64,000 bases of DNA. Origin: Kyrpidia tusciae DSM 2912 (GTDB taxonomy: Bacteria; Bacillota; Bacilli; Kyrpidiales; Kyrpidiaceae). Every line of letters begins with the position of its first letter. Position 1 is the first letter of the stretch. The notes beneath the pieces were generated by a model. It searched no databases. It was not told where the DNA came from and saw only the letters and a program-made list of their open reading frames with translations. The position numbers were made by a program, and so were the translations under genes. The DNA lies in contig NC_014098.1 of assembly GCF_000092905.1 (NCBI RefSeq), forward strand, positions 248,001 to 312,000, written 5' to 3'. This document shows positions 1 through 64,000 of this stretch, one piece after another.

Positions 1-652
1 CGGCTACAACGTGGCGACTTTGGTGGCCATGGGCTTGGGTGCCACGGTGTCCGGATTCTCGATTCTGGGGAACATGACCCAGACCTATGATCCGACTGAA
101 CTAATTGGACAAGCGAATCCTGCCCTTGGCTTTGTGGCGGCGGTGGTCATTTTCCTGTCTGTGGTGTCTACGAACGTCATGGCCTTGTACAGTGCCACTA
201 TGTCGTATTTGGCCATCTTTCCCGGCCATCGATTTTGGATTCCCACCGCGGTGATGGGCCTAGTCGCCATCGCCGGGGCGATGCTGCAGGATTGGCTCCT
301 CGAGCATTTCCAAAATTTTCTCCTCATGGTGGGTACCCTTTTCATTCCGGTGGGGGCGATCCTGTTGACAGATTACTATATCTTGCGCCGCAAGAACTAT
401 GACGCCCTAGAGATTGTGACGGGCCACAAGAAACTTTACTGGTATCGGAGCGGGGTGAACGTGCGGGCCTATCTCGCCTACATCATCGGGGCGGCGTTCG
501 CGTATTATTTTTCCTACGTCCACACCCTGCCCACCGGGACGACGGTACTGACGTTTCTGCTCACCTCGGGGGTTTACTGGGTGCTTATGAAGGTAGGGGC
601 GTCGGCCGAGGGGGAGTCCCGGGCGGAGTATGGCCTGGGTGAGGAGGCCTGA
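1..652 (+). CDS. NCS1-family permease, C-terminal part (5' truncated by window)
   Basis: The frame is open from the window edge, so the true start lies outside; about 217 residues are visible. They form at least five hydrophobic segments typical of the C-terminal half of nucleobase:cation symporter-1 proteins (cytosine, uracil, allantoin, hydantoin or thiamine uptake). A conserved-looking stretch reads LLTDYYILRRKNYD, which in this family lies in the cytoplasmic loop after a late transmembrane helix (family knowledge). The gene ends two bases before the next ATG, and the following genes encode a nitrilase-family amidase and a cyclase-family hydrolase, so it probably imports the substrate they degrade. 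The substrate cannot be read from this fragment. Confidence 0.8.
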   Translation, partial: GYNVATLVAMGLGATVSGFSILGNMTQTYDPTELIGQANPALGFVAAVVIFLSVVSTNVMALYSATMSYLAIFPGHRFWIPTAVMGLVAIAGAMLQDWLLEHFQNFLLMVGTLFIPVGAILLTDYYILRRKNYDALEIVTGHKKLYWYRSGVNVRAYLAYIIGAAFAYYFSYVHTLPTGTTVLTFLLTSGVYWVLMKVGASAEGESRAEYGLGEEA

Positions 653-654
653 GG

Positions 655-1518
655 ATGAAGGTTCGCATCGCCGTGGTGCAGGATCGCTACGACGTCGGAG
701 CGGTGGAGGAGAACCTGGCAAAGATGGAGCGGGCCGTGGCTGAAGACTTAGTTGCCGAGTTCCGGGTGAAGAGAGAGGAGCGGGCCAATGGGGAGGAGCC
801 GGTGGTTTCCTCCCCGGATTCGCTGCGGGTTTATGTGTTTCCGGAGTTGTGCGTCCCGGGCTATGAAGCCACGCCGCAAGAGATGGGGGAGCTCGCTGAG
901 CCGAGGAACGGTCCCTCGTTCCGTCGCGTGGCCTCCATGGCTCGCCGGGCGTCCGCCTATGTGGTCTACGGATATGCGGAGCGAAGTGAGGACGGGCGGA
1001 TGTACAATGCTTTGCAGTGCGTGGGCCCGGAGGGATCTTCCTTGGGGAACTATCGCAAAATTCACCTGGCCGGAGCGGAGGGCGACGTGTTCACGCCCGG
1101 CGACGAGTCGGTGGTGTTCGATACGCCCATGGGCCGGGTGGGCCTGATGATCTGTTGGGATCTGGCCTTTCCGGAACTGGCCCGCACCCTCGCCCTGGCC
1201 GGGGCAGAGATGATTTGGGCGGGAAGTGCCTGGGAGAAACCCTATGGCGGGCCTTTTCAGCGCTTCGCCGCCGCCCGGGCCCTGGACAATACGCTTTTTC
1301 TCGCCGTCAGTAACCAGATGGGCCAACCTCGGACCCTTGACTTCTGTGGAGGCAGCGCCGTATACGATCCCACGGGGGTATTGGTGACGGGGCTTGGTGA
1401 AAAGCCCGGCTTGGCGGCGGCGTGGATTGATCTCGCCGATGTGGATCGGCACCGAAGCCATTTTTATACGATGCTGCGGGAGAGACGGCCGGAATGTTAT
1501 CATGAGACGGTGAGGTGA
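655..1518 (+). CDS. Nitrilase-superfamily carbon-nitrogen hydrolase
   Basis: A 287-residue protein of normal family length. The Glu-Lys-Cys catalytic triad is readable as Glu64 (FPELCVPGY), Lys135 (NYRKIH) and Cys167 (MICWDLAFPE). These enzymes hydrolyse amides, carbamoyl-amines or nitriles through a thioester on the cysteine. No signal peptide is present, so it is cytoplasmic. It follows the permease by two bases and its stop overlaps the start of the cyclase-family gene, indicating one translationally coupled catabolic operon. An N-carbamoyl amino acid or ureide-type substrate would suit the NCS1 permease, but that is inference. Confidence 0.85.
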   Translation: MKVRIAVVQDRYDVGAVEENLAKMERAVAEDLVAEFRVKREERANGEEPVVSSPDSLRVYVFPELCVPGYEATPQEMGELAEPRNGPSFRRVASMARRASAYVVYGYAERSEDGRMYNALQCVGPEGSSLGNYRKIHLAGAEGDVFTPGDESVVFDTPMGRVGLMICWDLAFPELARTLALAGAEMIWAGSAWEKPYGGPFQRFAAARALDNTLFLAVSNQMGQPRTLDFCGGSAVYDPTGVLVTGLGEKPGLAAAWIDLADVDRHRSHFYTMLRERRPECYHETVR

Positions 1519-2186
1519 TGCCGATGTTTCGACCTCGGAAGATCGTGGATCTCTCCATGCCCATCCGAAGGGGCATGCCGGTGTATCCCGGGGATCCGCA
1601 GCCGGATCTGCAACCCGCGGCTACCCTTGACAAGGATGGCTTTAATGTCTCCCATCTTCACTTGGGAACCCACACCGGGACCCATGTGGATGCGCCGTAT
1701 CATTTTTCCGAGGGCGGCGCCCGGATAGACTCCCTGCCCCTGGAGTGGTTCGTCGGCACGGGGCTGATCATTCCCGTCCCGGGAAAAGGACCGAGGGAAT
1801 GCATCTGCCTCGAGGAGGTGGCTCCGTGGGTGGAGCGGGCCGAACCCGGGCAACTGGTCCTCTTTGCGACGGGATGGTGGCGCAAGGCCGGGGAGGCCGA
1901 CTACGTTCGCCATCCCTATGTCGAGGTGCGGGTGATTGAGGCACTCCTTGAGCGGGGTGTTCGGGTCTTCGGTATCGATGCGATGAGCATCGATCCCACC
2001 GGGGAAACGGACTATCCCGTGCACCGGGCAATCACCGCGGCAGGAGGGATTATTATCGAAAATTTGTGCAATCTGAACGCGGTGGATTTCGCCGATCCTG
2101 TCATTGTGGTGTTTCCCCTCCGGATCGAGGGGGCCGATGGATCGCCGGTCCGGGCGGTGGCCATGGATCTGGGTGATCCTGAGTAA
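1518..2186 (+). CDS. Cyclase-family metal-dependent hydrolase (kynurenine formamidase-like)
   Basis: A 222-residue protein with the signature HLGTHTGTHVDAPYHF, the metal-binding HxGTHxDxPxH motif of the cyclase family (PF04199), which includes kynurenine formamidase and isatin hydrolase. The start ATG at 1518 overlaps the previous stop (TGATG), and a GTG three bases earlier is an alternative. The protein is cytoplasmic. Together with the amidase and permease it probably completes uptake and ring or amide hydrolysis of a nitrogenous compound. The exact substrate is not identifiable, and nothing specific to tryptophan catabolism is nearby. Confidence 0.82.
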   Translation: MPMFRPRKIVDLSMPIRRGMPVYPGDPQPDLQPAATLDKDGFNVSHLHLGTHTGTHVDAPYHFSEGGARIDSLPLEWFVGTGLIIPVPGKGPRECICLEEVAPWVERAEPGQLVLFATGWWRKAGEADYVRHPYVEVRVIEALLERGVRVFGIDAMSIDPTGETDYPVHRAITAAGGIIIENLCNLNAVDFADPVIVVFPLRIEGADGSPVRAVAMDLGDPE

Positions 2187-2235
2187 TGCGAGTCTCAGAG
2201 GTATTCATGCGGGGGCTTGCAACGGTTTGGGAGGG

Positions 2236-2266
2236 GGGAGCGGCCGAAGGATCGTCCGCCGCTCCC
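2236..2266. terminator. Hairpin between convergent genes
   Basis: Perfect 9-bp stem GGGAGCGGC (2236-2244) with GCCGCTCCC (2258-2266) and a 13-base loop, lying between the cyclase-family gene (+) and the first cytochrome gene (-). There is no long T-run on either side, so intrinsic termination is possible but not certain. Confidence 0.4.
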
Positions 2267-2308
2267 AACCTTTCCGCAGCGAAAATGCGCGTGTGTTCGC
2301 GCTGCAGG

Positions 2309-3127
2309 TTATTGACTCTTTGGTGGGGTGCTCCCCTTGCCGGGACCGAGGAAATGGGGACGCGGGTGGGAAAGAACCCATGCGGACACATCCCGGGCCT
2401 GGGCCTGGGTCAGATCCCCCGGGTTAACCCCGCCCATTGGGGCTTTGGGCATGCTTTCTTTCACGAAGGCGGCCATATTCGAAAGGTTTGCCATGCCGGC
2501 ACCGTCGTTGAAAGAGTTCGGGCCCCAAAGGGCTGGTCCGTACCCGCCCTGGCCGTTCGCCCCGTGACACGTGGCGCAGGATTGCTGGAAGATCTTTTCC
2601 CCGTCTTGCAGGTTGGGGTTGGAGACGTCGAACTTGGCCAGTCCCCGCCACGGAGGGTTCGTACCATCAGGAATCCCTTTCGAAATGTAGGAAAGATACA
2701 TCATAAATGCGCGCATCTCGGTGCTGTCATAGGGGATGGTCTTGCCGTTCATGCTGCGTTCAAAACATTGATTCACTCGGTCTTCCAGGGTGGATACGGC
2801 GTGCTCCCGGGTCCGGAACTGCGGGTACACAGCGGCAATACCAACGAGGTTTAACTCATTTTTGACCGTACCGGCGTCAGCGTGGCAGCTGGAGCAACTG
2901 AGGTCGTTCCCCACGTTGTTGGGCAACAACTGTTTGGTTTCGGTCATGAGCTTGTAGCCGAGTTGGATTGCCTTTCCGTTTTCGTCGTTCGACGCGCTGT
3001 CGATGCTCGGAGGATTGAAGGTCAGCGTTGAAGCCGACGCGGGCTTCGATGTTGCGGGAGCCGAGCAAGCGGAAAGCAGTACGGCCGCGGTGACGGCCAC
3101 AGACAACAACGTAAAGCGTGGGCCCAT
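2309..3127 (-). CDS. Dihaem c-type cytochrome lipoprotein, thiosulfate dehydrogenase (TsdA)-like
   Basis: A 272-residue protein. It has a lipoprotein signal (LLSAC, lipid-modified Cys21), a first haem site CSSCH at 78-82 and a second, CATCH, at 184-188. Between them lies RVNQCFERSMNG with Cys121, matching the active-site cysteine region that ligates haem 1 in TsdA thiosulfate dehydrogenases (family knowledge). TsdA couples two thiosulfates to tetrathionate and passes two electrons on. A longer frame starts 15 bases upstream, but AGGAGGGGTG there is the ribosome site for the ATG at 3127. The next gene upstream on this strand is a close paralogue. The protein should be anchored to the outer membrane face. 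The substrate assignment is inference. Confidence 0.78.
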   Translation of the reverse strand: MGPRFTLLSVAVTAAVLLSACSAPATSKPASASTLTFNPPSIDSASNDENGKAIQLGYKLMTETKQLLPNNVGNDLSCSSCHADAGTVKNELNLVGIAAVYPQFRTREHAVSTLEDRVNQCFERSMNGKTIPYDSTEMRAFMMYLSYISKGIPDGTNPPWRGLAKFDVSNPNLQDGEKIFQQSCATCHGANGQGGYGPALWGPNSFNDGAGMANLSNMAAFVKESMPKAPMGGVNPGDLTQAQARDVSAWVLSHPRPHFLGPGKGSTPPKSQ

Positions 3128-3316
3128 AACACCCCTCCTCATAAAAATTCCTACCCCCCGATTGCGGCGGTTGGTTCTGACAATTAGTACCTACAATGAG
3201 TCTACCATACCCCTCTATGTATTATGATCCAACTGTGTCAGGAATGCGTGGTTAGAATGAACTATTTGTAGCGAATCGAGGACGCCGGGTTGTTCCTGAA
3301 GTGGCGGGCACAGGAG

Positions 3317-3347
3317 GAGACTGCCCGCCGGGAAGGGGGGCAGTCTC
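3317..3347 (-). terminator. Hairpin downstream of the second cytochrome gene
   Basis: Perfect 10-bp inverted repeat GAGACTGCCC / GGGCAGTCTC around an 11-base loop, ten bases beyond the stop of the 3357-4205 gene. On the minus strand it is followed by CTCCTGT, a weak U-tract, so it may be a poor terminator or a transcript-stabilising hairpin that separates the two cytochrome genes. Confidence 0.45.
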
Positions 3348-3356
3348 GGGTTTGTC

Positions 3357-4205
3357 CTAATTCTGCGGCCTCCCTTTCGGGAAGTCCTTCGATTTTCCAG
3401 GAAAATGAGGCCGGTCGTGGGACAAGATCCAGGCCGAGACGTCCCGGGCCTGGGCGTCGGTCAGTGCCCCGGGGTTCTCCCCGCCCATCGGGGCTTTTGG
3501 CATGTTCACTTTAACAAAAGCGGCCATCTTGGAGAGATTGGCCATTCCAGCCCCGTCGTTGAAAGAGTTCGGGCCCCAGACCGCGGGTCCCGCCGGGGTA
3601 CCTTCACCGTTCGCTCCATGGCAGGCGGCACAGGATTGTTGGTACAGTTTCTGCCCTTCCTGAAGATTGGGATTAGAGACGTCGATTTTTACATTTTGCC
3701 CCCTCCAGGGTGGATTGGTCCCCTCTGGAATTCCCTTGGAGATGTAAGACATGTACATGGAGAAGGCCCGCATCTCGGTACTGTCGTAGGGAATCGGCTT
3801 TCCATTCATGCTGCGCTGCAGGCATTGGTTCACCCGGTCCTCCAAGGTCGAGATTGCCGCTTCCCGGTCCCGGTACTGCGGATAGACGGAGGCTACACCG
3901 ACGAGGCTCAACTCCTTCTCGACCGTTCCCGCCTGGGCGTGGCAACTCGAGCAGGACAGCTGGTTCCCAACGTTGTTCGGCAACAGTTTCTTGGTGTCGT
4001 TCATGAGATCATAGCCAAGTTTGATTGCTTTTCCGTTCTCGTCGTTCGGCACGCTGTCGATACTGGGAGGATTGAATGTCACCGCCGTCGATCCCTCCGG
4101 AGAGGGACTTTTCAACGGGGCGGGGCCAGTGGTAGGTGCCGTACAAGCGGACAACAAAACAGCCGCCGCGGCTGCGACAGAGAACAGGGCGATGCGTGAG
4201 CCCAT
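3357..4205 (-). CDS. Second dihaem TsdA-like cytochrome lipoprotein (tandem paralogue)
   Basis: A 282-residue protein very similar along its length to its downstream neighbour. It has lipobox LLSAC with Cys21, haem sites CSSCH (85-89) and CAACH (192-196), and the putative active-site cysteine at 128 in RVNQCLQRSMNG. The region after the lipidated cysteine is longer and rich in Pro, Ser and Gly. The start ATG at 4205 follows a GGGGGGCG ribosome site. The pair looks like a local duplication. Both copies keep all cofactor ligands, so both may be functional, perhaps with different redox partners or substrates. No dedicated quinone oxidase or soxABXYZ genes are adjacent. Confidence 0.77.
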   Translation of the reverse strand: MGSRIALFSVAAAAAVLLSACTAPTTGPAPLKSPSPEGSTAVTFNPPSIDSVPNDENGKAIKLGYDLMNDTKKLLPNNVGNQLSCSSCHAQAGTVEKELSLVGVASVYPQYRDREAAISTLEDRVNQCLQRSMNGKPIPYDSTEMRAFSMYMSYISKGIPEGTNPPWRGQNVKIDVSNPNLQEGQKLYQQSCAACHGANGEGTPAGPAVWGPNSFNDGAGMANLSKMAAFVKVNMPKAPMGGENPGALTDAQARDVSAWILSHDRPHFPGKSKDFPKGRPQN

Positions 4206-4404
4206 GCGGGACGCCCCCCATCACCGGTAGAATATAGTGAAATTCCGACATCACTCTGAAAAAATTCCTGTGCCCGTAAACGTATTATGACATGTTGAGG
4301 AGATGATTTCTTGGGAGGAATGCCCCAGCTGGCATTGGGACATTCGTACTATTTTTTCCGCCAAAGTTATAAGACCTAGCGGTTTTGCGCCGGGGGCGCG
4401 GTCG

Positions 4405-4600
4405 GTGGTTGGGGAGCGGAACATAGCCCGCCGTGGGCCGGCGCTGAGGCGGCTGAGGATAGAGGTCCATGAGGGCATAAATCTCTTCGGGCATGTCGGT
4501 GCTCACCGGAAGGCCGAAATCCCGCAGCAGCCGGTACAGGGTAATCGTGGGTCCAGGTTCCTCCCGAGAGGATCTCGGCCAGATCCCGGAGGCCAGCTAC
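4405..4600 (-). pseudogene. Remnant of SDH-type Clp-fold serine protease (C-terminal end, frameshifted)
   Basis: On the minus strand one frame encodes LAEILSGGTWTHDYPV and an adjacent frame continues GLPVSTDMPEEIYALMDLYPQPPQRRP and a YVPLP motif. Joined, these match what I remember of the C-terminus of the SDH (serine dehydrogenase proteinase-like, PF01972) family of ClpP/SppA-fold proteases, in which WTHDYP is followed by GLPVST. A single-base deletion within GCTGCTGCGG (about 4526-4536) explains the switch. Upstream (4600-4800) no clear catalytic domain remains. The remainder of the 4206-4838 intergenic interval shows no gene I can support. Confidence 0.55.
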
Positions 4601-4838
4601 GGGTTTCGCCCCGGAAGAAGGGCTCGCGATGCGAGCGATCGAAGGATGGATACGGCGGAGGCTGCGGATGTGTCTCTGGAAACAGTGGAAACGGTTCCGG
4701 ATGCGATACCGTGAACTGCGCGCACGGATGCGGACCCGCATGTCCGGTGGTGTGAGAGGACGGGGGCTAGCCGCCCTCTCCTACTCGATTGTCTCTTCAC
4801 GCGCCTTTATTATAATAAAAGAAAACGCGGGGGTTGCC

Positions 4839-5810
4839 ATGGATAATCAGCTGTACCGCTTACTCAAACTCATCACGCTGATTCAGGCATACCCGGGGAT
4901 TCGGGCCAAGCGCCTCGCCGAAGAATGCGAGGTCACCGAGCGGACGATCTACCGGGACATCGATCGGCTCGCCCAGATTACGACGATTTCGAAAGGGCGC
5001 CGGGGGGAAGGTTATCGTTTTGTGGGACAGTTCGCTCTGTATCCCCTGGATCTTACCGAAGAGGAAATCGCCGGGCTCCAGGCGGTGGCCGCCTGGGTGG
5101 AAACCGCCCACAGACCGTTGCCGCCGGGCTGGAAAACGGCTTACCAGAAGGTCATGGCCGCCCATGCGAAAGAGAAGAAAGTCAACCAGGAGTTTTTGGA
5201 GCGCATCGGGGATGTGGTGCGGTTGGGGAACCCGGCCTGGGCGCCGGAAACGCCCAACGTTTTTCCCGAATTGCTCCAGGCGGTGATCCACAGGCGGCCG
5301 GTGAAAGCCCTCTATCATTCCCAGAGCCGGGACCAGACCGATTGGCGGCGAATAGATCCCTACTATCTCATTCCCCGGGAACATCGGTTTTATGTGATCG
5401 GTTATTGTCACACCCGCAACGCATTTCGCACCTTCCGGGTCAGCCGATTTCTCGAGCTTCGGGTACTGGATGGCGAGTATGAAAAGAGGCCTTTTGATTT
5501 GAATGAATATATGAAATATACCTGGTCGATTGAACGGGGGGCGTCTCTCATCCGGTTTGTTGTGAAATTTTCCCCCAAGGTGGCGCGTTATGTCAAGGAG
5601 GAAGAGTTGTTCCTCCGCCCCCAGATCCGCGAATTGGCAGACGGATCACTCTGGTTTCAAGTCGTCGTGAACGGGGCGAGCGAATTTTTGCGCTGGTTGT
5701 GGACCTACGGACCGGACGCAGAGATCCTTGAGCCGAAGCAGTATCGCGATCATATGGTCGGCATCTTACGGCAATGGCTGGAAAACTATGAAGGGGTCCA
5801 GAAAATCTAA
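4839..5810 (+). CDS. WYL-domain transcriptional regulator (DeoR/HTH-11 type)
   Basis: A 323-residue protein. An N-terminal winged helix-turn-helix (about residues 1-60, with LAEECEVTERTIYRDIDRL) is followed by a WYL-domain effector region (about 140-310; YYLIPREHRFYVIGYC resembles the WYL core). Members regulate carbon or stress genes and often bind ligands or nucleic acid through the WYL domain. The longer open frame to 4629 lacks protein-like composition; the ATG at 4839, starting the HTH, is preferred although its ribosome site (GCGGGGG) is modest. It is transcribed alone, so its targets are not evident. Confidence 0.85.
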   Translation: MDNQLYRLLKLITLIQAYPGIRAKRLAEECEVTERTIYRDIDRLAQITTISKGRRGEGYRFVGQFALYPLDLTEEEIAGLQAVAAWVETAHRPLPPGWKTAYQKVMAAHAKEKKVNQEFLERIGDVVRLGNPAWAPETPNVFPELLQAVIHRRPVKALYHSQSRDQTDWRRIDPYYLIPREHRFYVIGYCHTRNAFRTFRVSRFLELRVLDGEYEKRPFDLNEYMKYTWSIERGASLIRFVVKFSPKVARYVKEEELFLRPQIRELADGSLWFQVVVNGASEFLRWLWTYGPDAEILEPKQYRDHMVGILRQWLENYEGVQKI

Positions 5811-6200
5811 ATCGGTCGGGAGAGCCCGGCTCTCCCTGGCCGCCGCCGGCAGGGTGGCTACAATACAGAAGTATCTTTTTTAATGATCTAACCATGGGAA
5901 AGAGGCGACCGGGGATGTGTGGGCGGGGGACGTTGTGGCTTGTGGGCGGTGGCGGCCAGGTGGGGGATCAACGTGGACCGGAGAAGGCGGAGGCCGGCGG
6001 GTTCAAGGGATCGGAGCCACTGTCTCATTCTGCCGATATAACGATTGACCCCTCACCTTCGTCCTAAGATACGGTCGGTCCGTCGAAAGAAGAAGACATC
6101 GAGGGGGATGGTGGCGGCTCCTTTGGCAGACGACGGTGAGGGTGGAGCTTCTTTTTTGTCCCTTTGCGAGCGAGTTCGGGGGCGGCTTGGAGGTGCTGGG
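5811..6200 (+). other. Intergenic region holding an ECF promoter
   Basis: Between the WYL regulator and the ECF sigma gene I see a hairpin after the regulator (5818-5836, GGGAGAGC/GCTCTCCC, no T-run) and a candidate ECF promoter (6039-6063, listed separately). Open frames here are short and compositionally unlike proteins. No RNA gene is recognised. Confidence 0.5.
6039..6063 (+). promoter_or_regulatory. Candidate ECF-sigma promoter, TAAC-N17-CGTC
   Basis: TAAC at 6039-6042 and CGTC at 6060-6063 are separated by 17 bases. This matches the -35 AAC and -10 CGTC pattern of Bacillus ECF promoters (SigX/SigM/SigV type). It lies about 138 bases upstream of the ECF sigma start codon at 6201, consistent with autoregulation. 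The second ECF operon in the window has the same arrangement at 27567-27591. Confidence 0.5.
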
Positions 6201-6794
6201 ATGGAAAGTGACGAAGCGTTGGCCCGGGCTTTTGCAGAGGGTCATACTGGATCCTTTGAAGCCTTGGTTTATCGATACCATCGCCCGATTCACGCTTATA
6301 TCCAGCGCCTACTGGGAAGAACGGAGCCGGCGGAGGATCTGGTGCAGGAGACATTCTTTCGGTTCGTCCGGGAGGTACAACGGGGACGAGTGCCGGAGCG
6401 GGTTCGCCCGTGGCTCTACCGGGTGGCGACAAATCTGTGCCGGGATTATTGGAAGGCGGCGCAGCGGCGATCGGAGCCGGGGCTGCTCGAGGACTGGAGC
6501 CCGGCGGTGCTGGAGAAACCCTCGGTGTCGGAGATCTATGAGCGCCTGGAAACCCGGCAGATGATTCGGGACGCCTTAGATGAACTTTCCGAGGTCCAGA
6601 AGCGTATGGTCATCCTGCGATTTTATCAGGACCTGACGTACCGGGAGATCGCCGAGGTGTTGGAGGTGCCGGAGGGGACTGTCAAAGCATACCTGTTCAA
6701 GGCCCTGCGCCACCTTCGGGAGGTCTTTGAGCAGAGGGAGCCGATGGGAAAAGGGGGCGAAGGGATTGCGGCCAGGGCAATATCCAGGCGGTGA
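6201..6794 (+). CDS. ECF-type RNA polymerase sigma factor
   Basis: A 197-residue sigma-70 family protein containing only regions 2 and 4. Region 2 includes YRYHRPIHAYIQRLLG and AEDLVQETFFRFVRE (about 20-65); region 4 carries YREIAEVLEVPEGTVKAYLFKALRHLRE near the C-terminus (about 152-180). The ATG at 6201 is preceded by GGAGGTGCTGGG, which decides against the longer frame from 6045. A membrane protein gene starts 20 bases after its stop, the usual sigma/anti-sigma pairing. A possible autoregulatory promoter sits upstream. The signal is unknown; ABC-transporter-linked ECF factors such as SigY of Bacillus are a fair analogy. Confidence 0.9.
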   Translation: MESDEALARAFAEGHTGSFEALVYRYHRPIHAYIQRLLGRTEPAEDLVQETFFRFVREVQRGRVPERVRPWLYRVATNLCRDYWKAAQRRSEPGLLEDWSPAVLEKPSVSEIYERLETRQMIRDALDELSEVQKRMVILRFYQDLTYREIAEVLEVPEGTVKAYLFKALRHLREVFEQREPMGKGGEGIAARAISRR

Positions 6795-6813
6795 CAGGCT
6801 CGATTCGGAGTTG

Positions 6814-7593
6814 ATGGAGCTGGAGCGGATGATACGCCCCCGTTTGGCGCCCTATCCGGTGAAAGAGCCCACCCCGGAGGAAAGCCGTCAATTGCTGCAG
6901 CACCTTCTGCAGCGCGCTGAGCGGCAGGACCCTCTGCCGGATCTGGAAACCCGGGGAGTAAGGCGGCGGATGCTTTCCCTGGGCCAGTTCATCCGGCTTC
7001 AGATGGGGACTTACGGATGGGGATTCTGGGCGGTGAGCCTGGTGATTTTTGTGCTGCTCACCCTTTCTGCGACCCAGATGTCCCAGGGGCCGGGAGAGTC
7101 GTCGCCCAATCTCTATGCTTTGATTTTGCCAGGTTATGTGGTGGCAGCTGCGGTTTACGGTCGGGTATCCGGAGATCGGAGCATGCGGCTGGTGGAGAAT
7201 ACCGTGCCGTTCCCGCCGGCGCTGCTTTGGCTCATACGGATTCTGGTGGTGACGGGGTTGAACATCGCCTTCGGGGTTCTGGGGACGGCGCTTTTGGCGC
7301 TTACCGTGCGTGGGATGGAGCCTTTTTTGTTCTTGGTCCACTGGCTGTCCGCGGTGTTTGCTACGGGTGGGCTCACGGCCTGGGTGCTTTTTCGCCGGGG
7401 GGTTCGCCCGGCCATCGCCACGGGCATCGTGGTCTGGGCGCTGGCCGCGGTGGTTCAGCAGCAGTCCTTTCTGGGAGCTGCCGCGGTCTTCTGGGCAAGC
7501 CTGCTCTTGCTCGCCGCCGGCTTGGCGGCGATGGTGCGGGCCGGACGAAGGGGGTACGCGATGTGGAAGGCCTGGCTGGAGTGCCCGGCCTGA
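6814..7593 (+). CDS. Multi-span membrane protein, candidate anti-sigma or ABC-linked partner
   Basis: A 259-residue protein. Its first 75 or so residues are hydrophilic and cytoplasmic-looking; about six hydrophobic helices follow. I chose the ATG at 6814 (upstream CGGAG); TTG at 6811 is possible. No zinc-binding HxxxCxxC anti-sigma motif is visible. Its position straight after an ECF sigma gene suggests it regulates that factor. In related loci such genes are followed by an ABC ATPase, and here one lies at 10277 beyond an IS607-type element. Family not recognised; the role is inferred from position only. Confidence 0.65.
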   Translation: MELERMIRPRLAPYPVKEPTPEESRQLLQHLLQRAERQDPLPDLETRGVRRRMLSLGQFIRLQMGTYGWGFWAVSLVIFVLLTLSATQMSQGPGESSPNLYALILPGYVVAAAVYGRVSGDRSMRLVENTVPFPPALLWLIRILVVTGLNIAFGVLGTALLALTVRGMEPFLFLVHWLSAVFATGGLTAWVLFRRGVRPAIATGIVVWALAAVVQQQSFLGAAAVFWASLLLLAAGLAAMVRAGRRGYAMWKAWLECPA

Positions 7594-7695
7594 CCGAGTG
7601 GCCTCTACACCCCCGAGGGTAGAAGGGCGGCCAGGAGGTTTGAAACAGCTACAAATTATGTGTGTGAATCATGGTGAATATGGTAATATAAAATC

Positions 7696-8394
7696 ATGAG
7701 ATACTACTCGATCGGCCAAGTCGCTAAATTGTTGGGGGTATCTGTCGATCGCGTTCGAGCGTGGGAAAAGCAGGGCAAGATCCGCTGTATTCGATTGCCG
7801 TCCGGGCACCGAAGGTACCCCGAAGAAGAGGTGAGACGAATTCTGGGGCAACCCTCGGTGACAGAGGGTGGGGGGCGGGTGGCAGTCTATGCGCGGGTCT
7901 CCACCCGCAAGCAGGCAGAAGCGGGCAATCTCCAGCGACAGAAGGAGCGCCTGCTGGCCCATGCAGCTCTCAAAGGTTACCGGGTGGTTCATGTGTTTGA
8001 CGATGTGGCTTCGGGGCTGAACCCGAATCGCCGGGGACTGAAACGATTGGTCAAGGCCCTGGAGAATCGGGAAATCGACCGGGTGCTGATTGAGTATCCC
8101 GACCGGCTGGCGCGATTCGGGTTCGAGTACCTGGAGTGGATCACCCGGATGTGCGGGGCGAGCATCGAAATCGTGGCCGAGAAAGAACCGGAGGACATGC
8201 ACAATGAGTTGGTGCGGGATTTATTGGCCATCGTCACGTCATTTTCCGCGAGGCTTTACGGAGCCCCAGGCGGGCGCGCGGTTCGCAAACGGTTTCGGGA
8301 GTGGATGAAGGATGCCGAGGCCGAAGCAAGAGGCCATGAGTCTCACGATTTGCGGGGAGTGGTTCCCGGAGACAGGGGGACTCCCCCGGTCTGA
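7696..8394 (+). CDS. tnpA: IS607-family serine recombinase (TnpA)
   Basis: A 232-residue protein. A MerR-like helix-turn-helix occupies residues 4-50 (SIGQVAKLLGVSVDRVRAWE), followed by a small serine recombinase catalytic domain. The nucleophile is Ser69 in VYARVST, with LQRQKERL downstream and IEYPDRLARFG supplying the conserved DRLxR arginine. This order, HTH before catalytic domain, is diagnostic of IS607 transposases, which integrate through a circular intermediate with low target specificity. The 3' end overlaps tnpB by 83 bases. The C-terminal 40 residues after FSARLYG are unusually long and may be a side effect of the overlap. The gene looks intact. Confidence 0.88.
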   Translation: MRYYSIGQVAKLLGVSVDRVRAWEKQGKIRCIRLPSGHRRYPEEEVRRILGQPSVTEGGGRVAVYARVSTRKQAEAGNLQRQKERLLAHAALKGYRVVHVFDDVASGLNPNRRGLKRLVKALENREIDRVLIEYPDRLARFGFEYLEWITRMCGASIEIVAEKEPEDMHNELVRDLLAIVTSFSARLYGAPGGRAVRKRFREWMKDAEAEARGHESHDLRGVVPGDRGTPPV

Positions 8395-9979
8395 GGCGTG
8401 GGCCCGGGGAGAGGAAACCGCCCTGGAGACGGAGATGCGGCTGTTTGGGTCCTGCATGCGGTGGGCGTTTGGCAGGTTGCAAGAAGGCATGTCCCGGGAG
8501 GAAATCAAGAAACGGGGGCAGGTGCTTTTTGGCCTCAACTCCCGGTATGTGGACGACGCCCGGCTGAAGGCCCAGGCGGTGTGGGACTCGCAAAAGGAGC
8601 TTCTCGGCATCGAAATCGGGGAGACCGAAACGAAACTGCGCCGGGCGCGGAAGAAGCTCGGTCAAGCGATGCGCAAGCTGGAGAAGGTCCGGGTCAAGGG
8701 AGATCGCGTCGCCACCGACAAGCTGCATCTGACCGTCCAGGGGCGGCAGGCCCGGGTGCAAAAGCTTGCATCGAAACTCGCCGAACTACAGGCCCACCAA
8801 GAGGCGGGCACGATCCCGAAGGTGGTGTTTGGAGGCCGGGGCCTGTGGCGGAAGGTCTGCCGGGGGAAGGTAAGCAAAGAGACCTGGCGGGCGGCCCGGA
8901 GAGGGCGGCTCTACGCCCGGGGGGACGAGACCAAGGGCGGGAACCCGAACATCCGGGTGCGGGTCCGCGGGGAAGGGTTCGGGCTGGCCGTGGCCCTGTC
9001 CCACTTGGCGGAGGCAAAGGGCACCGACGCTTTGGGCCGGCCGCGGACAGGGAAAGCGCCTCGGGTGGAAGGGAAGCTGTGGTTGCCGGAGAAACACCGG
9101 GGGTTTGTGAGACAGGGGGTGGCGATGGGCTTGCCCTACGCGGCCGAAGTGGTGCGGGGGCTGGACGGCCGGTACCGGGTGAAGCTGACCTGGAGTTTGG
9201 CGGGGATGGTGAAGGCCGACCTGGGGAACGGGTGCCTGGCTGTGGACATCAACCCGGACGGGGTGGCGCTGTGCCACGTGGGAGCGGACGGCGGGCCGAG
9301 ACCGTGGCCGGACCATCTGGTGTGGATGCCGGACGGTCTTGGCAAATATCCGGGGGAGTGGCAGGCGACAGTTCACCCGAACGGGTTTGCCTACGTGCGG
9401 ATTCCGGAGTTGGCTTACACCCGGGGGAATCGTCGGGAGTACCTGATCGGGGTGCTGGCGAAGGTCGTGGTGGACGCGGCCAAACTCCTGGGGAAACCGC
9501 TGGTGATGGAAGATTTGGCGTTTGGGAAAGACCGGCTGGACACGAACCGGCGGTTCAACCGGATGGCGAGCCAGTTTCCGTATGCAAAGGTGTCGGAAGC
9601 CTTGCTGAGGCGGGCGTGGAAAGAGCGGGTCGCGATCAAGGCCGTCAATCCCCGGCACACCTCCACCATCGGGCACTGGAAGTATGAGAGGCGCTACGGG
9701 GTGGTGATCCATTGTTCTGCGGCACTCACCATTGGCCGCCGGGCGCTGGGGTGCCGGGAGAAAATCACCCGGGAATTGCGGGAGAGGATTCACAAGCTGA
9801 AGGCGCAGAAGGGTCGGTCTTTGCCGAAGGAAGGACAAGGGATGACCCGGAGTGTCAAAGCCCTCTTGGGACGGCTGGAGACGAAGATGGTCGTACACAA
9901 CAGCTCGGCCACGTGGCAACAAGAGCGGCCTTTAGGGATCTGGCTGGATTTCAAGAGATTGGCGTTGGCGCTTCGGTGA
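8312..9979 (+). CDS. tnpB: TnpB-related protein (IS200/IS605/IS607 accessory, zinc-ribbon-less variant)
   Basis: A 555-residue protein, longer than the roughly 400 residues of typical TnpB. The RuvC-like core is recognisable: AVDINPD gives the first aspartate (Asp312), and LVMEDLAFGK gives the glutamate (Glu400). In place of the usual four-cysteine zinc ribbon and D-x-N-A-A motif there is NPRHTSTIG...HCSAALTIGRR (about 447-477), with His467 near the expected third acidic position. A coiled-coil-like segment (about 100-165) precedes the core. This matches a TnpB-related subgroup I recall from IS elements; whether it is an active RNA-guided nuclease cannot be told. ATG 8336 is an alternative start. 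Confidence 0.8.
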   Translation: MPRPKQEAMSLTICGEWFPETGGLPRSEAWARGEETALETEMRLFGSCMRWAFGRLQEGMSREEIKKRGQVLFGLNSRYVDDARLKAQAVWDSQKELLGIEIGETETKLRRARKKLGQAMRKLEKVRVKGDRVATDKLHLTVQGRQARVQKLASKLAELQAHQEAGTIPKVVFGGRGLWRKVCRGKVSKETWRAARRGRLYARGDETKGGNPNIRVRVRGEGFGLAVALSHLAEAKGTDALGRPRTGKAPRVEGKLWLPEKHRGFVRQGVAMGLPYAAEVVRGLDGRYRVKLTWSLAGMVKADLGNGCLAVDINPDGVALCHVGADGGPRPWPDHLVWMPDGLGKYPGEWQATVHPNGFAYVRIPELAYTRGNRREYLIGVLAKVVVDAAKLLGKPLVMEDLAFGKDRLDTNRRFNRMASQFPYAKVSEALLRRAWKERVAIKAVNPRHTSTIGHWKYERRYGVVIHCSAALTIGRRALGCREKITRELRERIHKLKAQKGRSLPKEGQGMTRSVKALLGRLETKMVVHNSSATWQQERPLGIWLDFKRLALALR

Positions 9980-10250
9980 CCCCGTTTCGCCGGGATCGGG
10001 AAAACCGGTAGGCGTCCTAACAGAACGCAGGAGGCGGGACCGGAAGGTTCCCAGGGGCCGGTGCCGTTTGTTGCGGAACGTGGGTTCCCGCAAGGCCGTG
10101 CAACGGACGTCCGGGCTCTGCCGTTCTCCTGTTCGGGTGGGACTCCCGGGCCGAGGTCTCCGGTCGCGTGTCCGAAGGGACAAATCCAACATCCGGAAGG
10201 AGGCGAACGCCTGGTCTGGAGGCCGGTCTGCTTGGATCTGAGATTCAAGT
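9980..10250 (+). ncRNA. Candidate omega-RNA / right-end region of the IS607-type element
   Basis: The non-coding stretch after tnpB contains several short GC-rich stem possibilities, including AGGCG-AAC-GCCT near 10200-10212, GAACGTGGGTTC near 10077-10088 and GGTTCCCAGGGGCC near 10047-10060. TnpB guide RNAs are normally made from this part of an element. No structure was computed and the 3' boundary is not known, so this is a placement by analogy. Confidence 0.3.
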
Positions 10251-10276
10251 AGATTTTTTGAACCAGGAGAAGCTGG

Positions 10277-11134
10277 ATGATTACCATGGTCGGTGTTCAT
10301 TTTTGCCGGGAGGGGTTTTGTTTGGCCATCCCCGGCCGCCTGACTTTGGGGCGGGGGCTGACCCTGCTCGTCGGGCCCAACGGAGCAGGAAAATCAACCC
10401 TTCTCGAAGTGCTCTCCACGGCGGCGATGCCCGATAGAGGGGAAATCTGGTATCGGGATCGGCGGGTGATGGAGGACCTGACTGGCATCCGGGGGACGAT
10501 CGGCTATCTTCCCGCCGATTTTCAACCTTATGCTCATATGACGCCAAGGCGATTTCTTCAGTACATGGCCGTCCTCAAAGGGGTGGATCCGGGCATTGAA
10601 GTTGAGGAAAAGCTGGCGCGAACCGATCTCGTCCCCGTTTGCGACATCAAAATTGCTAAACTGTCTGAGGGTATGAAGCGGAGGTTGGGCATCGCCCAGG
10701 CTCTTCTCGGGTCCCCGGAGGTTCTGTTGCTCGATGAACCTCTTACCTACCTGGACGGGGTTGCGCGGCGTAAAATGATCGAGTTTTTGACTCAATACGC
10801 CAGAGGCCGCACTGTGGTAGCCGCCAGTCACGAACTGGATGAATGGGATCAGGTGGATCGGATCGTGTGGCTCGAGCAGGGTCAGCCTGCTTTTTTCGGG
10901 CCGCCGGAGCTGTGGGTGACCGGGTTGGGGGAAAAAGTGTGGTCGAAGGTGCTCGATCCCGAAGAGCTCGAAGGGCTGGAGTCTCGTCGGATCCTCGCCC
11001 GGCGGTGGACAGGGGACCGCGTCCGGGTACGTTTTTTTGCCCGGACGGCGCCCGGAGACGGGTTTCGGGAAGAAGTCCCCACTCTCCAAGAGGCCTACGT
11101 GATTCGGCGGGAGGAGCGGCGGATCGGTCCCTAG
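10277..11134 (+). CDS. ABC transporter ATP-binding protein (ABC-2/drug-export type), orphan
   Basis: A 285-residue ATPase with Walker A VGPNGAGKST (about 36-45), signature LSEGMKRRLGIAQ (about 129-141), Walker B VLLLDEP and a switch-histidine region VAASHELDEWD. The C-terminal 70 residues form the extra domain seen in ABC-2 exporter ATPases. The start ATG at 10277 follows CAGGAGAAGCTGG. No permease gene follows: the next gene is convergent. It lies just past the IS607-type element, so it probably belonged to the ECF sigma operon at 6201-7593. It may now be poorly expressed or work with an unlinked permease. Confidence 0.87.
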   Translation: MITMVGVHFCREGFCLAIPGRLTLGRGLTLLVGPNGAGKSTLLEVLSTAAMPDRGEIWYRDRRVMEDLTGIRGTIGYLPADFQPYAHMTPRRFLQYMAVLKGVDPGIEVEEKLARTDLVPVCDIKIAKLSEGMKRRLGIAQALLGSPEVLLLDEPLTYLDGVARRKMIEFLTQYARGRTVVAASHELDEWDQVDRIVWLEQGQPAFFGPPELWVTGLGEKVWSKVLDPEELEGLESRRILARRWTGDRVRVRFFARTAPGDGFREEVPTLQEAYVIRREERRIGP

Positions 11135-11226
11135 GCTTGCGGTCTCCTGTCCTGGCCCGACTGGCGGTTGTCGAAGGTTGCGGGAAAAGGGTGAAGCAGG
11201 GTCGCAGTCGTTTTGTCGCATTCGTC

Positions 11227-11538
11227 TTACGCCCAAGTCGCGTCCTCCATCGGTGTGATGCCCTCAAGGATATAGCCCAATTCGTTGGCAAAATGAAGGG
11301 AAAGAGGTTCGGGGAGACGGCTCAGAGCCTCCCGGATCCCCAAGCGTTCCAAAATGTCGTCCAAAGATTCGGGTATTTGACCAATAGATTCAAAATATTG
11401 GCGCACGTCATCGACAAAATCGTAGAAAGCTGCACCAAAGCGGAGAGAGTCGTCCTCCAGAGATTCGAGATCGGCGGTTTGTAACCGATTCCACTGTTCC
11501 AACAGTTGACTCACACGATCCTTGACCACCTCTTCCAT
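11227..11538 (-). CDS. Small conserved-looking protein of unknown function
   Basis: A 103-residue acidic, helix-rich soluble protein with no cysteines, signal peptide or membrane segment. Helical stretches such as VSQLLEQWNRLQTADLESLEDD and DDILERLGIREAL suggest an all-alpha fold. It is very likely real, because AAGGAGGG sits at ideal distance before the ATG at 11538 and the composition is protein-like. It is convergent with the ABC ATPase gene. I do not recognise the family. Confidence 0.65.
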   Translation of the reverse strand: MEEVVKDRVSQLLEQWNRLQTADLESLEDDSLRFGAAFYDFVDDVRQYFESIGQIPESLDDILERLGIREALSRLPEPLSLHFANELGYILEGITPMEDATWA

Positions 11539-11900
11539 CGTTCTTCCCTCCTTGGTTTCCCCGCAGCGGTGTTTCCTTGGGGATTGTGAAACGATTCACG
11601 AACCACCGGCTCCACCCGGCAGTTTCGCATCTTTATTCTACACCCTCGGCGATCCCAGAAGATCGAAAAAACCGTGAACTGTGTGGCAAAACTTCGACAT
11701 GTGAGTCTTGGGAGGCAAGACCTTTGGATGAGGGGGCTCCCCGCCAAAACCACCATAGGGTTCGGCGAGGAGGCCTTAGAGCAAACTGGCAGGCTCAACT
11801 TCTGACCACCTTCACACCTCCGGAGGACGCCGGTCCGCCCGAGGACGGGTTTCTCCAGTTGGGCGGCCAGGCGGTGGAGCGAACCTTCCTCGTCGGCAAA
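11539..11900. other. Intergenic stretch with no recognised gene
   Basis: About 360 bases separate the unknown 103-residue gene (its upstream side) from the terminator of the antiporter gene. I see no protein-like frame with a ribosome site and no convincing sigma-A promoter; the open frames here look like chance. Confidence 0.4.
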
Positions 11901-11926
11901 ACAGAAAACCCGGGCCAGAGCCCGGG
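11901..11926 (-). terminator. Intrinsic terminator of the antiporter gene
   Basis: On the minus strand CCCGGG (11921-11926), a six-base loop and CCCGGG (11909-11914) are followed by TTTTCTGT. It lies ten bases past the antiporter stop codon. Confidence 0.65.
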
Positions 11927-11936
11927 GCTTTGCGAG

Positions 11937-13262
11937 TTATTTCGCACTCGGCACTGCGTCCAACATCACCTCTTCCTGGGGCTTGACTACAGCGACTCTT
12001 TCGTCCCCGGGCATCAAGGGCCGACCCGTTTTCACGACAAATCGCAGCCAACTGCCGGCCATCCAAGATGTGACCAGGGCCAGCATGACCAGTACGGCGA
12101 AAAAGGGTTCACTGATGAGCCCCAGGGAGAAGGCCACCGTCGACAGCACAATCCCCGGTCCGCCCCGGGCGTTCATCGCCGCCGCGAGGTTCATACTGGT
12201 CAGCCGATCGAGATGCAGAAACCGACAGGTGAGGTACACCACGGAACCCTGGACCGCCGTTGCGAAAAGGAGGTAAAGGAGGAAAAAACCCAGGGGGAAT
12301 TGCTTCGCCAAATCGAGTTGCAGCCCCACCATGGCAAAATAAAGTGGAATGAAAAAGGAGAAGGAGATTTCGCGGATGCTATTTTCCACGCGATCGAAGA
12401 GATGCTCCGGAAAGGCGAGCTTGACGGCGATACCGGCGAGCAACGCCCCAAACATCACGTCCACGCCGAGATAGCCGGCGAGGAGGGCCAGCATGAGCAG
12501 GATCGCCAAAATATAGCCGAGAAAAGAGGCCCGCACGAGAATGTTAAACCGGTTTCCATTGATCCGCCGAAGCACCCGGGGCAAAACGAGTAAACAGACG
12601 GCGATCAGCCCGAAGGTGGCCCCTGTGCTCCGGAGGACGGTGGCGATTCCTTGCTGGGACTCGTTGCCAGCGAGTCCCGCGGCCAGGGCCAGCCCCACCC
12701 ACAAGAGAGTATCATGGATTCCCGCCACAGCCACCACGAGCTTGGCAAATCGAGTGTGCATCACCCCGAGATCGAACAAGATTTTGGAGATGACCGGAAT
12801 GGATGTTACGGCGATGGAGATGGCAACCACGATTTTAAAAGCGACCAGGCTTTGCGCCGGCCCCAGGAGATGGGCGGGATTCATGAACCCCGTGAACATC
12901 CATCCCGCGGCGAAAGGAATGACCGTAGACCCGGCGAGAATCGCCAATCCAATGGACGTATCGCCCCGGTTAAACTTGGGTTGGAATTTAAGGCCGGAAT
13001 TAAACATCAGGAAGATCAACCCGAGTTGGTAAACCAAGCCGAGCAGCTTCCCTTGCGCTGGGAACCCCTGGTACAGCCACTGGAAGGTGCCCGGGGCAAA
13101 GTGTCCGAATACCGTCGGCCCGAGCACCAGTCCCCCGGCTACCTCGCCGATCACCCGGGGCACTGTCAACCTTTCCGCCAGGTAACCAAGGACGTTCGCG
13201 GCAACCAGAAGGGTGAGTAGGCTGAGCAGAAACCGCGTCATCTCGATGCCTGTTAAGCCCAT
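11937..13262 (-). CDS. Cation:proton antiporter, CPA2 family
   Basis: A 441-residue integral membrane protein with about 12 hydrophobic segments. The opening LTVPRVIGEVAGGLVLGPTVFG is the hallmark N-terminus of KefB/NapA-type exchangers. An N-terminal domain acidic residue pair and the GALLAGIAVKLAFPEHLFDRVE loop fit the family. There is no C-terminal RCK/TrkA-N domain, so it is not a nucleotide-gated KefB/C. The start ATG at 13262 follows AAGGGGGATCGACG. It probably exchanges Na+ or K+ for H+ in pH or salt homeostasis. A terminator follows, so it is monocistronic; the 289-base gap to the divergent ThDP gene presumably holds both promoters. Confidence 0.85.
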   Translation of the reverse strand: MGLTGIEMTRFLLSLLTLLVAANVLGYLAERLTVPRVIGEVAGGLVLGPTVFGHFAPGTFQWLYQGFPAQGKLLGLVYQLGLIFLMFNSGLKFQPKFNRGDTSIGLAILAGSTVIPFAAGWMFTGFMNPAHLLGPAQSLVAFKIVVAISIAVTSIPVISKILFDLGVMHTRFAKLVVAVAGIHDTLLWVGLALAAGLAGNESQQGIATVLRSTGATFGLIAVCLLVLPRVLRRINGNRFNILVRASFLGYILAILLMLALLAGYLGVDVMFGALLAGIAVKLAFPEHLFDRVENSIREISFSFFIPLYFAMVGLQLDLAKQFPLGFFLLYLLFATAVQGSVVYLTCRFLHLDRLTSMNLAAAMNARGGPGIVLSTVAFSLGLISEPFFAVLVMLALVTSWMAGSWLRFVVKTGRPLMPGDERVAVVKPQEEVMLDAVPSAK

Positions 13263-13551
13263 CGTCGATCCCCCTTAGACATTCTCCCTTTGGTGCCACT
13301 GATGTGGCGGTTCGTGCACTGTGCTTGACACCATATTCCAGGACAAGGATCGCCGGACAGGGCGGACTGCCCCGGATGAGCACACATTTTCACGGGAATG
13401 TGTTTTCAAATCAAAGAGTTCGCGGGCCTCTCGGATGTGGCAGGGAATCGAGATGGGAACGTCGAATATAGCAAACATTGGCATAGGAAACCTTGGCAGT
13501 GGCACCGGCTCGTCGGCAGATTTCTTCAACTGACAGAAAGGAGGCATTGTT

Positions 13552-15183
13552 GTGAAGGCTGTTCGCGGAGTGGTGGATTATCTGGTGTCGGGGGGAGTGT
13601 CGTACATCTTTGGAATTCCGGCGGGGTCCGTGAATGCCTTTTTCGATGAGCTGTACGATGTGCCGGAGATCGAGCCCGTGGTGGCCAAGCACGAGGGTGC
13701 GGCGGGTTACATGGCTGCCGCCTATGCCCGTGCCACCGGACATTTGGGGGTCTGCATTGGATCCAGTGGCCCCGGGAGCACGAATCTTTTGACGGGTGCC
13801 GCCAATGCGGCCAGGGAGCATCTTCCGGTCCTTTTCCTGACCGGCCATGTGCCCGTGGACACCATTGGGCGCAATGCGTCCCAGGAGTTTGATAGTGTGG
13901 CCGTGTACAAGCCCTTTGTAAAATACAGTGTGATGGTGAGGAGGCCGGAAGATCTGGTCGATGAAGTGGCTAAGGCCGTGACGATCGCCTTGTCTGGGGT
14001 GCCGGGGCCGGTACACGTGGCCATGCCCATCGACGTCCAATTGTCGGAGGCCGAAGAGCTGCCGCTTCCCGCCTTTCCCAGGCGCGAAAAGGTGTTGCCT
14101 GACCCCGAGGCGGTCCGCGAGGCCGCCGTCAGGCTGACGCAGACTCCGGGGGTGGTTTTCGTCGGTCAGGGAGCCCGCCGGGCGATTCCGGAGGTCATCG
14201 AGACGGCAGAACTTTTGGGGTGGCCCATCGTCGTCACGCCCCAAGCCAAAGGGTTGATTCCAGAGAGTTACCCCGGATACATAGGCGTATACGGGTTTGC
14301 GGGACATGAGAAAGCCGCGGAGTGGGTGAACGATCACCCCGAGAGGGCGTTGTTGATCGTCGGCTCGAGCCTTGGGGAGACGGCGACAAGCAACTACAGC
14401 AAGCCCCTGGGGGAGAGGCGGCTGATTGTTCAGATTGATTTTGACAAGACGGTATTTGGCCGAACGTATCGATGTGATGTACCCCTCTGTGGCGATGCGG
14501 ATGTGACCTTGCAGTGGCTGAACCGGGAATTGCGGGGGTTGGGGCTATCCCGCCACGCCCGGGGAACGCAACTCGTCGCCCTCGAATCCGTGCCGGCGGA
14601 ATTCAAAACCCAGAATGTGTTCCTCGCCCTTCAGCGATATTTGCCCCAGAACACCCGCTATACCGTCGACATCGGTGAGCACATGTCGTATGTCATTCAT
14701 TACATGCGGGTCCTGGACTACGATTCCTATGAGATTAACGTGCACTTTGGCCCGATGGGGATCGCCATTGGGTCGGCCATCGGGTATGCCCTCGCCGATC
14801 CCACCCGCCCCGTGGTGTGCATCACAGGAGACGGGTGTTTCTTTATGCACGGTATGGAGGTTCTCACCGCAAAGGAGTATCGGTTGCCCATTCTGTTTAT
14901 CGTGATCAACAACGGGCGGCTCGGGATGGTGCATCACGGACATCTTTTGCAATATCATCGCGCTCACCCCCGGTTTCAACAAGATCCCGTGAACATCGCC
15001 GGCATAGCGGCTCACCTGGGGGTCCCCGCTTTACGGGTGGAGCGGTTTGATGATCTTGCCGATGCCAGGGTGGAGAATCTGTTGCAGGCGGACGGACCCG
15101 CGGTTTTGGACGTCGCTCTGGTGGACAACCAGGTGCCTCCCATGGGGGATCGGGTTAAGTTTCTATCATCTTTTGGCCATTGA
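13552..15183 (+). CDS. Thiamine-diphosphate-dependent enzyme, acetolactate synthase-like
   Basis: A 543-residue protein with the three-domain ThDP fold. The PYR domain has the catalytic glutamate in KHEGAAGYMA (about residue 48). The PP domain has the Mg/ThDP motif beginning GDGCFF and ending INNGRLG. Length and layout fit the acetolactate synthase / benzoylformate decarboxylase / oxalyl-CoA decarboxylase superfamily. No small regulatory subunit (ilvN) or other branched-chain gene is adjacent, so a catabolic 2-keto acid decarboxylase or carboligase is as likely as acetolactate synthase. The GTG at 13552 follows AAAGGAGG. The last 18 bases overlap the convergent histidine kinase gene. Confidence 0.82.
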   Translation: MKAVRGVVDYLVSGGVSYIFGIPAGSVNAFFDELYDVPEIEPVVAKHEGAAGYMAAAYARATGHLGVCIGSSGPGSTNLLTGAANAAREHLPVLFLTGHVPVDTIGRNASQEFDSVAVYKPFVKYSVMVRRPEDLVDEVAKAVTIALSGVPGPVHVAMPIDVQLSEAEELPLPAFPRREKVLPDPEAVREAAVRLTQTPGVVFVGQGARRAIPEVIETAELLGWPIVVTPQAKGLIPESYPGYIGVYGFAGHEKAAEWVNDHPERALLIVGSSLGETATSNYSKPLGERRLIVQIDFDKTVFGRTYRCDVPLCGDADVTLQWLNRELRGLGLSRHARGTQLVALESVPAEFKTQNVFLALQRYLPQNTRYTVDIGEHMSYVIHYMRVLDYDSYEINVHFGPMGIAIGSAIGYALADPTRPVVCITGDGCFFMHGMEVLTAKEYRLPILFIVINNGRLGMVHHGHLLQYHRAHPRFQQDPVNIAGIAAHLGVPALRVERFDDLADARVENLLQADGPAVLDVALVDNQVPPMGDRVKFLSSFGH

Positions 15184-17424
15184 ACCCAGCAGCCCCTGTA
15201 ACTTGGACTGGCAGGACACTTCGGCATCCACGGCGGCACGGTTGTTCGCGGCGCGGGGATCGATGGGGAGCAGAATCTCCACCGTGGTCCCCGCCCCCAC
15301 CTCACTTTCAAAATGCATCTGTCCTCCGTGACTCTCGATGATCTGGTAACTCATGGTCAATCCTAAACCCACCCCTTTCTCTTTGGTGGTGAAAAAGGGC
15401 TCCCCCAGGCGGGGCAGGCTGTCTTCGGGGATCCCCATCCCTTCATCGATGACCCGGATAAGAATGGTCCGATCGTCCTCTTGCCTGGCTTGTACCACGA
15501 TCTGTCCGCCGCGGGGCATTGCCTCTATCGCGTTTTTTAATAAATTCACCAGCACCTGCTTGAGACGGTTTTCGTCGCAGAGAACGGCGGGGAGGGCCGG
15601 ATCACAGTCAGTGGCGATTTGAACGTTGCTCAAGATAGCCTGAGTACGCAAAAGAGCGACCACCGTCTCGATTAACACCTTGAGGTCGTGAAATTGAAAC
15701 TGTACGTCCACGGGTTTCGCCAGGATCAGCAGTTCGTTGATGATCAACTCGATCCGGTCCAACTCGGAGAGCATGATGTTGAAATATTCGTCCTTTGTGT
15801 GCACATTGGATTGCAGCAACTGGACGAACCCCTTCAAAGCCGTGAGGGGGTTGCGGATCTCATGGGCTACCCCCGCCGCGAGCTGTCCCACTACCGACAG
15901 CTTTTCCGATTTAATCATCAGTTCTTCGGAGCGCTTCCTTTCGGTGACATCTTTGAAGACCACCACAGCCCCTTGGATCCTTCCACCGTCCCTCATCGGC
16001 GTGCTCACATAATCCACCGGAAAGGTGGATCCGTCTTTGCGCCGGAACAATTCATCGGTGGCCTGGATCGGTTGGCCGGTTTGGATGGGAGACAGGATGG
16101 GGCACGCAGCGAGGGTGCAGCCTTTGTCTTCGCTCTTTCCGTGCCAGAAGACATCGTGTTGCGGGAGGCCGATGATTTCCCCCGGCTCGCGCCCGACCAG
16201 GCGGGCCGCTGCGGGATTGCAGAAAGTGATCCTTCCATTCTCGTCCAACTCGTAGATTCCTTCGGTAACCGAATCCAGGATTAAGGTCGTCCGGGTGGAG
16301 AGCTTGCGCAGTTCCTCCACCAAGTTCTCCAACATGCGGTTTTTCTCTTTGAGCTCGGTGGTTCGCTGACGTACAATGGCTTCGAGTTGTTCAAAACGCA
16401 TGGCGTTGGACAATGCCGTAGAGGTCGCGTCTACAATGGATTCGGCCAGGTGCATTTGGGTCTCGGTGTAGGTGCGTGGGACGCCAAGGCTGACCACTGC
16501 GACGACGCCGAGTACGTCCCCGGCCACCACGAGGGGGATCATGTACACACCCCGAATGCCAAATCGCTCACAGGCCTCGCGGTTGGGCCGGGGATCCTTC
16601 TCCACATCGGGCACCAAGGCGGAACGTTTGCTCCGGATAACGTCTTGGAATAAAAGATCTTCTTCATAATTCAGTTGCAATTTTTGGTGAACCGCTTTCC
16701 AATCTTGCTCGGTCCAGTCGGCGCTGCGGTTGAGCCGGACCGGGCGAAACCGGGCCCCGATGGCGTCGGCGATGTGAATGCCGATGTTGGGATTGTCCAC
16801 AGCCCGGCTGACAAAACGGAAACAGACATTGAGGACTTCTTCGATGGTTTTACACAGGGATAGGTGATGCAGGGCATCGATGAGCAGCTGCTTTTCCGTC
16901 AGCAGAGCGTTGGCGTGTTGAAAAAGTTTTGCATTGCGCAGGGCCACGGCGGCCATGTTCACATAAGCCGTGATGGACTCAATTTCCTCCCGGCTCAAGT
17001 ACATGGGAGAACCGTGGTTGAACAGAAAGGCGAGGCCGAATAATTCATGATCGAAAGAGATGGGCACAACCAGAAGGGATCTCATCTGGAACCGCATAAT
17101 GACGTCGCGGTCTGGACGAGGGTCCAGGGCGGTGTCCGGTATGTAAATCATCTTTCTTTCCGATACCACTTGGGCGATGAGGGCGTCTTTTGTCGGGTCC
17201 GCCACCAGTTGATCCAGGGTGATTCCCGCGATCTGATCAGGTTTCCCCACGAACCCCCGAAAGGTGCCATTGGGCTCCGCCAAATAGATCCCGACCGCCG
17301 TGCACTGGATGATCTCCTCGGAGATGGCGGTGACCACGTGTTCTAACACGGCTCGCAAATCAAAGTTCGAATTGATCAACTGGGTAATCTGGGCGAGCCG
17401 CAGGTATCGGGTTTGATCGGACAT
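15166..17424 (-). CDS. Soluble sensor histidine kinase: GAF-GAF-PAS-HisKA-HATPase
   Basis: A 752-residue protein with no membrane segment, so it senses an intracellular signal. Two GAF-like domains (about 10-170 and 195-350), a short coiled coil, and a PAS domain (about 375-490) precede the kinase. The phospho-acceptor is the His of GVAHEIRNPLTALKG (about 515), the N box is NLLKNAIEAMP, and GMGIP and GVGLGL are present. The ATG at 17424 lies nine bases after AGGAG and is preferred over a frame extending to 17487. The kinase core is NtrB/KinA-like. No response regulator is adjacent, so it is an orphan kinase. Confidence 0.87.
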   Translation of the reverse strand: MSDQTRYLRLAQITQLINSNFDLRAVLEHVVTAISEEIIQCTAVGIYLAEPNGTFRGFVGKPDQIAGITLDQLVADPTKDALIAQVVSERKMIYIPDTALDPRPDRDVIMRFQMRSLLVVPISFDHELFGLAFLFNHGSPMYLSREEIESITAYVNMAAVALRNAKLFQHANALLTEKQLLIDALHHLSLCKTIEEVLNVCFRFVSRAVDNPNIGIHIADAIGARFRPVRLNRSADWTEQDWKAVHQKLQLNYEEDLLFQDVIRSKRSALVPDVEKDPRPNREACERFGIRGVYMIPLVVAGDVLGVVAVVSLGVPRTYTETQMHLAESIVDATSTALSNAMRFEQLEAIVRQRTTELKEKNRMLENLVEELRKLSTRTTLILDSVTEGIYELDENGRITFCNPAAARLVGREPGEIIGLPQHDVFWHGKSEDKGCTLAACPILSPIQTGQPIQATDELFRRKDGSTFPVDYVSTPMRDGGRIQGAVVVFKDVTERKRSEELMIKSEKLSVVGQLAAGVAHEIRNPLTALKGFVQLLQSNVHTKDEYFNIMLSELDRIELIINELLILAKPVDVQFQFHDLKVLIETVVALLRTQAILSNVQIATDCDPALPAVLCDENRLKQVLVNLLKNAIEAMPRGGQIVVQARQEDDRTILIRVIDEGMGIPEDSLPRLGEPFFTTKEKGVGLGLTMSYQIIESHGGQMHFESEVGAGTTVEILLPIDPRAANNRAAVDAEVSCQSKLQGLLGSMAKR

Positions 17425-17698
17425 GTCCACCCACTCCTGTCTACATTTGTATGAAAACTGGGAACGAAAACCCCCTGTTGTGAACATAGATCAGATCAAA
17501 CTATGAAGACCATGCTTTGATCCGCCATGGCTGTTGTGCGGTTGATCGACGCGTGCTCCAGTCGGATCATCTCCCTATGAGCATATCAAAATTGCCTCAG
17601 CTTGACATCCCGTTTTCTCAGAATTCTTCCGGAAACCGATTCTACGAACCTGGCCGTATTCCAGCGGCATCTGCGATGAGCAATCCGGCACCGGGAGT

Positions 17699-18646
17699 TC
17701 AGTGCCGGGACCAGTTCCGGTCCAGGGCAAACATATCCTCCTCATCGTGGGGGGATTCCGGACATTCGATCTGGACCGTGACGTGGCCAATGCCAAAGCG
17801 TTCTTCGGCAAGGTTCTCCACTTCCTGGATCAAATGTTGCGTGCTGGCGACGGTGAGACAGCCGTCGACCACCACGTGAACGCTCATGGCGTGGCGATTG
17901 GATGAAAGGCTCCAAATGTGCAGATCATGGAGGCTGCGGATGCCCGGAATGCTCTGGATAGCTTTGGCCACCTGGCCAAAATCCACCGAAGGCGGCGTGG
18001 CCTCCATGAGGACAAGGCAGGAATGCCGGGTCACCCGCCATGCCCCGACGGCGACGGTCATGGCGATGAGGACGCTGATAATGGGGTCGACCAGGGTCCA
18101 TCCCGTGGTCATGATGATCAGACCGCCGAGGATCACGCCGCCCGAGGCCGCGGCGTCCCCGAGCACGTGCAACATGGCACTGCGGATGTTGAGGTTGTGA
18201 GAAGCATCTCGCATGCCCCAGCCGATGTACAGATTGACGATGACGCCCACTGCCGCCGTGGCGAGGAGAACCATGCTATTGACGGGTTCCGGATGGTTCA
18301 GCCGCCGATAAGCTTCGGTGCCAATCACAACGGCCACGACGATGAGGGTGACGGCGTTGAAGAGAGCGGCGAGGATGGCCGTGCGATGGTAGCCGAAGGT
18401 CATGGCGCCCGTGGGCGGACTCTGGGATTTTCGCACGGCCCACCAAGCGATAAAGAGGGCGAACACGTCGGTGAGCATGTGCACGGCGTCGCTGAGCAAG
18501 GCCAGGCTGTTTGACCATAGGCCTCCGACAACTTCCGCCAAAAGCACGACGAATGCCAGGACCAGGGCTTGTTTGAGTTTGTCCTGGGCGACGTGAATCG
18601 AGTGGTCGTGGACATGGTCCGATTCCGGGCCGTGGTGGTGTTGCAT
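17699..18646 (-). CDS. Cation diffusion facilitator (CzcD/ZitB-like metal exporter)
   Basis: A 315-residue protein. A His-rich N-terminus (QHHHG, DHVHDH) precedes six transmembrane helices with the metal-site pairs SDAVHMLTD in helix 2 and HVLGDAAAS in helix 5. A C-terminal cytoplasmic ferredoxin-like domain (about 215-295, VHVVVDG) follows. CDF proteins export Zn2+, Co2+ or related ions in exchange for protons. The ATG at 18646 follows GAAAGGAAGAACAACC and replaces a GTG at 18664. It lies 72 bases downstream of the response regulator gene on the same strand, probably cotranscribed, which places it in a metal-responsive module. Confidence 0.88.
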   Translation of the reverse strand: MQHHHGPESDHVHDHSIHVAQDKLKQALVLAFVVLLAEVVGGLWSNSLALLSDAVHMLTDVFALFIAWWAVRKSQSPPTGAMTFGYHRTAILAALFNAVTLIVVAVVIGTEAYRRLNHPEPVNSMVLLATAAVGVIVNLYIGWGMRDASHNLNIRSAMLHVLGDAAASGGVILGGLIIMTTGWTLVDPIISVLIAMTVAVGAWRVTRHSCLVLMEATPPSVDFGQVAKAIQSIPGIRSLHDLHIWSLSSNRHAMSVHVVVDGCLTVASTQHLIQEVENLAEERFGIGHVTVQIECPESPHDEEDMFALDRNWSRH

Positions 18647-18718
18647 GGTTGTTCTTCCTTTCACAGGTGTACAGGATTCCCTCTGAACTCCTCATGAACA
18701 TCCTCAAAGGCGACAATC

Positions 18719-19423
18719 TTACGGCGACCCCGGCGCAAATTTATAGCCGACCCCGAAGACCGTGAGGATATAGCTCGGGTTTTTCGGATTGGGTTCGATC
18801 TTCTGCCGCAAATTCTTGATATGCTGGTCGATGGTACGCACATCCCCCTCGTAGTCGAACCCGCCCAGTTTGAGAATCAAGTCTTCCCGGGTCAACGGGC
18901 GATCCGGATGGCGGGCGAGAGTCAGGAGAAGGCGGTATTCGAAGGGGGTCAGCGGGACAAGCACCCCTTTGCGGTAGACTTCCTGGCGCCCGGCGTCGAT
19001 CACCAGTTCGCCATTGCGAAAGGTGACGGTGTCCGCCAACAGCTCTTCAGGGGACACCCGGCGGAGAATGGCTTGAATTCGGGCCACAAGTTCCCGGGGG
19101 CTGAAGGGTTTTGTCACATAATCGTCGGCCCCAAGGGACAAGCCGCGTATGCGGTCCGTTTCCCCGGCTTTTGCCGTGAGCATGAGGATGGGGACTGAAG
19201 TGTGGGCGCGGATCTTTTTGCACAATTCTTCTCCGGGCGTATCTGGCAGCAGGAGGTCCAGGACTACCAAAGCTACGGGCTCCCGTTGCAATAAGTCCCA
19301 CGCCTCGTCTCCCCTCGCCGCTTGAAGCGGGTGGTAACCGGCCTTCTTCAGGTAGGAAGCGACCACATCCCGCAGTTTCTGCTCGTCTTCGACAATGAGA
19401 ATGTTTCTCGGTTTCCGATTCAC
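18719..19423 (-). CDS. OmpR/PhoB-family response regulator
   Basis: A 234-residue regulator. The receiver domain (about 6-118) has the phospho-acceptor Asp56 (VVLDLLLPD) and the conserved Lys in DDYVTKPFSP. The winged-helix output domain (about 135-230) includes LTPFEYRLLLTLARHP and RTIDQHIKNLRQKIEP. I use the GTG at 19423, which has AGGGGGAG six bases upstream; a GTG at 19447 is less likely. It is divergent from the sensor kinase gene at 19512, with 88 bases between start codons. Its targets probably include itself, the CDF exporter and the kinase/oxidase operon. Confidence 0.9.
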   Translation of the reverse strand: MNRKPRNILIVEDEQKLRDVVASYLKKAGYHPLQAARGDEAWDLLQREPVALVVLDLLLPDTPGEELCKKIRAHTSVPILMLTAKAGETDRIRGLSLGADDYVTKPFSPRELVARIQAILRRVSPEELLADTVTFRNGELVIDAGRQEVYRKGVLVPLTPFEYRLLLTLARHPDRPLTREDLILKLGGFDYEGDVRTIDQHIKNLRQKIEPNPKNPSYILTVFGVGYKFAPGSP

Positions 19424-19463
19424 CGTCCGCTCCCCCTTTGGCGGCACCGCCCCGGATTAAGAA

Positions 19464-19475
19464 TATGGTACCATA
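19464..19475. promoter_or_regulatory. 12-bp perfect palindrome between divergent regulator genes
   Basis: TATGGTACCATA is its own reverse complement and sits in the 88-base gap between the response regulator and sensor kinase starts. It could be an operator or overlapping divergent -10 elements. Confidence 0.4.
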
Positions 19476-19511
19476 CGGATATTCAGCTTGCAGTGCGGAG
19501 GGTGAAGACCT

Positions 19512-20627
19512 GTGGTTCGTTTCGAGAGTCTCCGAACCCGATTGACCGCCTTTTTTCTCGCCGCGGCCGCCGGGAGCACCCTGATGACCGGCCTCATCGT
19601 ACTCGTCGAGGCACATTATCATGTTCAGATGTATGAGCGGCAGGTCAAAGAGGGCGGTTACGCGGTGCACGCTTTAAATGTTCACCTCGAACAAGCCCTG
19701 CAGCAGTCGGTGGGGTGGACGTCCATCGGCATGGTCATTCTCGCCGGTGCGGTCAGCGTGTACGTGGCCAGGCGGATTGCCGGGCCCTTGGTGGAAATGA
19801 CCCGGACCGCGGGGCGGATGGCAGCCGGGGAATTGGACGTTCGTGTAGCGGCGACGGGCCGGGATGAGGTGGCGAAATTGGGGCGCGCCCTGAACCATCT
19901 GGCCGAGGCCCTCGCCCGCCAGGAGGACTCGCGGAAAACGATGACGGCGGATATCGCCCACGAATTGCGGACCCCTCTGGCGACGTTAAAAAGCCACCTC
20001 GAAGCCTTTTTGGATGGGGTGTGGGAGCCCGATGAGGCTCGCCTGCGCGGTTGCTACGAGGAGATTGAGCGGCTGATTCGCCTGGTCCGGGATGTGGAGG
20101 CGCTGGCGGAGTTGGAGGCTCCCGGCTTTCGTTTACAGCCCACGAGGGTGAATTTGTGCGATGTATTGGGCCGGGCGGTTGCCCTTTATCGCCCGAGTTA
20201 TTTTCAAAAAGGTGTCGATCTTGCGATGGAGTGCGCAGGGCCGGTGTGGGCGGAAGCTGATCCCGAGCGATTGACCCAGGTGGTGACCAATCTTCTGTCC
20301 AATGCGCTCAAAGCGACGCCCCAAGAGGGAAAGGTTACGGTGAGCGCGGAGACCGCCGGGGTTTGGCGGGTGATCCGGATTCAGGATACCGGGAGAGGAA
20401 TACCACCCCAAGAGCTGGCGAAGGTGTTTGAACGATTTTACCAGGTGGGCCAGCGGCGTTCCCGCGATGGGGGGGCGGGGATTGGACTGACCATCGTGAA
20501 GCGGCTTGTCGAGGCGCACGGCGGAAGGGTGCAGATTCACAGCGAGTTGGGAAAGGGAACGATGGTACGGGTGGACTTGCCCGGCTTCGGTTCTTCATCG
20601 GATCTTCATAACTCTCCTGTACCTTAA
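19512..20627 (+). CDS. Membrane sensor histidine kinase (partner of the divergent regulator)
   Basis: A 371-residue kinase. Two transmembrane helices (about 12-33 and 69-88) flank a short extracytoplasmic loop of about 35 residues, followed by HAMP (about 88-140). The dimerisation domain has His150 in DIAHELRTPLATL, and the ATPase domain has NLLSNALKATP, DTGRGIP and GAGIGLTI. The short outer loop resembles metal-responsive kinases such as CusS/CopS only in a loose sense. The GTG start at 19512 has GGAGGGTGAAG upstream. The multicopper oxidase gene begins 32 bases after its stop, so the kinase is cotranscribed with its probable target. Confidence 0.88.
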   Translation: MVRFESLRTRLTAFFLAAAAGSTLMTGLIVLVEAHYHVQMYERQVKEGGYAVHALNVHLEQALQQSVGWTSIGMVILAGAVSVYVARRIAGPLVEMTRTAGRMAAGELDVRVAATGRDEVAKLGRALNHLAEALARQEDSRKTMTADIAHELRTPLATLKSHLEAFLDGVWEPDEARLRGCYEEIERLIRLVRDVEALAELEAPGFRLQPTRVNLCDVLGRAVALYRPSYFQKGVDLAMECAGPVWAEADPERLTQVVTNLLSNALKATPQEGKVTVSAETAGVWRVIRIQDTGRGIPPQELAKVFERFYQVGQRRSRDGGAGIGLTIVKRLVEAHGGRVQIHSELGKGTMVRVDLPGFGSSSDLHNSPVP

Positions 20628-20659
20628 GGACGAATGGTGAGCAACAGGGGGGTGAAGCC

Positions 20660-22267
20660 ATGAAGGGTTTTGGACGCAGAGGGTGGGCAATTTTGACGGT
20701 CATCGTCCTTTTGGTTGGAGCGGGGATCGGTTGGGCGGCGTACCACCGCGGGGCTGGCCCAGTGAGATCGGCGCAGGACCCAGGGGTGTCGATGTCCGTG
20801 TCTACCGACGATCAGGGGCGCCCGCTGAAAACCTGGACCATTGTTGCCAAACCCGCCCGCTGGGAAATTGCTCCGGGGGTGGATGTCCAGGCCTTGACCT
20901 ACGGGGGAACGGTTCCGGGCACGACCATCGAGGTCCGTCAGGGCGACCACGTGCGGGTCAAGCTGGTGAACCAACTGTCGGTGCCCACCTCGATCCATTG
21001 GCACGGCTATCCCGTCCCGGCGTCCATGGATGGGGTTCCGGGGATCACCCAGGATCCCGTACAGCCGGGACAGAGCTTTGTGTATGACTTTATCGCTACA
21101 GTGCCGGGCACTTACTGGTATCACTCGCACATGGACAGTGCGAACCAGGTGGATGAAGGCCTCTACGGCCCCTTGATCGTATTGCCGAAGACAATTCCTC
21201 CGGACCAGAAGACCGACCGAGATTACACGCTGGTTTTGGATGAGTGGTCCACCATGATGGGCGGTGCTGCCCAAGGGATGATGGACCAGGGGGGCATGGG
21301 CATGGGGCACGGGCCGGGGGGAATGGGACACGAGGGGATGTCTGGAGGCAGGGACGCACCCACAGCCCCGCAAGGTCCAGTTTCCGCCGACCAGGGTGAC
21401 CCGGGAATGAGCCATGACCAGATGATGAAGATGATGTATAACATTTACACGGTGAATGGCCGTTCGGGTTCCATGATCGCCCCCATGGACGTAAAGCCGG
21501 GGGAGACGGTGCGGTTGCGGTTCATCAATGCCGGATATCTGACCCACCTCGTACACCTGCAGGGACAGCCCTTCCGCGTGGTGGCTACCGATGGGCGGGC
21601 GACCAGCCTTTCGCCGGAGGTCACCGACCGGGCTCTGGCCATCGGCGCCGGCGAGCGGTATGACGTGATCTTTACCGCGACACACAGTTTTGCCATTGAT
21701 CTCCACGACGGCACTCCGGCCGCGCCAAGGACCGTGATTCCCGTTCGAGTGGCGGGGGATGGAAACACGGTGGCCGCCCCGGACCACGAGTCGGTGCCCA
21801 CTCTGAACATGACGACCTACGAGAACGGCGCTGGCGTGAAGGACGCGACAACCTGGGATGCTTCGTACACCTGGCATCTTAATTCAGCCATCGTAAACGG
21901 ACAACTGGCGTACACGATCAATGGGAAAGTCTGGCCCTACACCGACCCGATTGCCGTCAAGACCGGGGACCGGGTGAAAGTGACGCTCATCAATGACGGG
22001 CAGTCGGATCACCCGATGCACCTGCACGGCCATGTGTTTCGAGTGCTGACTCGAAATGGCGTTCCGGTCCAAGGGGACGTGGAAAAGGATACCTTGCTGG
22101 TTCGTCCGGGCGAGACCTATGAAATCGGTTTTGTCGCCGACAATCCAGGCGTCTGGGTCTTCCACTGCCACGACTTGCACCATGCCGCCGCAGGGATGAT
22201 GAGTGATGTGGAGTACCAGGATTACCACAGCCCTTACCCTGTGGATAAAGCAAGGGCAGGCGAATGA
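20660..22267 (+). CDS. Multicopper oxidase (CueO/CopA-like), Met-rich
   Basis: A 535-residue protein with an N-terminal membrane segment (about 9-28; anchor or uncleaved signal) and three cupredoxin domains. The copper ligands are complete: HWHG (113-116), HSH (155-157), HPMHLHGH (451-458) and HCHDLHHAAAGMM (502-514), giving type 1, 2 and 3 sites. A Met/His/Gly-rich insert (about 199-258) resembles the methionine-rich copper-binding segments of CueO-type cuprous oxidases. It should oxidise Cu(I) or phenolic compounds outside the membrane using O2. It is cotranscribed with the sensor kinase, supporting copper or metal-triggered expression. Confidence 0.9.
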   Translation: MKGFGRRGWAILTVIVLLVGAGIGWAAYHRGAGPVRSAQDPGVSMSVSTDDQGRPLKTWTIVAKPARWEIAPGVDVQALTYGGTVPGTTIEVRQGDHVRVKLVNQLSVPTSIHWHGYPVPASMDGVPGITQDPVQPGQSFVYDFIATVPGTYWYHSHMDSANQVDEGLYGPLIVLPKTIPPDQKTDRDYTLVLDEWSTMMGGAAQGMMDQGGMGMGHGPGGMGHEGMSGGRDAPTAPQGPVSADQGDPGMSHDQMMKMMYNIYTVNGRSGSMIAPMDVKPGETVRLRFINAGYLTHLVHLQGQPFRVVATDGRATSLSPEVTDRALAIGAGERYDVIFTATHSFAIDLHDGTPAAPRTVIPVRVAGDGNTVAAPDHESVPTLNMTTYENGAGVKDATTWDASYTWHLNSAIVNGQLAYTINGKVWPYTDPIAVKTGDRVKVTLINDGQSDHPMHLHGHVFRVLTRNGVPVQGDVEKDTLLVRPGETYEIGFVADNPGVWVFHCHDLHHAAAGMMSDVEYQDYHSPYPVDKARAGE

Positions 22268-22288
22268 TCAATGGGGCTTACCCTGCAA

Positions 22289-22312
22289 GGGTCCGGGGAT
22301 ATCCCCGGACCC
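22289..22312. terminator. Perfect hairpin between convergent genes
   Basis: GGGTCCGGGG (22289-22298), loop ATAT, then CCCCGGACCC (22303-22312) lies between the ends of the oxidase gene and purU. There is no U-tract, so it may act as a bidirectional block or a stabiliser. Confidence 0.5.
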
Positions 22313-22322
22313 CCGCAGCTGT

Positions 22323-23240
22323 TCACACGAACACGACCGTCTTGTTTTTATACGTCAGAATCCGGTCCTCCAGGTGCCACGCCACGGCCCGGGCCAGGAC
22401 GACCCGCTCGATGTGCCGCCCGATCCGTTTGAGATCTTCGACGCTGTCCCGGTGATTCACCCGCTGCACATCCTGTTCGATGATCGGGCCCTCGTCAAGA
22501 TTGGCCGTGACATAGTGGGCCGTGGCACCGATCAGTTTGACTCCCCGTTCATAAGCCCGCTCGTACGGATTGGCCCCGACAAAGGCGGGTAAGAACGAGT
22601 GATGGATGTTGATAATCCGATTGGGATATGCTGACACGAACTCCGTGGAAAGAATCTGCATGTACCGGGCGAGAACGACGAGATCCACCTGGTAGTTCTG
22701 TAGGATTTCCAGTTGGCGGTGTTCCGCCTCGGGTTTGGTCTCTCGGGTGACCGGCACGTGATAAAAGGGCAGACTGAAGGTGGCGGCGATGTCCTTGAGG
22801 TCCGGATGGTTGCTGATGATCACCACCGGGTCTCCGGATAGATCCCCGGCCTGCCATTGCCAGAGGAGTTCCCGGAGGCAATGGTCCATCTTGGAGACAA
22901 AAATCGCGATTCGCTTTCTTTCCCGGGCGTAACGGATCTCCCCCTGCATGTCCAGGGGCCGGGCCGTCCGGGCGAATCCTTCCTCCAGTTCCCGGCGGCG
23001 GTCGGACAGGCGGGGCAGGTCGAATTCCACGCGCATGAACAGGCGGCCGCCGTCCGGATCGGTGGAATACTGGTCCATGCGAACGATGTTGGCATTCATG
23101 CTGTACAGATACTGAGAAACCGCCGCCACCACGCCCGGGCGATCGGGACAGGACAAAAGGATTCTCGCCCGATCTGCCAACGCGGTGTCGGACGCGGCCG
23201 GGGCCTGGCCGGGGTCGAGAGGTGTGCGGCCGTGGCTCAA
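22323..23240 (-). CDS. purU: Formyltetrahydrofolate deformylase
   Basis: A 305-residue protein. An N-terminal ACT domain (about 25-105, LLSCPDRPGVVAAVSQYL) is fused to a formyltransferase-fold catalytic domain. The latter shows IINIHHSFLPAF with the catalytic histidine and the HYVTANLDEGPIIEQDVQRVNHRD stretch typical of PurU. It hydrolyses 10-formyl-THF to THF and formate, balancing one-carbon pools. The start codon is TTG at 23240, fixed by AAGGAGAATCACA upstream. It is convergent with the oxidase gene and downstream of asnB on the same strand, with 130 bases between. Confidence 0.92.
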   Translation of the reverse strand: MSHGRTPLDPGQAPAASDTALADRARILLSCPDRPGVVAAVSQYLYSMNANIVRMDQYSTDPDGGRLFMRVEFDLPRLSDRRRELEEGFARTARPLDMQGEIRYARERKRIAIFVSKMDHCLRELLWQWQAGDLSGDPVVIISNHPDLKDIAATFSLPFYHVPVTRETKPEAEHRQLEILQNYQVDLVVLARYMQILSTEFVSAYPNRIINIHHSFLPAFVGANPYERAYERGVKLIGATAHYVTANLDEGPIIEQDVQRVNHRDSVEDLKRIGRHIERVVLARAVAWHLEDRILTYKNKTVVFV

Positions 23241-23324
23241 TGTGATTCTCCTTCCCCTGTGGTGTTGCCGGTGCTTTAATAGTAGATCATTCGGTGCGTT
23301 TTGGGTACCGCCTGTTGCAGGGAT

Positions 23325-23365
23325 GGGAAAAAGAAAGGGAATGGCCCGCCCCGAAAGGGCGGACC
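23325..23365 (-). terminator. Probable terminator of asnB
   Basis: On the minus strand GGTCCGCCC, loop TTTC, then GGGCGGGCC-type pairing with one wobble is followed by ATTCCCTTTCTTTTT. It lies a few bases past the asnB stop. Confidence 0.55.
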
Positions 23366-23370
23366 TGCCT

Positions 23371-25212
23371 TTACAGGATCTGGACGCGGTATTCTCGAAG
23401 CCACTGGTCCACCTGGACCAGGTAGGCGAAGAGCTGAGGGAGGCGCATCAGTTGCCCGAACCAAGGGATGTCGAATTCCCCTTCGGCCTGGAGCCATTGA
23501 TGAATCGATTTCACATCAATGAGAGGGAGAAGCGGGGACGAGGAATCGACCAGCACCTCTTGAAGGGCGCTTCGGCAGGCCCGGGCGAAGTCGGGATGAT
23601 GGGTCTTGGGGAACGGACTTTTTTTCCGCCAGAGCGCATCGTCAGGCAGGAGTCCCTTCATGGCCAAGCGCAACAATCCCTTTTCCCGTCCGGCGGCCAT
23701 TTTTATCGACCAAGGCACATTCCACATATACTCGACCAAGCGGTGATCGCAAAAGGGCACCCGGACTTCCAGGCCCACCGCCATACTCATCCGGTCTTTG
23801 CGATCGAGAAGGACGGGCATCCAGTGAAAGAGATTCAAGTAGAACATTTCCCGAATCCGGGCATCCTGGGGATTCTCTCCCGTCAGCCTGGGCACCGCAT
23901 CCAGGACTTCGCGGTACCGCCGGCGCACGTACTGCTCAGGTTGCACATGATCCACGAAGTCCGGGTGGAGCACCGAGATTCTTTCCCGCATTTTCAATGA
24001 CCAGGGAAACACATCCGCTTCAAGGGCTTCTTTTCGATGAAACCACGGATACCCGCCGAACACCTCATCGGCGCATTCGCCGGACAGAGCCACAGTGGCC
24101 TCTTTTTTGATCTCGCGGCAAAAGAGGAGCAACGACGAGTCGATGTCGGTCATACCCGGCAGATCCCTCGCCCGCACGGCCTCCCGCAGGGCGTCGGCCA
24201 CGGCGGCGGGTGTGAGGGTGACGATCCTGCGATCAACCTGCAGAAAATCTGCCACTCGTTCCGCCCAAGGTCCGTCGGCGGCGGGTTGGAAGGCGTTGGG
24301 TTGGAAATACACGTCGTTATCCACATAATCAATAGAAAAAGTTCTCAGAGGCGGGCGGCCTTGGCGGCGAAAGGCCCGGGCGGCAAAAGCGGTGATGGCG
24401 CTGGAGTCCAGACCGCCGGACAGAAGAGTGCACACCGGCACGTCGGACATGAGCTGCCGCCCGACGGTGTCTTCGAGGAGATCCCGGACAGTAGCAATCG
24501 TAGTTTCCAGGTCGTCTTCGTGAGGACGGCTTTCCAGTTTCCAATACTGGCGGTGGTGGAGGCCCCTTCGGTCAAAGAGCAAGGCCCACCCGGGCTTGAC
24601 TTCACAGGTGTTGCGGAACACGCCGTGGCCCGGAGTACGTCCGGGTCCCATGGCAAAAATTTCCGCCAGCCCCTCACTATCCACCTCCGGGCGCACGGCC
24701 GGGTGGGCGAGAAGGCCTTTCAGTTCTGATGCAAACACCAGGCCGCTTGCAAGAGGAGCGTAAAACAGCGGTTTGACGCCGAGCCGGTCCCGGGCCAGGA
24801 ACAATTCTTGTGACTGTTCATCCCAAATTCCGATGGCATAGATTCCGTTGAACCGCTCGACGCAAGCCGGGCCCCAGTGAGCGTAGGCGACGAGAACCAC
24901 CTCGGTATCGCACCGCGTGGCGAAGGTGTAGCCCAGTCCTTCGAGTTCGCGCTGAAGTTCGGCCATGTTGTACAACTCCCCGTTGTACACGATGACCAAG
25001 GTTCGTTCTCCGTGGCGCCGGATCATGGGCTGCGCCCCGCCCTCCGGGTCGATGATCGACAGCCTCCGGTGCGCCAATCCGGCCCGGCGGGACATCCAGA
25101 TGCCTTCGGCGTCCGGGCCCCGCCAATATTGAACGTCGGCCATGGCTTTCAGCACCGGCCGCTGTTCGGTCATTTCCACATTCCAATCGATCCAACCGGC
25201 AATCCCGCACAT
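23371..25212 (-). CDS. asnB: Asparagine synthase (glutamine-hydrolysing)
   Basis: A 613-residue class II amidotransferase. The N-terminal glutaminase starts MCGIAGW with the catalytic Cys2 exposed after Met removal, and has VYNGELYN for glutamine binding. The C-terminal synthetase has the PP-loop SGGLDSSAI (about 262-270) and ends with the expected YLVQVDQWL region. The length and LFYLNLFHW segment fit AsnB/AsnO-type enzymes of Bacillus. It converts aspartate, glutamine and ATP to asparagine. The ATG at 25212 follows GGGGGTAGGGACGAC. Confidence 0.92.
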   Translation of the reverse strand: MCGIAGWIDWNVEMTEQRPVLKAMADVQYWRGPDAEGIWMSRRAGLAHRRLSIIDPEGGAQPMIRRHGERTLVIVYNGELYNMAELQRELEGLGYTFATRCDTEVVLVAYAHWGPACVERFNGIYAIGIWDEQSQELFLARDRLGVKPLFYAPLASGLVFASELKGLLAHPAVRPEVDSEGLAEIFAMGPGRTPGHGVFRNTCEVKPGWALLFDRRGLHHRQYWKLESRPHEDDLETTIATVRDLLEDTVGRQLMSDVPVCTLLSGGLDSSAITAFAARAFRRQGRPPLRTFSIDYVDNDVYFQPNAFQPAADGPWAERVADFLQVDRRIVTLTPAAVADALREAVRARDLPGMTDIDSSLLLFCREIKKEATVALSGECADEVFGGYPWFHRKEALEADVFPWSLKMRERISVLHPDFVDHVQPEQYVRRRYREVLDAVPRLTGENPQDARIREMFYLNLFHWMPVLLDRKDRMSMAVGLEVRVPFCDHRLVEYMWNVPWSIKMAAGREKGLLRLAMKGLLPDDALWRKKSPFPKTHHPDFARACRSALQEVLVDSSSPLLPLIDVKSIHQWLQAEGEFDIPWFGQLMRLPQLFAYLVQVDQWLREYRVQIL

Positions 25213-25341
25213 GTCGTCCCTACCCCCTTCGGGCGCCTGGCATCACCAGGGCGATCGCCCAGTCTGTGGTAGGGTATGCGGGGTCATATCGGGGGGTGAC
25301 TCCGGGGGTGACGCGGGAAACTTGATGCCCTGCGGGCGCGG

Positions 25342-26049
25342 TCAGGCGATGAACTTCGCAACGAGAAAGGCCACGCCGGCGGCGAGACCGCCCACCACCG
25401 TGGTTTGCCAAGCGCTTTTCCAGGGCTTTACACCGGTGAATTTACCCTTGACAAAGCCGAAGATAAAGAGAGCGATGAGCGTGACGACCACCGAGATTAT
25501 CAGGGCAGTCACGGGATTGGCCATCAGCATGTAAGGCGCCAGGGGGATGATGCCGCCGGCGATGTACGAGAGGCCGATGGTGATGGAACTGTTTCGGGCC
25601 CGTTTGGGCTCGGGTTCTTCGAGACCCAATTCGAACTTCATCATAAAGTCGACCCACCGGCGGGGGTCCCGGCTCAGGGCGCGGATCACCGGCTCCGCTT
25701 CTTGCTGAGTCAGCCCCCACTGAGTGAGAATGTCCCGGACTTCTTGCTTTTCCCGGTCGGGCAGCTCCACGACTTCCGTGCGTTCTCGCTCCAATTCGGC
25801 AAAATAATGTTCCCGGTCCGTTCGGGCCGCCAGGTAGCCCCCCAACCCCATGGCGATGGCTCCGGCGGCGATTTCTGCCACCCCCGCAGTCACGATCAAC
25901 GTGGTGACAGACACCGCTCCCGACAAGCCGGCCGCCAGGGCAAAGGGCACTGTGAGCCCGTCCGCCATGCCGATGACGATATCCCGAATGACGTCCGGAG
26001 CGGTAAAATGTTTTTCTACATGCGCAGTTTTTTGGGCCGATTGCTCCAT
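25342..26049 (-). CDS. VIT1/CCC1-family membrane transporter
   Basis: A 235-residue protein with about five transmembrane helices in the VIT1/CCC1 pattern: two N-terminal helices (DIVIGMADGLTVPFALAAGLSG and the following segment), a long cytoplasmic acidic loop rich in Glu (about 80-145), then three C-terminal helices. Relatives move Fe2+ or Mn2+. The loop residues ReHYFAELERERTEV resemble the metal-binding domain of VIT proteins. ATG 26049 follows GGAGGAGAACGGCCC and replaces a start at 26103. It lies 130 bases upstream of asnB and downstream of trpB's terminator, so it is probably its own unit. Confidence 0.85.
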   Translation of the reverse strand: MEQSAQKTAHVEKHFTAPDVIRDIVIGMADGLTVPFALAAGLSGAVSVTTLIVTAGVAEIAAGAIAMGLGGYLAARTDREHYFAELERERTEVVELPDREKQEVRDILTQWGLTQQEAEPVIRALSRDPRRWVDFMMKFELGLEEPEPKRARNSSITIGLSYIAGGIIPLAPYMLMANPVTALIISVVVTLIALFIFGFVKGKFTGVKPWKSAWQTTVVGGLAAGVAFLVAKFIA

Positions 26050-26180
26050 GGGCCGTTCTCCTCCGTCGCGATGCATATATCCACATGATTCACATGGTGT
26101 CATTGTATCACGCGCCCGCTTTCAAGACATGATCGCCCAAGGGGTAACGGCTGCCAAACATCTTGTGAAGAAGATGTGAC

Positions 26181-26215
26181 AAAAAACCTCCCGGGGGCCG
26201 GTGATGCCCGGGAGG
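26181..26215 (-). terminator. Intrinsic terminator of trpB
   Basis: On the minus strand CCTCCCGGG (26207-26215) pairs with CCCGGGAGG (26187-26195) across an 11-base loop and is followed by TTTTTT (26181-26186). A strong terminator shortly after the trpB reading frame. Confidence 0.85.
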
Positions 26216-26251
26216 TCTTGTCGAGGGCCGGAACAGGTTGTTTGGGTTGCT

Positions 26252-27467
26252 TCAGGCTTTTGCCGCTTGTTCGGGTGTGCGGCCCAACATTTCGGCGACC
26301 TGGGCCACGTCTTTGTCCCCCCGGCCGCTGAGGTTGACAATAATGATCTCGTCCTTTGGCCGCTGGGCTGCCAATTTGGTGGCATAGGCCACGGCGTGGC
26401 TCGATTCCAGGGCAGGAATAATCCCTTCGGTTTTGGATAAATTCAGGAAAGCATCCAGGGCCTCCTGATCGTTCACAGCGACGTACTGAGCACGGCCAAT
26501 GGCCTTGTAGTAGCTGTGCTCCGGTCCAACGCCGGGATAATCCAATCCCGCGCTGATCGACCAGCATTTTTCCGGGTCGGGCATGACATAGGAGCGAAAA
26601 CCATGCAGCACGTCCACTTCCCCGACATTGAGGGGGGGCGGCGTGATACCCCGTATCCAAGCCCTTACCGGCCGGTTCGACCCCGATGATTTTCACGGAA
26701 AGGTCCTCCACAAAGGGATAAAAGAGACCGATGGCATTAGACCCGCCCCCAACCGCCGCCACCACATAATCCGGGAGCCGGCCTTCTTTCTCCAGGATCT
26801 GGGCTCTGGCTTCCCGGCCGATGACCGACTGAAAATGGCGGACCATCAAGGGGTAGGGATGGGGCCCCACCGCCGACCCAAGCAGGTAAAAGCTGTCGGG
26901 GTGCCCGGCGAAATACATGAGTGCCTCGTCCACCGCTTCTTTCAACGTGCGGTTCCCGGACGTGGCGGGGATGACCTTGGCCCCGAGCAGCTCCATGCGG
27001 AAGACGTTGAGCGCCTGGCGCTTCATATCCAGTTCGCCCATAAAAATCAAACATTCCAATCCCATGAGCGCCGCGGCGGTGGCGGTGGCCACTCCGTGTT
27101 GCCCGGCCCCGGTTTCGGCGATGATCTGCTTCTTCCCGAGGCGTTTCGCCAGCAGGATTTGGCCCAAGGTGTTGTTGATCTTGTGGGCTCCGGTGTGGTT
27201 CAGGTCTTCCCGCTTGAGGTAGATCTTGGCTCCGCCCACCTGGTCCGACAGTCGCTTGGCGAAATACAGGGGATTGGGCCGGCCCGCATAGTCCTTGTAA
27301 TAGGCCTGGAGCTCGGTGTTGAATTCCGGGTCGTCTTTGTAACGGGCAAAGGCGTTGGCCACCTCGTCCAGCGCCTTTTGAAGCGCCGGCGGCACAAAAC
27401 TCCCTCCGAAAGTCTGATCCCCTTCACCGAATATGCCAGTTTTCTCGTCCACTTTAAGAATGCTCAA
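26252..27467 (-). pseudogene. trpB: Tryptophan synthase beta subunit, frameshifted
   Basis: The first frame (27467 to about 26632) encodes a normal TrpB N-terminus with the PLP lysine in [16 protein letters not shown] and VGGGSNAIG, reaching [16 protein letters not shown]. There it passes through a run of seven G (C on the coding strand) at 26632-26638 and leaves frame. The correct C-terminus ([18 protein letters not shown] to [15 protein letters not shown], ending at 26252) continues in the next frame. Removing one base from the tract restores a 404-residue protein of full length. It is either a homopolymer sequencing error, a phase-variable tract or a real mutation. No trpA or other trp gene adjoins it. 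Confidence 0.85.
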
Positions 27468-27566
27468 CGTCTCTCTCCTCCACTCCGCTCATCTTTTCGC
27501 CGGGCACTGAGTGCCTCATGGTCCTATGGTATCAGATTGACTCTGGGTTTGTCTGTGGTTTTGCGG

Positions 27567-27591
27567 TAACCTTTTGTTGGCCGCGCGCGTC
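27567..27591 (+). promoter_or_regulatory. Candidate ECF-sigma promoter, TAAC-N17-CGTC
   Basis: TAAC (27567-27570) and CGTC (27588-27591) are 17 bases apart, 50 bases before the GTG start of the second ECF sigma gene. It is the same pattern and spacing as at 6039-6063. Confidence 0.5.
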
Positions 27592-27641
27592 CTTCTGGTA
27601 ACAACGCTCCAAGGGCGGCCTCAGCGGGGAGGGCGGAACCT

Positions 27642-28199
27642 GTGGACGAGGAAGAACGCCGGGAACAATTGGTCCGATGGATGCGGGAATACGGGGAGGC
27701 GGTGTTGCACCTGGCGTATTTTTACGTCCGAGACCGGCATATGGCGGAGGATGTGTTTCAAGACACGTTTCTGCGCGTGTATTCAGAGATGGATAAACTG
27801 CGAGATGAAGGGGCGGCCAAAACTTGGATCCTGCGGATCACAGCAAATCTGTGCCGTGACCGGTTTCGGTCCTGGGTGTACAAGAGGGTCCTTTTGCCCG
27901 GTGACGAAAATCTGCCCCAGGAGATGACCGCCTCTGCCGAGCAGGAGGCGGTGGCGTCTTTGGAGCGCCGCAGGCTGTTGGACTTTGTGTTCCGTCTTCC
28001 CCTCATGGATCGCGAGGTGTTGATCTACCATTACTACTGCGAACTCAAAACGAACGAGATTGCCCAGGTTCTCCGCATCGATCCCGGTGCAGTGCGGGTG
28101 AGGTTGCACCGGGCCCGGCGGCGGTTGAAAGACATGTTGCGCGAGGAGGGATCGGCGGATGAACGACGATCTCACGCGGAAGCTGGAACAGATGGCTGA
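27642..28199 (+). CDS. ECF-type RNA polymerase sigma factor (second)
   Basis: A 185-residue sigma factor with region 2 (YGEAVLHLAYFYVRDRHMAEDVFQDTFLRVY, about 17-47; the family's D-AED-Q-F core is clear) and region 4 (LKTNEIAQVLRIDPGAVRVRLHRARRRLKDML, about 134-165). The GTG start at 27642 follows GGGAGGGCGG. The downstream gene begins 41 bases inside its 3' end, so the two proteins are translationally coupled, as for sigma/anti-sigma pairs. The upstream TAAC-N17-CGTC element suggests autoregulation. The overall look is of the SigM/SigV/SigW group, but the regulon is unknown. Confidence 0.9.
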   Translation: MDEEERREQLVRWMREYGEAVLHLAYFYVRDRHMAEDVFQDTFLRVYSEMDKLRDEGAAKTWILRITANLCRDRFRSWVYKRVLLPGDENLPQEMTASAEQEAVASLERRRLLDFVFRLPLMDREVLIYHYYCELKTNEIAQVLRIDPGAVRVRLHRARRRLKDMLREEGSADERRSHAEAGTDG

Positions 28200-29592
28200 G
28201 GATGCCCGTAAAACGCTGTTTCGCGGGTGGGGAGTGTCTGAGGATCTCATAGAGCGGACGTTGGCCCGGGCAGAAGCGCGCAACAGACGGCGTTCGCGAT
28301 GGGCGGCCCGGTGGCTGCTGGGGGTGGCGAGCGTCTTGCTCGCATTGGCCGGGGTGGGGGCGGCGACGCTCTCCATGCTCAGACAGCCGTTCGACCGGGA
28401 TGTGGGCCGGCCGGCCGTTGAGTCCGTAGCAACTCCTCCGGCCGGCGCGGGGGGCGCTCACCAAACTGAGGAGCGGGTGAACAGTGAGCCGGCGGCGACC
28501 ACGGCAGCCGTGGATATCGCCCCTCCCCAGCCCCGCGCGGCCATTGACCCGGCGGTTCTGCCGGTGGCCCGGGATGTGGTGAGCCGGAGCCCCGTCCCGG
28601 TGGTTCTTCCAGGAGTGGTGCCGAGACCCGCCGTCCCGGGATTGACCGGGAACGAAGGGCGGGTGAAGGTGACGGACCAAATTCTGGGGAGCGGTTACTT
28701 GGTGGAGGCGGGGTGGTTAAACGGGGGGGAACCGGATTCAACCCCGATTTCTGAAGCCAACCGGCTGGTGTCCTTTGGAGGCGCGAGGCGGGATGCGGCC
28801 CCGACGACCTTTCTCGACACGGTAAGAGACCGGCTGGCCGCCGTGGATCCGGTGGTTTTGGATGGCGGTTTTCCGGCCCGGCGTTTGGTGTTGAAAGATA
28901 CCGGAGGAGATGTCGTCACATGGAAGGACGGAGGATGGACCTACGTAACGGCTGGTTTATTTCGGGGCGGCCCCGAGGATGTGGCGGTTACGGAAGCCAG
29001 CCGTTTGGCTAAAGATCTGGCCTCGGGGGCGCCGGTGGCTCCTGGCGCGGCCCAGGGCACGATTCAGGTGCTCGATTTGGGCAACCGCTCCACCGTTGAA
29101 GTGAATTGGACCTACGGTGGCAAGGTGTGGTACTCCGTATCCGGGTCTTCGGTGTCGGAGGTCCTGAGCGTGGCCCGGTCGATGCGCCCGGTGCCCCCTT
29201 CGTCCGCACCCCGGATGAAGGTGCCTTTTGTCGAGGAGTGGAAGGATCTGTCCCGGCAGCCCGGGCCGCCGGCGCTCTTCTCCCCCCCGGCTCTCGCCGT
29301 TCGCCTGTCCCAAGGGGTAACCGCCGACCGGCAGTGGCTCGCTTCCCACGGGGTTCACCCCGGAGCTTGGGCGGGGGAGGACCATACAGGCAGTCGACTT
29401 TACGTGGCGGGTGCGATGGTGGCGGATGTCACCTTTGAACGGGGAACGTTGGTGGTGGCCGTGACGAAAACCCCCCACGGTGAAGGAGCCGAAAGTGTCA
29501 TCTGGAGCAACTACTGGGCGCCGGTTACACAATCGATCCGGGTGGTGGATGACGCGGGACGAGTGTTGGCGGAGATTCCTGTATCCCCATGA
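28159..29592 (+). CDS. Probable membrane-anchored anti-sigma factor with large outer domain
   Basis: A 477-residue protein. About 50 cytoplasmic residues (MNDDLTRKLEQMAEDARKTLF, then a basic stretch) precede one transmembrane helix (about 51-73). The rest, about 400 residues, should lie outside. It starts with a Pro/Ala/Val-rich linker (about 80-165) and contains two similar segments ending GGPEDVAVTEASRLAKDL and SGSSVSEVLSVARSM, hinting at a repeated outer domain. Start ATG 28159 follows GAGGAGGGATCGG. Overlap with the ECF sigma gene implies it restrains that factor. No zinc-binding anti-sigma motif is visible, so the family assignment rests on architecture and position. Confidence 0.7.
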   Translation: MNDDLTRKLEQMAEDARKTLFRGWGVSEDLIERTLARAEARNRRRSRWAARWLLGVASVLLALAGVGAATLSMLRQPFDRDVGRPAVESVATPPAGAGGAHQTEERVNSEPAATTAAVDIAPPQPRAAIDPAVLPVARDVVSRSPVPVVLPGVVPRPAVPGLTGNEGRVKVTDQILGSGYLVEAGWLNGGEPDSTPISEANRLVSFGGARRDAAPTTFLDTVRDRLAAVDPVVLDGGFPARRLVLKDTGGDVVTWKDGGWTYVTAGLFRGGPEDVAVTEASRLAKDLASGAPVAPGAAQGTIQVLDLGNRSTVEVNWTYGGKVWYSVSGSSVSEVLSVARSMRPVPPSSAPRMKVPFVEEWKDLSRQPGPPALFSPPALAVRLSQGVTADRQWLASHGVHPGAWAGEDHTGSRLYVAGAMVADVTFERGTLVVAVTKTPHGEGAESVIWSNYWAPVTQSIRVVDDAGRVLAEIPVSP

Positions 29593-29663
29593 ACCCGGGA
29601 CGGGGCGTTTATGCCTCGGACGCTCCGGTTATGGTACTGCGGTAATCTCTCGGCAGGAAAAAA

Positions 29664-29684
29664 GGGGGCCTGGTGGCCCCCTTT
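29664..29684. terminator. Bidirectional-looking terminator hairpin
   Basis: GGGGGCC (29664-29670), loop TGGT, GGCCCCC (29675-29681), then TTT on the plus strand; on the minus strand the stem is followed by TTTTTT. It ends the ECF sigma/anti-sigma operon. Confidence 0.7.
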
Positions 29685-29717
29685 ACGCCGGGGACGGGTT
29701 CTTGTATGCTAAAAACA

Positions 29718-29744
29718 GTTGTACAATATGAACACATGTACAAC
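29718..29744. promoter_or_regulatory. Long inverted repeat upstream of the sigma-54 activator gene
   Basis: GTTGTACA (29718-29725) and TGTACAAC (29737-29744) are perfect inverted copies with an 11-base spacer, 30 bases before the GTG start of the activator gene. Such dyads are typical repressor or autoregulatory sites. Confidence 0.5.
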
Positions 29745-29773
29745 ATTCGGACGTTTCGCCGGGAGGTGAACCT

Positions 29774-31906
29774 GTGAAGGTCGGCGATTGTTATACACCG
29801 GGTGCGGCAATTTTGGCCCCGGGTGACACCTTGGCGGACGTGATGAGAGCGTTTTTGCGTAACCGCCTGGATATCGCCTGTGTCCTGAACGATCGCGGCC
29901 ATCTGAACGGCATTGTCAGCAAGTACGCCCTTTATCGCGCTTTACTGGCCGGCGCGGGTTTGGATTCACCGGTCGGGCCCTTGGTGCGTCGGGACGTGGT
30001 GGTCCTGCGCATGGAGGACTCCCTTGAGTCGGCCAAGGACACCCTTCTTCACAGTGGGGTGGGTCACGGCGTGGTGGTGGACCGGGAGGGGCAGGTCTGT
30101 GGGGTGATGGGCAAATCGGACATTATCCGCGGCTTTTTGCTTGACGCGGAGATGCGCGCCCGGCAAGTGACAGTTCTGCTGGATCACCTGCAGGAAGCGG
30201 TGGTCTTCATCGACCGGGAACAGCGGGTTCAGGCGATGAACCGGGCGGCGGAAGCCCTTTTTCACGTGGATAAAGATGTGGTCTCCGGCACCCCGGTGGC
30301 CAAATGGTTGCCCGAGTTGGCTGGGGTGGTGGCGGATGCAGTGGAACGCTCGCTTTCCCTTCCGGCCGGACGGTTGGAAATTGGCGATACGGTGACCTTG
30401 ACGTCGGTGTCCCCCATCGGGGGGAACCAGGGTGCGGTGGGCGCGATGGCGGTGATTCGAGATATCACCACGTTGGAGGCCATTGCTGAGGAATTGGAAA
30501 CGACAAAAAATCTTCAGCACACCCTGCAGCACGCCGTGGCCTTGTCCTATGATGGGATTGCCGTGGTGGACCCGGAGGGCCGGATTACCGTGGCCAACGA
30601 CGCCCTGGCCGAGATCCTCGACGCCGACCGGGAGAGTTTGGTGGGTCAGCCGTGGAGGAAGGCGGTTCCCGATGTCTCCCTTCAACGAGTCCTGGAAGGG
30701 CGGGAAGTGGAAGGGCAGGTGTACACGCTCCGGGGCAAGCCGTGTTTGATCACCCAAGAACCCATCGAACGCTCGGGAAAATGCGTCGGGGCGATCATCA
30801 AGGTGATCTGGCGCCGCCTGGACGAATGGCGGGATCTTTTCCGCCGGCTCGAACAGTTGGAGCGGGAGGTCCATTACTACCGAGGTGAGTGGCAGCGGTC
30901 CCATCGATCCTCTTCGGCTTTTGACGCCATTGTCGGCCGGGACACGGCTATGGAAGCGCTCAAACGCGAGGCCCATCTCGCGGCCAGCACCACTTCCACC
31001 GTGCTGATCACCGGGGAGAGCGGAACCGGGAAAGAACTTTTTGCCCGGGCGATCCACCAAGAGTCCGGACGTCCCGGGGCTTTTGTGGCTGTCAATTGCG
31101 CCGCGGTGCCGGCGGAACTCTTGGAGTCGGAATTCTTCGGTTATGTGGAAGGCGCATTCACCGGGGCGCGCCGGGGCGGAAAACCGGGAAAGTTTGAATT
31201 GGCCGACCGCGGCACCCTGTTCTTGGACGAGATCGGGGACATGCCCTTCGCCCTGCAGAGCAAGTTGCTGCGTTTCTTGCAGGAGCAGGTGTTTGAGCGG
31301 GTGGGGGATGTCCGCCCTCGACAGGTGGACGTCCGGATCATCGCCGCAACCCATCGGGATCTGGAAGAGATGGTACGAAACGGGTTGTTCCGGGAGGACT
31401 TGTACTATCGCATTCATGTCGTTCATTTGAAGATTCCGCCGCTTCGAGACCGGCTGGGGGATCTGCCGCTTTTATGTCAGGCCCTGATTCAAAAATTGAA
31501 TGCCAAGCTCAAACGGCAAGTGAAGGGCGTGTCCCCGGAGGCTTTGGAGCGGCTCAGGGCCTACTCCTGGCCGGGGAATGTCCGGCAGTTGGAAAATGTC
31601 CTGGAGCGGGCGATGAACCTCGGGGTGTCGGATATGATCGACGTGGCAGATCTCCCCAAAGAGATGCGGGGCGTAAATTCGCAAACTTCCCGTAGTCCGG
31701 AATCGGCCGGGGCCGAAGGGCCCAGAACCCGGGGCCGCAGTCGCGAAGCGTGGGAGAAGGAGTGGGTGCTGGGCGCCCTGGAAGAAGCGGGCGGAAATCG
31801 CACCCGGGCCGCTCAAATCCTCGGAATCAGCCGGTCGACCTTGTATCATAAACTGCGAAAATACAGGATTGAAGAGGAAGTTCGTTTTCGCCTTGGCGCA
31901 ACATGA
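29774..31906 (+). CDS. Sigma-54-dependent activator with CBS and PAS sensor domains
   Basis: A 710-residue enhancer-binding protein. A CBS pair (about 1-125) and two PAS-type domains (about 130-235 and 255-355) precede the AAA+ domain (about 390-625), which has Walker A GESGTGKE, an intact GAFTGA loop for sigma-54 contact and Walker B TLFLDEIGDMP. A Fis-type helix-turn-helix (GGNRTRAAQILGISRSTLYHKLRKY) ends the protein. CBS domains usually bind adenine nucleotides, so energy or CoA-ester status may be sensed. A consensus -24/-12 promoter 300 bases downstream precedes a biotin carboxylase operon, its likely target. The GTG start at 29774 follows GGGAGGTGAACCT. Confidence 0.92.
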   Translation: MKVGDCYTPGAAILAPGDTLADVMRAFLRNRLDIACVLNDRGHLNGIVSKYALYRALLAGAGLDSPVGPLVRRDVVVLRMEDSLESAKDTLLHSGVGHGVVVDREGQVCGVMGKSDIIRGFLLDAEMRARQVTVLLDHLQEAVVFIDREQRVQAMNRAAEALFHVDKDVVSGTPVAKWLPELAGVVADAVERSLSLPAGRLEIGDTVTLTSVSPIGGNQGAVGAMAVIRDITTLEAIAEELETTKNLQHTLQHAVALSYDGIAVVDPEGRITVANDALAEILDADRESLVGQPWRKAVPDVSLQRVLEGREVEGQVYTLRGKPCLITQEPIERSGKCVGAIIKVIWRRLDEWRDLFRRLEQLEREVHYYRGEWQRSHRSSSAFDAIVGRDTAMEALKREAHLAASTTSTVLITGESGTGKELFARAIHQESGRPGAFVAVNCAAVPAELLESEFFGYVEGAFTGARRGGKPGKFELADRGTLFLDEIGDMPFALQSKLLRFLQEQVFERVGDVRPRQVDVRIIAATHRDLEEMVRNGLFREDLYYRIHVVHLKIPPLRDRLGDLPLLCQALIQKLNAKLKRQVKGVSPEALERLRAYSWPGNVRQLENVLERAMNLGVSDMIDVADLPKEMRGVNSQTSRSPESAGAEGPRTRGRSREAWEKEWVLGALEEAGGNRTRAAQILGISRSTLYHKLRKYRIEEEVRFRLGAT

Positions 31907-32196
31907 TGGAGATCGAGCGCCGGGGCGCCGGGGGCGGTGCCTTCCGGGTGATGTACGCGCGGTTTCTCTCCGAGGCCCAGTCGCGCTTCGGTGTGGAGGA
32001 ACTTCGGGAGCTTGCGGCGTTACGGCGAATGGAGCGCATCGCCGACGGATGGCGGGGGTTGGGCAAGGAGTCGCGGCCGATCAGCGAAGGTCAACAGCCG
32101 GAGCTCGCCGCTGCGGCGGTCTTGGCCCGGGAGCTGTTGGATCAGGAGCGCCGGTTTTTTCAGGATCTGTATTGCCGCTTTGTCCCGGGACTGTGA
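31903..32196 (+). CDS. Small unknown protein translationally coupled to the activator
   Basis: A 97-residue soluble, helix-rich and rather basic protein. Its ATG overlaps the activator's stop codon (ATGA), a sign of translational coupling; ATG 31906 is an alternative start. It has no recognised motif. It ends 11 bases before the sigma-54 promoter at 32208. Given its coupling it may be an accessory to the activator, but I do not recognise the family. Confidence 0.5.
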   Translation: MMEIERRGAGGGAFRVMYARFLSEAQSRFGVEELRELAALRRMERIADGWRGLGKESRPISEGQQPELAAAAVLARELLDQERRFFQDLYCRFVPGL

Positions 32197-32207
32197 TCGG
32201 CCTGAAT

Positions 32208-32223
32208 TGGCACGATTCTTGCT
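32208..32223 (+). promoter_or_regulatory. Consensus sigma-54 (-24/-12) promoter
   Basis: TGGCACG-ATTC-TTGCT matches the sigma-54 consensus TGGCACG-N4-TTGCW at every fixed position. It lies 166 bases before the accC-type gene and directly downstream of the sigma-54 activator gene. Confidence 0.85.
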
Positions 32224-32389
32224 TAGGAATTCTCCCGGGCACGTCCAGAAGTGTCTTCCGAACCCCGGGGCGAAGGCCGGGCCACCGGCATCCGGCTGCG
32301 GTTGTTCACAGGACGGCTCGTATGATAAATAAACAAGTGTACAGGATTTCGAACAGGTGATGCGCGATCGAAGGAGGAGGCTTGGCACT

Positions 32390-33730
32390 GTGACCTTTCG
32401 TAAAATTCTCGTCGCGAACCGCGGGGAAATTGCCCGGCGGATCTTTAGAACCTGCCGGACCATGGGGATCCAAACGGTGGCCGTGTACTCCGAGGCGGAC
32501 AAGGGTGCGGTTCACGTTCGAGAGGCCGATGAGGCCGTGCAAATTGGCCCCCCTCCCGCTGCCCAGAGCTATCTCAATATGGACGCCGTCATCCGGGCCG
32601 CCAAAGAAACCGGGGCGGAAGCCGTCCACCCGGGTTATGGATTTTTATCGGAAAACGGGGATTTTGCAGAACGGTGCGAGAGAGAGGGGCTGGTGTTTAT
32701 CGGCCCTTCTCCGGAGGTCATCCGGGCCATGGGCAGCAAAATCGAAGCGAGACGGCGGATGCAGGCGGCGGGTGTGCCCGTGGTGCCAGGTACCGAACGT
32801 CCGGTGGACACTTTGGAAGAAGCGATGGAGGCTGCAGAAGGGATCGGATATCCGCTGATGGTCAAAGCCAGCGCCGGCGGGGGCGGAATCGGGATGAGCC
32901 GGGTGGAGACACCGGAAGAACTGAAAAAAACCTTTGAGTCCACCCGAGCCCGTGCGGTAAATTTTTTTGGGGACGGAGCGTTATTTCTGGAAAAGTGGGT
33001 GGAGGGGCCCCGGCATATTGAGGTCCAGGTGGCGGTCGACGCCCACGGGAATGCGGTTCACCTATTCGAACGGGAGTGTTCGGTTCAGCGCCGACACCAA
33101 AAAGTGGTGGAAGAAAGTCCGTCCCCATTCTTGAACGACGCGATGCGGGAGCGCCTGACGGCGGCGGCCCTGCGGGGGGCCACGGCCATCGGCTACCGCA
33201 ACTTGGGCACCATGGAATTCCTCTTTGATGCGAAGGGCAACTTCTATTTCTTGGAGATGAACACCCGGCTGCAAGTCGAACATCCGGTGACGGAACTGAT
33301 CACAGGGCTGGATTTGGTGGAGTGGCAGATCCGGATCGCCGCCGGAGAAAGGTTGCCCGTTCTGGAGACGCCCGCCCGGCGGGGAGCGGCGGTGGAATGC
33401 CGGGTGTACGCGGAAGACCCCGTCCGTTTTCTGCCTTCCCCGGGCACCGTTACCGCCTTGGCGTGGCCCGAGGCGGTGAGGGTGGATACCGGGGTGGAGA
33501 AAGGGTCTGCTGTGACGCCGTTTTACGACCCGATGATCGCCAAGATCATCGCCCACGGGTCCACCCGGGAGGAGGCCCTGGCACGCATGGAACGAGCCCT
33601 GTCCGAAACCAGGATTGAGGGCATTAAAACGAATCTTCCATTCCTGTTGGAGGTGATGCGGAACACGGAGTTTCGGCGGGGAAGCTATGATACGGGACTT
33701 GTCCAAAAGATGCAAAACGGCAAGGCGTGA
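32390..33730 (+). CDS. accC: Biotin carboxylase subunit of an acyl-CoA carboxylase
   Basis: A 446-residue ATP-grasp biotin carboxylase. It begins ILVANRGEIARRI, contains the ATP-binding glycine loop KASAGGGGIGM, the catalytic ERECSVQRRHQKVVEESPS stretch and the EMNTRLQVEHPVTE motif. The C-terminal domain is complete and there is no fused carrier or transferase. The GTG at 32390 follows AAGGAGGAGG; a longer frame to 32357 is not preferred. It overlaps the next frame's start region and is followed by a tiny biotin carrier and an enoyl-CoA hydratase. This resembles the Bacillus yngH-yngHB-yngF set of branched-chain or isovalerate degradation. Expression should depend on sigma-54. Confidence 0.88.
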   Translation: MTFRKILVANRGEIARRIFRTCRTMGIQTVAVYSEADKGAVHVREADEAVQIGPPPAAQSYLNMDAVIRAAKETGAEAVHPGYGFLSENGDFAERCEREGLVFIGPSPEVIRAMGSKIEARRRMQAAGVPVVPGTERPVDTLEEAMEAAEGIGYPLMVKASAGGGGIGMSRVETPEELKKTFESTRARAVNFFGDGALFLEKWVEGPRHIEVQVAVDAHGNAVHLFERECSVQRRHQKVVEESPSPFLNDAMRERLTAAALRGATAIGYRNLGTMEFLFDAKGNFYFLEMNTRLQVEHPVTELITGLDLVEWQIRIAAGERLPVLETPARRGAAVECRVYAEDPVRFLPSPGTVTALAWPEAVRVDTGVEKGSAVTPFYDPMIAKIIAHGSTREEALARMERALSETRIEGIKTNLPFLLEVMRNTEFRRGSYDTGLVQKMQNGKA

Positions 33731-33795
33731 GGGGGTTTCATCTCAGTTGTGTCCGACCGTTGGTGTGCAGTCTACAAAAGGGGGGCGAATCCCGA

Positions 33796-34011
33796 GTGGC
33801 CGAAGTCAAAGCGAGTATGGGCGGCACGGTGTGGAAGATTTTGGTTAAGCCCGGAGATGTGGTGGAAGCAGGCCAGGATGTTGTGATTCTGGAATCGATG
33901 AAAATGGAAATTCCAGTTACGGCCGAATCCGGGGGTAAAGTGGTGGAAGTGTGCAAGGGCGAGGGCGAATTCGTGCAAGAAGAGGAAACCCTGGTTCGCC
34001 TTGAGCCATAA
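33796..34011 (+). CDS. Minimal biotin/lipoyl carrier protein (BCCP-like)
   Basis: A 71-residue protein consisting only of a biotinyl domain, with the biotin-accepting Lys36 in ESMKMEIP. This is much shorter than the fatty-acid-synthesis AccB (about 160 residues) and like the YngHB-type carrier. The GTG at 33796 replaces a longer frame from 33727 that lacks carrier sequence; the ribosome site is AAAAGGGGGGC. It should carry CO2 from the upstream biotin carboxylase to a carboxyltransferase that is not encoded here. Confidence 0.87.
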   Translation: MAEVKASMGGTVWKILVKPGDVVEAGQDVVILESMKMEIPVTAESGGKVVEVCKGEGEFVQEEETLVRLEP

Positions 34012-34076
34012 AACTTAGCCCGATGCGGGCCAGAAGTGCGGCGGGAAGATGAGCGGGAGTCGAGGGGGAGACGGCG

Positions 34077-34874
34077 GTGGCAGAAGAGAATCGCGACAAT
34101 GAAAGCAGCGATCCAGTTTTGCTGGAGACCGACGGCCCGGTGGCGATCGTCGCCTTGAATCGACCGGAGGCCATGAACGCCCTGAATTTTGAAACCCTGG
34201 TCTGTCTTGGTGATATCGTTGAAGATCTGCGGGGGCGGAGAGATATCCGGGCGGTGATCTTTACCGGCAAAGGGCGTGCATTTTGTGTCGGGGCCGATCT
34301 TAAGGAGAGGCGTACCCTGGATGAGTGGCAGGTTCGGCGAAATGTCCGCAAAATCCGCGACGTGTTTACAGCGGTGGAGCATTTGCCCCAACCCACCATC
34401 GCAGCGATTCACGGGTATGCTTTCGGCGGAGGGTTTGAATTGGCCCTCGCGTGCGATTTTCGCTTTGCGGCAGAGGAAACGGTCATGGGACTCACTGAGA
34501 CGAGTCTGGCGATCATTCCCGGGGCCGGGGGCACTCAGCGGCTGCCGCGGTTGATCGGTCCCATGCGGGCCAAGGAATTGATTTTTACAGCCAGGAGGAT
34601 TCGGGCCCCGGAAGCCTACGATCTGGGGATTCTCACCGGGTTCGGATCCGATCCGGTGGCTGAGGCCCGGCGACTGGCCAAGGAGATCGCCGAGAACGGG
34701 CCCTTGGCCGTTGCCCAGGCCAAATTCGCCATTGACCGGGGTCTCGACGCCAGTCTCGCGACCGGGCTGGAGATCGAGTCGTCGGCCTACGAGGTGCTGA
34801 TCCCGACCCGGGACCGGGTGGAAGCGCTGGAGGCCTTTAAGGAGAAACGCCCACCCCGCTTTCGGGGGGAGTGA
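34077..34874 (+). CDS. Enoyl-CoA hydratase/isomerase family protein
   Basis: A 265-residue crotonase-fold protein. It shows the oxyanion-hole segments FCVGADLKE and AIHGYAFGGGFELALACDFR, and the glutamates of TETSLAIIPGAGGTQRLPRLIG that catalyse hydration. The context after biotin carboxylase and carrier suggests 3-methylglutaconyl-CoA hydratase (leucine/isovalerate degradation) as in Bacillus YngF, which is inference. The GTG start at 34077 follows GGGGGAGACGGCG. A terminator at 34926 ends the operon. Confidence 0.88.
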   Translation: MAEENRDNESSDPVLLETDGPVAIVALNRPEAMNALNFETLVCLGDIVEDLRGRRDIRAVIFTGKGRAFCVGADLKERRTLDEWQVRRNVRKIRDVFTAVEHLPQPTIAAIHGYAFGGGFELALACDFRFAAEETVMGLTETSLAIIPGAGGTQRLPRLIGPMRAKELIFTARRIRAPEAYDLGILTGFGSDPVAEARRLAKEIAENGPLAVAQAKFAIDRGLDASLATGLEIESSAYEVLIPTRDRVEALEAFKEKRPPRFRGE

Positions 34875-34925
34875 GGAGATGGCTTTGGTTTCAGCGGGCA
34901 TGTCCATGAGAGGCAATCATGGAGA

Positions 34926-34950
34926 CCTCGGCCCAGGGCCGGGGTTTTTT
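34926..34950 (+). terminator. Intrinsic terminator of the biotin carboxylase operon
   Basis: CCTCGG (34926-34931) pairs with CCGGGG (34939-34944, one wobble) around CCCAGGG-type loop bases and is followed by TTTTTT (34945-34950). Confidence 0.75.
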
Positions 34951-35144
34951 CGCGCCGGGTACAGTCCTGCCGGGGCCCGGGCTTGGGTCGAAGGGTGGCG
35001 AATCCAAACAGGGCAAGAGGAAACCCTTGACGAATCCTAGCTTGGTGCAGAGGAAAAGCGACGCGGCCCGGTGGTCCATGCTGCGGGCATACGGCCCTGT
35101 GGGGCGTGAGGTTGCCCGGGACCACCGGGAATGGGGGATGGGTG

Positions 35145-36836
35145 ATGGCGATCGGGATTAAAGGCAAGGTGTTAGGGCTGTTCTCGTTGGTGATTATTCT
35201 GGGTACGGCGGCGATGGGTACATTTGCGTCGTTGATGATGTCCACCGAGGTGGCGCAATCGTCAACCCAAAAACTGACCTCCGATTTGAAAATGGTTCGT
35301 GTTTTGCTCGATGCTCGGCTCCCCGGCGAATGGTCAATACGAGATGGGCAATTGTATAAGGGTGAACGGCCGGTGGCGGGCGCCAGCGCGGTGGTGGATC
35401 AGGTGGCCGGGGCGACGGGTGACGTCGTCACACTGTTTCAGGGCGATACCCGGGTTGTCACCAGTGCCAAATCCGCCGGGGGAGCTCCGGCAACCGGAAC
35501 GAAGGCGGCTCCAGAGGTGGTGCAGGCCGTTCTTCAGGGAAATCAATCCTTCACGGGTTACGCGGACGTATTGGGACAGCGTCAGGCCACCGCCTATGAG
35601 CCGCTCAAGGACGCCCGGGGGCAAACGATTGGGATGCTTGGCGTGAGCCTTCCCATGGATCTTTACCACCAGCTGGAGAGGGATTTTCAGCTAAAAGTAT
35701 TGCTTTTTGGAATTGCGGGACTGGCGGTGGCGATCGCGGCTTCATGGTGGGTGGCGGACCGCATGGCCAAGCCCTTGGTTCAAGCGACGGCGGTGGCCCG
35801 GCGGGTGGCGGAAGGCGATTTGGAGGTCGAGGAGATCAGCCACAGGTCGAAGGATGAGCTCGGGGTGTTGGTGGCCAGCCTGAATGGCATGGTGAGCAGT
35901 CTTCGGGCCCTGATCAAAAAAGTGAGCCACACCGCCGAACAGGTGGCGGCCGCCTCCCAGCAGCTGTTCGCCAGTTCCGAGCAGACGGTGGCTCTCACCC
36001 ATCACATTGCGGAAAAAATTCAGCAGGTGGCGGGCGGCTCCCAGGCCCAGGTGAGACAATCGGAAGAGAGCGCCACGGCGGTGAGCGAAATGGCGGTGGG
36101 CACCCAGCGCATCGCGGAATCGGCCACCCTCGTCTCGGAGTCCTCTTTGGAGACGGCGTCCCGGTCCGAGGCGGGGAACGAGCGGGTGCAGGGCGCCGTT
36201 CGCCAGATGGATGCCATTGGGCGGTCGGTTCAGGAGTCGGCCAAGGCCATTGCATTGTTGAATGAACGGTCAAAACAGATTGGCCAAATTGTCGAAGTGA
36301 TCTCGGGAATCGCGGCCCAAACCAATCTGTTGGCGCTCAACGCCGCCATTGAAGCGGCCCGGGCCGGGGAACACGGTCGAGGGTTTGTGGTGGTGGCGGA
36401 CGAGGTCCGGAAGTTGGCGGAGCAGTCAAAGGGCTCGGCGGACGAGATCGCCCGGCTCATTGAGTCGATTCAGGCGGACACCGGTCATTCGGTGGAAGCT
36501 ATGGACACGGTGACCCGGGAAGTACGCTCGGGCATGGAAGCCGTTCAAGAGGCGGGGCGGGAATTCGAACACATCTTAACAGCGGTGCGGCGGGTGGCCG
36601 ACCAAATTCAAGAGATCTCCGCCGCCACCGAGGAACTCTCCGCCGGAGCCCAAGAGATTTCCGCAACGGTGAGCCACATGGCCAAGATTGCCGAAGGGGC
36701 GATGGAGACAACTTCCCGGGCGGCGGAAGCCTCGGAGGAACAATTGGCCGCGATGGAACAGGTTTCGAGCGCCGCCCAGTCTCTCAGCCGGATGGCCCAG
36801 GAATTGCAGGAGATGATTCATCGATTCAAATTCTGA
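35145..36836 (+). CDS. Methyl-accepting chemotaxis protein
   Basis: A 563-residue chemoreceptor. A transmembrane helix (about 8-30), an outer single-Cache-like sensing domain (about 35-180), a second helix (about 183-203) and HAMP (about 204-257) lead into a long coiled-coil signalling domain. The hairpin tip motif [40 protein letters not shown] is complete. The ATG at 35145 follows GGGGGATGGGTG; a frame extending to 35106 is not protein-like. The ligand is unknown. No other chemotaxis gene is adjacent. Confidence 0.92.
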
Positions 36837-36941
36837 CCGGTTACGGGTGATCACGGGCACGCTGGGAGGATGGCGGGGCCATGAGAGGGCCCGGAGCGGT
36901 CCTGATCCCGCCATGCTTCCCCGGCTGAGGCTGCACGGGGT

Positions 36942-36971
36942 TTGACGGAATTCTTGACGGACATTTATAAT
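36942..36971 (+). promoter_or_regulatory. Sigma-A promoter for the CNNM/CorC-type gene
   Basis: TTGACG (36942-36947), 18-base spacer, TATAAT (36966-36971), about 100 bases before the TTG start at 37074. Downstream, two GAGCTC copies (within 36998-37018) could form a small leader hairpin. Confidence 0.7.
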
Positions 36972-37073
36972 TAATTAGTAAGAAAACGGGTGTGCGAGCT
37001 CATGGATTGTCAGAGCTCAGGGCGCCAAACTTTTTGATAGAGCGAGGTGGCCTCCCCAGGATGGGGATGATCA

Positions 37074-38396
37074 TTGGACACACCTGGTAGTTTGTTCATC
37101 AAGATTCTGGCAGTTTTCGGCCTGGTATTGGTGAACGCCTTCTTTGTGGCGGCGGAATTTGCACTGGTAAAAGTCCGCTCAACGCGGTTGCAGCAGTTGG
37201 CAGCGGAGGGACACTTGCGGGCTCGTTTCGCCCAACGGGTGGTCTCCAAACTGGATGCGTATTTGTCGGCGACACAACTGGGAATTACGCTGGCGTCCCT
37301 GGGGCTCGGCTGGTTGGGTGAACCGGCGGTGGCGAGTCTGTTGCGCCCTTTGTTTGCTCTTACCGGATTGTCGGAGTCGATCGTGCACACGGTCGCTTTC
37401 GCCGTCGCGTTTTCCCTCATCACGTTATTGCACATCGTGTTAGGAGAGTTGGCCCCCAAGTCCCTCGCCATACGACTGGCGGAGCCAACGGCGTTGTGGA
37501 CCGCTCTTCCCCTTGCCTATTTCTACAAGATTATGTATCCCGCCATCTGGGTGCTCAACTCTTTTGCTAACCTGCTCCTGCGCTGGATCGGGATCGAACC
37601 CGTCGTCTCCGGGCACCAGGCGGCGTACTCGGAGGAGGAGTTGTTGCTCTTGCTGTCGGAAAGCCATCGAAGCGGACTGATCGACAGCACGGAGAAAGCT
37701 CTCATGGACAACATTTTCCATTTCTCCGATCGCGTGGCCCGGGAGATCATGGTGCCGAGGACGGATATGGTCTGCTTGTACCTCGACCGTTCAGTGGAAG
37801 AGAATTTTGAAATCGCCCGGGAAAACCGGCACACTCGTTATCCGGTGGCGGTGGAGGACAAGGACCACATTGTGGGCTTTATCCACGTCTCAGACCTGTA
37901 CGTCCAGGGGCTGCAAGCGGGACAAAAGGATCTGCATGGTATCATCCGCGAGGTGCTCCGGGTGCCGGAGTCGATGGAGATCAGCCGGGTGCTTCGGCTG
38001 ATGCAAAAACATCGCGGCCAGATCGCCGTGGTGGTGGATGAGTACGGGGGTACGGCGGGGTTGATTTCTTTGGAAGACATTCTGGAGGAGATCGTCGGAG
38101 AGATCCAGGACGAGTTCGATGAGGAGCGGCCTCCAGTGGAAACGGTGGGCGATGTGACCTATGTGGACGGCCGCGTGTTGGTGGAGGATATTAACGACAT
38201 GTTCGGCCTGGAAATTGACGATTCCGAAGTGGATTCAATTGGAGGCTGGGTGGCCGCTCAGTTGGAAGGGAATCCCCAGGTGGGGAAATCGGTGACGGTA
38301 GACGAGTATGTCCTTGAGATAACGGAAGTTGACAACCTCCGGGTGAACCGGTTGCGGATTCAGCAAATTCCGGTTCAATCCCAAGTCGAAGGGTAG
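37074..38396 (+). CDS. CNNM/CorC (hemolysin-family) membrane protein with CBS domains
   Basis: A 440-residue protein. An N-terminal DUF21/CNNM domain with about four hydrophobic segments (residues 5-200) is followed by a CBS pair (about 215-335; REIMVPRTDMVCL, RYPVAVEDKDHIVGFIHVSDL, GGTAGLISLEDILEEIVGEIQDE) and a CorC_HlyC domain (about 350-435). This is the layout of CorB/YhdP-type Mg2+ and Co2+ efflux or resistance proteins. The TTG start at 37074 follows GGATGGGGATGATCA; no in-frame ATG fits better. A clear terminator follows at 38452. Confidence 0.9.
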   Translation: MDTPGSLFIKILAVFGLVLVNAFFVAAEFALVKVRSTRLQQLAAEGHLRARFAQRVVSKLDAYLSATQLGITLASLGLGWLGEPAVASLLRPLFALTGLSESIVHTVAFAVAFSLITLLHIVLGELAPKSLAIRLAEPTALWTALPLAYFYKIMYPAIWVLNSFANLLLRWIGIEPVVSGHQAAYSEEELLLLLSESHRSGLIDSTEKALMDNIFHFSDRVAREIMVPRTDMVCLYLDRSVEENFEIARENRHTRYPVAVEDKDHIVGFIHVSDLYVQGLQAGQKDLHGIIREVLRVPESMEISRVLRLMQKHRGQIAVVVDEYGGTAGLISLEDILEEIVGEIQDEFDEERPPVETVGDVTYVDGRVLVEDINDMFGLEIDDSEVDSIGGWVAAQLEGNPQVGKSVTVDEYVLEITEVDNLRVNRLRIQQIPVQSQVEG

Positions 38397-38451
38397 GCAG
38401 AGAGGAGGCCGGCCAAGGCGGTTGGCGGTTTCTTCTGCTTTCCATGCGTGC

Positions 38452-38494
38452 ACCCCCGATTCCGCCGAAGTTGAGGCGGCATCGGGGGTTTTGC
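38452..38494 (+). terminator. Intrinsic terminator
   Basis: ACCCCCGAT plus CCGCC pair with GGCGG plus ATCGGGGGT around GAAGTTGA, with single-base bulges, followed by TTTTG. It ends the CNNM/CorC-type gene. Confidence 0.8.
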
Positions 38495-38638
38495 CGTGAT
38501 CTTGTTGTCCGGACACAATTCTGTCGAGAGTCGGGGAGCGAAGCGCTGGCCCAGGGAACATCCTTCGCATTGTTTCTGTGATAAAATATAACGGATGCGT
38601 CCTTGGAGGCGCGGACCGATCCCGGGGAGGTGCGGGGT

Positions 38639-39007
38639 GTGAAAGTGATTTTCATTCAGTACGGGATGGGTGTGGATCTGCACGGACAGGATATCACCAC
38701 TGCCTCCATTCGGGCGGTGCGGGATGCGATTCATCGGAATTCCATGCCTGGACTCCGGGGGATGATTCCTTCCGGTGACCTCCGGGACATGATCGTTCGG
38801 GTGAAATTGGGCGTTCCGATGGATTCACCTCAAGTAGATACGGAGCGCGTTCGAGCGGAATTTCCATATGGACACGTTGAAATCCAAGTGGTACCCGGCG
38901 GGCTGGCGACGACGAGCGGTGTGATGTTGACCGAGCAGGGTGATCGCAATGATTTAGCCTATATTGTCGTGGCTGCAGTCGAAGTCGGCTTTGAGGAGGG
39001 AGTTTGA
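38639..39007 (+). CDS. Lin0512-family conserved protein
   Basis: A 122-residue protein with the opening VKVIFIQYGMGVDLHGQDITTASIRAVRDAI, which matches my memory of the Lin0512 family; members are small, soluble and of unknown function. The pattern of alternating strands and helices suggests a ring-forming MoaB-like or chorismate-mutase-like alpha/beta fold, which is inference. The GTG at 38639 follows GGGGAGGTG. The stop is three bases before the next gene, so the two are cotranscribed. Confidence 0.78.
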   Translation: MKVIFIQYGMGVDLHGQDITTASIRAVRDAIHRNSMPGLRGMIPSGDLRDMIVRVKLGVPMDSPQVDTERVRAEFPYGHVEIQVVPGGLATTSGVMLTEQGDRNDLAYIVVAAVEVGFEEGV

Positions 39008-39010
39008 ACA

Positions 39011-39301
39011 ATGTCTTACAGTGTTGCCGCAAAGGATGAACGTCCTCAGGTCACCTTGTATACCAGCAGTTTTTGCGGCAAATGTCGATTCGCCCGGGAA
39101 TTCCTGAATCGCCTCGGGATCCCTTTCGAAGAGGTTCCCGTATACACGCCGGGGGTCGTGGAGGAGCTGTTGAGTCGAACCGGCATGATGGCCGCCCCGA
39201 CGTTGCGCGTCGGACAGGACTACGTAACGGGCTATGATCCGGGACGTTTTACCTTGGCGCTCATCAAGAATGGTTGGATTGAGGACAAGGAGGACAACTG
39301 A
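39011..39301 (+). CDS. Glutaredoxin/thioredoxin-like small protein
   Basis: A 96-residue protein with a thioredoxin-fold start VTLYTSSFCGKCRFAREFL carrying the redox pair Cys22-x-x-Cys25, and a conserved cis-proline region AAPTLRVG near residue 62. It resembles monothiol/dithiol glutaredoxin or NrdH-like proteins. It is cytoplasmic and cotranscribed with the Lin0512-family gene. Substrate unknown. Confidence 0.82.
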   Translation: MSYSVAAKDERPQVTLYTSSFCGKCRFAREFLNRLGIPFEEVPVYTPGVVEELLSRTGMMAAPTLRVGQDYVTGYDPGRFTLALIKNGWIEDKEDN

Positions 39302-39387
39302 CAGCGTCCTGGCGGTTGCTGGGGGCGTTGCCCGAATGTAGGCCGATCGCTGTGAGGACCGGGGCGGGCCGAGGGGGAGGGGTGCGG

Positions 39388-41133
39388 GTGAACAGAGAGA
39401 ACGAGACCTTCGGATTCGATTCGCGCCTGGAATTCGGCGATGAGTTGCCCACATTATTGGCGGTTATTTGTCGATTAACCCAGGCGAAGAGAGGGTGGAT
39501 CACCCTTCGGATGCCGGGCGGTGTCTGTGAACGAGTGGCTGGGGTGGACATGCCTGAGGGCCAGGGGTCGGAAGACGGGGGTGCCGAGATGGAGCACGGC
39601 GGATGTCCGTGTTGTGCCGAAAGCGAAGCTTTGCCCCCCGCAACCGCCACCTTTATAACCTGTACGCAGCATAAAGATGAGAAAGGGAGGCCTTGGATCC
39701 ACGCTTGCATCCCTCTCTCGGTGGATGGGCATTCCGTCGGGGTGATGAATCTCCTTTTCGCCGACGGAGAACCTTCCTTTGGCCCTGACAGTGAACTTTT
39801 GACCATGGTTCGCCGGGTCATTGAGAGTGTCCTGGAACGAAAGCGCCTGGAGGAGCGGTTGCGTCGCTCCGCGGACTATGACTCATTGACCGGCGTTTAC
39901 AACCGCCGGCGATTTCAGGAAAAGCTGGCGGATATCTTGAATCGGACGGCCCGGGGGACCTTACTCTTTATCGATTTTGACAATTTTAAGGCGATCAATG
40001 ACAACTTGGGACATCGAGCCGGAGACAAACTGCTGGGCGAATTGATCGGGTCTCTGCGCGGGGTTGTGGAGGGGCGCGGGTTTTTAGGCCGAATCGGCGG
40101 CGATGAGTTCGCTTTGTTCCTGCCGGAAGCCACAATTGAAGAGGCCAAGGTGTTGGGAGCGGCCATTGAGCGGGTCTTTCGCCGCCATCGGGTCCTGTTG
40201 GATGGACGGCGGGTGATCATGACGGCCAGTATCGGGATCGCCGAGTTTCCCACCTCCGGATCGACGGTGGAACAGCTGTTGGCCAGGGCGGACACGGCCA
40301 TGTACACCGCAAAACGGACCGGTGCCCATGTGCACGTGTATGACCCCTTCCAGCTGGAAGAAGTGGCCACCACCCAAGAGCTCCTGTGGATGACGCGAAT
40401 TCGGGAGGCGCTCGAAGGGGACGGGCTGTTGCTGTACGCCCAGCCGATCCGGGAACTCCGGTCCGGATCCGTTTCCCGGTACGAGTTGTTGCTCCGGATG
40501 CGGGGCGACAACGGCGAACTCATCAGCCCCAAAGCGTTTCTGGGCGTGGCGGAAAAAACGGATCTTATTCACCGAATCGATCTATGGGTCGTGAAAGAAG
40601 CGATCCGGCTGTTGGAACAGATGTGCCGGCACCGTTCTGACATTTGTTTTCACGTAAATCTATCTGCAAAAATTTTCACAGACTCCTCATTTCCCACTTG
40701 GTTATCCGGACAACTCAGCCGCAGTCGGGTGGAGGCATCCCGACTGCTTTTTGAAATCACGGAAACAGCGGCTATAGAGGATTACGTCCGGGCGCGGGAT
40801 TTTATTCACCAAGTGCGGGCGATGGGATTTCGATTCGCTCTGGATGATTTTGGAATAGGATTTTCGTCACTGTACTCGCTGAAATATCTTCCACTCGATG
40901 TGCTGAAGATCGACGGCGTGTTCATCCAGGATCTCGCTCATAGCCGGGTCGATCAATCCCTGGTGAAGGGGTTGACCGTCTCCATGCGGGAATTGGGGAT
41001 TCAAACGGTGGCGGAGTTCGTAGAAGATGAGAAGACGGTGGAGATCCTCCAAGAGTACGGTGTGACTTATGCCCAGGGTTTTCACATCGGCAGGCCGATG
41101 CCGATCCCGGAGATTCTCGATCAGCCGGCATGA
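39388..41133 (+). CDS. GAF-like / GGDEF / EAL cyclic-di-GMP protein
   Basis: A 581-residue soluble protein. An N-terminal GAF-like region (about 10-145, with CPCC) precedes GGDEF (about 155-320; active-site RIGGDEF intact near 235-240) and EAL (about 335-580). The EAL signature reads ELL (RYELLLRM, about residue 366); the glutamate is kept, and DDFGIGFSS and the QGFHIGRPMP end motif are present. It could make and degrade c-di-GMP, with balance set by the sensor domain. The GTG at 39388 follows GAGGGGGAGGGG. A terminator follows at 41142. Confidence 0.88.
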   Translation: MNRENETFGFDSRLEFGDELPTLLAVICRLTQAKRGWITLRMPGGVCERVAGVDMPEGQGSEDGGAEMEHGGCPCCAESEALPPATATFITCTQHKDEKGRPWIHACIPLSVDGHSVGVMNLLFADGEPSFGPDSELLTMVRRVIESVLERKRLEERLRRSADYDSLTGVYNRRRFQEKLADILNRTARGTLLFIDFDNFKAINDNLGHRAGDKLLGELIGSLRGVVEGRGFLGRIGGDEFALFLPEATIEEAKVLGAAIERVFRRHRVLLDGRRVIMTASIGIAEFPTSGSTVEQLLARADTAMYTAKRTGAHVHVYDPFQLEEVATTQELLWMTRIREALEGDGLLLYAQPIRELRSGSVSRYELLLRMRGDNGELISPKAFLGVAEKTDLIHRIDLWVVKEAIRLLEQMCRHRSDICFHVNLSAKIFTDSSFPTWLSGQLSRSRVEASRLLFEITETAAIEDYVRARDFIHQVRAMGFRFALDDFGIGFSSLYSLKYLPLDVLKIDGVFIQDLAHSRVDQSLVKGLTVSMRELGIQTVAEFVEDEKTVEILQEYGVTYAQGFHIGRPMPIPEILDQPA

Positions 41134-41141
41134 TCAGACCT

Positions 41142-41172
41142 GGTCCCGTCATTCTTCGACGGGGCCTTTTTT
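41142..41172 (+). terminator. Intrinsic terminator
   Basis: GGTCCCGTC (41142-41150), loop ATTCTTC, GACGGGGCC (41158-41166, one wobble), then TTTTTT. Confidence 0.8.
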
Positions 41173-41335
41173 CACGATGAGATGATCGAATCCCGCGCGC
41201 CAGGACCCGCGAATCGATTTCCCCGCCCGTACCGCGTTGCCCAGGTATGTTCGCCAAATTTGAAACAGGCAGGACCCTCGTCCACACCGTTCCCCTTTTT
41301 CCCCATAGGTTGTCGGGTGAAGGGGGGACAACAAG

Positions 41336-42625
41336 ATGCAATTGCTGAACTGGGTCCATCAGTACGCCGGGAAACTGGACGTGCTCGCTCGCCGGCAGCT
41401 GATCCAGGCCCATCGGCCCTTGCGGAGGGTGCCCTGTTTCCTGCAAAACCTGGCCCAAGGGTTGCTGCACCGCTTGATCAAGGTCCCGGTCATCGTCCAA
41501 CTCAAGGAGATCCCCGAGGAGGGACTGACCAATTCCGTCTGTCGGGCGGGCCGCATCGACCGGCGGCGGATCCATCGCGAACTGCCCATCTGCAACGGCG
41601 TGGCCGCCCGCCTTTCGATTGCGGACATCCGGCGGCTGTTAGAGCAGGAATCGGTGGTGCGCATCACTTACGACCGCCCGGTCCGGGCGCTGCTCGATGT
41701 GGCCACGCCCGCCGTGGGGGCGGCCGCGGGACAACAGGACGGATTCACCGGTCGGGGTGTCACCGTGGCGGTGCTCGACACCGGGATTTACCCGCACCCG
41801 GACCTCACCCAACCTGTGAATCGCATTGTCGGGTTCCGAGATTTTGTAAATGGCCGGACCGAACCGTACGACGACAATGGCCATGGAACTCACTGTGCGG
41901 GGGATGTGGCGGCTAACGGCGGGCAGTCCGGGGGCCGCTATCGGGGCCCGGCACCGGAAGCCTCATTGGTGGGGGTGAAGGTGCTCAACGCCCAGGGTGC
42001 CGGCAGTCTCTCCACCGTGATCCAGGGGATCGACTGGGTGGTGCAAAACCGGGACGCCTTCGGCATTCGCGTGCTCTCGATGTCTCTCGGCAGCCCCCCG
42101 GCCGGACCGCCTTCCCAGGACCCGGTGGTTCAGGCGGTGGAGGCAGCTTGGAATAGCGGGATCGCCGTGGCGGTGGCGGCGGGAAACGAAGGGCCGGGGT
42201 CAGGAACCATCAGCTCGCCCGGGGACAGTCCCCGGGTCATTACCGTGGGCGCGGTGGATGATCGGCGAACCGTACCACAAAACGATGATGTGGTGGCTTC
42301 CTTCTCCAGCCGCGGGCCGACGAGCGAGGGCGTGACGAAGCCTGACATCGCCGCTCCGGGGGTTGGGATCATCTCCCTGCGGGCTCCTGGGTCTTTCCTC
42401 GATAAAATGATGAAAAGCGCCCGGGTGGGGGATTGGTATTTTCGCCTGTCGGGGACGAGTATGGCAACACCGATCGTGGCGGGCACGATCGCACAGCTTC
42501 TGCAGAAAAACCCGGCCATGACGCCGGTCGAGGTCAAAGCGGCCCTGATGGACAACGCCTTTGACCTCGGTGAAGATCCCAATGCCCAGGGCAGGGGTGA
42601 AGTCCAGGTGGGCGGGCTTCTATAA
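41336..42625 (+). CDS. S8 subtilase, AprX-like, without signal peptide
   Basis: A 429-residue serine protease. The catalytic triad is readable: Asp148 (VAVLDTG), His183 (NGHGTH) and Ser near 375 (GTSMATP), with the oxyanion Asn in AAGNEGPG. The first 130 residues resemble the AprX N-terminal region rather than a secretion signal, so it is probably cytoplasmic. AprX in Bacillus is an intracellular stationary-phase subtilisin. The ATG at 41336 follows AAGGGGGGACAACAAG. It is monocistronic, with a terminator at 42654. Confidence 0.88.
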   Translation: MQLLNWVHQYAGKLDVLARRQLIQAHRPLRRVPCFLQNLAQGLLHRLIKVPVIVQLKEIPEEGLTNSVCRAGRIDRRRIHRELPICNGVAARLSIADIRRLLEQESVVRITYDRPVRALLDVATPAVGAAAGQQDGFTGRGVTVAVLDTGIYPHPDLTQPVNRIVGFRDFVNGRTEPYDDNGHGTHCAGDVAANGGQSGGRYRGPAPEASLVGVKVLNAQGAGSLSTVIQGIDWVVQNRDAFGIRVLSMSLGSPPAGPPSQDPVVQAVEAAWNSGIAVAVAAGNEGPGSGTISSPGDSPRVITVGAVDDRRTVPQNDDVVASFSSRGPTSEGVTKPDIAAPGVGIISLRAPGSFLDKMMKSARVGDWYFRLSGTSMATPIVAGTIAQLLQKNPAMTPVEVKAALMDNAFDLGEDPNAQGRGEVQVGGLL

Positions 42626-42653
42626 AGCGAGGAATGGCTTAGAGTGAAGGCAT

Positions 42654-42683
42654 AAAAAATCGGGCTTGGGGGCCCGATTTTTT
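42654..42683. terminator. Bidirectional intrinsic terminator
   Basis: ATCGGGC (42659-42665), loop TTGGGG, GCCCGAT (42672-42678), with AAAAAA before and TTTTTT after, between the convergent subtilase and DJ-1/PfpI genes. Confidence 0.9.
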
Positions 42684-42731
42684 ATGCAGGAAACACGGGT
42701 GGCCTGCGGCTCCGAAGGGACCGCCTCTATG

Positions 42732-43283
42732 TTATCGCCCGAGAAGCTTGAGAAATTCTCGCATAAAGCCCGGGAGATCGGGCCAGGCATGTCCTGAAAC
42801 CAGGTTTCCATCCACATGGAGGGTTTCCGTCACATATCGGGCCCCCATGGCCTCCACCGAGGGCCGGCAGGCGATGTACGCCGTCATCGAACGATTCTTA
42901 AGGAGGTCCGCGACCGTTTCCAAGACCTGGGCGGCATGGCAGATGGCTCCCACCGGTTTGCCCGTTTCAAAGAAATGGCGAACGATGCCCGGCAGTGCTG
43001 GGTTAAGGCGGATGTACTCGGGAGCCCTCCCCCCGGGGATGATCAGGCCGTCGTACTCCTCGGGCTTTACTTCCTCAAAGGATAGCTGGGCCTGAATCTG
43101 ATACCCGGGTTTTTCTGTGTAGGTTTCCCAACTCTCGAAATCGTGAACCACGGTGTGCAAGGTTTTAGCCGACGGGGCGGCGATCACAGCCTCGATGTTC
43201 TCTTCGAGCAGCCGATAATACGGGTAATAAATTTCCAGAGCTTCTACCGCATCGCCGGCAGTGATCAGTACCTTTTTTGTCAC
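42732..43283 (-). CDS. DJ-1/PfpI-family protein
   Basis: A 183-residue class I glutamine-amidotransferase-like protein with the nucleophile elbow GAICHAAQ (Cys115, His116) and LIIPGGRAPEY supplying the conserved glutamate region. Relatives include PfpI proteases, YhbO/YajL stress proteins and glyoxalase-III or deglycase activities. The GTG at 43283 follows GAGAGGGGGGTCATCC; a longer frame to 43337 lacks a ribosome site. It is a stand-alone gene. Substrate unknown. Confidence 0.87.
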   Translation of the reverse strand: MTKKVLITAGDAVEALEIYYPYYRLLEENIEAVIAAPSAKTLHTVVHDFESWETYTEKPGYQIQAQLSFEEVKPEEYDGLIIPGGRAPEYIRLNPALPGIVRHFFETGKPVGAICHAAQVLETVADLLKNRSMTAYIACRPSVEAMGARYVTETLHVDGNLVSGHAWPDLPGFMREFLKLLGR

Positions 43284-43420
43284 GGATGACCCCCCTCTCC
43301 CATTTGGTTTCATTGTATCATGAGTTTGGGTGTGCACAGAAATCTGAGGCGTTCTTTACACACTTTTTGGATTAGATGCGCCGGCGGCCGGTACAATGGT
43401 GTCAGAGGAGGAGATGAGCA

Positions 43421-44221
43421 GTGCGCTTTCGGGCCGTGTTCTTCGATGTAGACGGAACTCTGCTGACCAGGGATATGCGGCTGCCGGAATCGGTCAAGTG
43501 GGCGGTCAATCGCCTCCGGGAGCAAGGGGTCGCGGTTGGGATTGCGACGGGGCGGTCCTATGCCCATACCGAGGCGGTGATGAAACAATTGGGCATCGAC
43601 ATGGCGGTTCTGAACAACGGGGGCTTGGCGCTGCGGCAGGGCCGGATCCTAGCGCACCGCCCGATCCACCCCGAAAGGATCCTGCGCATCCTCGGCGATG
43701 TCGAGGATGCAGATCATGCCCTGGTGCTGCACGGGAAAGAGTTCACTGCGGTCAATAAACCGGAAGATGCGTATTTTCTCCGCGCGTATCACCACCTGCG
43801 CGTCCCCTTTCCCAGCTTGTTTCGGAACTACCAGGGGGAACCCGTGTATCAAATCAATCTGTTCTGCCCCGAAGATGAGGTTCGCCGGTATGCCGAGGCG
43901 TACCCGGATCTGACTTTTCGCCGCTGGTTTCCGGGGTCTTACGATGTGAATGCCGCTGGCGTGCATAAAGCGGAAGGGATCGCGGCTCTGATCGCAGAAT
44001 TGGGCATGTCTTGGGACGAGGTGGTCACTTTCGGGGATGCGGATAATGATATCCAAATGTTGCGGGCGGCGGGGTTGGGCGTCGCGATGGGCGGCGGCCT
44101 GCCCGCGGCCCAGGAAGTGGCGGACGTGGTGATCGGACGACCGGAGGAGGACGCCATCTGGAACTTCGTTCGGTCGAATCTGGCGCAGGAGCCTGCCGAA
44201 GCCTGGCCCCGGGCGGAATGA
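43421..44221 (+). CDS. Cof-type HAD-superfamily hydrolase
   Basis: A 266-residue HAD phosphatase. Motif I is FFDVDGTLL (nucleophile and general acid Asp near 9 and 11), motif II is IATGRS, the Lys of motif III is in HKAEGIAALI, and motif IV is TFGDADNDIQML. A type IIB cap is inserted between about 85 and 185. Cof/YkrA-type enzymes dephosphorylate sugar phosphates, FMN or PLP. The GTG at 43421 follows GGAGGAGATGAGCA. Confidence 0.88.
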   Translation: MRFRAVFFDVDGTLLTRDMRLPESVKWAVNRLREQGVAVGIATGRSYAHTEAVMKQLGIDMAVLNNGGLALRQGRILAHRPIHPERILRILGDVEDADHALVLHGKEFTAVNKPEDAYFLRAYHHLRVPFPSLFRNYQGEPVYQINLFCPEDEVRRYAEAYPDLTFRRWFPGSYDVNAAGVHKAEGIAALIAELGMSWDEVVTFGDADNDIQMLRAAGLGVAMGGGLPAAQEVADVVIGRPEEDAIWNFVRSNLAQEPAEAWPRAE

Positions 44222-44225
44222 TCAG

Positions 44226-44272
44226 AAAAAACGCGCCTCATCTTCTTCCCTCGGGAAGAGGATAAGGCGCGT
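44226..44272 (-). terminator. Strong hairpin with minus-strand U-tract
   Basis: ACGCGCCT (44231-44238) pairs with AGGCGCGT (44265-44272), and inner bases (TCTTCCC/GGGAAGA) extend the stem. On the minus strand it is followed by TTTTT (44226-44230). It therefore terminates minus-strand transcription, although the annotated neighbour is on the plus strand. It may also serve the HAD gene weakly. Confidence 0.6.
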
Positions 44273-44399
44273 CATTCAGATCTCTGTCTCTGAACATATT
44301 GCCGGATAACGGATACGTGGAAATGGCCGACTTGGGCGGAAAGATCACCAAAAGGTGCCCGGGGTCAACCTCCTCGAATCTCTCGTTTGACTTGGCCAT
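44238..44399 (-). CDS. Candidate 53-residue small protein (unverified)
   Basis: An ATG frame of 53 codons, MAKSNERFEEVDPGHLLVIF at its start, ends inside the terminator hairpin at 44226-44272. The product would be soluble and slightly acidic. In its favour are the oriented terminator and a protein-like start. Against it is the lack of a Shine-Dalgarno before the ATG, though TATGAT lies 14-19 bases upstream and a leaderless message is conceivable. I do not recognise it. Confidence 0.33.
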   Translation of the reverse strand: MAKSNERFEEVDPGHLLVIFPPKSAISTYPLSGNMFRDRDLNDAPYPLPEGRR

Positions 44400-44528
44400 A
44401 GGCCGAGAGTATCATAGAAACATGAAAATTCTCAAGTCCTTTTGATTTCGGCTGGAGCCCACAACTGGACACGTCACAATGTATGCTGTACGTATGGTAA
44501 TTGGCAACGGTCGGAAAGGGGGATGACG

Positions 44529-44729
44529 ATGGCGGAGGTGAGGATCCGTCTGCGGGATAACGGGCCTTTGGTGGTGACGGGTCCCGTGGAGTTGGTGGAC
44601 GCGCAAGGGCAAGCTTTCGAAGTGGAGGATTCCTTTGCTCTGTGCCGATGCGGACAATCCGGGAAGAAACCCTTTTGCGACGGTACCCATCGCACGGTGG
44701 AGTTCCAGGATCAAAGCCGGGCGAAGTGA
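44529..44729 (+). CDS. CDGSH iron-sulfur domain protein
   Basis: A 66-residue protein with the CDGSH-type cluster motif: Cys39, Cys41, Cys50 and His54 (CRCGQSGKKPFCDGTH). It should bind a redox-active, pH-labile [2Fe-2S] cluster. The ATG at 44529 has GGGGG six bases upstream; ATG 44523 and a longer frame to 44442 are alternatives. It is followed by a terminator at 44777, so it is monocistronic. Confidence 0.88.
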   Translation: MAEVRIRLRDNGPLVVTGPVELVDAQGQAFEVEDSFALCRCGQSGKKPFCDGTHRTVEFQDQSRAK

Positions 44730-44776
44730 AGAGAGGGGCCGAGTTGCTGGAAGGCTAGACCGTGAAAAGATAGGGG

Positions 44777-44819
44777 GCCGTGGGGAAAGGCGAAGATCTC
44801 CTTTTCTCCGCGGCTTTTT
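44777..44819 (+). terminator. Intrinsic terminator of the CDGSH gene
   Basis: A long stem GCCGTGGGGAAAGG with CCTTTTCTCCGCGGC (minor bulge) around CGAAGATCT, followed by TTTTT (44815-44819). Confidence 0.8.
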
Positions 44820-46163
<1,344 letters not shown>

Positions 46164-46165
46164 TC

Positions 46166-47146
46166 ATGGCACAGATGACGATGATCCAGGCGATCACGGA
46201 TGCGATGCGGTTGGAGTTGGCCCGGGATCCAAAGGTTTTGGTGTTTGGCGAGGATGTCGGGGTTAACGGCGGTGTATTCCGGGCGACGGCGGGCCTTCAG
46301 GAGCAGTTTGGGGAACAGCGGGTCTTTGACACTCCCCTGGCAGAATCGGGGATCGGGGGTCTTGCGGTGGGCTTGGCCGTTCAGGGGTTTCGGCCCGTTG
46401 CGGAAATCCAGTTTTTTGGCTTTGTATTTGAAGCCTTTGATGCAGTGGCCTCCCAGGCTGCCCGGCTTCGGTATCGGTCAGGGGGACGGTATCACGCTCC
46501 CATTGTGTTCCGTTCCCCTTTTGGCGGAGGCGTTAAGACGCCCGAGCTTCACGCCGACAGCCTCGAAGGGCTATTTGCCCAGACTCCCGGACTCAAAGTC
46601 GTCATTCCATCGAATCCTTACGACGCGAAGGGACTCCTCATCTCGGCCATTCGAGACGATGACCCGGTGATTTTTCTCGAGCACATGAAGTTGTATCGGT
46701 CTTTTCGCCAAGAGGTCCCGGAAGGGGATTACACGGTGCCCTTGGGGAAAGCGGCCGTGGTGCGTCCGGGGAAAGACGTCACCGTGATCACTTACGGTGC
46801 CATGGTTCAGACCTCTTTAACAGCGGCGGACAAGGTGGCAGAATCCCGGGGTGCCCAGGTGGAAGTGATCGATCTGCGGACCGTGAGCCCCATCGATATC
46901 GAGACGGTGGTGGAGTCGGTGAAGAAGACGAATCGCGCCGTGGTGGTTCAGGAGGCCCAGCGCAAGGCCGGGGTGGCGGCAGAAGTGGCGGCGCAAATTA
47001 ATGAACGGGCGATCTTGCATCTCGAGGCGCCGGTGATTCGGGTGACCTCCCCGGATACGGTATACCCCTTTGCCGCGATCGAGGATCAGTGGTTGCCCAC
47101 AGTGGGGCGGGTCGTGAAAGCCATCGAAGACGTGCTCGATTTCTAA
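46166..47146 (+). CDS. pdhB: Pyruvate dehydrogenase E1 component, beta subunit
   Basis: A 326-residue transketolase-like subunit. [34 protein letters not shown] and [14 protein letters not shown] mark the cofactor and dimer interface, and [11 protein letters not shown] lies in the C-terminal domain. It forms the alpha2beta2 E1 with PdhA and provides the PYR half of the ThDP site. The start ATG lies in a GGGGGAGGGAAGGTAATC context. It sits in the operon between pdhA and the E2 gene. Confidence 0.92.
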
Positions 47147-47164
47147 GGCGAGGAGGGGAAAACC

Positions 47165-48529
47165 GTGGCGGATTTCGTGTTTCGTCTGCCCGACATCGGG
47201 GAAGGCATCCACGAGGGGGAGATCGTCCGGTGGCTGGTCAATCCCGGCGATGAGGTCGATGAAGACCAGCCGCTGTGTGAGGTCCAAAACGACAAAGCCG
47301 TGGTGGAAATCCCCAGCCCGGTCAAAGGCAAGGTCAAAGAAGTGAAGGTCCAGGCGGGAACCACGGCGGTGGTGGGAGATCCCCTGGTGGTCCTGGAAAC
47401 TGAAGGGGCCCTGCCTGAGGGGGCAACAAAAGCCGCTGGGGCTCAGCAGACAGATGGGCCTTCGGCCGCGGGTGGGCGTGCGGATGGCCAGGCGCTGTCT
47501 GGAACGGGTCAAGTTCAGGCTGCGGTGGCACCGACGTCCGGGAAAGGTTCAGATGGGCGCGGTGAGGACTGGACCGCGGAGCCAGCCGGAGCGACCCCGG
47601 ATGGAGCGGAGCCGTCGGGTGCGGCGATGATCCTCGCCACGCCCGCCGTGCGGAAGTTTGCCCGGGAGAAGGGCGTGGATCTGGCCCGGGTGCGGGGTAC
47701 GGGAAAGAATGGCCGCATCACCCGGGAGGATGTGCTGCGGGCGGCGGCGGGGCCCGAGGCGGAGAAAGCAGAAAGAATGGACGAGCCAACCGCCCAGGAA
47801 CGTGCCATTCCAATGAGCGAGGCTGCGGGTTTGGAAGAGCGGGTTCCTTTGGCCGGCATCCGCAAAGTCATTGCCCAAGCCATGGTGAAATCGGCCTATA
47901 CTGCCCCTCACGTCACGGTGATGGACGAGGTGGATGTGACGCGGCTGGTGGCTCTTCGCGACAAAGCCAAACCTTTGGCCGCCGAGCGCGGAGTGAAACT
48001 CACCTACTTGCCCTTTATCGTTAAGGCGGCCATCGCAGGGTTGCGTCTGCATCCCACCCTCAATGCGTCCATCGACGAGGAGAAAGGTGAAATCGTCTAC
48101 AAGAAATATTATAATATCGGCATCGCCACCGATACGGAGCGGGGACTGCTGGTGCCGGTGGTGAAAGAGGCCGATCGCAAGAACGTGTGGATGTTGGCGG
48201 CGGAGATCCGGGAGTTGGCCGAGAAGGCCAGGACCGGGAAGTTGACATCTCCGGAGATGAAGGGGGGAACCTTCTCCATCACCAACATCGGGGTCGAGGG
48301 CGGCCTGTTCTTTACGCCGATCATTAATTATCCGGAGGTCGCCATCCTGGGGGTCGGGCGGATCACCGACAGACCGGTGGTGCGAAACGGCCACGTGGCT
48401 GTCGCTCCGGTCATGGCGTTGTCCCTCAGTTTTGACCATCGCTTGGTGGACGGCGCCGAAGCCCAGCGTTATGTCAACGATGTGAAACGGCTGCTGGAAG
48501 ATCCCGATCTTTTAACCCTGGAGGTGTAA
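47165..48529 (+). CDS. pdhC: Dihydrolipoamide acetyltransferase (E2)
   Basis: A 454-residue E2 with one lipoyl domain (lipoylated Lys44 in [12 protein letters not shown]), a flexible Ala/Gly/Pro-rich linker (about 85-155), the peripheral-subunit-binding domain ([33 protein letters not shown], about 158-190) and the catalytic domain ending [12 protein letters not shown] with the active-site His. It moves acetyl groups to CoA. GTG start at 47165. It is one base from the E3 gene, so coupled. Confidence 0.92.
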
Positions 48530-48530
48530 C

Positions 48531-49940
48531 ATGGTCGTCGGGGAATTTACCACCGAGGTGGACCTGTTGATCATTGGCGGAGGCCCGGGGGGATACGTGG
48601 CCGCCATTCGGGCCGCCCAACTCGGGAAAAAGGTGACGCTCGTTGAGCGGGACAAGCTGGGTGGGGTGTGCCTGAACGTCGGCTGTATTCCGTCCAAGGC
48701 GCTGATCGCCGCCGCCCACCGGTATGAGGATGTAAAAAAGCTGGACGAGATCGGCATCCAGGCCGGGGATGTCCGAGTGGATTTTGCGAAAGTGCAGACC
48801 TGGAAGCAAGGCGTGGTCGACAAGCTCACCGGTGGCGTGGCGAGTTTAATGAAGGCCAACAAGGTAGAAGTCATCAAAGGAGAAGCTCTTTTTGCCAACG
48901 ACCGGGAGGCGAGGGTGATCAACGGCTATGAGGCGAATCGTTATCGCTTTAACCAATGCATCATCGCCACCGGATCCCGGCCCATTGAGCTCAAAGACCT
49001 GCCCTTCGGAGGCCGCGTGATTTCTTCCACGGAGGCGCTGTCCTTGCAGGAGATTCCCAGGCGGCTTTTGGTCATTGGTGGAGGGTACATAGGGATCGAA
49101 CTCGGTACCGTCTTTGCTAAATTTGGGACGCAGGTGACGGTGCTGGAGGGGACCGAATCGATCCTTCCGACCTTTGAAAAAGAGGTTTTGCGGCTGGTGG
49201 AACGCCGGCTCAAAAAACTGAATGTCACCGTGGTGACCTCCGCCATGGCCAAGGGTGTGGAGGAAACCGCTGACGGTGTGACGGTCACGGCTTCCGTGAA
49301 GGGTGAAGAGCAGCGGTACGAGGCGGACTATGTACTGGTCACTGTAGGCCGCAGGCCCAATACGGAAGATCTCGGGCTGGACATGGCTGGAGTGCGCACA
49401 GAAAAAGGGCTGATTCAAGTCGACAAACAAGGGCGCACCAGCGTGGGGCACATCTTTGCCGTCGGTGACGTGGTGCCGGGGCCGGCCCTGGCTCATAAAG
49501 CGTCTTATGAAGGCAAAGTGGCCGCCGAAGCGGCTGCCGGAGAGGCCAGTGAAGTGGATTACAGGGTCATTCCCGCCGTGGTCTTCTCCGATCCGGAGAT
49601 CGCGGTGGTGGGGTTGAGCGAGTCCGAGGCAAAGGAGAAGGGGCTCGACGTGGTGACGGGGAGATTCCCCTTCGCGGCCAATGGGCGCGCCCTCTCCTTA
49701 ACAGATGCTGAGGGTTTCGTCAAACTGGTGGCGGACAAATCCAGTGGAGAGTTGCTTGGCGCACAGATCGTCGGCCCGGAAGCTTCAGACCTTATCGCCG
49801 AAGCGGCTTTGGCGATTGAGATGGGTGCCACCCTGGAGGACGTCGCGCTTACAATCCACGCCCACCCGACTTTGGGCGAGGTGATGATGGAAGCGGCGGA
49901 GGTCGGCCTGGGCCGGCCGGTGCACATCGCTCCGCGCTAA
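48531..49940 (+). CDS. pdhD: Dihydrolipoamide dehydrogenase (E3)
   Basis: A 469-residue flavoprotein disulfide reductase. FAD site GGGPGGYVAAIRAAQLG (about 16-32), redox disulfide GGVCLNVGCIP, NAD site GGGYIGIELGTVFAKFG, second FAD site GHIFAVGDV, and the C-terminal HAHPTLGEVMMEAAE with the catalytic His-Glu pair. It reoxidises the E2 dihydrolipoamide. ATG 48531 follows GGAGGTGTAAC. It is the last gene of the pdh operon; the 148 bases to the convergent ligase gene show no clear terminator. Confidence 0.94.
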   Translation: MVVGEFTTEVDLLIIGGGPGGYVAAIRAAQLGKKVTLVERDKLGGVCLNVGCIPSKALIAAAHRYEDVKKLDEIGIQAGDVRVDFAKVQTWKQGVVDKLTGGVASLMKANKVEVIKGEALFANDREARVINGYEANRYRFNQCIIATGSRPIELKDLPFGGRVISSTEALSLQEIPRRLLVIGGGYIGIELGTVFAKFGTQVTVLEGTESILPTFEKEVLRLVERRLKKLNVTVVTSAMAKGVEETADGVTVTASVKGEEQRYEADYVLVTVGRRPNTEDLGLDMAGVRTEKGLIQVDKQGRTSVGHIFAVGDVVPGPALAHKASYEGKVAAEAAAGEASEVDYRVIPAVVFSDPEIAVVGLSESEAKEKGLDVVTGRFPFAANGRALSLTDAEGFVKLVADKSSGELLGAQIVGPEASDLIAEAALAIEMGATLEDVALTIHAHPTLGEVMMEAAEVGLGRPVHIAPR

Positions 49941-50088
49941 GATAGTGGGCCTGAGAGGCAGCAGCGGTGAAGAGATCACGGCCCTGACCGCGAGTCCTGG
50001 GCATGTCTTCTTTATTGCTGCGCGCTGGCGAACAAGGCGCCGGCACGGCCGAACCCGGCGTTTCGGGCGGCCTGCGGCGCCTGTTTGC

Positions 50089-51660
50089 TCAAGGGCCCTC
50101 CTTGTACCATTGCCGAAGGATGTGCTTCTGAATCTTGCCCACGGAGGTGCGGGGAAGCTCCTCCACGAACAGGATCTCTTCGGGCACCTTGAATCGTGCC
50201 AGCCGCTGGCGACAGTACTCGATGAGATCTTCTGCCGGCGCATGCTCCGGCGATCGCGGGATCAGGTAGGCGACGATTTTTTCATCGCGAATGGGATCCG
50301 GCACTCCGATCACCGCTGCATCGGCGACATCCGGATGCTGCAGCAGCACCGCCTCCACCTCTCCGGCGGCCACATTCTCCCCGGCCCGTTTCACCATGTC
50401 TTTGATCCGGTCGACGAAGTGAAAATACCCCTCTGCATCGATTTTTGCCACGTCCCCGGTGTACAGCCATCCGTCCCGGATCGTCTCCCGGGTAGCCTCC
50501 TCATTCTTGTAGTACCCTTTCATAATGCTCCGACCCGGAGTACCTCTGACGATGATCTGCCCAGGGATGCCGACGGGGCAATCCCGCCCGGCGTCGTCCA
50601 CCACCCGCACTTCGTATCCGAGAGTGGGCAATCCGATCGTTTCGTTGCGCCGATCTCCATCCAGAGGGTTCATGAGGGGGGTGCCCATCGTTTCGGTCAT
50701 TCCGTACAGTTGCAGCAGGATGTCGCCATATCGTTCCGAGAACAGGCGGAGTTCCTCCCGGGTGACGGACTGGGCGAACCACACGGCTCTCAGGGAATGG
50801 TTCCGGTCTTCAGGATCATAGGGTTGCCGGAGGATCATGCGGATCGGGGCTGCGAACAAACTGCCGACCGTCGCCCTGAGTCGAATGGCTTGTTTAAAAT
50901 ACCGAGAGGCGCTGAATCTGGCCGTCAGCCCAATGCTCGCTCCGACCACCAGGGCCGACATGGTGGAATAATACTGGGCATTGCCGTGAAACAGCGGCAA
51001 CACGGCCAGTTGTCGATCGTCGGGCCCCAACCGCACCCCTCGGGCCATCGTCTCCCCGGCGTAGATGTAGTTGGCGTGGGTGATGATCACGCCTTTTGGT
51101 TTCGATGTGGTGCCCGACGTGTATAAAATGCCCGCCATCATCTCCGAATCTCCAGTCTCGTGGATCCGTGCATCCGGGGCTCCGGCGAGCGAGGCGGACA
51201 GGGGCAACATACGTTGTGACGGCAACGGCTCGCCGGGCTCGGCGGCGACGAGAATATGGTGCAAGTCCGGGCATGCTTCCGCAGCTTCCCCGATGGCTTC
51301 CGCGGAGTGTCGGTCGGTGATGGAAAGCACTGCGCCGCTGTGGTTGAGCAGGTACCTCAATTCGTCGACACTGGACAGTGGGTTCGTGCACAGCAAGGCG
51401 GCGCCGAGTCGAGCCGCTCCAAGCCAGGCCATATAAAAAATCGGCGAATTGTTCATGTGGAGGTTGACGATGGTCCCCCGACTCACGCCCAGTTCACGAA
51501 AGAGACCGGCCATTCGCGCGATCCGGGATTCCATTTCTCCGTAAGTGAAGGTCTCCAATTCTTGACTCGGGTCTTCATACAACAGAAATGGTTTATCGGG
51601 TTGGCGATCCACCCAATGTGCCCATACGGTGTTCAACGTGCGGTAACCAGCAATGTCCAT
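50089..51660 (-). CDS. AMP-forming acyl-CoA synthetase (CaiC-like), sigma-54 controlled
   Basis: A 523-residue ANL-superfamily ligase. The P-loop YTSGTTSKPKG, YGMTET, YTGDVAKID and the C-terminal catalytic lysine in TSVGKIQKHILR are all present. The overall look is of crotonobetaine/carnitine-CoA ligase and other carboxylate ligases. ATG 51660 follows CCGGAGGGATCAACC; a frame extending to 51702 would overlap the promoter. A consensus -24/-12 promoter lies at 51686-51701, immediately downstream of the sigma-54 activator gene. With the divergent transporter it probably takes up and activates one carboxylic acid, identity unknown. Confidence 0.88.
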   Translation of the reverse strand: MDIAGYRTLNTVWAHWVDRQPDKPFLLYEDPSQELETFTYGEMESRIARMAGLFRELGVSRGTIVNLHMNNSPIFYMAWLGAARLGAALLCTNPLSSVDELRYLLNHSGAVLSITDRHSAEAIGEAAEACPDLHHILVAAEPGEPLPSQRMLPLSASLAGAPDARIHETGDSEMMAGILYTSGTTSKPKGVIITHANYIYAGETMARGVRLGPDDRQLAVLPLFHGNAQYYSTMSALVVGASIGLTARFSASRYFKQAIRLRATVGSLFAAPIRMILRQPYDPEDRNHSLRAVWFAQSVTREELRLFSERYGDILLQLYGMTETMGTPLMNPLDGDRRNETIGLPTLGYEVRVVDDAGRDCPVGIPGQIIVRGTPGRSIMKGYYKNEEATRETIRDGWLYTGDVAKIDAEGYFHFVDRIKDMVKRAGENVAAGEVEAVLLQHPDVADAAVIGVPDPIRDEKIVAYLIPRSPEHAPAEDLIEYCRQRLARFKVPEEILFVEELPRTSVGKIQKHILRQWYKEGP

Positions 51661-51685
51661 GGTTGATCCCTCCGGGAGATCTTTA

Positions 51686-51701
51686 AGCAATCTTCGTGCC
51701 A
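51686..51701 (-). promoter_or_regulatory. Consensus sigma-54 (-24/-12) promoter for the CoA ligase
   Basis: On the minus strand TGGCACG-AAGA-TTGCT matches TGGCACG-N4-TTGCW at all fixed positions. The distance to the ligase ATG (51660) leaves a very short leader of roughly 15 bases. Confidence 0.85.
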
Positions 51702-51712
51702 ATCCGGACGGA

Positions 51713-53131
51713 TCACAGCCCGTACCGTTTTTTCTTGCGCACCAGGGTGGCTACGTCAATCCCCAAAGCCGTGGCACATTCCCGCAAGGTCCTGTGCTTT
51801 ATAAGTTGTTCTTGAAGATACCGCCTTTCGAACTGCGCAACCGCCTCTCGCAGCGTCAACCGGTCATCTGTGGGCGGGTGGAGTCGCTCTTGCACCTGGC
51901 CGGGAGCCGAGGGATCGCCACGGGTGATCTCGCCGGGCAGCGCCTCGACCCCAATCCGATCGTCTTCGGAAAGTACCACCAATCGTTCCATAACATTGCG
52001 GAGTTGACGGATGTTTCCCGGCCAGGAGTAGTCGAGAAGAGCCTGCAAAGCCTCGGGAGCGAGATACCGGTTCAGACCGAATTTGCGATTGTACTCGCCG
52101 AGAAAATAGGCGATGAGCGCGGGGATATCTTCCCGCCGATCCCGCAGGGGAGGGACCGTGACGGTGAGTACGTTCAGGCGGTAGAACAAATCTTGTCGAA
52201 ATGCTTTTTTTGCCAACAGGTCTTTGATGTCGGCGTTCGTCGCGGTGATGACCCGTACATCCAAAGGCGTGGGTCGGGTTGAACCGATCCGTTGCACCTG
52301 GCGATCCTGCAAAACCGCCAGGAGCTTAACCTGCAGGGCCAGGGGCATCTCGCCGATTTCATCGAGAAAAATCGTCCCCCGATGGGCAAGCTCAAACATG
52401 CCCGCCTTTCCCCGGCGATTTGCCCCGGTAAAAGCCCCTCCTTCATATCCAAAAAGTTCGGATTCGAGCAATTCCGCCGGGATTGCCCCACAGTTGATCT
52501 TGACGAAAGGGCGCTCCTGCCCATTTTCCCCTTGGGCGTGGATGTATTTCGCCAACACGTCTTTGCCGACCCCGGATTCGCCCAGAATCATCACCGGCGA
52601 ATCGACGGTGGCCGCCCGGGCGGCGAAAGTGAGGATTTTCTCCATCACCGCGCTGCGATACACCAGGGCCTCGTCAGCCTTATCACCGATCAGTTGCACC
52701 CGGAGGGGTGCCCGCAGTTCGGCTTGGGTGCGCATCGCCTCCACTTCCCGGCGCAGGCGGTTGAGTTCAGTGATGTCCCGGACACTGGCCACCACGTACA
52801 GCAAAGCCCCTTCTGTGTCATATACCGGGATACCGGTGACAATCGCCTCGATTCCACTGTAATAGTGGATGATCGTGTTGTGGGGTTGATTTCGACGGAT
52901 GACCTCGGCCACACAGGAATTCGGAAGAAAATGTTGGTCCAACAGTTCCCACACCGATAGACGCCGGGCGGCGTCGACAGGAATCCCGGAAATGCGAAGG
53001 AACGCTTCGTTGAAATACAGCGGGTTGCCGATGTTGTCTGTAATATAGATTCCGTCATAGGCGTTGTCGATCAATTGGTGCAACAGAAGCCCGGAATGGT
53101 CATCCAAGGTACGATGAACGGACGGGGCCAA
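51713..53131 (-). CDS. Sigma-54-dependent activator with PAS domain
   Basis: A 472-residue enhancer-binding protein. A PAS domain (about 15-125; NAYDGIYITDNIGNPLYFNEAFLRISG) precedes AAA+ (about 150-385) with Walker A GESGVGKD, an intact GAFTGA loop and TIFLDEIGEMP. A C-terminal Fis-like helix-turn-helix (TLRECATALGIDVATLVRKKKRYGL) follows; it is RocR/AcoR-like in layout. The TTG start at 53131 follows GAGGAGG AACCCCC. Both neighbours, the ligase and the divergent transporter, have -24/-12 promoters, so it controls both. Confidence 0.92.
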   Translation of the reverse strand: MAPSVHRTLDDHSGLLLHQLIDNAYDGIYITDNIGNPLYFNEAFLRISGIPVDAARRLSVWELLDQHFLPNSCVAEVIRRNQPHNTIIHYYSGIEAIVTGIPVYDTEGALLYVVASVRDITELNRLRREVEAMRTQAELRAPLRVQLIGDKADEALVYRSAVMEKILTFAARAATVDSPVMILGESGVGKDVLAKYIHAQGENGQERPFVKINCGAIPAELLESELFGYEGGAFTGANRRGKAGMFELAHRGTIFLDEIGEMPLALQVKLLAVLQDRQVQRIGSTRPTPLDVRVITATNADIKDLLAKKAFRQDLFYRLNVLTVTVPPLRDRREDIPALIAYFLGEYNRKFGLNRYLAPEALQALLDYSWPGNIRQLRNVMERLVVLSEDDRIGVEALPGEITRGDPSAPGQVQERLHPPTDDRLTLREAVAQFERRYLQEQLIKHRTLRECATALGIDVATLVRKKKRYGL

Positions 53132-53205
53132 GGGGGTTCCTCCTCATCAGTGAAATCGCCGCGGGGGCGGGGGTGGAATGATCGTAATTATCACGAATTC
53201 TACAC

Positions 53206-53276
53206 ATGATTGTAGCATTCCTGCGCACGATTGCCAATCATGCATACGCAGAATTGCCTATGCCGATAGGCGATTG
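53206..53276. promoter_or_regulatory. Candidate activator binding sites (GATTG repeats)
   Basis: GATTG-containing elements recur: ATGATTG (53206-53212), ACGATTG (53227-53233), the opposite-strand CAATCAT (53235-53241) and GCGATTG (53270-53276). An inverted repeat TTGCCTAT / ATAGGCGA covers 53254-53273. They lie about 30-95 bases upstream of the sigma-54 promoter, where enhancer sites are expected. Confidence 0.5.
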
Positions 53277-53300
53277 TGCTGTTCTGGATGCCCAAAGGTT

Positions 53301-53315
53301 TGGCATGATCTTTGC
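53301..53315 (+). promoter_or_regulatory. Sigma-54 (-24/-12) promoter for the MHS-type transporter
   Basis: TGGCATG-ATCT-TTGC matches the sigma-54 consensus with one deviation (T for C at the sixth position), with correct spacing between GG and GC. It is 99 bases before the transporter ATG. Confidence 0.8.
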
Positions 53316-53413
53316 GTTTATCAGCTTCATTGGAGACAATTGCGGACCGGGGGAAAATTTCCGCTGCACTCTGTAGACTTCCAAATCACATTATCGGGGG
53401 GGATGAACGCCTC

Positions 53414-54700
53414 ATGAGCACAGCCCGGATTCTTTTCGCGAGCCTCATCGGATCGGTCATCGAATGGTATGACTTTTATCTGTATGGTTCAGCCACAGCT
53501 CTGGTTTTTTCGACATTATATTTTCCCACTCATGATCCCGCGGTTTCCATCATCCTGGCCTTTGCCACTTTTGGAGCGGGTTATGCCGCCCGACCTCTGG
53601 GAAGTGTACTTTTTGGTCACTTCGGCGATCGCCTTGGCCGTAAAGCCGCCTTGATGTTCACTTTGATGGGGATGGGAGGAAGTTCCACACTCATTGGCCT
53701 GCTGCCCACCTATCAGCATATCGGCCTGTGGGCCCCCGCCCTTTTGGTTCTCCTTCGCTTAATCCAGGGGGTCGCTCTGGGGGGTGAATGGGGAGGTGCG
53801 ATCCTTCTCGCTACCGAAAATGCCCCCAAAGGAGTGCGCGGGCTATACGGGTCGATTCCGCAAATGGGGGTGCCCGTGGGTCTGGTGTTGGGGACGTTTG
53901 GCCTGGCGCTGATCAACCACTTTACAACCAACGCACAGTTCATGGCCTGGGGATGGCGAATTCCATTTTTATTCAGCATTTTTCTCGTGGTGGTCGGCCT
54001 TTGGATTCGCGGCGGCGTGGACGAGACTCCAGTTTTCAAGGCCCAGAAACAAAGCGGAGATGTTGCCCGGGTTCCCCTGATTGACGCTTTGGTGCACGAT
54101 TGGAAAAATGTTCTCCGGGCGATCGGGTTGAAGCTGGGAGACGGGTTTGTCAACGTGTTCACCATGTCCTACGTACTCACTTTTGCCACGATGTATCTTG
54201 GGTATTCCCGGGGTGACGCGTTGAACGCATTGACTCTGGGTTGTGCCACGATGCTGATCGTCATGCCCATCATCGGATATTATTCTGATTATATTGGAAG
54301 AAAGCGCATTTACATCTCCGGATTAGTTCTGCTACTGGTGTTGTCCATCCCTTATTTTGCCTTAATGGCCCAACATGTCATTTGGCTATATCTCATGGAG
54401 GTCATCGTGCTGGGGATCGTATGGGGGGCCATCTTCGCCACTCAGGGGACATTTTTCTCGGAGCTGTTTCCCGCAAAGGTCCGGTACACGGGATTGTCGG
54501 TGGGATACCAGGTGGCTGCGGCCATTGTCGGTTTTGGGCCTCTGGCATGGACGGCCATGGCAAAAAATTTTGGCCCGTCACCATGGGTATTCGGGGGGTT
54601 TTTTATCGGAGGGCTGATCATCTCCCTGGTTCTCAGTTTGTTCTCGCCGGAGACCAAGGAGATCGCCTATTCTCGAACCGAGCTCACTGCCGAGAATTAA
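53414..54700 (+). CDS. Metabolite:H+ symporter (MHS-family MFS transporter)
   Basis: A 428-residue protein with 12 predicted hydrophobic helices. GSVIEWYDFYLYGSAT in helix 1 and GHFGDRLGRKAAL between helices 2 and 3 are the hallmarks of the metabolite:H+ symporters that carry shikimate, proline/betaine, citrate or oxoglutarate. RLIQGVALGGEWGGA is also diagnostic. The ATG at 53414 follows GGGGGGGATG; an upstream frame to 53312 overlaps the promoter. It is divergent from the sigma-54 activator, under a -24/-12 promoter. It is paired functionally with the CoA ligase, so a carboxylate substrate is likely. Confidence 0.88.
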   Translation: MSTARILFASLIGSVIEWYDFYLYGSATALVFSTLYFPTHDPAVSIILAFATFGAGYAARPLGSVLFGHFGDRLGRKAALMFTLMGMGGSSTLIGLLPTYQHIGLWAPALLVLLRLIQGVALGGEWGGAILLATENAPKGVRGLYGSIPQMGVPVGLVLGTFGLALINHFTTNAQFMAWGWRIPFLFSIFLVVVGLWIRGGVDETPVFKAQKQSGDVARVPLIDALVHDWKNVLRAIGLKLGDGFVNVFTMSYVLTFATMYLGYSRGDALNALTLGCATMLIVMPIIGYYSDYIGRKRIYISGLVLLLVLSIPYFALMAQHVIWLYLMEVIVLGIVWGAIFATQGTFFSELFPAKVRYTGLSVGYQVAAAIVGFGPLAWTAMAKNFGPSPWVFGGFFIGGLIISLVLSLFSPETKEIAYSRTELTAEN

Positions 54701-54731
54701 GCCGCTTTCTGTTTAGCATATGAGTCATCCG

Positions 54732-54763
54732 CCGCCCCGGGGAGTGTGCCGGGGCGGGCTCTT
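54732..54763 (+). terminator. Intrinsic terminator of the transporter gene
   Basis: CCGCCCCGG (54732-54740), loop GGAGTGTG, CCGGGGCGG (54749-54757), then GCTCTTTC. Confidence 0.65.
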
Positions 54764-54867
54764 TCAACGTGGTGTAGTCCTGAGAAGCGGGCATTGTCCC
54801 CTTTCCCCGAATGGCCCGTCGCGACGCCCGGGATCTTGAACGGGGGACACCGTGTCAGGGGATGTTC

Positions 54868-56277
54868 CTACAAATCCACCTGGTGGTGGGGGCGTGGCTC
54901 TTTTCTGTATTTCCCTGGAAATACGTCACAATCCACGAGTTGCCGAAAGGTGTCGTGATGGCGAATCAGATGGACCTGACCGGAGGTGCGAATCATCGCG
55001 GCGCCGGCCCGGGGAAAGCTGTTGGCTTCGGACATATATTCAAGCACGTAGGCGCCGGTGTCCAAAAAGGCCAAACGGTCTCCGGGGCGCGTGTTCCCCG
55101 GAAGGAGATAGTACTCGCTGCCCTGGGCGCCGTCGCGAAAATAATCCCGGTGGTCGTACAAGGGGCCGCCGATTTTGAAGGGGACATCGTGAGTTTGTTC
55201 TGCCCGGGTGACGGACAAAGCGGCCCTGTTGCTCGGTTCCCCGGGCCACTGAGGAAGGATGTTGAGTCCGGCATCGACGATTAACCAGCGCACGATATCG
55301 GTGATATTTCCTTCTTCGTCCCGAATCGATTTGCTTTTTACCTGGCGGACGGTGGTCAGCAATAGGCCGGCGTTCGCAATGAGCCGCTCGCCGGGAGACA
55401 GAACGAAACGCAGCGGCCGGTCGTACTGGGTCAAGAGCTCCGCCAAGGTCCGCGCGGCCAGCAGATCCTGATCCAATTCTGCGGCGGCTTCATCCGAGGA
55501 CGGAAGATCTAACTCCTGCACCTGAAGTGGCAGTTCTCCCCCCAGGAAGAGAACATCCCCATCCACCCCGAGCCGACTTCGAATCTGTTCTAACAGTTCT
55601 AGGGCGATCTCGCCGACTCGACGTAACGTTTCGGGTTTCCACCGGTAGGTGCCGACCTGCACATGAAGACCCCGGATACGTATGCCGGGATAATTAAGGG
55701 TTTGCTCGGCGAAAGAAAGCAAGTCATGACGATCGATCCCGGACTTTAGATAATAGGGAGTGGGTGGCCGATGGTTGGGGAAAGACAGCACGGGGTCGAC
55801 TTCCAACAGAATGTCGGCCGGGCGCGCCATGCGGGTACCCAGCGTGGACAACGTCTCGATTTCCGACAGGGAGTCCGTACTGATCGCCCGTACCCCTCGT
55901 TCCAAGGCATGGGAGAGAAGTTCCGGAGGTCTATCTGCTCCGGCGAGCAAGATGCGTTCTCCACTGAAACCTGCGGTGAGAGCCTTTTTGAGCTCTCCCA
56001 TAGAGCCGACCTCGACCCCGATACCGGTCCGACCGATGGCTTGAAGAATGGCCAGATTCGAAGAGGCCCGCAGCGGAAAGAACAGGTCGGCGGGTACGTG
56101 TTCGTAGTGAAAGGCGTCGTGGAGTTGACGGACATTTCGCCACAGATGGGATTCGGAATACACATACAGTGGCGTGCCGAAGCGATCCGCCAGTGCCTCT
56201 AGATCGACATCATCCATAGTTAGCCGGCCATTGCGAATGAGCATGTTCCGTCTTGTCAGTTTATCGAACAGGACCAT
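54868..56277 (-). CDS. PLP-decarboxylase-fold protein lacking the catalytic lysine
   Basis: A 469-residue protein with the layout of group IV decarboxylases (diaminopimelate/ornithine/arginine): an N-terminal alanine-racemase-like barrel (about 30-300) and a C-terminal beta domain. Where LysA carries the PLP lysine (Y-A-V-K-A-N-x-N-L-A), this protein has FPLRASSNLA, with Arg70 in place of the lysine. The His of HVQVGTY is kept; the usual glycine triplet is GGE. The active-site cysteine motif C-E-S-x-D reads NTRPGD. It is thus probably not a PLP decarboxylase but may keep a binding or carrier role. The ATG at 56277 follows GGGGATCGCC. Confidence 0.72.
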   Translation of the reverse strand: MVLFDKLTRRNMLIRNGRLTMDDVDLEALADRFGTPLYVYSESHLWRNVRQLHDAFHYEHVPADLFFPLRASSNLAILQAIGRTGIGVEVGSMGELKKALTAGFSGERILLAGADRPPELLSHALERGVRAISTDSLSEIETLSTLGTRMARPADILLEVDPVLSFPNHRPPTPYYLKSGIDRHDLLSFAEQTLNYPGIRIRGLHVQVGTYRWKPETLRRVGEIALELLEQIRSRLGVDGDVLFLGGELPLQVQELDLPSSDEAAAELDQDLLAARTLAELLTQYDRPLRFVLSPGERLIANAGLLLTTVRQVKSKSIRDEEGNITDIVRWLIVDAGLNILPQWPGEPSNRAALSVTRAEQTHDVPFKIGGPLYDHRDYFRDGAQGSEYYLLPGNTRPGDRLAFLDTGAYVLEYMSEANSFPRAGAAMIRTSGQVHLIRHHDTFRQLVDCDVFPGKYRKEPRPHHQVDL

Positions 56278-56474
56278 GGCGATCCCCATCCCCCTCGGCA
56301 CCTCTGTTGCGCTCCCCTTTGAATTGAAGCGATTTGTACCCTATAATTCACCATATCCCTCTGCTCCTTGCTCCCCCAAGAGACAAATGGAGGAAAAATG
56401 ACTGGTTCAGGTGGTCGATCTCATGTGATGCGTATGCACAGTTGGGAATAGTTGATTTGAACTATTACCTTGGA

Positions 56475-56503
56475 TTGACATGATGCCCTGGGGGGTATAT
56501 ACT
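56475..56503 (+). promoter_or_regulatory. Sigma-A promoter with CstR-type operator
   Basis: TTGACA (56475-56480), 17-base spacer, TATACT (56498-56503): an almost perfect sigma-A promoter. Within the spacer, the reverse strand of 56483-56498 reads ATACCCCCCAGGGCAT. This resembles the ATACCCC-GGGTAT operators of CstR/CsoR-family repressors, and a CstR-like gene lies downstream at 57333. It drives the rhodanese cluster. Confidence 0.7.
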
Positions 56504-56544
56504 GCATCCATAAATATACTCTCTCCGGTATCGGAGGTGCGAGA

Positions 56545-56814
56545 TTGCCCCCGGTTTAGATCGCAGACGTGCGGGAGGCGCACGAGCTTCGATCAGGTCA
56601 CGTACCGGGAGCTGTGAATGTGCCGCTGAGCCGATTGTCTCGCGAATTGCACCGCATCCCAAAGGATCGGGAGGTGGCCTTGATCTGTCGAAGCGGCCAT
56701 CGAAGTGTTCAGGCGGCACGAATCCTGAAAAAGGCCGGGTATGCCCGGCTCTGGAACGTTCGGGGCGGGATGATCGCCTGGAATCGACGGCTCCATTCAA
56801 AGCGGAGCCGGTGA
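56545..56814 (+). pseudogene. Single-domain rhodanese with nonsense codon 5
   Basis: A TTG start at 56545 has an ideal GGAGGTGCGAGA ribosome site, and codon 5 (56557-56559) is TAG. Beyond it the frame encodes a normal rhodanese: IADVREAHELRSGHVPGAVNVPL, then the active loop CRSGHRS with its cysteine, and GGMIAWNR. A single C-to-T change (CAG to TAG) would explain the stop. Reinitiation at GTG 56569 would give 81 residues, but there is no ribosome site before it. It belongs to the CstR cluster and its product would transfer persulfide sulfur. Confidence 0.72.
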
Positions 56815-56873
56815 GTGCGGTGAAAAACATGAAAAGATAGGGCCGCGCCGCGGCTCGTGAAGGAGGATTTCGG

Positions 56874-57200
56874 ATGCGCGAGTGGAGTGGCGAGGACCTA
56901 TGGCGCCGGATGCAGGAGGGGACTGCCCCCCGGATTATCGACGTGCGGGAACCGGTAGAGTATTATGAACACGGGCATATCCCTGGAGCGGAATTAATCC
57001 CGATGGGCGAGATTTCTGCAGCTCTCGGCCGAATTTCAAAGCACGAGGAGATTGTTTTTGTCTGCCGGTCGGGCAGCCGAAGTGGCTATGTGTGCCAATT
57101 CCTTCAGCGGTTGGGGTACGAGCGTGTCATCAACCTGGCCGGTGGCATGATCTACTGGCCTGGAGCGGTGAATTACGGACCTGAATCCGAAGGTGCGTGA
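56874..57200 (+). CDS. Single-domain rhodanese
   Basis: A 108-residue sulfurtransferase. RIIDVREPVEYYEHGHIPGAELIPMGEI is the rhodanese core, the active-site loop is CRSGSRS with the persulfide cysteine near residue 63, and GGMIYWPG closes the domain. The ATG at 56874 follows AAGGAGGATTTCGG. The preceding gene encodes a related but disrupted rhodanese. Placed between that gene and cstR, it should move sulfane sulfur in a sulfide/persulfide detoxification pathway. Confidence 0.9.
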   Translation: MREWSGEDLWRRMQEGTAPRIIDVREPVEYYEHGHIPGAELIPMGEISAALGRISKHEEIVFVCRSGSRSGYVCQFLQRLGYERVINLAGGMIYWPGAVNYGPESEGA

Positions 57201-57297
57201 GCAGGTGCCTTCCGGAGCGGACAGTGCCGTCAGCCGCTCGGCAGGATGTTAGAGCCTGGACCCCGGAAAGCGTCCCAGGCGTATCGTAAACCACTTC

Positions 57298-57304
57298 GGG
57301 GTAT
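57298..57304 (+). promoter_or_regulatory. Candidate CstR half-operator and -10 before cstR
   Basis: GGGGTAT (reverse ATACCCC) at 57298-57304 abuts a TATAGT box at 57307-57312. This suggests a second, weaker autoregulated start site just ahead of cstR. Confidence 0.4.
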
Positions 57305-57332
57305 GGTATAGTCAACAGTGAGGTGTTGGACC

Positions 57333-57593
57333 ATGGAATACACAGATGCGATGAAGAATCGCCTGAAGCGCATCGAGGGTCAGGTTCGGGGCATTATGGG
57401 CATGATGGAAAAGGAGCAGTCCTGTCGAGATGTTGTCACGCAACTGTCCGCAGTTCGGGCGGCGATCGACCGGCTCATTGTATATGTGATCGGATCGAAC
57501 ATGGAAATGTGCATCCGGGACGAAGTTGAGAACGGCCGCCCTGCGGACCAAGTGATTCAAGAAGCCATTGAACTTTTGATGAAAAGTCGCTGA
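57333..57593 (+). CDS. cstR: CstR-type persulfide-responsive repressor (CsoR/FrmR family)
   Basis: An 86-residue all-helical repressor. Cys31 (QSCRDVV) and Cys60 (NMEMC) sit at the two positions used by CstR for polysulfide sensing. The residue that is His in copper-sensing CsoR is Asn56 here, which points to a sulfur rather than copper sensor. CstR forms di- to tetrasulfide bridges with persulfides and leaves its operators. The ATG at 57333 follows GTGAGGTG; a GTG at 57318 is less likely. It lies within the rhodanese/DUF302 cluster whose promoter carries a matching operator. Confidence 0.85.
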   Translation: MEYTDAMKNRLKRIEGQVRGIMGMMEKEQSCRDVVTQLSAVRAAIDRLIVYVIGSNMEMCIRDEVENGRPADQVIQEAIELLMKSR

Positions 57594-57645
57594 TCGACAC
57601 CGCTTCGCGGCAACGGGGAAGGATAAGGACGGAAGGAGGAGGAAT

Positions 57646-58035
57646 ATGTTTCATTATACGGTGACCACCGACAAATCCCTGGAAGAGTCTGTTCGCGCCC
57701 TGGAGGAATCCCTCAAAGAGCGCCGCTTTGGTGTGTTGTGGCAGATGGACATCCCGGAGAAACTCCGGGAAAAGGGGGTATCTTTTGATACCCCGTACCG
57801 AGTCCTGGAGGTATGCAATCCCCAGGAGGCGGCTAGGGTACTGGGGAGGGAACTGCTGGTGGGGTACTTCTTGCCTTGCAAGATTGTCGTCTACCGGGAC
57901 GGGGAAAAGACCAAGATCGGTCTGCCCCGGCCGACCATGCTGCTCGGCCACGCCTCGGAGGACGCCGAGTTGCGGGAGATCGCCCAGCGGGTGGAGGAGC
58001 AACTCACTGCAGCCGTTGATGCGGCGGCCCGCTGA
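57646..58035 (+). CDS. DUF302 family protein
   Basis: A 129-residue soluble protein matching the DUF302 fold: it opens YTVTTDKSLEESVRALEESLKERRFGVLW and contains YRVLEVCNPQEAARVL and FLPCKIVVYRDG, both typical. One cysteine is in EVCNP and another in LPCKI. DUF302 proteins often sit beside sulfur and metal stress genes, but their function is unsettled. A ribosome site AAGGAGGAGGAAT precedes the ATG. It is cotranscribed with cstR (52 bases) and the methyltransferase (25 bases). Confidence 0.85.
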   Translation: MFHYTVTTDKSLEESVRALEESLKERRFGVLWQMDIPEKLREKGVSFDTPYRVLEVCNPQEAARVLGRELLVGYFLPCKIVVYRDGEKTKIGLPRPTMLLGHASEDAELREIAQRVEEQLTAAVDAAAR

Positions 58036-58060
58036 AAGTCGACATGTAAGGGGTGAGGGC

Positions 58061-58645
58061 GTGGGACATCGATTTCATCCCGACCACATGGACCGATTGC
58101 TTGGGGAGGAACGGAGGGGCGTCCTGCCTCCGGATCGAATTCTCGACCTCTTAGCTCCGAATCCCGCAGATACAGTGGCGGATATCGGGGCCGGGCCGGG
58201 GTATTTTACCCTTCCCCTCGCCGAGCGGACCCAGGGGACGGTGTATGCCATAGACGTGGAACCGCGGATGTTGGAAGTGTTGCAGAGCCGTTGGCCAGGC
58301 GGGATGCCGGCGAGGGTGCGGCCGCTCGTCGGCGCGGCTGACGATTTGCCCCTGCCCGACGGATCGGTGGACCGGCTCCTCTACTCATTGGTGCTTCACG
58401 AAGTAGATGCTCTGGATGAGGCCCTTCAAGAAGCGCGACGCGTGCTCAGGCTCAATGGGAGAATGGTGGTGATCGAATGGCACCCGGAGGCGACAGACCA
58501 GAAAGGGCCCCCCAAACAGGAACGATTAAATCCCGATCGCTTGGCTCAGCAAATGATGCGGTGCGGACTGAAGGTGGAGAGTCTTCTGGACGTCAGTGCG
58601 TTTCATTACGCTCTTGTGGCCGCACCTCAAACGCATGCCCGCTGA
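58061..58645 (+). CDS. Class I SAM-dependent methyltransferase
   Basis: A 194-residue protein with SAM-binding motif I VADIGAGPGYFTLPLAERT (about 39-57), acidic motif YAIDVEPRMLE and a post-motif DDLPLPDGSVDRLLYSLVLHEV; it resembles UbiE/arsenite or small-molecule thiol methyltransferases. The GTG at 58061 follows AAGGGGTGAGGGC and replaces a longer frame. Its place after DUF302 suggests it may methylate sulfide, persulfide or a metal(loid), but no conserved triad of cysteines for arsenite is seen. Confidence 0.82.
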   Translation: MGHRFHPDHMDRLLGEERRGVLPPDRILDLLAPNPADTVADIGAGPGYFTLPLAERTQGTVYAIDVEPRMLEVLQSRWPGGMPARVRPLVGAADDLPLPDGSVDRLLYSLVLHEVDALDEALQEARRVLRLNGRMVVIEWHPEATDQKGPPKQERLNPDRLAQQMMRCGLKVESLLDVSAFHYALVAAPQTHAR

Positions 58646-58662
58646 CCGGGTTCGCCTCATGG

Positions 58663-58767
58663 TTGGCTCGGCGGGTGCGTTGCGGCTGGTGCCCCGGGCA
58701 ACTCGTGTTTTTCGCCGTGGCGGCAGCGGTTCTGGTGATGACCGTCGTCGCCCGATTGTTGCATTAA
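58663..58767 (+). CDS. Candidate small single-span membrane protein
   Basis: A 34-codon frame (TTG start, or GTG 58675) encoding RCGWCPGQ followed by a hydrophobic stretch that ends in VVARLLH. It would span the membrane once with a CxxC near the inner face. There is no convincing ribosome site. It sits between the methyltransferase and resA, where small accessory membrane proteins of cytochrome biogenesis can occur. Speculative. Confidence 0.28.
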   Translation: MARRVRCGWCPGQLVFFAVAAAVLVMTVVARLLH

Positions 58768-58789
58768 CCGAGACGAAGGAGGGAGCGGG

Positions 58790-59353
58790 GTGACCGGCAA
58801 GCGCAAGAGCGGCATGGGGTTCACGATCTTTGTCGTGGTCGTGCTCCTCATTGCCGTGGCCGTCGTCATCAATGTCACGAAATCGAACGGATCCGAAGCC
58901 GGAGCGGGGGGTGGTGCGGCCCTGCCGATTAAAGGATACCAGGCTCCGGATTTTACTTTGAAAACGTTTGACGGACAGGCTGTGACATTGTCCCAGATGA
59001 AAGGCAAGCCGGTATTCTTGAATTTCTGGGCTTCCTGGTGTCCCCCGTGCCAGGCGGAAACGCCAGACCTCGTGGAAATGCATAAGAAATACGGCGATAA
59101 GATCGCCTTTTATGGCATCAACCTGACGCAACAAGATGACCAGCAAAAAGCCTTGGATTTCATCAAAAACTACAAGATTGATTATCCTGTCCTCTCGGAT
59201 GCAGAGGGCAAGGTGTCTGATCTGTACCGGGTACAGGCCATCCCCACCAGCGTGTTTATCGCTCCGGACGGCAAGATCGTCGAGTTGGTTCAGGGACTGA
59301 TGACGAAACAGGATATGGACCGGTTATTCGGGGAATTGGCATCGGCAAAGTAG
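58790..59353 (+). CDS. resA: ResA-type membrane-anchored thiol-disulfide oxidoreductase
   Basis: A 187-residue protein with an N-terminal transmembrane anchor (about 10-28) and a thioredoxin fold outside the membrane, with active site WCPPC (about 83-87) and cis-proline in IPTSVFI. It reduces the haem-binding cysteines of apocytochrome c in Gram-positive cytochrome maturation. The GTG start at 58790 follows AAGGAGGGAGCGGG. The next gene is CcdA, its electron donor. The match to the c-type cytochromes elsewhere in the window is natural. Confidence 0.88.
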   Translation: MTGKRKSGMGFTIFVVVVLLIAVAVVINVTKSNGSEAGAGGGAALPIKGYQAPDFTLKTFDGQAVTLSQMKGKPVFLNFWASWCPPCQAETPDLVEMHKKYGDKIAFYGINLTQQDDQQKALDFIKNYKIDYPVLSDAEGKVSDLYRVQAIPTSVFIAPDGKIVELVQGLMTKQDMDRLFGELASAK

Positions 59354-59459
59354 AAGATTGTCCGGGGGCTGAACACGGGACAGGCGTGTGCCGGCTGACG
59401 CGAGGCGCGAAGGCCGATGGCGGGCTCCGGCGGCCTCCGGGGTAGGGAAGGTGATAATC

Positions 59460-60167
59460 GTGTCGGAACCGGTGACCCTGTGGCTGGCGTTTGGCGCAGG
59501 ATTGCTTTCCTTTGTCTCTCCCTGTGTATTGCCCTTGTACCCTTCGTATATTTCTTACATCTCCGGCGTGTCCTGGGGGGAAGGTGCCGATCGCGCCGAG
59601 GCGCGAAGGCGGGCCTTGAAGTATGCGGTTTTTTTTGTGCTCGGGTTTTCCACCGTTTTCCTAGCTCTAGGGTGGTCTGCCAGCCTCATCGGCCAATTGT
59701 TTGTGGAGTATAAAATGTGGCTGCGGATCATCGGCGGGATTGTGGTCATCTTCATGGGCATGGTGATTGCCGGGTGGATTCGATCGGACTGGTTGATGCA
59801 GGAGAAAAAATGGACGGTCAATCGCAAACCGGTGGGGTATTTTGGAGCCTGGTTGATCGGAGTCAGTTTTGCCGCCGGCTGGACGCCGTGCATCGGCCCG
59901 ATCCTGGCCTCGGTGTTGGTCATGGCGGCCAACGAGCCCGGCCGGGCCCTCCTGTTCATGGCTCTTTACGCCTTGGGATTTGCACTGCCCTTTTTGATCC
60001 TGGCTTTTTCCCTCACCTCCTGGAAATGGCTGCAACAAAAGTCAGGCGTGGTCAGCAAGGCCGGCGGGGTCATCATGGTGGTCATGGGATTCTTGTTGCT
60101 GACGGATTCCCTGAGCACGATTACGGTCTGGCTCACGAAGTTGTTCGGCGGATTTACCGGCTTTTAA
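59460..60167 (+). CDS. ccdA: CcdA cytochrome c biogenesis membrane protein
   Basis: A 235-residue protein with six hydrophobic helices and the two CcdA cysteine motifs, SPCVLPLYPSY in helix 1 and AGWTPCIGP in helix 4. It passes electrons from cytoplasmic thioredoxin to ResA. The GTG at 59460 follows AAGGTGATAATC; a GTG at 59451 or a longer frame to 59388 are alternatives. It is transcribed with resA, and the whole series from 56545 to 60167 could be one long unit. Confidence 0.9.
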   Translation: MSEPVTLWLAFGAGLLSFVSPCVLPLYPSYISYISGVSWGEGADRAEARRRALKYAVFFVLGFSTVFLALGWSASLIGQLFVEYKMWLRIIGGIVVIFMGMVIAGWIRSDWLMQEKKWTVNRKPVGYFGAWLIGVSFAAGWTPCIGPILASVLVMAANEPGRALLFMALYALGFALPFLILAFSLTSWKWLQQKSGVVSKAGGVIMVVMGFLLLTDSLSTITVWLTKLFGGFTGF

Positions 60168-60180
60168 CTGCGCTTCGCCT

Positions 60181-60927
60181 TCATGGCGCCGCGAGACAGA
60201 AGGAGCGGATCCGGTCCACCAGTATGTCGGGACATTCCACGTGGAGAAAATGGCCATATCCTTGTAGGACCTCCAATTTGGCCCCGGGAATGCCTGCGGC
60301 TGTCTCCCGGGCGGAGGACAGAGGGGTTATGCGGTCCTGGTCTCCTTGGAGGATCAGAGTGGGCGCCTCGATCCGGTGTAGCTGATCTCTCAAATCAAAG
60401 CCGGCCAGAGCCCGGGATGCGACGCGCAGAATCTCGGGTTCCGGGCGCGGATAGCCCTTCATACGGCCGACGACGGTCATGAGGGGCGTTTTTGTTCCCA
60501 CGAACTCCTTGATGGGGATGCCGCCCCGAGGGCTCACGAGCCGCCCCGGCCGCTCCGGGCCCGCAGCGGAACGGGTGGAAATGAGGACGAGAGAGCGGCA
60601 GTGCTCAGGGTGGGCGATGGCAAAAGCCTGGGCGATGAAGCTTCCCATGGAGTGGCCCACAATGTGCGCCCTCTCGATCTCCAGGGCGCGCAGGAGGCCT
60701 GCCAGATCGGCCACGTGGTCGTCCAAAGTGTAGGAAGCCGGGTGGGTGCTCTCGCCGTGTCCCCGGCAGTCATAGACCAGAGTCTCAAAATCTGCCGCCA
60801 GAGGCGGGGCGACGTGGTTCCAGACGATGCGGCTTCCCGCCATTCCGTGGATAAACACCATTGGCGGGCCGGATCCTTCCAGGGTGTAAGCGATATCGAT
60901 GCCGCCTAAGTGGGCTTGGTTTTCCAT
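60181..60927 (-). CDS. Alpha/beta-hydrolase
   Basis: A 248-residue alpha/beta-hydrolase with nucleophile Ser in VGHSMGSF (about residue 94), oxyanion region FIHGMAGSRIVW, an acidic residue in LQGDQDRITP and the catalytic His in GYGHFLHVE. It resembles BioH, 3-oxoadipate enol-lactonase and related esterases. The ATG at 60927 follows GAGGAGTGGACAGC; a frame to 61002 is not preferred. The stop is 13 bases from the convergent ccdA stop. Substrate unknown. Confidence 0.87.
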   Translation of the reverse strand: MENQAHLGGIDIAYTLEGSGPPMVFIHGMAGSRIVWNHVAPPLAADFETLVYDCRGHGESTHPASYTLDDHVADLAGLLRALEIERAHIVGHSMGSFIAQAFAIAHPEHCRSLVLISTRSAAGPERPGRLVSPRGGIPIKEFVGTKTPLMTVVGRMKGYPRPEPEILRVASRALAGFDLRDQLHRIEAPTLILQGDQDRITPLSSARETAAGIPGAKLEVLQGYGHFLHVECPDILVDRIRSFCLAAP

Positions 60928-60961
60928 GCTGTCCACTCCTCGCGTTTGGCTTTTAGGCTCC

Positions 60962-62239
60962 TCATAAATACCTGAGGAAGACATACAGGTGGGCGATGGC
61001 AATCGAGAGGACCATCAAGGGAAAACCGACCAAGAAGAAGCGCAGAAAGGTAATTCCCTGTCCCTCTTTGGCCGCCATTCCCGCTACGATGACGTTGGCA
61101 CTTGCACCGATCAATGACCCGTTTCCTCCCAGGCAGGCTCCGAGAGACAGACTCCACCATAGCGGATCCAAATTTGTCAAGCCCAAGGATCCCATTTCCT
61201 TAATCAAGGGAATCATGGTGGCGACAAAGGGAATGTTGTCCACGAAGGTGGAAGCGATGGCACTCACCCATAGAATGAGCAATGATGCCCCAGCGATATT
61301 GTTGCCCGTCCAACTAATCACCTGTTTGGCCAATGCGGTAATGACTCCGGTGACCTCGAGGCCGGACACCAGTACAAATAGACCCACGAAAAAGAAGATT
61401 GTCCCCCACTCGACGTGGGCCAGAGCCTCCTCGAGATAGCGCTCACCCGTAAGCAGAAGGAGCAGGGTCGCCCCTGATAAAGCGATCGTTGCCGATTCAA
61501 TGTGAAGGATAGGGTGCAAGAAAAACCCGAGCATCGTGAGAAGCAACACAACAACCGATTTCTTTAGAAGGGTGATATCGGTGATCTCGGCTTTTTCATC
61601 CAACTCAAGTATTTGCTGTCTTACATCCTCGTCGGCCCGGAGATATTTTCGGTAAATCAGCGAAAGGACCCCGAGGGTGACGACAAGAATGATGAGAGAA
61701 ATACCCGCAAGGTTGGTGATAAAATCCACAAATGTCAGCTCTTTGACCGCCGTTCCAATCATGATATTGGGCGGATCACCGATCATGGTGGCCGTACCCC
61801 CGATGTTCGAGGACAGGATCAACGAAATCAAAAAAGGTATCGGCGGCAACGCCAACCGGCGGACAATGCTGAAAGTGACTGGGACCATGAGAAGTACCGT
61901 CGTCACATTGTCCAGAAACGCGGAAGCGATGGCTGTGATCAGATTCAGGGCCCAAAAAATTCGCATTGGGTCCCCCTTTACGGCTTTCGCTGCTCGGATT
62001 CCAAGATATTTGAATACACCGGTGCGCCCGGTGATGTTGACGATAATCATCATTCCGACCAGTAATCCGATGGTTCCAAAATCAACGTGCTGTATTGCCG
62101 TTTGTTGGTCCACAACTCCGAGCAGGATCATGAGGATCCCGCCAACCATCGCGATAACCGTCCGGTGGATTTTCTCGCTGATAATCACGGCGTAGGTCAG
62201 CAAAAAAATTCCTATCGCCAACAGGGCTTGATGTTCCAT
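60962..62239 (-). CDS. ArsB/NhaD-superfamily ion permease (1)
   Basis: A 425-residue membrane protein with about 11 helices. DFGTIGLLVGMMIIVNITGRTGVF, SAFLDNVTTVLLMVPVTF, GDPPNIMIG and FVDNIPFVATMIPLIKEM, then CLGGNGSLIGASANVI, show the two-fold repeat of the ArsB/NhaD ion transporter superfamily. The substrate may be an anion or Na+/H+; the family also includes arsenite pumps, but no arsR or arsC is nearby. It lies downstream of a close paralogue on the same strand, 31 bases after its stop, and 34 bases before the hydrolase start. These three genes may form one operon. Confidence 0.86.
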   Translation of the reverse strand: MEHQALLAIGIFLLTYAVIISEKIHRTVIAMVGGILMILLGVVDQQTAIQHVDFGTIGLLVGMMIIVNITGRTGVFKYLGIRAAKAVKGDPMRIFWALNLITAIASAFLDNVTTVLLMVPVTFSIVRRLALPPIPFLISLILSSNIGGTATMIGDPPNIMIGTAVKELTFVDFITNLAGISLIILVVTLGVLSLIYRKYLRADEDVRQQILELDEKAEITDITLLKKSVVVLLLTMLGFFLHPILHIESATIALSGATLLLLLTGERYLEEALAHVEWGTIFFFVGLFVLVSGLEVTGVITALAKQVISWTGNNIAGASLLILWVSAIASTFVDNIPFVATMIPLIKEMGSLGLTNLDPLWWSLSLGACLGGNGSLIGASANVIVAGMAAKEGQGITFLRFFLVGFPLMVLSIAIAHLYVFLRYL

Positions 62240-62270
62240 GTCTCTTTCGGCCCACCCCTTTCTCTCGCCG

Positions 62271-63554
62271 TCAGTGAATCAGATACCGGAGGTACACATA
62301 TGCGGCGCTGATCGCGATCGATAGGATCATCAAGGGAAATCCGAGGATGAGGTACTGCACAAAGGAAATCCGGTGTCCTTCTTTATCTGCCAACCCCGCT
62401 ACGATCAGATTGGCACTGGCCCCGATTAGGGTTCCATTCCCTCCAAGGCAGGCGCCGAGAGATAAGCTCCACCACAGCGGATCCAAGTTTGTGAGGCCCA
62501 TGTGTCCCATTTCCTGGACCATCGGGATCATGGTGGCGACGAAGGGGATGTTGTCCAAAAACGCGGAAACAAGGGCACTCATCCACAGAATCAGCATAAC
62601 GGTCGCATTCAATCTCCCCCCCGTTAACTCCAGGGCAGCCCGGGCCAAAGTTTCGATCACACCCGTTTCTACGAGACCGGCAATGATCACAAACAGACCG
62701 GTAAAAAAGAAAATCGTGGTCCATTCGACCTTAGCTAGGGCCCTCTCCACTTGCTTTTCGTCGGTTAACAGGAGAAGCACAAAGGCCCCGGATAAAGCGA
62801 TGGTTGCACTATCCAAGTGAAGCTTTTGATGAAGAAAAAAACCGAAAATCGTCAAGGCCAAGACACTGAGGCTCTTTTTCAATAGCACGGGATTTGTGAT
62901 TTCAGTTTTTTCCTCCAGTGTCATCAGGGTCTCTTTGCGTTCAGCCGACGCGTCAAGAGATCGGCGAAAAATAAGGGCCATTAATCCGATGGTCACCACT
63001 AAAATGATCGCGGAAACGATGCCTAAGTTATTGATAAAATCAAGAAACGTGAGGTTTGGGTTTGCACTTCCGATCATGATGTTTGGCGGGTCACCAATGA
63101 GGGTGGCGGTACCGCCAATATTGGAAGCCAAAATCTGTGCCATTAAATAAGGGTAAGGGGAGATCCCCAGTCGTTGCGTCACGTTAAAAGTGACGGGCAC
63201 CATCAGCAAAACCGTTGTTACATTATCCAAAAATGCGGATACCACCGCGGTGACGACTGCCACTGCGACTAAAATCAGAATCGGCTCACCCCTGGCTTTT
63301 TTGGCTGTCCAAATCGCCAAGTATGAGAACACCCCGGTTTGCGCAGTAATGTTTACGAGAACCATCATTCCGATTAATAAACCTAGCGTATTAAAATCAA
63401 TGTGATGGATGGCCATGTCCTGGTCGACGATGCCTAATAAAATCACCAGTGCCGCTCCGACCATACTGATGATCGCACGGTGAACCCATTCGGATACGAT
63501 AAACGCATAGGTGATCACAAAAATTCCTACGGCCAATAGAGCTGTATGATCCAT
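62271..63554 (-). CDS. ArsB/NhaD-superfamily ion permease (2)
   Basis: A 427-residue paralogue of the downstream permease, sharing the same motifs (SAFLDNVTTVLLMVPVTF, GDPPNIMIG, FLDNIPFVATMIP, CLGGNGTLIGASANLIV). The ATG at 63554 has GGAGG five bases upstream; 63557 is possible. A tandem duplication is the simplest origin. Loop sequences differ, so the two may have different specificities or form a pair. The divergent gene beyond is metH. Confidence 0.86.
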   Translation of the reverse strand: MDHTALLAVGIFVITYAFIVSEWVHRAIISMVGAALVILLGIVDQDMAIHHIDFNTLGLLIGMMVLVNITAQTGVFSYLAIWTAKKARGEPILILVAVAVVTAVVSAFLDNVTTVLLMVPVTFNVTQRLGISPYPYLMAQILASNIGGTATLIGDPPNIMIGSANPNLTFLDFINNLGIVSAIILVVTIGLMALIFRRSLDASAERKETLMTLEEKTEITNPVLLKKSLSVLALTIFGFFLHQKLHLDSATIALSGAFVLLLLTDEKQVERALAKVEWTTIFFFTGLFVIIAGLVETGVIETLARAALELTGGRLNATVMLILWMSALVSAFLDNIPFVATMIPMVQEMGHMGLTNLDPLWWSLSLGACLGGNGTLIGASANLIVAGLADKEGHRISFVQYLILGFPLMILSIAISAAYVYLRYLIH

Positions 63555-63686
63555 CATGTCCTCCGGCGCGCCTCCCCTGCTACTATACCACATGGAGCCT
63601 AGGTTATACCAAAGCGTTTTAGTGGCTGCCTTTGTAGCTTGTCCGCATGGGCTCTAACTCCGAAAAGGACACCAGATCCACTAAAT

Positions 63687-63715
63687 TTGAAAAGAGGAAG
63701 CAGGTTCGGTAATAT
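63687..63715 (+). promoter_or_regulatory. Sigma-A promoter of metH
   Basis: TTGAAA (63687-63692), 17-base spacer, TAATAT (63710-63715), giving a leader of about 90 bases to the ATG at 63814. I see no S-box (SAM riboswitch) in it. Confidence 0.6.
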
Positions 63716-63813
63716 AGGCGTGAAATGACCGCGGCGGTTAGGAAGAGTATTTCGATGGCATCGTCATATGGGCTTGATATCCGAGCTGTCCGCTGTGCCA
63801 AGGGAGGTGGGGC

Positions 63814-64000
63814 ATGACGTTGGGACAGAATATCCAATCGGTTCAGCTGGCAAAGAGGCGCCCGGAGCTTCTGGAGCGCCGTCTCAAAGAGGCGATTCTG
63901 GTGCTGGACGGGGCAATGGGGACGATGATCCAGCAACAAGGCTTAACAGCCGCGGATTTTGGCGGCGAGGCCCAGGAGGGGTGCAATGAGGTCCTCAACT
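63814..64000 (+). CDS. metH: Methionine synthase (cobalamin-dependent), N-terminal start, cut by window end
   Basis: The first 62 residues of a longer protein. The segment [18 protein letters not shown] is the characteristic start of the homocysteine-binding domain of MetH (also of betaine-homocysteine methyltransferases). The ATG at 63814 follows AAGGGAGGTGGGGC. Only the homocysteine domain start is visible, so a shorter MmuM/BHMT-like enzyme is not fully excluded, but the sequence looks like MetH. It is divergent from the permease pair. Confidence 0.82.

Follow-up and report, generated by a model that had tools for sequence, protein, structure and literature searches.

The window analyzed here is a 64,000-nucleotide stretch from Kyrpidia tusciae T2 (DSM 2912), which oxidizes hydrogen and is a thermoacidophile of solfataras (PMC3236038). 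ORF analysis finds an intact frame on its minus strand (54868–56301) that encodes a decarboxylase-like protein. A longer start at GTG 56301 is possible, but ATG 56277 fits better, because the resulting N terminus (MMLLFEEL) pairs in the alignment with MVLFDKL of an orthologue of 57% identity. With this start, the gene covers 54868–56277 and encodes 469 amino acids. Both Orn/DAP/Arg decarboxylase domains score above their Pfam gathering cut-offs (PF02784, 72.9 bits; PF00278, 32.8 bits), which confirms the gene proposed in an earlier note and places its product in the fold-type-III decarboxylase superfamily. No Rfam family is found at the locus. The gene is apparently monocistronic. An MFS gene converges on it from one side, and on the other it diverges from a plus-strand cluster (56569–60167), in which Pfam recognizes two rhodaneses, a CsoR/CstR-family repressor, a DUF302 protein, a methyltransferase, a TlpA-like thioredoxin, and CcdA.

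Within the superfamily, the closest named relative is the D-ornithine/D-lysine decarboxylase DokD (STM2360 of Salmonella; PDB codes 8d88 and 6n2h; profile NF052544). The two proteins share ∼30–32% identity over their full length, both domains, a motif of the type GPLxDxxDYF, and a similar C-terminal end. In the PDB, 8d88 matches with E 9e-66, whereas entries for ornithine decarboxylase (ODC) reach only ∼4e-4. Neither curated cut-off is attained, with 272 bits against 700 for NF052544 and 187.7 bits against 297.9 for the LysA profile TIGR01048. In a tree, the three orthologues that we compared (from K. tusciae, Kyrpidia EA-1, and the genome G003; 57–96% identical) cluster with DokD and not with LysA on a long stem (support 98/96), a grouping to be read with caution because of the long branches. 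Such a stem is as expected after a loss of catalytic constraint followed by a new constraint, an argument that the long branches weaken. Profile, PDB, and tree comparisons thus make DokD the parent family, and not the LysA or SpeA/SpeC with which the earlier note proposed an alignment. LysA does share the fold type, the two domains, and the structural residues, but its catalytic residues are lost in the Kyrpidia protein, and the K. tusciae genome encodes a separate, intact LysA of 27% identity. We found no true DokD in K. tusciae or in the other genomes that carry the decarboxylase-like gene, which is single-copy in them.

We compared the orthologues with 17 active relatives with intact motifs (3 DokD, 13 LysA, and 1 other). 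The roles of the lysine, Arg154, His197, Arg277, Tyr389, and Cys360 are taken from the ODC literature (PMC3543441). Seven PLP-binding or catalytic residues are replaced identically in all three orthologues (A68P, K70R, R159E, H207Q, G248E, E294S, and C374Y). For the positions that the ODC literature does not cover, roles follow general knowledge of the fold. The Schiff-base lysine, present in 17/17 active relatives, is Arg70 (codon 56068–56070, minus strand, as for all codons here), as the earlier note had observed. That note also reported the loss of PLP residues but understated its extent, since four further positions are changed in 3/3 orthologues and invariant in 17/17 relatives. Glu159 (55801–55803) takes the place of Arg154 of ODC, and Gln207 (55657–55659) that of the PLP-contacting histidine of the HxG motif (ODC His197). 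In the phosphate loop, GGG has become GGE through Glu248 (55534–55536; ODC Gly237), and Ser294 (55396–55398) replaces the glutamate of the EPGR motif that pairs with the pyridine nitrogen (ODC Glu274).

The catalytic cysteine is likewise lost, being Tyr374 (55156–55158) in every orthologue. Its position differs from the one first proposed, in which NTRPGD (residues 395–400; 55078–55095) replaced the C-E-S motif. In our alignment, NTRPGD matches KETHVGD of DokD and forms the turn before GAY, so we rejected it as the Cys motif. The equivalent of CESGD/CDGGD is YDHRD, which lies in GPLYDHRDYF (residues 371–380; 55138–55167). Accordingly, the PLP lysine and catalytic cysteine by which a DokD is recognized are Arg70 and Tyr374 in 3/3 orthologues, and the histidine, glutamate, arginine, and third glycine of DokD are replaced as well.

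Because the same substitutions recur in all three orthologues, the loss exceeds what chance would give. Among 53 positions that are invariant or nearly so in the active relatives, 33 are kept in every orthologue. The losses are concentrated in the PLP/catalytic set (7/12, against 8/41 elsewhere; Fisher p 0.014), a value that is supportive only, as the 12 positions were picked after the alignment had been viewed. The sequence comparison thus strongly supports a loss of PLP chemistry.

A PLP enzyme that binds its cofactor non-covalently or through another lysine is accordingly a very improbable reading of the protein. Such binding could draw on residues of the phosphate site that are kept, namely Gly246 and Gly247 of the phosphate loop, the EPGR glycine Gly296, and the phosphate tyrosine Tyr410. 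However, the lysine was lost together with the contacts to the ring, the nitrogen, and the phosphate loop. A new barrel lysine that could replace it is not found in the orthologues; the conserved Lys98, Lys178, Lys314, Lys316, and Lys368 also occur in DokD, and the only two family-specific lysines, Lys456 and Lys459, lie in the C-terminal tail. The kept glycines and Tyr410 may instead mean that some ligand still occupies the old phosphate site.

Residues of the scaffold and of the dimer interface, by contrast, are preserved. In ODC, Lys169, Asp364, Asp134, and Lys294 form interface salt bridges (PMC3543441). The corresponding residues here, Lys178, Asp378, Asp135, and Lys314, are all kept, and both pairs (Lys178/Asp378 and Asp135/Lys314) count among the 33 conserved positions. 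Retention of the residues is compatible with absent bridges, as in mouse antizyme inhibitor (PMC3543441). The AlphaFold model of the protein is poor (mean pLDDT 48), and we therefore infer dimerization and the pocket from the alignment alone; the folding and the PLP-free state are likewise deduced. The kept interface would also suit a partner that, in the manner of antizyme inhibitor, forms heterodimers with the cell's own LysA and tunes lysine synthesis, and an intact LysA is indeed encoded elsewhere in the genome. We consider this improbable, given the identity to LysA of only 27%, the absence of genetic linkage, and the existence of another Kyrpidia genome (G002) that has LysA and lacks the decarboxylase-like gene.

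At the old phosphate and ring site, R159E, G248E, and E294S, joined in Kyrpidia by R297E, would make the pocket more negative by at least two charges. This acidic pocket would either be closed by pairs of Arg70 with glutamates or now hold a cation instead of phosphate. The main rival to a pseudoenzyme is a new, PLP-independent enzyme whose pocket would be relined with Arg70, Glu159, Gln207, Glu248, Ser294, and Tyr374 next to the kept His205. In its favor, most of the substituted residues are polar, 3/3 orthologues share them despite 57% overall identity, and the gene is under purifying selection; but we recognize no reaction or cofactor site, and a gene that looks monocistronic offers no operon partner to hint at a substrate. 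On balance, we regard a new enzyme as unlikely, if less so than the LysA partner.

The earlier description of the gene as decayed-looking but intact holds, as it is conserved and syntenic in three Kyrpidiaceae genomes and evolves under purifying selection. The dN/dS ratio against the Kyrpidia EA-1 orthologue is 0.11 (neighboring genes, 0.02–0.15), and that against the 57% orthologue of G003 is ∼0.19, with dS saturated. Among ∼800 Bacillota genomes, sampled in two draws with some overlap, nothing scored above threshold except the three Kyrpidiaceae proteins and a pair of canonical DokD; as far as these genomes were searched, the PLP-less gene is limited to Kyrpidiaceae. A contig search returned one distant relative with Lys and Cys intact, and a plasmid search returned Salmonella DokD and weaker matches such as LysA, which were not checked residue by residue. 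Viral contigs yielded no relatives.

Kyrpidia G002 (86% complete), which retains LysA, lacks the gene. On one contig of this genome, the rhodanese gene comes almost immediately after the BCKDH genes, which indicates that the decarboxylase-like gene is dispensable there. This absence and the near junction would suit a gene that was inactivated recently and is being lost. We give such a history little credence, since the gene has no stops or frameshifts in the three genomes, dN/dS is 0.11, and the key substitutions are identical across genera, so that inactivation predates the genus split. In G002, only ∼600 bp (L056:8824–9429) remain in place of the decarboxylase-like and transporter genes, perhaps including a remnant of the 3′ end of the transporter gene.

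With nearly all PLP-holding residues lost and the gene under selection, the protein must work other than by the usual chemistry. Judged by its sequence, it is almost certainly a conserved, PLP-free pseudo-decarboxylase derived from DokD. It would keep the two-domain dimer scaffold, neither bind PLP nor decarboxylate, and serve as a sensing or regulatory pseudoenzyme that works through a bound small ligand or partner protein. We lean, by a modest margin over even chances, toward this reading of a DokD-derived dimer that acts through ligand or partner binding.

Bacteria are not known to have an antizyme. PLP-free pseudoenzymes of fold type III are documented in animals, where antizyme inhibitor (AZIN), a pseudoenzyme of ODC, cannot bind PLP and is retained for a non-catalytic role (PMC3543441). 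The Kyrpidia protein resembles AZIN as a relative of fold-III decarboxylases that has lost PLP-binding residues. However, AZIN mostly retains Lys and Cys (PMC3543441), both of which are missing here, and it descends from ODC, whereas the Kyrpidia protein is bacterial and DokD-derived. Among the titles and abstracts that a literature search for such PLP-free fold-III pseudoenzymes returned, none concerned a bacterial example, which is weak evidence of absence. The present protein comes from a cultured type strain. As domain-based naming would make it a decarboxylase, metabolic reconstructions of Kyrpidia would assign to it an activity that it very probably does not have.

The earlier note had also pointed to a CstR sulfur cluster beside the gene on the opposite strand, and the CsoR/CstR-family and rhodanese genes bear this out. 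The divergent cluster adjoins the gene in all three genomes. Its repressor has Asn at the position of the His of copper-sensing CsoR, which presumably fits the CstR type. A palindrome, ATGCCCTGGGGGGTAT / ATACCCCCCAGGGCAT (56483–56498, plus strand), lies between TTGACA (−35) and TATACT (−10) of the cluster promoter and is a candidate CsoR/CstR-type operator; the same element is placed likewise in the other two genomes. The decarboxylase-like gene lies on the far side of ATACCCCCCAGGGCAT from the cluster, and a search for a consensus promoter of this gene found none. Regulation shared with the cluster is possible, but the sulfur link is positional, and the gene is not in the sulfur operon.

The role as regulator, carrier, or enzyme with new chemistry that was first suggested is possible in general terms. 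A cysteine-based persulfide or sulfur carrier was rejected. Each Kyrpidia protein has one cysteine and the G003 protein has two elsewhere; as none is common to all three, a conserved cysteine-based persulfide carrier is ruled out. A PLP-free cation-binding sensor or PLP-independent enzyme that is tied to reactive-sulfur metabolism in Kyrpidiaceae is a rather doubtful proposition.

Within the cluster, the first rhodanese (56540–56814, plus strand) is ∼120 bp shorter than in EA-1; the N-terminal membrane helix is gone, and a TAG precedes the remainder. The G003 version (L034:5746–8760, minus strand) carries genes for a TusA-rhodanese fusion, a DsrE2-like protein, an MBL-rhodanese, and a TauE-like protein, none of which is there in the Kyrpidia version.

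The DokD locus of Salmonella has an APC permease and a racemase as neighbors, which are not at the Kyrpidia locus, and also a divergent sigma-54 regulator. The window's sigma-54 regulator is 33% identical to the latter, with most of the similarity in the AAA+ portion, and no such regulator stands beside the orthologue in G003. Control of the decarboxylase-like gene by the nearby regulator was rejected, as the minus strand just 5′ of the gene has no sigma-54-like site. Such sites, which are about as numerous in the window as chance predicts, precede an acyl-CoA ligase gene (51686–51701, minus strand) and the MHS-type transporter, that is, the MFS gene (53301–53316, plus strand). They flank a PAS sigma-54 activator and perhaps mark an uptake-and-activation unit. 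Elsewhere in the window, the C-terminal part of a tryptophan synthase beta-like frame (26100–27467, minus strand) reads as unrelated, suggesting a frameshift or sequencing error.
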